From positions 1-24,396 of IMG/VR virus record IMGVR_UViG_3300007735_000514: DNA of 24,396 bases, one strand, 5' to 3'. Under the pieces are notes generated by a model, which did not search any database, was not told the origin of the DNA, and worked only from the letters and a program-made list of their open reading frames with translations. Within the stretch, counting starts at the first letter, position 1. Each line of letters starts with the position of its first letter. Origin of the DNA: a virus. Below are positions 1 through 24,396 of this stretch, one piece after another. The position numbers were made by a program, and so were the translations under genes.

Positions 1-6
1 TAAATA

Positions 7-528
7 ATGATACCTATTCCTATGTTAATAGGTGCGCTAATAGGTGGGGTTTCATCTGCCGCTAGGGGCGGGAATCCTTTAACTGGCGCGTTATTGGGCG
101 GGATTGGCGGTGGCATAGGTGGTGCTGCTTTAGGTGCTGGTAGTGCTGCTGCTACTGCTGGGATGACTGGTGCTAGTGCGGTTCCTGCTGGTGCTAGTGG
201 CCTTACAACATTACCCGCTACAGGTGCTACTGGTGTATTTGCTGCGCCTACGATGCCGACTTTTGCTGCTACAGGTGGATCAACAGGTCTTATTCCATCG
301 ATAACTGCTCCGGCTACGTTTATGGATCAGATTAGTGCTGCTGCTAAGTTTTCTAAAGAAAATCCGTTTCAGATGAATTTAGCATCAAACATCATGCAGC
401 AAAATGCTCAAGAAGATGCACAGAGATTAGCTGAGATGAGAGCTAGATCGGGTTTAATGGCTGGCAAACAGATACCAGTGCAACAACAAAGATCGTCATT
501 CGGAGTGCCGCAGCTTAGTCTTATTTAG
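7..528 (+). CDS. Gly/Ala-rich hydrophobic phage protein, probable internal virion protein
   Basis: I do not recognise a named family. The 173-residue product is very rich in Gly, Ala and Thr over residues 1-105, with GG/GA-type hydrophobic runs near the N terminus that could insert in or cross a membrane. The C-terminal 60 residues are polar, with a helical stretch (QNAQEDAQRLAEMRARSG). An in-frame TAA at 1-3 shows the gene does not start upstream of base 7; ATG at 22 is an alternative start. It lies 8 nt before the next virion gene. Small Gly/Ala-rich proteins before large internal proteins are common in podovirus late operons, so ejection or internal virion protein is the inferred role. Confidence 0.65.
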   Translation: MIPIPMLIGALIGGVSSAARGGNPLTGALLGGIGGGIGGAALGAGSAAATAGMTGASAVPAGASGLTTLPATGATGVFAAPTMPTFAATGGSTGLIPSITAPATFMDQISAAAKFSKENPFQMNLASNIMQQNAQEDAQRLAEMRARSGLMAGKQIPVQQQRSSFGVPQLSLI

Positions 529-536
529 GTGACATT

Positions 537-2030
537 ATGGCAATAGAAGATTACATCCCTAATATCTTTGGCGGTGTGCCAGTAGGCTATGAAGGTCTGC
601 TAGGGCCAGAACAATCTGCGGCATTACAGAAACGGTCTAACCTAGCGGGATTGCTAGGTTTTGGTGCTGGCTTGGCTCAAGCTATGAGAACCAGTCGCTC
701 TCCTATTGCAAATATACTAAGTGCGGCTGGTCAAGGTTTTACTGGTGCTGGTCAGACGTATCAGCAAGGAATACAAAACTTAATGCAGCAACAGCAATTT
801 GGATTACAGCAGCGTCAAATGGCAGGGATTCAGGCGATGAAGCTGAAATATCCTGATCTTGCTGATGAGTTTGATACGAATCCTGCTGGTGCTTTTCGTC
901 TAGTTGCAGAGCGTGAAGCGGCTAAAACCAAGCCTATTACGGTTGGTGAAGGCCAGACTGTTATTAGCCCACAAGGTCAGGTTCTCTTTTCTGCTCCCGG
1001 TGCTAAGAAAAAAAGTACCGCTGTAGTTGGTAATGTTGTTGTTGATCTTGAAACTGGACAGCCTATTTATACGGGTCAAGCTGAAACAAAACCTGTTGTA
1101 GTCGGTGGTAATTTAGTTGATCCATCAACAGGCAGAGTTATATTTACAGCACCATCTGAGGCTGCAAAACCTGTTGTTGTTGGTGGAAATCTTGTTGATC
1201 CTACAACAGGTAATGTTGTATTTGCTGCTCCAAAAGAGCAAAAAGCTCCAGATATTAAAGAATTTGCTGATGGCACGACTCGTCAATATGACCCGAATAC
1301 ACAATCATGGAAGGTTCTTGCCCGTAAGCCAGCAGGTGAAAGCAAGACGATGTATGAGAATAAGCCGACTGTAGATGCTCAAGGTCGGTTGGTATTTTTG
1401 CCTACTCGTCCGGGATTGCCTGTTGTTGATGCTCAGACTGGTAAGCCTGTTGATTTTGCTCCTAAAGTTGAAGCTAAACCACTTCCTGCACAATTACAAA
1501 AAGCTGAAGAAGAAGATTTCGATTTAGGTCAATCAGCTATCAATCTTTCTAAAGATGCAAACCGTTATGTAAGTAGCATTATTAGTGGAACTATTCCATT
1601 CGGTGTTAAGGAAAAAGTAAGAATTGCTGCTGCTAACGTAGTTGGTTCTACTGCGCCTGATGTTGTTGCTCGTAATGACTTTGAGCGTTGGAAAACTGAA
1701 TACGTTAATGAGTCTCTGCGTCAAAATAAGGGTACTCAGACAGAAGGTGATGCAGTTCGAGCCGCTAAAGAATTGCAAAGTGCAGAATCTAAGGAAGATG
1801 CAGCTAAAGCAATTATTCGTTTGCGCGACATCAATGCAAGACGAGCAAGTGATTATCAAAATTCTATCAACAGGCGTAGAACTAATGCTAAAGTTGGTGA
1901 GGCCGAAGTTAAGTTAGAGATTCCTAAGTTTGAGCCTTATGTATTTACTGATGCTGACTACAAGGCTGTTCCTGATGGCGCAACTTATATCGATTCCAAC
2001 GGTGTCCGTAGAGTAAAAGGAAAACGATAA
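537..2030 (+). CDS. Phage virion-associated protein with tandem 26-residue repeats
   Basis: This 497-residue protein has no catalytic motif that I recognise. Residues 30-100 are Gly/Ala/Gln-rich and helical (GLLGFGAGLAQAM, then NLMQQQQFGLQQRQM). Residues 132-234 hold about four copies of a beta-type repeat whose core is VVVGGNLVDPxTGxVxFxAP. The last two copies are nearly identical in DNA as well as protein. The C-terminal third is charged and helical. AGGTG five nt before ATG supports the start, and the stop overlaps the next ATG (TAATG). Its place between two structural-looking genes suggests an internal virion or tail-associated protein, but function is inferred from context only. Confidence 0.75.
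   Translation: MAIEDYIPNIFGGVPVGYEGLLGPEQSAALQKRSNLAGLLGFGAGLAQAMRTSRSPIANILSAAGQGFTGAGQTYQQGIQNLMQQQQFGLQQRQMAGIQAMKLKYPDLADEFDTNPAGAFRLVAEREAAKTKPITVGEGQTVISPQGQVLFSAPGAKKKSTAVVGNVVVDLETGQPIYTGQAETKPVVVGGNLVDPSTGRVIFTAPSEAAKPVVVGGNLVDPTTGNVVFAAPKEQKAPDIKEFADGTTRQYDPNTQSWKVLARKPAGESKTMYENKPTVDAQGRLVFLPTRPGLPVVDAQTGKPVDFAPKVEAKPLPAQLQKAEEEDFDLGQSAINLSKDANRYVSSIISGTIPFGVKEKVRIAAANVVGSTAPDVVARNDFERWKTEYVNESLRQNKGTQTEGDAVRAAKELQSAESKEDAAKAIIRLRDINARRASDYQNSINRRRTNAKVGEAEVKLEIPKFEPYVFTDADYKAVPDGATYIDSNGVRRVKGKR
1089..1238 (+). repeat. In-frame tandem repeat, about 78-nt unit
   Basis: Two adjacent units (about 1089-1166 and 1167-1238) encode KPVVVGGNLVDP(S/T)TG followed by xVxFxAP. More diverged copies lie upstream, over about residues 132-184 of the 497-aa protein. 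The repeats are in frame, so unequal exchange would change protein length without breaking it. Confidence 0.75.
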
Positions 2031-3880
2031 TGGCTAACGAATGGGAAAAGGATGCGATAGCAGAGCTTCCTACTCAACCGTCGGTAATGATGCCGAAAAC
2101 TCCTTATACCGGCTCTGCTGAAGCTGTTAGGTCGGTTGCTCAAGGTGCTACGTTTGGCTTTGCTGATGAACTAGAGGCTGCTTTTAGAACTGGTCAGATT
2201 AGCGGTGAACAGTATCAAGCATTGCGTGACAGACTACGCCAGCAGCAAACGCAATTCCGTCAGGATTATCCAATTTTAGGCGGTGGTGCTGAATTAACTG
2301 GTGCTTTAGCGGCTCCATTTGCTGCATTTAAGTATCTAGGTAAAGCTGCTCCAGCAGTTCAAGAGGCTATAACTGGTACGACATTGCCACAACAGGCAGT
2401 TAGAGGTGGTGTTGCCGGATTAGCTACAGGTGCGCTATCTGGTGCTGGTACTGCTGAAACTGACGTTACTGGTGGTGCTACGACTTCTGGTGCTATTGGC
2501 GGTACTTTAGGTGCTACGGTTCCTCTAGCGTTGCGTGGTGCTGGAAGCATGATTAAGAATGTCTTAATCGCTTCTGGTATCGGAGATCAGCCTACAGCAG
2601 CCTCAAAACTTATTGCTGATGCCTTAAAGAAAGACAACCTGACTATTGATGAGGCTCAGAATGTTTTATCAGAGCTAGAGCGTCTGAATGTTCCTCGTCC
2701 TGTATTAGCTGATGTAAGCAAGAGCCTACAAGACCTAGCGTACTCTGCTTATGTCGTTCCTTCAACTAAGAAGGATGCGACTCTACGTTTCCTAGAATCC
2801 AGAATGATTGACCAACCTAACGATATTGTTAAAGGCTTGGTAACTCGCGCTGGATTGGGTAAGAACGTCAACGGTTACGAGTATCTTGATTTTTTGGCTC
2901 AAAATCAGAAGGCTGCTGCTAGTGCCAAATATCCAGAGGCTTATAGTAGAAATGTCTATGCCAAAGATTTCCGGCAGTTTATGGATCGTCCAGTATTTAC
3001 TGAGGCGTATCGTGAAGCTCAAAAACGAGCAGCAGTTTACGGTGAGGATTTGCCTAGCCTAGATATTTTTTTAAGCGATAGGAAAGTGCCTACTGATGTA
3101 ATGCACCAAATCAAGATTGGTCTTGATCGTATTGTAGAAAGAGAAACAGATACGCTTACAAATAAAGTTACTGGTTTTGGTCGTGATGTAATTATTGTAA
3201 GAAAACAGTTTAATGATTTATTAGAAGCAAAAAACCCTATTTACGCTAAAGCAAACAAGGAATTTGCTGATAACGAAAAACTTAAAAAATCATTTGAGAC
3301 TGGTCAGGATTACCAGAAACTTGAATACAAAGAGGCGTTAGACAAGCTAAAAGGCATGAATGACGCTGAGAAAGAGGCTTTTCGGCTTGGGATGATGGCT
3401 GACGTAAACAGTCGTTTAGAGAACTTCAAAGGTGGTGACTTTGCTCGTCAAATCTTTAAGAGTGACAAGCAGAAATCCTTGATGCGTTATGCCTTTACTG
3501 ACAAAGATCAATATAACCAGTTTGTCCAATATGTAGATGCTTTAGAACGTCAATCTAAGACTGCTAAAGGCATTATTGGCGGCTCTCAGACTGGTGAGCG
3601 TTTGGCTACTAGCGAGGCTACTGGTAAGGCTGCTGGATTGGCTCAGAGTTACGCTACTGGTGGATTAGCTGGTACGGCAATGGAACTATTACGCCAAGGT
3701 GCAGCTAGAACTAAAGGTATTAGTGGTGAGACTTCTGCTGAACTTCAGAAGCGGCTATTTGCGTCTGATCCTATTGAACAACGAGCTATTTTGCAGGAAC
3801 TCCGTCTTAGGACTCAGAAGCGTCCTGTCGGTGCTGTTCCCGGTGCTGCTGCTATTGGAACATTAACAGGACTGCTATAA
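2030..3880 (+). CDS. Large internal virion / ejection-like protein
   Basis: The 616-residue product is mostly predicted helix. Residues 25-70 carry an FGFADELEAAFRTG segment followed by an Arg/Gln-rich helix. Residues 85-180 form Ala/Gly-rich hydrophobic stretches (GGGAELTGALAAPFAAF) and the C terminus is again Ala/Gly-rich (GAVPGAAAIGTLTGLL). This pattern of a charged helical body with amphipathic Gly/Ala-rich ends resembles podovirus internal ejection proteins, although I see no lysozyme motif. AAGGA lies eight nt before ATG, and the ATG overlaps the preceding TAA by one base. The tail fibre gene follows 9 nt later. The structural assignment is an inference from composition and position. 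Confidence 0.7.
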   Translation: MANEWEKDAIAELPTQPSVMMPKTPYTGSAEAVRSVAQGATFGFADELEAAFRTGQISGEQYQALRDRLRQQQTQFRQDYPILGGGAELTGALAAPFAAFKYLGKAAPAVQEAITGTTLPQQAVRGGVAGLATGALSGAGTAETDVTGGATTSGAIGGTLGATVPLALRGAGSMIKNVLIASGIGDQPTAASKLIADALKKDNLTIDEAQNVLSELERLNVPRPVLADVSKSLQDLAYSAYVVPSTKKDATLRFLESRMIDQPNDIVKGLVTRAGLGKNVNGYEYLDFLAQNQKAAASAKYPEAYSRNVYAKDFRQFMDRPVFTEAYREAQKRAAVYGEDLPSLDIFLSDRKVPTDVMHQIKIGLDRIVERETDTLTNKVTGFGRDVIIVRKQFNDLLEAKNPIYAKANKEFADNEKLKKSFETGQDYQKLEYKEALDKLKGMNDAEKEAFRLGMMADVNSRLENFKGGDFARQIFKSDKQKSLMRYAFTDKDQYNQFVQYVDALERQSKTAKGIIGGSQTGERLATSEATGKAAGLAQSYATGGLAGTAMELLRQGAARTKGISGETSAELQKRLFASDPIEQRAILQELRLRTQKRPVGAVPGAAAIGTLTGLL

Positions 3881-3889
3881 AGGTGAATC

Positions 3890-5056
3890 ATGCCAAAGAC
3901 AAAGATCAGCGAATTTAGTGCCACAGCAGCTAATAATACCGATATTGACGGTATTAACATTGCTGAAGGTTGTCCACCATCGACTATCAACAATGCTATT
4001 CGTGAGTTGATGGCACAGTTGAAAGACCAGCAAGCAGGTACGTCTGGCGATAACTTTACTGTAGGTGGTGACCTGAGTGTTTCAGGTAACGTCACGCTAA
4101 CTAATGCCTTACCTATTGCTCAAGGTGGTACAGGTCAAACTACGGCTAGTAATGCTATCAATGCACTAATGCCTAGCCAAACAAGTAACTCAGGTAAATA
4201 CCTAACAACTAATGGCGTTAGTGTTTCATGGGGTACTGTGACACCGGGAAGCGGTACGGTTACTAGCGTTGCGTTATCGTCATCGCTGTCAGGTATTACG
4301 GTAACTGGCTCTCCGATTACATCAACAGGAACGCTAGGGCTTACTGGTACGTTAAACGTCGCTAATGGTGGTACTGGTGTAGCAACACTATCTACTGGTG
4401 CTGTTCTCGTTGGCAATGGAACAAGTGCGATTAGTTCTATTGCTCCGGGTTCTAACGGTCAGGTTCTAACGTCTAACGGTTCATCTTGGTCATCGTCTGC
4501 ATTGCCTACGGCTTCTGCTACGGTTTCTGGAGTAGTAACAACAGGTAGCCAGAACTTTGCTGGTGCTAAGACGTTTGATACGGGTATTGTCTCGCCTAAC
4601 GGTTATAACTTTACGTCAACAGGTAACTCGATCTACTGGACTGGCTCCGTAATGGAGGTATATATCAGTTCAACAATGAAGTTTTTTGTTGGCTCGTCAT
4701 CGGCTGGATTCAGCATTTCAGACGTTCAGAAGGTCGGTGGTGGATCGTTTAACTCGTACTCAGACTCGCGTTACAAGCAGGATATTACGGCTTACGGTAA
4801 GGGTCTAGCAGAGATTAAGCAGGTATCGCCTAAGAACTATCGTTATACCGCTGAGTTCATGAAGTCTGATAGCCCATCACAGGCTTTTGTGGGGGTTATT
4901 GCTCAGGAATTAGAAGGTACTGCGTTTGCTAATTGCGTAAAAACTGACGCGAATGGATATAAAATTGTAGATACATCAGAGCTAACCTTTGCTCTTATCA
5001 ATGCGGTAAAAGAACTAAGTTCCAGAATTGAACAGTTAGAGGCTCGAAATGTCTGA
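3890..5056 (+). CDS. Tail fibre with C-terminal S74 intramolecular chaperone domain
   Basis: The 388-residue protein has the anatomy of a short tail fibre or spike. Residues 1-50 form an N-terminal virion-attachment region. Residues 55-285 are Gly/Ser/Thr-rich, with fibre motifs LPIAQGGTGQTTASNAIN and LNVANGGTGVATLSTGAVLVGNG. Residues 290-388 are a peptidase S74 type domain (SDSRYKQDI, later QAFVGVIAQELEG and a helical C terminus). The Ser291-Asp...Lys296 spacing of five matches the Ser-Lys dyad known for self-cleaving S74 chaperones, so the last ~100 residues are probably cut off after trimerisation. AAGGTG precedes the ATG by four nt. It is probably the receptor-binding protein. The gene overlaps the next one by 8 nt. 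Confidence 0.9.
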   Translation: MPKTKISEFSATAANNTDIDGINIAEGCPPSTINNAIRELMAQLKDQQAGTSGDNFTVGGDLSVSGNVTLTNALPIAQGGTGQTTASNAINALMPSQTSNSGKYLTTNGVSVSWGTVTPGSGTVTSVALSSSLSGITVTGSPITSTGTLGLTGTLNVANGGTGVATLSTGAVLVGNGTSAISSIAPGSNGQVLTSNGSSWSSSALPTASATVSGVVTTGSQNFAGAKTFDTGIVSPNGYNFTSTGNSIYWTGSVMEVYISSTMKFFVGSSSAGFSISDVQKVGGGSFNSYSDSRYKQDITAYGKGLAEIKQVSPKNYRYTAEFMKSDSPSQAFVGVIAQELEGTAFANCVKTDANGYKIVDTSELTFALINAVKELSSRIEQLEARNV

Positions 5057-5255
5057 TATTGATCCTAAAGAGTTTGGTGCGTTACAGGCTGATGTTCGTA
5101 CCTTAATTAATGAAATCCATATGCTGCGTCAGGAAATGGCTAAGGTTAATGCCGTTGTTAATAAAGGCAAAGGTGCTATGTATATGCTAATGGCTTCCTC
5201 TGGCTTGGTAGGCTCTGCATTTACTATTTTTGCGACTAAGGTTTTTGGTCTATAA
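5049..5255 (+). CDS. Small coiled-coil plus C-terminal TM protein, holin/XhlA-like
   Basis: The 68-residue product has an amphipathic helical N terminus (LQADVRTLINEIHMLRQEM) and one hydrophobic C-terminal segment (about 46-66, MLMASSGLVGSAFTIFATKV). This N-coil/C-anchor design resembles XhlA/hemolysin-type phage lysis accessories, but I see no diagnostic motif. GAGG six nt before the ATG supports the start. It directly follows the tail fibre and opens the membrane and lysis module. Confidence 0.7.
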   Translation: MSDIDPKEFGALQADVRTLINEIHMLRQEMAKVNAVVNKGKGAMYMLMASSGLVGSAFTIFATKVFGL

Positions 5256-5258
5256 GAT

Positions 5259-5963
5259 GTGATCGATCCTGTAACAATTGCTGCGGCTTATAAGGCTTGT
5301 ACTACAGCGATTGATCTAGCAAAGAAGGGTGTAGAGCTTTACAAACAGATAAAAAACACTAGCGGTGACGTTAGTGATGTACTGAAAGATTTGCGAGAGC
5401 AGTATCACAAGATCGTCAGCCCGAGTAAGGAGCAGACGAGGCAGTATCAGGAAGAGGTAAAAAAGGTGCAGTCAGTTGCCGCAGCAGCAGCAGCACCAGA
5501 TGATGTGCTGAATGACATCTGGAACAATCTTGGTAACTTCATAGACCAGTACGAAGCATTAGCAAAGATATATGTCCAGAGTGAGGCTGAGTCAAAAGAG
5601 GTATATCGAGGTGATTTATCGTTAGGACGTAGAGCATTAGAGCGAATCCGGCTAGAGTCTAAGCTCAACGAGATGCTGGCGCAGGTAAGGGAGGCGATGA
5701 TTTATAACTCCTTCTCAGAGTTGAATGGTGTGTGGTCACGTTTTGAGAAGGCTTGGGTAGATATACAGAATGAACAGGCTGATGCACTAGCAGCAGAGAC
5801 TAGGAAGATACAGGCGGCTCGATGGCAACGAAGGGCAGCAATAAATCAGCTCAAGGCTCGCCTGATTTACGTTGGAGCGATCGTGTTCGTGGTGCTGTGG
5901 GCAGTGGGTCTAATGTGGCTAATAACGAAAAGCGCGAGTCAGAGGATGTACCTTGGGCTTTAA
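5259..5963 (+). CDS. Coiled-coil protein with C-terminal membrane anchor, unknown function
   Basis: The 234-residue protein starts at GTG; the overlapping ATG at 5257 runs directly into TGA, so GTG is the only sensible start. Residues 1-195 are charged and helical with an Ala-rich stretch near 75. Residues 203-222 form one TM segment (IYVGAIVFVVLWAVGLMWLI) followed by a short positively charged tail. The gene follows the holin-like gene by 3 nt and its last 142 nt overlap the next frame. I do not recognise the family. Its location suggests a lysis-associated or superinfection-related membrane protein. Confidence 0.6.
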   Translation: MIDPVTIAAAYKACTTAIDLAKKGVELYKQIKNTSGDVSDVLKDLREQYHKIVSPSKEQTRQYQEEVKKVQSVAAAAAAPDDVLNDIWNNLGNFIDQYEALAKIYVQSEAESKEVYRGDLSLGRRALERIRLESKLNEMLAQVREAMIYNSFSELNGVWSRFEKAWVDIQNEQADALAAETRKIQAARWQRRAAINQLKARLIYVGAIVFVVLWAVGLMWLITKSASQRMYLGL

Positions 5964-6127
5964 TAACGGTGGTGATGGCAGTCTTGTTAATGTTCTTCAT
6001 CATCATGCCAATATTAGGTTTCATGTACTACGATCTCTACTACGCACATCAGGCAGCGATAATAGAAATTAAGAAGATGCAGCAACTAAGACGAGAAATC
6101 CTAGAGGAACGGATGTATGGTCGATAG
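5822..6127 (+). CDS. Single-TM protein overlapping the preceding gene by 142 nt
   Basis: The 101-residue product has a polar N terminus (1-45), a strongly hydrophobic segment (about 46-72, ALITVVMAVLLMFFIIMPIL then YYDLYY) and a charged C-terminal helix (IEIKKMQQLRREILEERM). AGGCGG four nt before the ATG at 5822 supports that start. GTG at 5915 would shorten the overlap with the 234-aa gene while keeping the TM. The TM segment itself lies beyond the upstream stop. The end overlaps the endolysin start. Possible roles are holin or holin regulator. Confidence 0.55.
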   Translation: MATKGSNKSAQGSPDLRWSDRVRGAVGSGSNVANNEKRESEDVPWALITVVMAVLLMFFIIMPILGFMYYDLYYAHQAAIIEIKKMQQLRREILEERMYGR

Positions 6128-6755
6128 AAAAGCCTTTAAAGCCTTTATTCCTCACTCTAAGTACGCAGACCATTGGTATGAGGCTCTGTTTGGCTCACAG
6201 ACAGAGTTAGGTGGTAAGTCACTCCTAGACGAATACGAGATTAACACTCCACAACGAATAGCAGCTTTCCTAGCCCAATGTCACCATGAGTCAGGTGGAT
6301 TCGTCTGGCTTACAGAGAACCTGAACTATAGTGCTTCAGGACTTCTTAAAGTATTCCCAAAGTATTTCCAGACAGATTCACAGGCTAAGTCATATGCTAA
6401 ACAGCCGGACAAGATAGCTAATTACGTCTATGCGAATCGCATGGGTAACGGTGATGAGGCTTCTGGAGATGGTGCTAGGTACAAGGGTAGAGGATTGATC
6501 CAGCTAACTGGCAAGGATAACTATTTCTGGTTTGCTGCTTCCTTAGAGATGACTCCAGAACAAGCCTCAGAATATACACAGACGTTTGAGGGTGCTGCTC
6601 AGTCTGCTTGCTGGTTTTGGGAGACTAATAAGCTCAATCGATTTGCTGATGCCGGAGACTTGAGAGGCATGACTAAGGTGATTAACGGTGGTTACAAGGG
6701 AATGGAAGATAGAGAGGCTCAGTATGCGCGTGCTTTACGTTTGCTTGGTGCTTAG
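6117..6755 (+). CDS. Endolysin, glycoside hydrolase family 19 (chitinase-like muramidase)
   Basis: The 212-residue protein hydrolyses glycan strands of peptidoglycan for host lysis. Family 19 features are clear: CHHESGGF at 55-62 contains the probable catalytic Glu58, followed by the LNYSASGLLKVFPKYF segment (69-84), then DGARYKGRGLIQLTGKDNY (118-135) and a C-terminal Trp-rich helix (AAQSACWFWETNKLN). There is no signal peptide or cell-wall-binding domain, so it probably needs a holin to reach the periplasm. Length fits single-domain Gram-negative phage endolysins. The start codon lies inside the end of the preceding gene. Its last 32 nt overlap the lipoprotein gene. Confidence 0.93.
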   Translation: MVDRKAFKAFIPHSKYADHWYEALFGSQTELGGKSLLDEYEINTPQRIAAFLAQCHHESGGFVWLTENLNYSASGLLKVFPKYFQTDSQAKSYAKQPDKIANYVYANRMGNGDEASGDGARYKGRGLIQLTGKDNYFWFAASLEMTPEQASEYTQTFEGAAQSACWFWETNKLNRFADAGDLRGMTKVINGGYKGMEDREAQYARALRLLGA

Positions 6756-6957
6756 TCTGTTTGGATGCGATAGGTTCCGTTATCCTTGCCAAGACCCTGA
6801 GAATTGGGAAACTAAACAATGCAAAAGACCATATTGCGCTGTTACCGGAACCTGTCCAGACCAGTTAATGAAGCCAGAGGAAATTAAGGATGAACCCGTT
6901 AAAGTTAATCAGCCAGTTTCTTGCCCTGACGCAGGAACAGCACGATGCGGTAATTAA
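6724..6957 (+). CDS. Cys-rich phage lipoprotein overlapping the endolysin gene
   Basis: ATG at 6724 gives a 77-residue protein with a short hydrophobic signal and a lipobox LFGC, with lipidated Cys15. A Cys-rich mature part follows (DRFRYPCQDPENWETKQC, then CAVTGTCPD). A longer frame from 6688 would place charged residues before the signal, so 6724 is preferred. Lipid attachment to a membrane and disulfide bonding are inferred from the motif. It overlaps the endolysin by 32 nt and the two-TM gene by 68 nt. It might act as an outer-membrane lysis factor or a superinfection-exclusion lipoprotein. Confidence 0.75.
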   Translation: MRVLYVCLVLSLFGCDRFRYPCQDPENWETKQCKRPYCAVTGTCPDQLMKPEEIKDEPVKVNQPVSCPDAGTARCGN

Positions 6958-7330
6958 GTTCTGTATCGCTGTAACTTTCTGCTGTACGGTCATTATCATG
7001 GTCGGAGTGTCACTCTATAGTGTTGTGTTCGTAACGCAGCCTATGAATGGCATGGCTCCTGCTGATAAACAATTTTTTCTCATCTTGAGCGATATGTCGA
7101 AGTACATCCTCGGCAGCCTCGCGACCCTCCTTGCTGTCAAGGGTAAGGATGCTTTGCCTCAGTTTATTCCTCCGAATCTATCGACTGAGAAAGAGCGTTC
7201 AGACACTCCACCAGCACCAAAATCACCTACTCAGCAGCGTATAGAGCCTATTATTTCTAGCCAACCAGCAGTTTCAGGGTATAACGGCAAAGCTGCTCCT
7301 GAACAACCACCACATCCGGAGATAACATGA
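6890..7330 (+). CDS. Two-TM membrane protein, holin candidate
   Basis: The 146-residue protein has two hydrophobic segments (about 21-50, AVIKFCIAVTFCCTVIIMVGVSLYSVVFV, with a second around 70-84 YILGSLATLLAV) and a hydrophilic, Pro/Gln-rich C-terminal tail of 60 residues. Two TMs with a charged C terminus in a cluster with endolysin and spanins make it the best holin candidate in the window. No sequence-level family match is claimed. GAGG upstream and ATG at 6890 support the start despite the 68-nt overlap with the lipoprotein gene. The stop overlaps the next ATG. Confidence 0.65.
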   Translation: MNPLKLISQFLALTQEQHDAVIKFCIAVTFCCTVIIMVGVSLYSVVFVTQPMNGMAPADKQFFLILSDMSKYILGSLATLLAVKGKDALPQFIPPNLSTEKERSDTPPAPKSPTQQRIEPIISSQPAVSGYNGKAAPEQPPHPEIT

Positions 7331-7515
7331 TCCTACTCTACGCACGCATGGCACTTACTGTTTTGCTAAGTGCTTTCCTAGTGTTCCAGATTCATGCAGC
7401 CGAGACTAAAAAGGTCTGCCATATGGAGAAAGACCGTAAGGGCAAAGAGAATCAGGTTTGCCGAGAGGTTAAAGTCCATAAGAAACTGGATGCGACTAAA
7501 GTGCCTCCTAAATGA
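7327..7515 (+). CDS. Small exported protein with signal peptide
   Basis: The 62-residue product has a classical signal peptide (LTVLLSAFLVFQIHA, cleavage after HAA near residue 25) and a short basic mature part with two cysteines (KKVCHMEKDRKGKENQVC) that could form a disulfide. GGAG five nt before ATG supports the start, and both ends overlap neighbours by four bases (ATGA), indicating translational coupling. It lies between the holin candidate and Rz. Function is unknown; a periplasmic lysis accessory is possible. Confidence 0.65.
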   Translation: MILLYARMALTVLLSAFLVFQIHAAETKKVCHMEKDRKGKENQVCREVKVHKKLDATKVPPK

Positions 7516-7973
7516 ATCCTTACTTTCTACTCGGTTCCTTGGTTGCCGTTATCGTCGCGGCAGGTGCTGGATATTTTCAGGGGTCAGAGCATGGTAAGGA
7601 GAAGGTACAGGCATTGTGGGATAAGGAGAAAGCAGAGCAATATGCGGAGTACGCTAAGGGTCAAGAAGCGGCTAGGCAGAAGGAACAGGAGTTACAGGCA
7701 AACGCAGACAGACTGAGACAGGAAAAAGACCGTGAAATCAAGAATCTTAACGCTAGGGCTACTGCTCTCACTAACAGCTTGCAGCACCGTCAAGCCCGCA
7801 CCACCGAAACAAATCCCATGCCCAATGCCTCCAGTGCTGGATCAAGCCACTGTACCGGAAAAGAGCTTTTTAGAGAGGATGGAGAGTTTCTTATCCGGGT
7901 CGCTAGAGAAGCAGACGAACTCAGAATCGCGCTCAAACAGTGCTACACCCAATACGAAACCCTAAGAAAGTGA
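7512..7973 (+). CDS. Rz: Rz-like inner-membrane spanin
   Basis: The 153-residue protein has an N-terminal signal-anchor (about 5-24, FLLGSLVAVIVAAGAGYFQG) and a long periplasmic coiled coil (35-90, rich in Lys/Glu/Gln/Ala). This is the i-spanin design that bridges to the outer-membrane Rz1 lipoprotein in the last step of lysis. A complete Rz1 frame is nested inside it, which is strong confirmation. Its start overlaps the previous stop (ATGA) with no good ribosome site of its own, suggesting coupling. The end runs 12 nt into the convergent leftward gene. Confidence 0.88.
   Translation: MNPYFLLGSLVAVIVAAGAGYFQGSEHGKEKVQALWDKEKAEQYAEYAKGQEAARQKEQELQANADRLRQEKDREIKNLNARATALTNSLQHRQARTTETNPMPNASSAGSSHCTGKELFREDGEFLIRVAREADELRIALKQCYTQYETLRK
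7732..7965 (+). CDS. Rz1: Rz1-like outer-membrane spanin lipoprotein, nested in Rz
   Basis: A GTG start (AGGA eight nt upstream) in the +1 frame relative to Rz gives a 77-residue lipoprotein. The signal sequence ends in the lipobox LTAC (lipidated Cys17), followed by a Pro-rich segment (KPAPPKQIPCPMPPVLDQ), as in lambda Rz1. It would sit in the inner leaflet of the outer membrane and bind the Rz coiled coil. The whole gene lies within Rz, the arrangement known for lambda. It implies a Gram-negative host. Confidence 0.87.
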   Translation: MKSRILTLGLLLSLTACSTVKPAPPKQIPCPMPPVLDQATVPEKSFLERMESFLSGSLEKQTNSESRSNSATPNTKP

Positions 7974-8150
7974 ATCCTGAGCCTCTGTAGCGATCTGTGA
8001 GGCTGTTTTTATCAACTGGTCATAGGAAAGACCACCCTTAGCGATTAAGCCTCCTAGAGCCGCTGCAAAGAATAAATGCCAGTCATAATCCTTAGCTGGC
8101 TTAGGTTCCTGCCACTTAGGGTCATCTGGATTCTTTCTAGGTCTGCCCAT
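7962..8150 (-). CDS. Small protein with N-terminal AT-hook-like motif
   Basis: The 62-residue product begins MGRPRKNPDDP, where GRPRK resembles an AT-hook minor-groove DNA-binding core. A central hydrophobic helix (WHLFFAAALGGLIAKGG) and a polar C-terminal helix follow. AAGGGA upstream of ATG supports the start. It is the last gene of the leftward operon, one base after the preceding stop, and overlaps Rz tail to tail. DNA binding is only suggested. Confidence 0.6.
   Translation of the reverse strand: MGRPRKNPDDPKWQEPKPAKDYDWHLFFAAALGGLIAKGGLSYDQLIKTASQIATEAQDSLS
7980..8010 (+). terminator. Candidate intrinsic terminator of the rightward late operon
   Basis: AGCCTC at 7980-7985 pairs with GAGGCT at 7999-8004 across a 13-nt loop and is followed by GTTTTT (8005-8010). 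It begins 7 nt after the Rz stop, where late rightward transcripts should end. It also codes for the C terminus of the convergent gene. The stem is short, so strength is uncertain. Confidence 0.55.
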
Positions 8151-8151
8151 A

Positions 8152-8379
8152 TCAATCCCTTGCTCTAATAATATGAATGGCTCTTATACATCCTTCTTGC
8201 CCATGAAGAATGTTACTTATATTTTTTATGCAAGCCTCTCTTTCAGCAGAGGCAACAAGTTTGGCAAACTTTTCTAAGCAATTTACAAAATCATCAATCT
8301 CTGTAAATGTTTGGCAAAGAGAAAAAAACCCATCTAAGTCTGCCTCAGTTATCAGTTCGTTAAGCTCATCTTTAGTCAT
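8152..8379 (-). CDS. Small acidic protein of unknown function
   Basis: I choose the ATG at 8379 over an upstream TTG at 8394 because AGAGGA lies five nt before it and the ATG overlaps the preceding stop (ATGA). The 75-residue product begins MTKDELNELITEADLDGFF, is acidic and helical, and contains a few cysteines towards the C terminus. No family is recognised. It belongs to the leftward operon of small early genes. Confidence 0.6.
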   Translation of the reverse strand: MTKDELNELITEADLDGFFSLCQTFTEIDDFVNCLEKFAKLVASAEREACIKNISNILHGQEGCIRAIHIIRARD

Positions 8380-8570
8380 AGTTTCCTCTGACAAGTAAAT
8401 GCCTGAATATCAACTCTAAACGAGTTAGCAAATTTACAATCTGACGCTATCCGTATTTCAGTTTGGATAGAGCCTATTTGGTAACCAATAACGCAGAGAA
8501 CGATAGCCACCATCGATCTAGCCCACCAGTTATTGACCATCTCTAAGACCTTCTTGAGTTCTTCAAGCAT
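8376..8570 (-). CDS. Small single-TM protein
   Basis: The 64-residue protein has a charged N-terminal helix, a TM segment around 17-35 (ARSMVAIVLCVIGYQIGSI) and a 28-residue tail with two cysteines. Both ends overlap neighbours (8 nt upstream, 4 nt downstream), so translation is probably coupled. Function is unknown. Short early membrane proteins like this often interfere with the host envelope or exclude other phages. Confidence 0.6.
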   Translation of the reverse strand: MLEELKKVLEMVNNWWARSMVAIVLCVIGYQIGSIQTEIRIASDCKFANSFRVDIQAFTCQRKL

Positions 8571-8868
8571 CTTTAACGAATACCCCTTCTTTATTCAGGT
8601 AGCCAGTCCTATCCTTGATCTGGTCGTAAGCCCATGCAAAACAGGATTTCAAATCCACATCCTCAATAGCTGCAACCATAGTAAGACACACAAGAACGTC
8701 ACCAAGTCCATCGATAATTGCGTTAGTGTCTCGCTTGGTAATTGCATCTGCTAGTTCCCCCATCTCTGAGAAGGCTTTGAGAAGCTGCGTCTTGCTGTCT
8801 GAGTTCTGGATAATGCCTCTGGCTTCACCCCACCTAACGACTAATAACTCAGTCTGTTCATAGCTCAT
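8563..8868 (-). CDS. MazG-like nucleoside triphosphate pyrophosphohydrolase
   Basis: The 101-residue all-alpha protein fits the MazG-like NTP pyrophosphatase superfamily. It has a helix with SEMGELADAI (Glu35, Glu38) and a second with IIDGLGDVLV (Asp53, Asp57), the ExxE...DxxxD metal-binding pattern of that fold. The family hydrolyses NTPs or dNTPs, and phage members are thought to adjust nucleotide pools or alarmones. The ATGA overlap with the HTH gene stop puts it in the same leftward operon. Confidence 0.82.
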   Translation of the reverse strand: MSYEQTELLVVRWGEARGIIQNSDSKTQLLKAFSEMGELADAITKRDTNAIIDGLGDVLVCLTMVAAIEDVDLKSCFAWAYDQIKDRTGYLNKEGVFVKDA

Positions 8869-9056
8869 AGCATAGCCTTAATCTCTTTGACCGGAATATC
8901 AAAAGTCTCATGTACCTTCAGGATAAAGTCAGGCGTAACAGATGAATGACCATTGCGAATCTTGCTCAGTTTAGGCTGTTGGCAACCTAGCATAATGGCT
9001 AGTTGACGGTCATTCTTAATGTGGAATTTCTCTTTTAAAAAGTCTAATAGTTTCAT
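8865..9056 (-). CDS. XRE-type helix-turn-helix regulator
   Basis: The 63-residue protein is essentially one Cro/C1-type HTH: DRQLAIMLGCQQPKLSKIRNG contains the turn and the recognition helix, followed by HSSVTPDFILKVHETFDIP typical of XRE domains. It lacks a separate dimerisation or cleavage domain, so it resembles Cro more than CI. GAGGAACC directly before the ATG is a strong ribosome site. It follows a 190-nt non-coding structured stretch. Candidate targets are the dyad at 11186-11215 and the related site at 14964, but this is inference. Confidence 0.85.
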   Translation of the reverse strand: MKLLDFLKEKFHIKNDRQLAIMLGCQQPKLSKIRNGHSSVTPDFILKVHETFDIPVKEIKAML

Positions 9057-9250
9057 TGGTTCCTCGTTAGGTTAAACCGCTTACGGCGGTTAGTCGGCAT
9101 ACTCACAAGTAGGAGCTTTGTGAAGGAGACTCTTGCGTATGCTGCTGGAGTTACGCGCCACTACCAGCTAGGCCAATGGTGGGGGAATAACCACACAGGA
9201 TTTATCCTTAACAAAATACTTGTTAAGCAAGTGCAGCTTTCCCCCATAAC
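9057..9250 (-). promoter_or_regulatory. Structured non-coding segment upstream of the HTH gene
   Basis: This is a gap in an otherwise tightly packed operon. Read leftward it holds a perfect 8-bp stem (9207-9227, loop of five), an adjacent palindrome GGATTTATCC (9198-9207), a GCATAC...GTATGC outer stem around 9099-9144 enclosing CACAAAG/CTTGTG, and AACCGC/GCGGTT (9075-9091) just before the HTH ribosome site. A 15-codon frame beginning ATG at 9100 ends by ATGA overlap with the HTH start. It may be an operator region, an attenuator or riboregulator, or a small RNA. I see no -10/-35 pair good enough to name. Confidence 0.35.
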
Positions 9251-9397
9251 TTAGAAACAACTGGTATTGCAGTTTCCACCATAGCAACAGGTCGTGCAGG
9301 TTACATACTGACCGTTATAGTAATAGCTATGTGTAGTGCAGCTAGCCCATACCATAGGTGCTGTAACGGCAAGCCAGAGTGCGATTAGGTATTTCAT
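9251..9397 (-). CDS. 48-residue secreted cysteine-rich peptide
   Basis: This gene was found by hand. GGAGG four nt before ATG at 9397 is the strongest ribosome site in the region. The product starts MKYLIALWLAVTAPMVWA, a typical signal peptide with likely cleavage after Ala18, and leaves about 30 residues containing six cysteines (positions 20, 34, 37, 38, 43, 47) and many Tyr/Thr/Asn. It is probably a disulfide-rich periplasmic peptide. W at position -3 of Cys20 makes lipidation unlikely. It starts 8 nt after the SSB-like gene in the early operon. Function is unknown. Confidence 0.72.
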   Translation of the reverse strand: MKYLIALWLAVTAPMVWASCTTHSYYYNGQYVTCTTCCYGGNCNTSCF

Positions 9398-9405
9398 GGT
9401 TCCTC

Positions 9406-9660
9406 CTAAAATGGCGTATCACTCAGATCATCATCAGGAAAATCCTCAACCTTCTTACGGGCTTTAGAGGGCTTAGAATCTTTAGGCTTAACTGCTAGGC
9501 TAAAGAACTTGCTACCGTCTTTCTTAGACTCTTTTAACCATCCTGAAAGCCAGTAATCAACACCATCGACGTTAAGTTGACCTGAGTAATCAGGATGACT
9601 GTCACCCTTCTTGTTATGGTTCTTGCCTAACGTGCCGCGATTTGTATTGTCGTATTCCAT
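9406..9660 (-). CDS. SSB-like single-stranded DNA-binding protein
   Basis: The 84-residue protein has a small beta-type core (residues 24-60, YSGQLNVDGVDYWLSGWLK then KFFSLAVKPK) and an acidic C-terminal tail ending DFPDDDLSDTPF. That resembles the SSB tail tip (DDDIPF) that recruits partner proteins. It is shorter than canonical SSB (about 170 residues), as seen for phage OB-fold-like proteins. It follows the ERF annealase by two bases with AAGGA before its ATG, which supports a job in recombination or replication. The OB fold is inferred from pattern and context. Confidence 0.65.
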   Translation of the reverse strand: MEYDNTNRGTLGKNHNKKGDSHPDYSGQLNVDGVDYWLSGWLKESKKDGSKFFSLAVKPKDSKPSKARKKVEDFPDDDLSDTPF

Positions 9661-9662
9661 GA

Positions 9663-10286
9663 TTATCCTTGAGCAAATTTCTTAATGGCTGATCGTTGCT
9701 TGCTATCTAACTGTGACCAGAGAGCTGTTTTCCAGTCTGCATCTAGCTCCAGACTATTGATGTACGCGACTGCTTCTCCGACTCGATCCTTATGAATCAT
9801 CATGATGATGTCGGCTGCATAACTCTTAATCTCGTTCTGAGATTGTTCGTCTAGCGTATCGAATACCGACTTGGTAATAGGTTTAGCAGAACGAGGTTCA
9901 TCAGCACCAGTCGTAGCGTCTAGGGCATCGTGTTCACAGATAGCTAGAGCCATGACCAGCAGATAGCGAGTGATGTACGTTATCGATGCTCCGAGGTTCT
10001 GTACTGGATGACAGCCTTTGAGTTCAGCACTAGCCATAGGACAAGTGAACTTGGCTATTCCACCTTTCTCAACGTCGATAACCTGCATAGTGGCTAACGT
10101 ATCAGTAAACTCTAGCGTATGTGACAAGCCGATTTCAGCAAAGATATTGTTTACAGTAGGCAAGAAGTCAGATAACTCAAAGTATTTATATCCAGCAAAT
10201 TTATTGTGACCAGATTTCTTTAGCTCGACGTTTTGCAACTTTACACGCGCTAACTGTAGTTTCTGGTAAACATTCATCGAGGTCAT
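9663..10286 (-). CDS. ERF-superfamily single-strand annealing recombinase
   Basis: The 207-residue protein matches the ERF family of phage annealing proteins. It has an N-terminal helix (VYQKLQLARVKLQNVELKKS), the conserved KFAGYKYFELSDFLPTVNNI segment (about 29-48), and NLGASITYITRYLLVMALAI (about 97-116), which contains the family core, followed by acidic EHDALDATT. The C-terminal 80 residues are a helical accessory part. ERF proteins anneal complementary single strands in phage recombination and genome circularisation. ATG at 10286 has AGGA eight nt upstream. The adjacent SSB-like gene is a common partner. Confidence 0.88.
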   Translation of the reverse strand: MTSMNVYQKLQLARVKLQNVELKKSGHNKFAGYKYFELSDFLPTVNNIFAEIGLSHTLEFTDTLATMQVIDVEKGGIAKFTCPMASAELKGCHPVQNLGASITYITRYLLVMALAICEHDALDATTGADEPRSAKPITKSVFDTLDEQSQNEIKSYAADIIMMIHKDRVGEAVAYINSLELDADWKTALWSQLDSKQRSAIKKFAQG

Positions 10287-10291
10287 ATTAT

Positions 10292-10474
10292 TTATCCTTT
10301 AGCGATTTTCCTAGTGATGAAGATATTGATAGGTTGTGTTTGCGTAGTAGTTTGTATCGTTGCAGCCTCCTTTTGCTCTTTCTTAATACGGTCGAAAGTC
10401 TTGCGAATGTTCGTCTTGCCACTTGGAACATACTTAAAGTCTTTATCTAGGATTGATGGAAAAGTTTTTTTCAT
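10292..10474 (-). CDS. Small basic protein, unknown
   Basis: The 60-residue product is Lys/Arg-rich in the first half (KTNIRKTFDRIKKEQKE) and Thr/Gln-rich in the second. Its start overlaps the stop of the 37-aa membrane peptide (ATGA) with no clear ribosome site, so it is probably coupled. It lies 5 nt before the ERF gene. No family is recognised; nucleic-acid binding would fit the charge. Confidence 0.55.
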   Translation of the reverse strand: MKKTFPSILDKDFKYVPSGKTNIRKTFDRIKKEQKEAATIQTTTQTQPINIFITRKIAKG

Positions 10475-10584
10475 AGAAAGCTGTCCATTAGTAACGCTAC
10501 GAGTAATAGTGCAGCAATCACTATACCAGCATGACGGTCTATGAAGTCTGCTAACTTATCGTCAGGATTAAAGAGTTTTCTCAT
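10471..10584 (-). CDS. 37-residue single-TM peptide
   Basis: This gene was found by hand. AAAGGGG precedes the ATG at 10584, and the product starts MRKLFNPDDKLADFIDRHAG, followed by a hydrophobic segment (IVIAALLLVALLM) to the end. Both ends form ATGA overlaps with the flanking genes, filling exactly what would otherwise be a 106-nt hole in a compact operon. A membrane-inserted early peptide is likely, with unknown role. Confidence 0.7.
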   Translation of the reverse strand: MRKLFNPDDKLADFIDRHAGIVIAALLLVALLMDSFL

Positions 10585-10781
10585 AAGTTTCCCCTTTCGA
10601 GTTCGTCCACAATCTGCTGTACGGCGTGAGGTGTATTCTCTAACGCACGATAAGCCATGTAAACGATTTGTTTTTCGTAGTCCGATGCTGCTCTACGCTC
10701 CATACGGTCAATGAGTAAACGTAGTGCATAGACTATTTCGGCTAACTGCCAGTTATCGATTTCTGTGCGTGATGGGTTCAT
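10581..10781 (-). CDS. Small helical protein, unknown
   Basis: The 66-residue product is predicted all-helical (WQLAEIVYALRLLIDRMERR, then YEKQIVYMAYRALENTPHAVQQIV). GGAGG four nt before the ATG and ATGA overlaps at both ends support it as a real gene of the leftward operon. I recognise no family or catalytic motif. Confidence 0.62.
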   Translation of the reverse strand: MNPSRTEIDNWQLAEIVYALRLLIDRMERRAASDYEKQIVYMAYRALENTPHAVQQIVDELERGNL

Positions 10782-11119
10782 CTTCCCTCCGCTTCACGAT
10801 CTTTCATTTCTTGATAAAGCCAGTCACCATGATCTCTATCACGATCTGCTTTAGTCTCGACGTAATCTGGCAGGTCTGAATCTTTGACTATTCGATTAAC
10901 GATACCTACTAAGTGTCTGCGAACTGCTGCTTGCAGCTTGATAGCGTCAGTTTGGAATACAGCGCAAGTCTCCAGTAGTAGGCAAAGTTCTTCCTCTAAC
11001 CGTTCCTCACGCGATTGATTTTGTGTATCCTTGTACATCGCAGTTAAGTCACCCGGAAACGCATCTTGTAGCGTACCAATGAGGAACTGCTCTAGCTCTT
11101 GTTTATCGTCAAACATCAT
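10778..11119 (-). CDS. First gene of the leftward early operon, unknown
   Basis: The 113-residue protein is acidic and helical, with a Glu-rich part (REERLEEELCLLLETC, about 37-52) and a charged C terminus (ETKADRDRDHGDWLYQEMKDREAEG). AGGAG five nt before the first of two adjacent ATGs supports the start at 11119. It is the first gene after the divergent control region, so it is probably expressed early. No family is recognised. Confidence 0.62.
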   Translation of the reverse strand: MMFDDKQELEQFLIGTLQDAFPGDLTAMYKDTQNQSREERLEEELCLLLETCAVFQTDAIKLQAAVRRHLVGIVNRIVKDSDLPDYVETKADRDRDHGDWLYQEMKDREAEGR

Positions 11120-11252
11120 CTAATCTCCTAGTTAGTTACCGCACAAGAATAGTAAAGGAATATAACGTATTTCTAAACAAAAACATTTCTATAGAGAACT
11201 GTATCTCAATAGAAACATTCTATAACGAAACCTTAGCACTTCTGGCACAATC
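11120..11252. promoter_or_regulatory. Divergent control region between leftward and rightward operons
   Basis: Genes point away from this 133-bp AT-rich stretch on both sides. Candidate -10 elements are TATAAC at 11221 (rightward) and TATATT read leftward near 11158-11163, each one base from consensus. I find no convincing -35 for either. The rightward -10 lies directly after the operator-like dyad at 11186-11215, so a repressor bound there would cover the promoter. Confidence 0.5.
11186..11215. promoter_or_regulatory. Operator-like dyad with 12-bp arms
   Basis: TTTCTATAGAGA (11186-11197) and TCTCAATAGAAA (11204-11215) are inverted copies with one mismatch in 12, separated by six bases. Further half-sites of the same TTTCTA type occur at about 11170 and after 11216. 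This is the form of a dimeric repressor site, and the XRE protein at 8865-9056 is the obvious candidate. Confidence 0.6.
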
Positions 11253-11408
11253 ATGGTTAAGAAAAAGACGTTACCAAAACAGCAACCTAAGCAAGAAACA
11301 CCACGATTTTTACCTAAAGTCTCACCTAGAGGGCAACCTATTGGAAACCGAACATTCAAAACCCTTACGTCGAAAGTCCGGCACACTTGGAACGGGAACG
11401 ATCTATAA
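11253..11408 (+). CDS. Small basic ORF, doubtful or frameshifted
   Basis: A 51-residue frame starts MVKKKTLPKQQPKQ and is rich in Lys, Pro and Thr, but its ribosome site is weak. The other frame, covering the zinc-ribbon protein from 11341, stays open through the whole of this stretch without any ATG. Either this is a leader gene overlapping a TTG-started zinc-ribbon gene, or an indel separates the two halves of one 80-90-residue protein. Confidence 0.35.
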   Translation: MVKKKTLPKQQPKQETPRFLPKVSPRGQPIGNRTFKTLTSKVRHTWNGNDL

Positions 11409-11514
11409 CTTTAGTACCCGTCTATGCCCTGTTTGCAAAAAGACAAGATCAATAGCGCAATTCAAGGATAGCGAGGTCTGTAGGACTTGCATCATTAGAA
11501 ACGTAAAGGTATAG
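11341..11514 (+). CDS. Small zinc-ribbon protein, TTG start
   Basis: The 57-residue product contains CPVC (29-32) and CRTC (47-50) separated by 14 residues, a zinc-ribbon pattern, with basic residues around it. No ATG exists in this frame. TTG at 11341 has AGAGGG seven nt upstream and is the best start. Small zinc ribbons in phage early regions often bind nucleic acid or the host polymerase. It ends just before the next small gene. Confidence 0.5.
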   Translation: METEHSKPLRRKSGTLGTGTIYNFSTRLCPVCKKTRSIAQFKDSEVCRTCIIRNVKV

Positions 11515-11517
11515 TCT

Positions 11518-11637
11518 ATGGGAATGGCTAGAGTAGCTCTCGAAAAGACGATTCATCACCGTCCTGCCAAATCCCACCCAATTCGTGATGAGCCTTCTGA
11601 TGAGAGGTCAATATGCATTACTACAAGCACCATATAG
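11518..11637 (+). CDS. 39-residue early peptide
   Basis: AAAGG eight nt before ATG at 11518 supports this short frame (begins MGMARVALEKTIHHRP; His/Arg-rich). It overlaps the start of the DUF1376 gene by 25 nt and fills the gap after the zinc-ribbon gene. I recognise no family, and coding is only moderately supported. Confidence 0.4.
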   Translation: MGMARVALEKTIHHRPAKSHPIRDEPSDERSICITTSTI

Positions 11638-12275
11638 GTGACTTTCGGCGGGATACCGCTTCCTTATCCGATACCGACGCAATGGCTTATTTAAAGCTGC
11701 TGTGGATATATTACGACACAGAATTGCCGTTACCAGCAGACGCTAAGTTACTGGCTTTTAAGATCGGCTCAAACGTCGATACAGTTCAATTATTGCTCGA
11801 CGCTTTCTTTACGTTAGACGGAAATGTTTACCGTCAGAAACGCTGTGATACTGAATTATTGGAATACAAAAACAAAGGTCAAAAGGCTAGAGAATCTGCG
11901 AACGCACGATGGAATAATGCGAACGCAATGCGAACGCATAGCGATAGCAATGCGAAAGCAACGAAAATCGATGCTAACCATAAACCAATAACCAATAACC
12001 AAGTTAATAAAGAATATATTGATCGATTTGATACTTTTTGGAAACACTATCCTCGTAAGGTATCAAAGCCTAATGCTCTCAAGGCTTGGCTAAAACTTAA
12101 ACCTGATGATGACCTAACGAAAAAAATAATCTCAGCAGTTTCTCAGCAGAATCTTTCCGCTAAAGAAGAACAATTCATTCCTCATCCAGCGTCTTGGCTT
12201 AACGCTCGGCGTTGGGAAGATGAGGTCAAGGTTGCCAGTACAACGGCATTTCCTTTCGGAAGGAGAATTCTATGA
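11613..12275 (+). CDS. DUF1376 (YdaU-type) phage replication protein
   Basis: The 220-residue protein starts MHYYKHHIGDFRRDTASLSD, then AYLKLLWIYYDTELPLP, the hallmark of DUF1376 proteins found in phage replication modules. A Lys/Asn-rich linker (about 85-135) leads to a C-terminal domain with FDTFWKHYPRKVSKPNALKAW and FIPHPASWLNARRWEDE, also seen in replication-initiation proteins. It probably helps initiate replication at an origin and load the downstream helicase. GAGAGG five nt before the ATG supports the start. The ATGA overlap with the CHC2 gene indicates coupling. Confidence 0.85.
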   Translation: MHYYKHHIGDFRRDTASLSDTDAMAYLKLLWIYYDTELPLPADAKLLAFKIGSNVDTVQLLLDAFFTLDGNVYRQKRCDTELLEYKNKGQKARESANARWNNANAMRTHSDSNAKATKIDANHKPITNNQVNKEYIDRFDTFWKHYPRKVSKPNALKAWLKLKPDDDLTKKIISAVSQQNLSAKEEQFIPHPASWLNARRWEDEVKVASTTAFPFGRRIL

Positions 12276-12688
12276 TTGGCAATTTTCTAAACAAGCTCGA
12301 CAAGGTTCAAGGTAAGCGCGGTCATTGGATAGCTTGTTGTCCAGCGCATGAGGATAAACGTCCATCCTTAGCGATTACCGAAACTGACGATGGCAGGATT
12401 CTGCTGAAGTGCTTTGCTGGATGTTCGGCTTACGAGGTCGTTAGCGCAGTAGGCATGGATTTAACCGATCTGTTTCCTAAAGACCAATCTTTTACACCGC
12501 ATAACGGTAACAAACCTGTCAAGCGTCCTTTTTATGCAACAGACCTAATGAAAATAATCCAATTTGAGGCACTTATTACGTCCATAGTGGCGTTTGATTT
12601 GTCCGAAGGTAGGCAGGTATCAGACACCGATAAAAAACGGCTTAAAACGGCTTTTATACGAATTAACGAAGCGATCGGATATTTATGA
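12272..12688 (+). CDS. CHC2 zinc-finger primase-like protein without a TOPRIM domain
   Basis: Residues 18-70 match a DnaG-type CHC2 zinc finger: HWIACCPAHEDKRPSLAI gives Cys23 and His26, and LLKCFAGCSAYEVVSAVG gives Cys47 and Cys51. The remaining 70 residues are helical, and the protein stops at 138, far short of the TOPRIM catalytic core of a full primase. It could recognise priming sites or act with a host or split primase. It sits between the DUF1376 and helicase genes, confirming a replication role. ATGA overlaps occur at both ends. Confidence 0.8.
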   Translation: MIGNFLNKLDKVQGKRGHWIACCPAHEDKRPSLAITETDDGRILLKCFAGCSAYEVVSAVGMDLTDLFPKDQSFTPHNGNKPVKRPFYATDLMKIIQFEALITSIVAFDLSEGRQVSDTDKKRLKTAFIRINEAIGYL

Positions 12689-12858
12689 CGGAATCGAAGT
12701 TAGTTGAGTTAGGCTTTAGCGAGGTAACACCGGGGTTTTGGGTAGGTAGCGTATTTGCCTTAAATAAACTTTATCAACAAGGGAGACAGGATGAGTCTGG
12801 AGCAACGAGCAGAGCAGCTAGACGAGGCGAGGAGACTGAGGGTTATCAAGTCGGATAG
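12685..12858 (+). CDS. 57-residue small protein upstream of the helicase
   Basis: ATG at 12685 overlaps the CHC2 stop (ATGA), and the frame (MTESKLVELGFSEVTPGFWV...) covers the 100-nt gap before the helicase and then runs 68 nt into it. The N-terminal 35 residues look protein-like; the C-terminal part shares DNA with the helicase start and is probably constrained by it. Unknown function. Confidence 0.45.
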   Translation: MTESKLVELGFSEVTPGFWVGSVFALNKLYQQGRQDESGATSRAARRGEETEGYQVG

Positions 12859-13792
12859 CATTGACGTAGAGAAATATCTTCATGCCAACGATGTAACGCT
12901 AAAGGTAAAACAGGCTAGGGATTTCTTAGATGCAATAAAGGAAAGCTATCTCAGCACTAACAGAGATGCAAAAATACTATTGCCTTGGACTAATACGCAT
13001 AATTCTTTTGCGTTTAGACCGGGAGAAGTGACGGTTTATGCAGGTTCTAACGGTGGTGGAAAGTCGTTATTAACTGGACAAATCGCGCTGCATCTAGTGA
13101 AGCAGGGTCAGAAGGTCTGTATAGCGTCTTTCGAGATGAAGCCACAGAAAACGCTAGAGAGGATGCTGCGGCAGTTTGCAGGTGAGTATGTGGATGATCC
13201 GCTAACGTCAGATCGTGAGGGCTATATCACTAAACTTCTAGGAAGATTAGAGAAATATACGGCTGATTCCTTATATTTATACGACCAGCAGGGAACAACT
13301 AGCCCTGACAAGGTTATAGCAATGTCCAGATATTGCGCGATGGAACTAGGCGTACAGCATATCTTTATCGATTCGCTAATGAAAACGGTAAAGAACGAGG
13401 ATGATTTTAATGGTCAGAAGAACTTTATTGATGAGCTAACAGCATTGGCTCGTGACCATAACGTACACATCCACCTAGTCCACCATATTCGGAAACAGGC
13501 GAGTGATGAGGTAACACCGAACAAGAACGACCTAAAAGGCTCTGGTTCCATTAGCGATCAGGTGGATAACGTCTTTCTTGTGTGGCGCAACAAGAAGAAG
13601 GAAAACCAGCGAAATCGTGGTGAGCAGATAGATGAGAGCCAAGGCGATACGTTCCTAATGAACGAAAAACAAAGAAATGGTGAGGCTCAGGAGTGGTATC
13701 AACTCTGGTATCACGCACCTAGCCAGCAGTTTGTGGAATCGGCAGGATCAAGACCTATGGACTTTGATAACCGTGGTGGGTTTCATGGCTAA
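12791..13792 (+). CDS. DnaB-like replicative helicase (RecA-fold ATPase)
   Basis: The 333-residue protein is a hexameric-type helicase core. It has Walker A GSNGGGKS at 85-92, the SFEM motif with probable catalytic Glu115, Walker B QHIFIDSL with Asp194 and the VHIHLVHHIRK arm near 226-234. A sensor region follows (GSGSISDQVDNVFLVWRN). It lacks the N-terminal domain of DnaB or the primase half of T7 gp4, consistent with a phage helicase using a separate zinc-finger protein. GGGAG five nt before the ATG supports the start. The last 8 nt overlap the Mom-like gene. Confidence 0.9.
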   Translation: MSLEQRAEQLDEARRLRVIKSDSIDVEKYLHANDVTLKVKQARDFLDAIKESYLSTNRDAKILLPWTNTHNSFAFRPGEVTVYAGSNGGGKSLLTGQIALHLVKQGQKVCIASFEMKPQKTLERMLRQFAGEYVDDPLTSDREGYITKLLGRLEKYTADSLYLYDQQGTTSPDKVIAMSRYCAMELGVQHIFIDSLMKTVKNEDDFNGQKNFIDELTALARDHNVHIHLVHHIRKQASDEVTPNKNDLKGSGSISDQVDNVFLVWRNKKKENQRNRGEQIDESQGDTFLMNEKQRNGEAQEWYQLWYHAPSQQFVESAGSRPMDFDNRGGFHG

Positions 13793-14483
13793 TAATTTTA
13801 CTATTCTAAGAATAAAGCCAGAAGAAACTTATCAATGGTTAAAAAAAATACATTATGCCAAAAGGATTCCATCAATTACTTATGCTTTTGGTTTATATGT
13901 TGACGGTTCGCTAGTTGGAATAGTTACTTATGGAACACCATCATCTGCAACTTTAAGAAATGGTATTTGCGGAGAAGAAAATAGCCAATATGTTTTAGAG
14001 TTAAATAGGTTATGTTTTGATAGTTATATAAAAAATGGCGCAAGTTATTTAGTGGCAAATAGTATGAAGCATCTTCCAAAGCCATCAATTATTGTTAGTT
14101 ATGCAGATACTAATCAAGGACATATTGGATACATATATCAAGCCTGTAATTTTGTTTATACAGGATTGTCTGCCAAAAGGACTGATTGGAAAATAAAAGG
14201 AATGGAGCATTTGCATGGGCAAACAATTTCAGACATGAGTAGAAATATAGATAGCAATTTATCAAGAAGTGACTATATGCGGCAAAAATTTGGTGATGAT
14301 TTTTACTTAAAAGATAGACCAAGAAAACATAGGTATATTTACATAACCGGTAGCAAATATCAAAAAGCTAAACTTTTGAAAAATATTAAATATGAAATAC
14401 AAGAATACCCAAAAGGTGATTCAGCAAAATATGAAATAAAAGAAAAAGCATCAAAACAAAATTTGCTAATGTTTTATGAATAA
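13785..14483 (+). CDS. mom: Mom-like DNA adenine modification protein
   Basis: The 232-residue protein resembles the Mom family. Phage Mu Mom converts adenine in DNA to an N6-carbamoylmethyl form and so protects phage DNA from many restriction enzymes. Matching features are GIVTYGTPSSATLRNGICG (about 45-63), ELNRLCFDSY (72-81), IIVSYADTNQGHIGYIYQAC (102-121) and FVYTGLSAKR (123-132), on a GNAT-like fold. ATG at 13785 overlaps the helicase stop; a longer frame from 13677 is helicase shadow. The gene is strikingly AT-rich compared with both neighbours, suggesting acquisition. No Com-like translational activator sits directly upstream, unlike Mu. Confidence 0.85.
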   Translation: MANNFTILRIKPEETYQWLKKIHYAKRIPSITYAFGLYVDGSLVGIVTYGTPSSATLRNGICGEENSQYVLELNRLCFDSYIKNGASYLVANSMKHLPKPSIIVSYADTNQGHIGYIYQACNFVYTGLSAKRTDWKIKGMEHLHGQTISDMSRNIDSNLSRSDYMRQKFGDDFYLKDRPRKHRYIYITGSKYQKAKLLKNIKYEIQEYPKGDSAKYEIKEKASKQNLLMFYE

Positions 14484-14682
14484 CTCTGAGCAAGAACGTC
14501 ATAGATGCGAGGTTAGGCAGGTACTAGCATGGAGAGCAGCAGACAGGGATTCAGCGTTACGTTATCTGAGTGTTGTAAGGCAGAAACGTGGGCATCAAGT
14601 GGCTGACCAGCTAGAGGCTGACTGTAAACAGCAATGGGGTTTAGGGAACCGAGGCAAGAAAGGAGATTGGCGTGGTCTTTAA
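14476..14682 (+). CDS. Small charged protein, unknown
   Basis: The 68-residue product is rich in Arg, Gln and Asp (HRCEVRQVLAWRAADRDSAL) and ends in a basic tail. It overlaps the Mom-like gene by 8 nt and the VRR-NUC gene by 11 nt. Base composition returns to that of the rest of the genome here. No family is recognised. Confidence 0.55.
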   Translation: MNNSEQERHRCEVRQVLAWRAADRDSALRYLSVVRQKRGHQVADQLEADCKQQWGLGNRGKKGDWRGL

Positions 14683-14962
14683 GCGCGTGGACACAAACCA
14701 GACGCAGATAGTCCGAGAACTCCGCAGGTTAGGGATGGAGGTACTACACCTGCATAGCGTTCATCATGGGTGTCCTGATATTTTGGTCGGTTATCGAGGT
14801 AGAAACATTTTGTTAGAAATAAAGAAAGACGAGAAAGCCAAGCTGACAGCGGATCAGGAGGTATGGCACAAGATGTGGCGTGGTCAAGTAGCGGTAGTGA
14901 GTAACCCACAGGCTGCAATTAAGGCTGTAAAACTTGCTTGTAATGAAACTATTGAGGAATGA
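14672..14962 (+). CDS. VRR-NUC domain nuclease
   Basis: The 96-residue protein is a stand-alone VRR-NUC (PD-(D/E)XK) nuclease. GCPDILVGYRGRNILLEIKK carries Asp36 and Glu49-x-Lys51 of the active site, followed by LTADQEVWHKMWRG and a C-terminal hydrophobic strand/helix. Such phage proteins act as structure-specific nucleases, probably Holliday-junction resolvases that clear branched DNA before packaging. GTG at 14672 is the start, with AGGAG six nt upstream. It lies at the end of the replication block. Confidence 0.88.
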   Translation: MVFKRVDTNQTQIVRELRRLGMEVLHLHSVHHGCPDILVGYRGRNILLEIKKDEKAKLTADQEVWHKMWRGQVAVVSNPQAAIKAVKLACNETIEE

Positions 14963-15036
14963 TTCTTAATAGAAATATTTATGTTGCGATATGGAATTAT
15001 ATTGACGATGATAGATAAAAATTTACTAGGGTAAAT
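14963..15036 (+). promoter_or_regulatory. AT-rich gap with a copy of the 11204 half-site
   Basis: TCTTAATAGAAATATT at 14964-14979 matches TCTCAATAGAAACATT at 11204-11219 in 14 of 16 bases, and both stand upstream of rightward genes. This gap is the first real intergenic space after ten tightly packed genes, so a promoter under the same control as the divergent region is likely. TTGCGA at about 14985 is a weak -35 candidate. Confidence 0.4.
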
Positions 15037-15366
15037 ATGAACTCAATCGATCCTCACGAAGCAATTGATTACATGATTAGGCACTCAAGAGCCTATGCTA
15101 TAGCCAAGGCTGAGGTTACTTATTTAACCGAATTCAGGAAGTCTAAGAAGGCGATTCTCTTTGCAAGTGCTATAGGGAATACTGTTGCTGATAAGGAAAA
15201 CTATGCCTACAGTCATCCTGAATATGTAAAACTTTTGAAGGACTTAGAAAAGGCTGTAGTTGAGGCTGAAAGGCTTAAATGGATGCTAACTGCTGCACAG
15301 GCAAGGATAGACATTTACCGCACTCAGGAAGCCAGTAATAGGGCATTAGACCGGAATACTCAATAG
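15037..15366 (+). CDS. Helical phage protein, unknown
   Basis: The 109-residue product is predicted all-helix with a coiled-coil C-terminal half (VKLLKDLEKAVVEAERLKWMLTAAQARIDIYRTQEASN). AGGG five nt before the ATG supports the start. It is the first gene after the 14963-15036 control-like gap and precedes a probable nuclease-fold protein by 10 nt. No family is recognised. Confidence 0.6.
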   Translation: MNSIDPHEAIDYMIRHSRAYAIAKAEVTYLTEFRKSKKAILFASAIGNTVADKENYAYSHPEYVKLLKDLEKAVVEAERLKWMLTAAQARIDIYRTQEASNRALDRNTQ

Positions 15367-15376
15367 GGGATAAGAA

Positions 15377-15859
15377 TTGAATGACAGGGTAATTCATAGA
15401 AAACAGGGTCACGGCTATGATGAAAAATACTCTGATTGGAGGAGAAGTCGCTACCCAAACATTGTAAAAGCGACAAATCATTATTGTGCTGATGTTGATT
15501 GGGTTGAGTGGCGCAAGGGCAAGCCTGTAGCTGTTATCGAATGTCGCAGAGCCTTATATGGCAAAACTTTAGATGATGCTGTGAATTCAGTTCATCAGCT
15601 AAATAATGGTTTCCAGATAGAACTTCTCGCTACTGTTGCAAAAAATTTAAATGTAGCTGGATACATAGTAGCGATTAGTGACCAAAATCCAGAAGATCGT
15701 GAGAGTTATTCAAAAGCAACATTCCGTGTGATGCAGGTTGTAATTCCAAATCCTTACCCTACTAAATTTGGAACTTTAGTTCCTGAGTTGATAAGAAATT
15801 TAAAGAAAATAGATGATTACGATGAGATAGGTTTTGCTAATTTTTTGTCAAAACTATGA
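15377..15859 (+). CDS. Possible PD-(D/E)XK-fold protein, TTG start
   Basis: The 160-residue frame starts at TTG with GGGGA six nt upstream. The segment YCADVDWVEWRKGKPVAVIECRRA (about 33-56) has the beta-hairpin form of PD-(D/E)XK nucleases: an acidic strand, WRxGKPVAVIE, then Glu-Cys-Arg in place of the usual Glu-x-Lys. If it is a nuclease, the Lys-to-Arg change could alter or abolish activity. The C-terminal half is mixed alpha/beta. Neighbouring recombination genes fit a DNA-processing role, but this is inference. Confidence 0.5.
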   Translation: MNDRVIHRKQGHGYDEKYSDWRRSRYPNIVKATNHYCADVDWVEWRKGKPVAVIECRRALYGKTLDDAVNSVHQLNNGFQIELLATVAKNLNVAGYIVAISDQNPEDRESYSKATFRVMQVVIPNPYPTKFGTLVPELIRNLKKIDDYDEIGFANFLSKL

Positions 15860-15866
15860 GGATGAT

Positions 15867-16076
15867 ATGAACCAGATAGATGATTCCAATTTAGCTCAAT
15901 GCTGTGCTTGTGGGTTTGTGGACTATTGGGATGAGATTCCAAAGGGCAGATGTGTATTCTCAGAGGACTATCTGACAGAATGTCCTGAATGTGGGGATGT
16001 TGATGGATTTGCCGATTACGATCCAGAAAGAGCCAAGCGAATAGATGAAAAAAAGCGAAGCCAAATACCTAGCTAA
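15867..16076 (+). CDS. Small zinc-ribbon protein
   Basis: I place the start at ATG 15867, supported by GAGG upstream, rather than at an upstream ATG at 15834 inside the preceding gene. The 69-residue product has CCACG near residue 12 and CPECG near residue 40, typical zinc-knuckle pairs, and an acidic middle. It overlaps the HNH gene by 32 nt. Function is unknown; nucleic-acid or protein binding is likely. Confidence 0.65.
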   Translation: MNQIDDSNLAQCCACGFVDYWDEIPKGRCVFSEDYLTECPECGDVDGFADYDPERAKRIDEKKRSQIPS

Positions 16077-16359
16077 AGTGGCTGACATAGGCTGCATTAT
16101 CTGTTATAAAAATGGTTATCCCGGCACTCCGGCAGAGATTCACCATGTTCGAGGTATGGGGCTAGGGATGGGAGTTCGGAACTCTCACGACAATGTTCTG
16201 CCACTATGTCCTGAGCATCACAGGGGTAATACTGGCTATCACGGGCTTGGTCGTAAGGCTTTCGAGCGTCGATATGGTGTGACTGAGGCAGATCTTCAGG
16301 ACGAACTAGCGGAGTTGCTAAATGAAAAAGATGACCAAGGCTCAGAAAAAGGTTGGTAA
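16045..16359 (+). CDS. HNH nuclease of the Ref (RecA-dependent nuclease) type
   Basis: The 104-residue protein matches small Ref/HNH proteins. It has a CIIC zinc pair (17-20), PAEIHHVRGMGLGMGVRNSH (about 29-48) with paired His, and NVLPLCPEHHRGNTGYHGLGR (about 50-70), followed by FERRYGV and an acidic helix. P1 Ref, a member of this family, cuts DNA at RecA-bound displacement loops; whether this copy needs RecA cannot be read from sequence. It belongs to the middle gene block and overlaps the next small gene by 38 nt. Confidence 0.75.
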   Translation: MKKSEAKYLAKVADIGCIICYKNGYPGTPAEIHHVRGMGLGMGVRNSHDNVLPLCPEHHRGNTGYHGLGRKAFERRYGVTEADLQDELAELLNEKDDQGSEKGW

Positions 16360-16486
16360 GGTAATGGGTGAGTACAAAGAAGGTACTCTCCATTCTGGCA
16401 AGGGTGGGCCAGTAGTAAAAAACCCTAAACAGGCTATTGCCATTGCTCTTAGCGAGGCAAAGATGGCTAAAAAGGGTAAGAAATGA
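16322..16486 (+). CDS. 54-residue lysine-rich protein, DUF6496-like
   Basis: The frame starts MKKMTKAQKKVGKVMGEYK and ends with a Lys-rich tail (AKMAKKGKK). The central LHSGKGGPVVKNPKQAIAIA fits my recollection of DUF6496 proteins, which are common in phages and bacteria but uncharacterised. GGAG seven nt before the ATG supports the start. It is strongly basic, and DNA binding is plausible. The ATGA overlap links it to the next gene. Confidence 0.72.
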   Translation: MKKMTKAQKKVGKVMGEYKEGTLHSGKGGPVVKNPKQAIAIALSEAKMAKKGKK

Positions 16487-16644
16487 AAGCCAAACCTATA
16501 TGGGATAAGGCTAGACCCAAAGACGTTGGAAAGCCTAAGAAACTAAGTCCGGCTCAGAAAGCATCTGCTAAACGTATGGCTAAGGAAGCTGGTAGGCCAT
16601 ATCCGAATATGGTGGACAATATGAGAGCCGCGAGGAAGAAATGA
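16483..16644 (+). CDS. 53-residue basic protein
   Basis: The frame begins MKAKPIWDKARPKDVGKPKK and contains LSPAQKASAKRMAKEAGRPY, with a basic C terminus (NMRAARKK). Both ends share an AAATGA overlap with the neighbours, so the three genes from 16322 to 17123 are translationally coupled. It shares its basic character with the DUF6496-like protein but no obvious homology. Role unknown. Confidence 0.68.
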   Translation: MKAKPIWDKARPKDVGKPKKLSPAQKASAKRMAKEAGRPYPNMVDNMRAARKK

Positions 16645-17123
16645 AAAACTGCCCTAAAGCCACCTACGACATTCAATACAACCTGAAAAAGCGTGATTGG
16701 GCTTTTAAAAACGTAGGTTATGGGCCAGCAAATCCTGAAGAACCAGAGGATTTTTGGGATAAACGAGCCGAGGAGTGGAATACGACTCCTAAAAATGCTC
16801 AGACGATGCATTGTGGCAACTGTTCTGCATTTATCCAGACTCCTGAGATGATGGAGTGCATTATCAAGGGTATTCAGGGCGAGGAATCTGACGCTGAGAC
16901 TTATGCTAATGAGGTCGTAGATTCGGCTGATTTGGGTTATTGTGAGCTATTCGAGTTTAAATGTGCAGCAGATAGGACTTGTTCGGCTTGGCTAGTTGGT
17001 GGCCCTGTAACGGAAAAGATGTCAAACCGTGAAAAGACCATGCTAAAGATGGCTAAGATGGAAGCTGAAAACGAATACGGAGAAATGGACGATGAAGAAA
17101 ACTCCGGCATGGACGAGGACTGA
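16641..17123 (+). CDS. Cysteine-rich phage protein, probable metal binder
   Basis: The 160-residue protein has a Trp/Tyr-rich N terminus and a central Cys cluster: HCGNCSAF near 57-64, a Cys near 73, LGYCELFEFKCAADRTCSAW near 98-117. Six conserved-looking Cys and the GYC...KCAA...TC spacing suggest an iron-sulfur or zinc site, similar to high-potential iron-sulfur-like phage proteins, but I cannot confirm the cofactor. The C-terminal 40 residues are acidic. Its end overlaps the next gene by 32 nt. Confidence 0.6.
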   Translation: MKNCPKATYDIQYNLKKRDWAFKNVGYGPANPEEPEDFWDKRAEEWNTTPKNAQTMHCGNCSAFIQTPEMMECIIKGIQGEESDAETYANEVVDSADLGYCELFEFKCAADRTCSAWLVGGPVTEKMSNREKTMLKMAKMEAENEYGEMDDEENSGMDED

Positions 17124-17394
17124 GGGTAAAAACCCTAAAGGCGGCTTAAACGCTAAGGGTAGAGCGTCCTACGAAGCTGCTAACCCCGGTTCTGACCTAA
17201 AGGCTCCTGTAAAGTCAGGAGATAACCCTAGACGCGCTAGTTTCCTAGCCAGAATGGGCAATATGCCGGGGCCAGAGCGCAAACCTAACGGTGAGCCTAC
17301 TCGGTTACTCCTAAGCCTAAAAGCATGGGGAGCTAGTTCTAAGGCTGATGCTAAAGCCAAGGCTAAAGCCATTTCCGCACGAAATAAAAAGTGA
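17092..17394 (+). CDS. DUF6321-like basic phage protein
   Basis: The 100-residue protein has the pattern KNPKGGLNAKGRASYEAANP, then VKSGDNPRRASFLARMGNMP, and a C-terminal LLLSLKAWGASSKADA followed by a Lys-rich tail. I believe this corresponds to DUF6321, an uncharacterised phage family. Gly/Lys/Arg-rich composition suggests nucleic-acid or capsid-interior contact. It precedes the methyltransferase and overlaps it by four bases. Confidence 0.7.
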   Translation: MKKTPAWTRTEGKNPKGGLNAKGRASYEAANPGSDLKAPVKSGDNPRRASFLARMGNMPGPERKPNGEPTRLLLSLKAWGASSKADAKAKAKAISARNKK

Positions 17395-17909
17395 GCCACC
17401 AGAGCCAGCTAGACTTTGTAGCGATGGTTAAGCGTCGCTTCCCGCAATTCTTTTCCGGCAAGAAAGTAATCGAGATTGGTAGTCTGGACATTAACGGTTC
17501 AGTAAGGCAATTCTTTGAGGATTGTGAGTATTTGGGGGTTGATTTAGGCGAGGGTAAGGGCGTTGATCTTGTCGCTAAGGGAGAGGAACTAGATTTTCCT
17601 GACAAGAGTTTCAATGTTGCAATATCCTGTGAGTGTTTCGAGCATAATCCTGAGTGGGTAAAGACATTCGAGAACATGGTTCGGATGGCTTCAGGCATCG
17701 TCATCATGACCTGTGCTACGACTGGCAGACCTGAGCATGGAACGAGGCGAACAAGCCCAGAAGATGCGCCGTATTGTGGGGATTACTACAGGAACCTAAC
17801 GGAGCAGGATTTCTTAGAAAACTGCGATATGGACAAGTTTCTACATTACGAGTTCAGCAGTAACTCTAGTCCAGCAGACTTATATTTTTGGGGCTTATGC
17901 AAGCCATAG
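17391..17909 (+). CDS. Class I SAM-dependent methyltransferase
   Basis: The 172-residue protein has the Rossmann methyltransferase order: motif I KKVIEIGSLDINGS (24-37), acidic strand YLGVDLGEG with Asp51, and LDFPDKSFNVAISCECFEH (67-85). A later strand is GIVIMTCATTGRP. The fold is that of small-molecule or sugar methyltransferases (Methyltransf_11 type); there is no DPPY or PC motif of DNA methyltransferases. It starts at GTG overlapping the previous stop. Overlap by 13 nt with a glycosyltransferase gene suggests a shared substrate, perhaps a sugar on the virion or host envelope. Confidence 0.82.
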   Translation: MSHQSQLDFVAMVKRRFPQFFSGKKVIEIGSLDINGSVRQFFEDCEYLGVDLGEGKGVDLVAKGEELDFPDKSFNVAISCECFEHNPEWVKTFENMVRMASGIVIMTCATTGRPEHGTRRTSPEDAPYCGDYYRNLTEQDFLENCDMDKFLHYEFSSNSSPADLYFWGLCKP

Positions 17910-18598
17910 TCATTTGTACGGTGAGTAATCCCGGCATTAGCGTATTGCTAGAAAGCATCAAGGTATATGCACCATCATTACCCGTTTACATTTATAGCGT
18001 TGACATTAGCCGAGGAGAGAGATTCAAGCGAATCTTGCCCAATGCAGTCATCCGATCCAATACTGGTAGAAATTTTGGCGAGTCATATAATGAGGCCATC
18101 ACCGATGTTTTTGGACGGATACCGTTTGATTCATTGATTGTGGCTAACGATGATGTTGTCATTAATCCAAGTACACTAGCACTATTACGAGAAGATAAGC
18201 AGATTCTTGAGGGAAACGGGCAGAAGATAGGTTTCCTCGGTGCAAGAAGCGACTATGTGTTGCCAGATCAGAATATTAGGTTTGAAGGTGGCGGTAGAGA
18301 TGGGGTGAGATGGAGCCATGAGAATTTCATCAAAGAAACTCAGGTAATAGCACCCATATTTGCCACCATAACGAGAGAAGCTTGGGGTACAGCAAAGTTT
18401 CCTAGCACTAATTGGTATTCAGATAATATAATTTGCCATGACCTGCAAAAAGCGGGATTTAGGCATTTCGTAAGCAGGGCGTATGTTCATCATGCTGGAA
18501 GTCAAACAGTAGGGATGGATTACGAGAAATGCCATGAGGAACCTAGGGCGTGGATAAAAGAGAACCGTCCTGATATGTACGAGGCTATTTATGGCTGA
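17897..18598 (+). CDS. GT-A-like glycosyltransferase (family 2 type)
   Basis: ATG at 17897 gives 233 residues. The N terminus AIVICTVSNPGISVLLESI and the IVANDDVVINPSTL segment (Asp85-Asp86, DxD-like nucleotide-sugar site) indicate a GT-A fold. Further features are NFGESYNEAI (59-68), the aromatic/acidic middle, and HHAGSQT near the C terminus. It would move a sugar from a nucleotide donor onto an unknown acceptor. Being coupled to a methyltransferase, it may add or trim a methylated sugar on virion proteins, lipopolysaccharide or modified DNA. Confidence 0.78.
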   Translation: MQAIVICTVSNPGISVLLESIKVYAPSLPVYIYSVDISRGERFKRILPNAVIRSNTGRNFGESYNEAITDVFGRIPFDSLIVANDDVVINPSTLALLREDKQILEGNGQKIGFLGARSDYVLPDQNIRFEGGGRDGVRWSHENFIKETQVIAPIFATITREAWGTAKFPSTNWYSDNIICHDLQKAGFRHFVSRAYVHHAGSQTVGMDYEKCHEEPRAWIKENRPDMYEAIYG

Positions 18599-19169
18599 CG
18601 GATTGCTGTCAAAAATTAGTGGTTTGCTATCTGATGCCGCAGTCAAAGCCTCATTGATGGGCTACGATATGATTAATGATCGTCAGCAAATGCCATCCTC
18701 GCAGCGTGTGTACCTAAATACTTTCTTAGATAACAATAAGTCTAAGATTACGGAAAAGGACTTTACGCCGAAAGAGCTTGCAAACATCATGGAAATTATC
18801 AAAGCAAAGCAAGCTGCTGATCCTAATGCTACGAGAGGTTACATAACGTACAAGGATTACGAAAAGTTTGTTCCAAAGGAGCAACTAACCGTAAATGCTG
18901 GAATAAAGGCTGGAGAAAAGAATCCTTACGAAAACATCCGTACAACGCTTGGTCAGTTTAGGTATCAGGTAGTACCAGAGATGCAAAGAGTTTTCGTTAT
19001 TGATAATTATGATTTCAATGATGTGCCAGCATACAAAGATGATGAGTCAGGCGAGTATATTGGTAAAGACATAAGCAAAGGCAGAATACTTAGAGCCTAT
19101 GGACGCAGGAATATGCCAGAAGGTCAAGGTAGGCAAGTTTTAGTAGAAATACCGGGATTATTGAACTAG
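18591..19169 (+). CDS. Phage protein of unknown function, possibly virion-associated
   Basis: The 192-residue product is soluble, with a helical first half and a C-terminal half containing RTTLGQFRYQVVPEMQRVFV, the YDFNDVP segment and a Gly/Arg-rich stretch. The RYQV...DNYDFND part looks conserved, but I cannot name a family. GAGG six nt before the ATG and overlap with the glycosyltransferase stop support the start. It lies directly upstream of the packaging genes, so a virion or packaging role is possible. Confidence 0.6.
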   Translation: MADGLLSKISGLLSDAAVKASLMGYDMINDRQQMPSSQRVYLNTFLDNNKSKITEKDFTPKELANIMEIIKAKQAADPNATRGYITYKDYEKFVPKEQLTVNAGIKAGEKNPYENIRTTLGQFRYQVVPEMQRVFVIDNYDFNDVPAYKDDESGEYIGKDISKGRILRAYGRRNMPEGQGRQVLVEIPGLLN

Positions 19170-19194
19170 CAAGACACCGAGAGGTATTGCAACT

Positions 19195-19524
19195 ATGGAA
19201 ACAAATATAGATAAAGAAACGCCTAAAATCGGAGAAGGACTAGCAGGGCCGGGCAGACCTAAAGGAATACCAAACAAGTCTACGGTCACAGTAAGGAACG
19301 CTATTGCTCAATTACTAGAGCGCAATGTTCCTTATATGGAGCGATGGCTTCAAAGAGTTGCAGAGGGCGATGAAGTGTTAGGCATAAAGCCTGATCCTCA
19401 TAAGGCATTAGACATTATGCTGAAGATGAGCGAGTACCATATACCTAAGCTGGCTAGGACAGAGGTGACAGGCAAGGATGGGGAAGCTCAGGAGATGGTT
19501 ATCAAGTGGGGTGGAAAGAAATGA
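19195..19524 (+). CDS. Terminase small-subunit candidate
   Basis: The 109-residue protein has GPGRPKGIPNKSTVTVRNAI (about 18-37), a basic DNA-binding entry, then a helical part (IAQLLERNVPYMERWLQRVA) and a C-terminal segment resembling DUF5681-type small terminases. TerS recognises the packaging site and hands DNA to TerL, whose gene lies just downstream after two small genes. The GRPKG stretch resembles an AT-hook. GAGAGG ten nt before ATG supports the start. Confidence 0.68.
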   Translation: METNIDKETPKIGEGLAGPGRPKGIPNKSTVTVRNAIAQLLERNVPYMERWLQRVAEGDEVLGIKPDPHKALDIMLKMSEYHIPKLARTEVTGKDGEAQEMVIKWGGKK

Positions 19525-19610
19525 GTTACAAGCCGACTAACTGCCCTATGTGCAGCGCATTTCTGGTCAATAGCAAATGTCTGAACTGTGGGTATCAAAA
19601 GACTGCATGA
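19521..19610 (+). CDS. 29-residue mini zinc ribbon
   Basis: This gene was found by hand. The frame starts MSYKPTNCPMCSAFLVNSKC, followed by LNC, and carries two CxxC pairs (8/11 and 20/23), the minimum for a zinc knuckle. Its ATG overlaps the TerS-like stop, and its TGA overlaps the HNH start, so all three are coupled. Function unknown. Confidence 0.65.
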   Translation: MSYKPTNCPMCSAFLVNSKCLNCGYQKTA

Positions 19611-20083
19611 TGACCCTAGCCGATAGGTTTGAAGCTAAGGTCGAACGAATCCCATTTATGGATTGTTGGGTCTGGATGGGCGCGACTCATGAAAGAGGAT
19701 ACGGAGTCATTGGTCGTGGCGTGAGAGGCTCTGGTAATGAAAGAGCGCACAGACTAGCTTACAAGCTGTATCGAGGCGATATTCCTGAAGGCAAGTCCAT
19801 CTTGCATAAGTGCGGGAATACTAACTGCGTAAATCCTTGGCATCTTGAGCCGGGAACTGCAAAAGAAAACTCAGCAGATACGATCAGGATGGGCAGACTA
19901 AAGTTGCCTGATAACTCCTGTGAAAATGCTAAATGGGCAAAACTTAAGGCAGAACAAGTCTTAGAGATTCGAGCCAATAAAGGCGGCAAGAAGGGTACTG
20001 GAACAATTCTGGCTAGAAAGTTTGGAGTCAGTAAGTCTGCTATTTACCAGATATGGGCGGGGGAAAATTGGCAGAAATTATAA
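19607..20083 (+). CDS. HNH endonuclease with C-terminal helix-turn-helix, homing-type
   Basis: The start at ATGATG 19607 overlaps the mini zinc-ribbon stop and gives 158 residues; the upstream ATG at 19577 lacks a ribosome site. The core RAHRLAYKLYRG then ILHKCGNTNCVNPWHLEPGT and AKENSADTIRMGR is the HNH_3 pattern of free-standing homing nucleases. The last 50 residues (LKAEQVLEIRANKGGKKGTG, ARKFGVSKSAIYQIWAG) resemble a NUMOD-like HTH that sets site preference. HNH genes beside terL are often found in phages and can help packaging or act as mobile elements. It overlaps TerL by 31 nt. Confidence 0.85.
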   Translation: MMTLADRFEAKVERIPFMDCWVWMGATHERGYGVIGRGVRGSGNERAHRLAYKLYRGDIPEGKSILHKCGNTNCVNPWHLEPGTAKENSADTIRMGRLKLPDNSCENAKWAKLKAEQVLEIRANKGGKKGTGTILARKFGVSKSAIYQIWAGENWQKL

Positions 20084-21324
20084 TTGACTACGAACCCCGA
20101 CCACTCCAGCTAGAAATCCATGATGCTATTGAGGCATATAGATTCACAGTCGTAGTGGCTCATCGGAGATTTGGTAAAACAGTCTCAGCAATCAACCACC
20201 TTATCAAGTCCGCTATCGAGTGCGACAAGCCAGAGCCGAGATTTGCCTACATTGCGCCTACCTACGGGCAAGCCAAGCGAGTAGCGTGGGATTACCTACA
20301 GAAGTACACCAGACCGCTAGGAGCTACCTACAATGTCTCTGAGTTACGTGCTGATTTTTATGGGCGTAGGGTTAGTCTATACGGGTCTGATAATCCTGAC
20401 AGTCTTAGGGGCCAGTATTTTGATGGCGTGGTTATCGACGAAGTTGGCGATCAGAACCCACGTATTTGGAACGAAATCATCCGACCTGCTCTTGCCGACC
20501 GTCTTGGGTGGGCTTGTTTCATTGGCACTCCTAAAGGTAATAACCATTTCGCTGAACTAGCGGATAGAGCTAAGACCGAGGGAGGCTGGAAGTTCCTCGA
20601 GTTCAAGGCCAGTCAAACAAGCGTATTGCCTAACGAGGAACTCAAAGCAGCCTATCGAGAGATGGGCGAGGACAGGTATAACCAAGAGTTCGAATGTTCC
20701 TTTAACGCAGCCGTTGAGGGGTCTTACTATGGCAAGCTCATTAACGATCTTGAGGGCAATGGTCGTATTAGCGACTTTCCTAATGACAGTCTGTGCCGTT
20801 CTTACGCTGCTTGGGATTTGGGCATGGGTGATTCGACTGCGATATGGGTTGCTCAACTGGCAGGGAAAGAAGTCCGGCTTATTGACTGCATCGAGAATCA
20901 TGGCGTAGGCTTGGACTGGTATGTAGGTTGGCTAAGGGATAACGGCTATGAAAAGTTCGACCAAATCCTTCCACATGACGTGCAAGTACGAGAGCTTGGA
21001 ACCGGAAAGAGCCGTAAAGAGGTGCTGGAGGAAGCGGGTCTTAGCATCACAGTCGCTCCGAGACTTAGCGTTGCCGACGGAATACAGGCTGTGCGACGGA
21101 TGTTGCCGAGATGCTGGTTCCATACCAGAACCAAGAACGGACTCAATGCGCTGAGGAACTACCGCAGGGAACATGACGAACGTAGGCAGATATTCTATGA
21201 GAAGCCGTTGCATGACTGGTCTAGCCACTACTCAGACGCTTTTAGATACCTAGCCATAGGTCTTGACGAGACTGATTCCTCATGGCAGTCATCATTGCCA
21301 ATTTCAACCAAATGGATTGTATAA
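20053..21324 (+). CDS. terL: Large terminase subunit (DNA packaging ATPase/nuclease)
   Basis: The 423-residue protein carries all TerL landmarks: Walker A AHRRFGKT (36-43), Walker B GVVIDE with Asp129-Glu130, coupling motif IGTPKG (157-162), and an RNase H-like nuclease with AAWDLGMGDSTAI (Asp255, Asp260) and HYSDAFRY (Asp395). It pumps DNA into the prohead and cuts the concatemer. Two starts are possible: ATG 20053 without a ribosome site, or TTG 20068 preceded by GGGGG; the shorter start fits related proteins that begin near IIIDYEPRPLQ. The portal gene follows 23 nt later. Confidence 0.94.
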   Translation: MGGGKLAEIIIDYEPRPLQLEIHDAIEAYRFTVVVAHRRFGKTVSAINHLIKSAIECDKPEPRFAYIAPTYGQAKRVAWDYLQKYTRPLGATYNVSELRADFYGRRVSLYGSDNPDSLRGQYFDGVVIDEVGDQNPRIWNEIIRPALADRLGWACFIGTPKGNNHFAELADRAKTEGGWKFLEFKASQTSVLPNEELKAAYREMGEDRYNQEFECSFNAAVEGSYYGKLINDLEGNGRISDFPNDSLCRSYAAWDLGMGDSTAIWVAQLAGKEVRLIDCIENHGVGLDWYVGWLRDNGYEKFDQILPHDVQVRELGTGKSRKEVLEEAGLSITVAPRLSVADGIQAVRRMLPRCWFHTRTKNGLNALRNYRREHDERRQIFYEKPLHDWSSHYSDAFRYLAIGLDETDSSWQSSLPISTKWIV

Positions 21325-21325
21325 T

Positions 21326-21348
21326 TAGCAAAACATAGGGGTTTGCTA
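21326..21348 (+). promoter_or_regulatory. Hairpin enclosing the portal gene ribosome site
   Basis: TAGCAAA (21326-21332) is the exact inverse of TTTGCTA (21342-21348), with the last A being the first base of the portal start codon. The portal Shine-Dalgarno AGGGG lies in the nine-base loop. It could modulate portal translation. The stem is only 7 bp and AT-rich, so its effect is uncertain. Confidence 0.4.
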
Positions 21349-23447
21349 TGAAGATGGATGAAGGTCAAATTAAAGGCATTATCGAGAATGAAATCGACAA
21401 TGCTATCGGCTATGTCGATACTGAGACTACCGACCAACGTGCTAAAGCGTTGGAGTATTACCTACGTTATCCCTATGGCAACGAGGTAGAAGGTCGTAGC
21501 CAGATCGTAACTGGCGAGGTAGCAGAGGCTATTGATGGTGCTTTGCCTCAACTTATCCGGGTCTTTACGACTACCGAGGATATTGTTAGTTTCGAGCCTC
21601 AGACTCCAGAGGACGAGCAATCCGCTAAACAAGCTACAGACTATTGTAATTGGGTCTTTTATCGTGAGAACGATGGGCTAATCATCCTTCATAACTGGTT
21701 CAAAGACGCGCTAATGATGAAGGTTGGCGTGGTCAAGGCATATTGGGATGCCAAGGAAGATGTCAACAAGGAAAGCTACAAGAACCTGACCGAGGATGAG
21801 TTAGCCATGCTGCTATCTGATCCTGCCATTGAGGTGACTAGCCAGAACGTCGAGTACATGGATGGTGGCGTTGACCCGATGGGGATGCCGATTCAGATTC
21901 CGTTGTATTCAGTCAAGGTCAAGAAGGTCAAGAAATATGGTTGCGTCAAGATTGAGAACGTACCGCCTGAAGAATTCCTGATTAGCAAGTCTGCTAGAAC
22001 CATTGAGGATAGCCCGTTCGTAGCTCATCGTAAGCTGATGACTCGTAGCGAACTAGCGGCTATGGGCTTTGACAAGGACATTATCGAGGGCTTACCGTCT
22101 TACGATGATCTTCAGTACACGACTGAACGTATTGCCCGATTCAGTCAGGGTGAGCAGCCGGACGAGAACATTAGCCTTGACCCAACGATGCAGGTGGTTG
22201 AGGTATTCGAGTGCTATATCCGCATTGACGCTAATGGCGATGGTATCGCTGAACTGCGGAAGATTACCTATTCTGGCAACGAAATACTAGATGATGAGGA
22301 ATGTGACCTAGTTCCATTCCACAGCCTCTGTCCTATCCCGATTCCGCATAAGTTCTTTGGTCAGTCGTTGGCAGACCGAACAATGGACATCCAGCTAATT
22401 AAGTCTACGGTAACGAGACAGATGCTGGATAACCTGTACCTAACGAATAATGCGCGTGTTGCTATCGTTGACGGTCAAGTAAACCTAGACGATGCTCTTA
22501 ATGCAACTCCGGGCGGTATTGTCAGGGTTAAGTCTGCTGGTGCTGTCATGCCGCTAGAGGTTCCTGCGGTAACGGCTCAGGCTTTCCCATTGCTTGAGTA
22601 CATGGATGGGGTTCAGGCTAAACGTACTGGTGTTAGCGATCAGCAACAGGGTCTTGATCCAGATGTGCTGAACAATGTCTCCGCTACAGCAATTGCCGCG
22701 ATGATGAAGTCGAACTCTGGCAAGCTGGAGTTGATAGCACGAATCTTTGCTGAGACAGGCGTTAAATCGTTGTTTAAGGGGATTCTGCACTTGCTAGGCA
22801 AGTATCAGGATCAGGCAAAGATTATCCGTATGCGTGGCAAGTTTGTGACGTTTGATCCTCGGACTTGGACGAACGAGTACGACGTAGCGATTAACGTCGG
22901 GTTGGGTTCAGGTGACCGTGAGCAGAAGTTAGCGATGTTGCAAATGATTCTAGCCAAGCAAGAGCAGATTCTGACTCAGTTTGGCCCTAGTAATCCGTTG
23001 GTTAGCGTGGCTCAGTATCGGGATACATTGGCAAGACTGATTGAATCGGCAGGTTTCAAGGACGCTAATGCTTTCCTTAACGAGATTCCACCAGAGTTAA
23101 ATGCTCAGTTATCTCAGCCACAGCCTCCAGCACCAGATCAGCAAGCAGAGGCTACTAAGATATTTGCTGAGGTAGAGCGAGAAAAGACACAGGCTAAGGC
23201 AGAGATTGAGGCTGCTAAGTTGCAGCTAGAGCGTCAGTCGTTAGAGGCTGAGTTTACTCGTAAGGGTCTTGAGATGGCGATGAAAACGCGCCAGCAAGAA
23301 GCCGATATGAAGATTCGTGAGGCTGAGTTGGCAGTTAAGCAATTGCAAGCTATTCTAGCTATGGACTTGGCTGACGAGACTACTCGGCAGAAACAGGCTG
23401 ATATTGTTTTGAAGGCAATTAAAGAGCTAGGGAGTTTGACTTCATAA
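21348..23447 (+). CDS. Portal protein, P22-like family
   Basis: The 699-residue protein has the length and layout of P22-type portals. The N-terminal part has EVEGRSQIVTGEVAEAIDGA and LIRVFTTTEDIVSFEP (about 46-86), then WFKDALMMKVGVVKAYWD. The central region carries FFGQSLADRTMDIQLIKS and the TGVSDQQQGLDPDVLNN stretch, conserved in this family. A long coiled coil (about 585-690, rich in Glu/Lys/Gln/Ala) would form the portal barrel. It forms the dodecameric ring through which DNA enters the head. ATG 21348 has AGGGG six nt upstream, within a hairpin loop. Confidence 0.92.
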   Translation: MKMDEGQIKGIIENEIDNAIGYVDTETTDQRAKALEYYLRYPYGNEVEGRSQIVTGEVAEAIDGALPQLIRVFTTTEDIVSFEPQTPEDEQSAKQATDYCNWVFYRENDGLIILHNWFKDALMMKVGVVKAYWDAKEDVNKESYKNLTEDELAMLLSDPAIEVTSQNVEYMDGGVDPMGMPIQIPLYSVKVKKVKKYGCVKIENVPPEEFLISKSARTIEDSPFVAHRKLMTRSELAAMGFDKDIIEGLPSYDDLQYTTERIARFSQGEQPDENISLDPTMQVVEVFECYIRIDANGDGIAELRKITYSGNEILDDEECDLVPFHSLCPIPIPHKFFGQSLADRTMDIQLIKSTVTRQMLDNLYLTNNARVAIVDGQVNLDDALNATPGGIVRVKSAGAVMPLEVPAVTAQAFPLLEYMDGVQAKRTGVSDQQQGLDPDVLNNVSATAIAAMMKSNSGKLELIARIFAETGVKSLFKGILHLLGKYQDQAKIIRMRGKFVTFDPRTWTNEYDVAINVGLGSGDREQKLAMLQMILAKQEQILTQFGPSNPLVSVAQYRDTLARLIESAGFKDANAFLNEIPPELNAQLSQPQPPAPDQQAEATKIFAEVEREKTQAKAEIEAAKLQLERQSLEAEFTRKGLEMAMKTRQQEADMKIREAELAVKQLQAILAMDLADETTRQKQADIVLKAIKELGSLTS

Positions 23448-23818
23448 TGGATCAATACAACTTACCCGGATTTTTAGATACCAATGTGCCGCCTAGCTAT
23501 TGGCAAGACTTATTGCAAAGATTGCAATTAAGTGGCAATCTTACAACAGAGGCGCGGAATGGAACTGATGTTGCTTTTGGTAGTGGTCGTATTGGTTACG
23601 CATTTCCATTATCGGATGCTGAATTATCTGTTGGTCTTTTAGGTGGCGGGAGTAAATATAAAGTTGCGACCCCACAAGGCACAATCAAAGGTCAAGATAT
23701 AGGGTTGCGTGGTATTGATGCTGCATACACAACAGGGCCGAATACGTTTGGAGCGTCGTACCAAAAACAGCCAACGATAGGCGATATTATCAATTTGTTT
23801 TATCAAAGGCAGTTCTAA
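23447..23818 (+). CDS. Small Gly/Ser-rich beta-type protein, unknown
   Basis: The 123-residue product starts at an ATG overlapping the portal stop by one base. Residues 35-105 alternate polar and hydrophobic with many Gly (GSGRIGYAFPLSDAELSVGL, then GGGSKYKVATPQGT), suggesting a beta-rich fold, and the C terminus is helical. Its place between portal and scaffold suggests a head-completion or portal-associated protein. No family is recognised. Confidence 0.58.
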   Translation: MDQYNLPGFLDTNVPPSYWQDLLQRLQLSGNLTTEARNGTDVAFGSGRIGYAFPLSDAELSVGLLGGGSKYKVATPQGTIKGQDIGLRGIDAAYTTGPNTFGASYQKQPTIGDIINLFYQRQF

Positions 23819-24048
23819 TGAACAAAGTTCAATGGGCTGAGAATCTACTGAGAGATGAGTTCTTTCAGGAAATGATGACTGATCTTAGGACTGCTGAACT
23901 TAATAAGTTCGCAACTAGCGATTACTCTGATCTTCAGGCTAGAGAGACTGCTTATATGCGGTTAAGGACATTAGAATTAGTTGAGACTTACTTAGAAGGG
24001 CTTGCAGCGAACAAGCTCATCGAGGAGAAAAGATTAAAGATTTTGTAA
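23818..24048 (+). CDS. Small helical protein in the head module, unknown
   Basis: The 76-residue product is helical throughout (VQWAENLLRDEFFQEMMTDL, then LRTLELVETYLEGLAANKLI). It overlaps the previous gene by one base (TAATG). Similar short helical proteins sit between portal and scaffold in P22-like phages. No named family is claimed. Confidence 0.6.
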   Translation: MNKVQWAENLLRDEFFQEMMTDLRTAELNKFATSDYSDLQARETAYMRLRTLELVETYLEGLAANKLIEEKRLKIL

Positions 24049-24089
24049 CCCGTTTCGGGCGGTTCCCGATATAATTTAGGAAAGAAAAA

Positions 24090-24396
24090 ATGAGCGATAC
24101 TCAAGGAACGACACCGGATTCCGGTAGTCCAGAGTTAAATGTAGGTAGTGCAGCCGACGCTATCTTGGGTCTGATGGGTGCAGAAGAAGGCTCCGAACAG
24201 GAACAACCAGAACTGCAAGCAGAGGCCAACGATAGCGAAGCCGAATCCGAGGAGTCTTAGGACGAGTCGGAGGTAGAACAAGAAGATGAGCAGGATGAGC
24301 AAGAGGAGCCTCAAAAGTTCCGGGTGAAAGCAGCCGGTGAAGAACGTGAGGTAACCCTTGATGAGCTTATCAAGTCTTATCAACTTGGCACAGACT
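24090..24396 (+). pseudogene. Scaffold-like protein gene interrupted by an in-frame amber codon, running off the window
   Basis: AGGAAAG precedes ATG 24090. The frame encodes an acidic, Glu/Ser/Gln-rich protein (MSDTQGTTPDSGSPELNVGS...) up to codon 56, then TAG at 24258-24260. The same frame stays open for 45 further codons to the window end and reads FRVKAAGEEREVTLDELIKS, a segment often found in phage scaffolds. So one base change (CAG, GAG or AAG to TAG), an assembly error, or suppression is implied; a real short 56-residue protein is less likely. Scaffold would guide coat assembly, following the portal as in P22-like phages. Confidence 0.7.

Follow-up and report, generated by a model that had tools for sequence, protein, structure and literature searches.

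A Mom-family gene in an apparently exchangeable slot between a phage replicative helicase and a DUF7696 gene

In bacteriophage Mu, mom is expressed through a late switch controlled by Com and Dam: the com gene is located upstream of mom and overlaps it, the promoter is Dam-dependent and has clustered GATC sites upstream of mom, and an RNA structure at the mom start inhibits translation. Mom domains are also present in jumbo phages, fused to nucleases of the REase fold, for which a role in DNA protection was proposed (PMC7824862). A further system relevant to our study comes from cryoconite phages, whose near-identical cores exchange gene variants at fixed positions, most frequently orphan DNA methyltransferases (PMC7468147).

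Here we analyse a mom gene from a virus record of 24,396 bases (the whole of which is referred to as the window), derived from an uncultured, probably freshwater phage and encoding, among others, an SU10-type portal, an ERF recombinase and a DnaB-like helicase. The gene occupies a slot between this helicase and a small DUF7696 gene (Table 1). As close relatives carry in the same slot nothing or quite different DNA-modifying enzymes, the gene has the appearance of interchangeable armour against restriction by bacteria.

Table 1. Features of the mom locus (positions in the window) and occupants of the helicase|DUF7696 slot in related loci
Feature	Location or number of loci	Strand	Evidence
ERF-family recombinase, might mediate the exchange of cassettes (role inferred)	9663..10286	-	PF04404 3.7e-14
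Primase zinc-ribbon-like protein, same operon as mom	12272..12688	+	PHROG 6088 DNA primase 5.8e-17
DnaB-like replicative helicase, slot left border	12791..13792	+	DnaB_C 3e-20; PHROG 239 primase/helicase 7.7e-58
ATGGCTAA, shared by the helicase stop and the mom start (8-nt overlap); left junction of insertion	13785..13792	+	sequence
mom, Mom-family GNAT-fold DNA-modification enzyme, 232 aa	13785..14483	+	Pfam Mom; PHROG 1384; 8bv8; composition
ATGAATAA, shared by the mom stop and the DUF7696 start (8-nt overlap); right junction of insertion	14476..14483	+	sequence
DUF7696 protein, 68 aa, slot right border; adjoins helicase in mom-less relatives	14476..14682	+	PF24751 1.4e-11; empty sites
Small VRR-type/Holliday-junction nuclease-like gene	14672..14962	+	PHROG 93 endonuclease 6.4e-14; PHROG 5702 Holliday junction resolvase 4e-6
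Occupant: C5-cytosine methyltransferase	12, plus 1 paired with endonuclease VII-like HNH (L074)
Occupant: GNAT	5 (L106, L198, L204, L209, L242)
Occupant: NUMOD4/HNH endonuclease	4
Occupant: N4/N6 methyltransferase	3
Occupant: TET-associated (TAGT-type) glycosyltransferase	L225:4965-6057		PF20691 E 7e-46
Occupant: DpdA/queuine tRNA-ribosyltransferase-like	L228:904-1725		PHROG 887 E 3e-73
Occupant: other DNA methyltransferase	L235		PHROG 757 E 4e-71
Occupant: Mom	L001 only, besides the window

Family and fold of the mom product

A preliminary description of this DNA had assigned the gene to the Mom family on the basis of two segments, SYADTNQGHIGYIYQAC and ELNRLCFDS, both of which are present in the open reading frame, and had proposed a GNAT-like fold. 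Profile searches bear out the family assignment over the full length: the product matches Pfam Mom (PF25680) at profile positions 2-202 of 202 (E = 4.9e-40; 137.8 bits against a cut-off of 27.1) and PHROG 1384, annotated as 'Mom-like DNA modification protein' (E = 4.2e-54). The solved structure of Mu Mom, 8bv8, was found already by sequence (E = 4.2e-8). The fold is likewise confirmed by a predicted structure (AlphaFold2, built with 22 homologues, pLDDT 81), for which 8bv8 was the best Foldseek match (E = 5e-11); a second structural aligner gave Z 19.2 for 8bv8, with rmsd 3.5 over 176 residues, compared to 13.1 for the next GNAT.

Residue S87 aligns with S124 of Mu Mom and is invariant in 22 viral homologues, in Roseobacter phage CRP-902 and in Mu; according to the PDB title of 8bv8, S124A is an inactive mutant. 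The Mom-specific segments HY..R, E-L-N/T-R and YQA-N-F are also retained in the alignment as far as Mu. The gene is thus a member of the Mom family and, by itself, an ordinary addition to it. Residues 3-129 additionally match positions 362-475 of 536 of PHROG 3339, 'homing endonuclease' (E = 7e-9), so some phage proteins seem to combine a Mom-like domain with a nuclease.

Empty and occupied slots behind the helicase

The overlap of the mom start with the helicase stop agrees with the neat operon fit noticed in the preliminary description, which did not contain the second 8-nt overlap, that with the DUF7696 start at the right end. The survey of this slot covered 80 loci with a helicase 74-95% identical to that of the window, together with loci fetched with the helicase of locus L001. 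None of the 80 former loci contains mom; the majority have the helicase directly abutting DUF7696, usually with an 8-nt overlap. Comparison of these loci indicates that mom is an insertion which can be exchanged, the corresponding empty sites being clearly visible, a feature missed in the preliminary description. The downstream nucleases were considered as a restriction partner of mom and rejected, as the VRR-type gene and the genes following it are also present in mom-less relatives. A 160-aa protein encoded at 15377-15859 of the window shows a weak match (E = 0.003) to the N-terminal domain of type I restriction HsdR.

Altogether 116 distinct slots were distinguished, 87 empty and 29 occupied, the latter by at least 8 kinds of cargo, with known DNA-modification genes in 20 of the 29 (Table 1). 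The inserted modification genes mostly begin with an 8- or 4-nt overlap of the helicase stop, and the 8-nt form is found for DUF7696 itself in 43 empty alleles as well as for several other occupants. Profile HMMs for C5 and N4/N6, the two large types of methyltransferase, gave 16 hits among the 6103 ORFs of these loci, all 16 in the slot. HNH genes are scattered across several slots, and the variable slots next to this one are filled mostly by HNH nucleases and by small ORFs of no known function. A DpdA-like gene (PHROG 887) is also found upstream of the helicase in L055, L063, L088 and L095. Since HNH (4 loci) and GNAT (5 loci) genes use the slot and the DpdA-like gene occurs upstream as well, the slot is not exclusive. 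The GNAT occupant (about 181 aa, e.g. L106:5999-6541) is conserved, has only weak GNAT matches and is possibly another DNA acyltransferase; as a slot-specific gene it was discarded, most of its 53 relatives being located elsewhere in other phages. In L225 the TAGT-type glycosyltransferase sits behind a short ORF without known function.

Besides L001, mom directly behind a helicase was found in more distant phages only, outside the exact helicase|DUF7696 arrangement. Two deeply diverged helicase groups, approximately 37-46% identical to the helicases of the window or L001, were examined for the following gene, which turned out again to encode Mom or a C5, N4/N6 or other DNA methyltransferase, with the occupant differing between close relatives within these groups. 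Two diverged phage groups carry similar proteins behind the helicase (L343:3967-4791 and L428:3903-4718), which are probably PAPS-reductase-like, with one such Pfam match in the scanned set. Within the mainly open-access literature covered, our search for this slot returned only the general work on flexible modules, and no description of a single fixed site behind a helicase for chemically different modification enzymes.

Composition, probable exchange and expression of mom

The preliminary description had placed the gene in a sharply AT-rich island, and the composition profile supports this: mom has a GC content of 0.293, and no other 699 bp of the contig are as AT-rich (z = -5.4 relative to 699-bp windows not overlapping mom; mean 0.445, sd 0.028, minimum 0.378); GC3 of mom, 0.176, compares with 0.24-0.52 in the 32 other tabulated genes. 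What that description missed is that the bias is common in the family. Among 84 distinct mom loci of other viral contigs, GC3 of mom is below that of the flanking ORFs in 64 (Wilcoxon p = 3e-9, indicative only, because the loci are not independent), and in 44 no other gene of the locus has a GC3 as low as mom, with about 8.5 expected; the AT bias therefore goes with the gene family. It is not a property of the slot, because the C5 methyltransferases located there have GC of about 0.50. AT-richness is accordingly typical of mom genes and not special to the present phage.

Sequences flanking the slot in the window best match an allele, L046, in which the slot is occupied by a C5 methyltransferase: on the left 21 of 22 bases agree, and 35 of 36 do so on the right. 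In the comparison with L001, mom shows 78% DNA identity with dS of 1.2, and with dN/dS of about 0.12 it is under purifying selection; it is also intact. The helicase, primase and DUF7696 genes, by contrast, are 55-62% identical with mostly saturated dS. The difference suggests that mom moved between the two backbones after their divergence, though stronger conservation of mom could contribute to it. As the flanks match and the phage encodes an ERF recombinase, exchange may have proceeded via homologous recombination or annealing at the conserved helicase end and DUF7696 start. A search of bacterial genomes gave no donor: it returned just 7 mom relatives, every one in a MAG and none more than 50% identical.

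Regarding expression, the gene directly upstream of mom is the helicase and not com, and tblastn with Mu Com across the window found no Com-like gene (best E = 5.7), in agreement with the preliminary description, according to which none was located directly upstream and timing must be controlled differently. With no Com and an 8-nt coupling to the helicase, such a reading of timing would fit the anatomy of the locus. Two small Cys-rich proteins (11341-11514 and 15834-16076) tried as Com candidates gave no Pfam match. Only two GATC sites (13556 and 13746) are present in approximately 385 bp upstream of mom, matches resembling promoters or terminators around mom are no commoner than in shuffled sequence, and a tRNA scan gave nothing useful. 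An RNA hairpin at 13774-13834 closes the mom start (z = -2.1), and of the 27 gene starts compared within the window no other is closed as strongly; the trend is absent in L001 and in 81 mom starts elsewhere, and a conserved Mu-like start hairpin was rejected as a family feature. Among upstream co-oriented neighbours of mom genes (n = 58), more are annotated as replication proteins (helicase, primosomal, initiator) than as any other class.

Interpretation and comparison with described systems

We regard it as likely that mom encodes an anti-restriction, adenine-modifying enzyme, acquired horizontally as exchangeable cargo of the slot and translationally coupled to replication genes. The enzyme would probably put a bulky group on adenines of the phage DNA, which in the Mu enzyme is methylcarbamoyl, judging by the PDB entry name, and this group would block host restriction enzymes. 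Translation of mom would follow from the helicase by the 8-nt stop/start coupling, together with the replication genes and not via the Com/Dam late switch of Mu. The slot itself is unoccupied in the majority of close relatives and contains in the others mostly different, non-homologous DNA-modifying enzymes. Adenine modification and restriction protection are plausible because the protein belongs to the Mom family and is located in a slot where close relatives carry other DNA-modifying enzymes; its chemistry, substrate, target motif and protective effect are predicted by analogy with Mu, and the timing is likewise presumed.

It seems improbable to us that the protein is a Mom homologue whose substrate has changed, one that uses another acyl or carbamoyl donor, another base or an RNA or protein target and acts on host DNA or translation instead of protecting phage DNA. 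Identity to Mu Mom amounts only to about 25% and general GNATs are structurally close, but the catalytic-site serine and the Mom-specific segments are kept as far as Mu, Mu Mom scores far above other GNATs, and the alternative occupants are DNA-modifying enzymes. We give slightly less credit still to the slot being a mere landing place for homing endonucleases, with mom as debris or a hitch-hiker without a role there. Such a view could account for the NUMOD4/HNH genes in the slot of 4 relatives, for the endonuclease VII-like HNH accompanying a C5 methyltransferase in L074 and for HNH genes in neighbouring slots; in the surveyed loci, however, methyltransferases, GNAT and Mom are confined to this one slot while HNH genes turn up in several, HNH genes mostly lack the 4/8-nt overlap common to most modification genes, and mom is intact and under purifying selection.

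The horizontal origin of mom could also be disputed, if its AT-richness had arisen during long residence, from an amino-acid bias or from selection that keeps expression weak. GC1 and GC2 are likewise reduced, and GC3 of mom tracks that of the flanks over the 84 loci (r = 0.67), as in a partly ameliorated or long-resident gene. Nevertheless GC3 falls most (mean -0.10), more than amino-acid composition explains, and the empty sites in close relatives speak against long residence, so we consider this explanation unlikely, albeit less so than the two above. Beyond exchangeable cargo in the present phage, we tentatively suggest, with more doubt than belief, that the site behind the DnaB-like helicase serves as a dedicated plug-in for DNA-modification genes across several deeply diverged aquatic phage lineages: occupants would inherit the 4/8-nt coupling and thereby modification in step with replication, armour would be changed by swapping Mom, C5, N4/N6, glycosyl- and deazaguanine-type genes, and occupants without a name, such as the GNAT of L106 and L198, would be new DNA-base-modifying enzymes.

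Taken as a whole, the preliminary interpretation holds for family, fold, AT-rich island, operon fit and lack of Com, and falls short on exchangeability and on the composition typical of mom genes. The locus provides a simple search rule for new DNA-modifying enzymes, namely to look between this helicase and DUF7696; the slot is a natural experiment in which restriction protection of the phage would be changed and the rest of the genome left untouched; and a Mom enzyme is here linked to replication genes without Com.

Compared with Mu (8bv8, 'methylcarbamoylase mom'; Mup55 of NC_000929), family, fold and serine are common to both proteins, which are about 25% identical. In Mu, com and mom form an overlapping pair, while the window has neither com nor such a pair; Mu mom lies at the end of the late region and that of the window between helicase and DUF7696; GC of Mu mom is not below its own 2.2-kb surroundings, unlike the AT-rich gene described here. 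Com-less Mom-like genes of sequenced phages (Proteus, Listeria, Bacillus Riggi, Roseobacter CRP-902; 286 records) are 37-41% identical over most of the window protein, and CRP-902 has a helicase and a VRR nuclease alongside, whereas the closest relatives of the window mom are in uncultured viral contigs (55-77%), the only group in which a swap slot with empty sites was traced. Unlike the fused Mom domains of jumbo phages (PMC7824862), the window protein has no fused domain, and the nearby VRR-type nuclease is also found in mom-less relatives. As in flexible modules, the flanks of the slot stay constant among close relatives and the cargo between them differs or is missing, but in the cryoconite modules homologous variants are swapped (PMC7468147), while the present slot exchanges non-homologous enzymes of different chemistry, including Mom. 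Mom-like genes are already known from hundreds of phage records and from jumbo phages (PMC7824862); what appears to be new is the slot.
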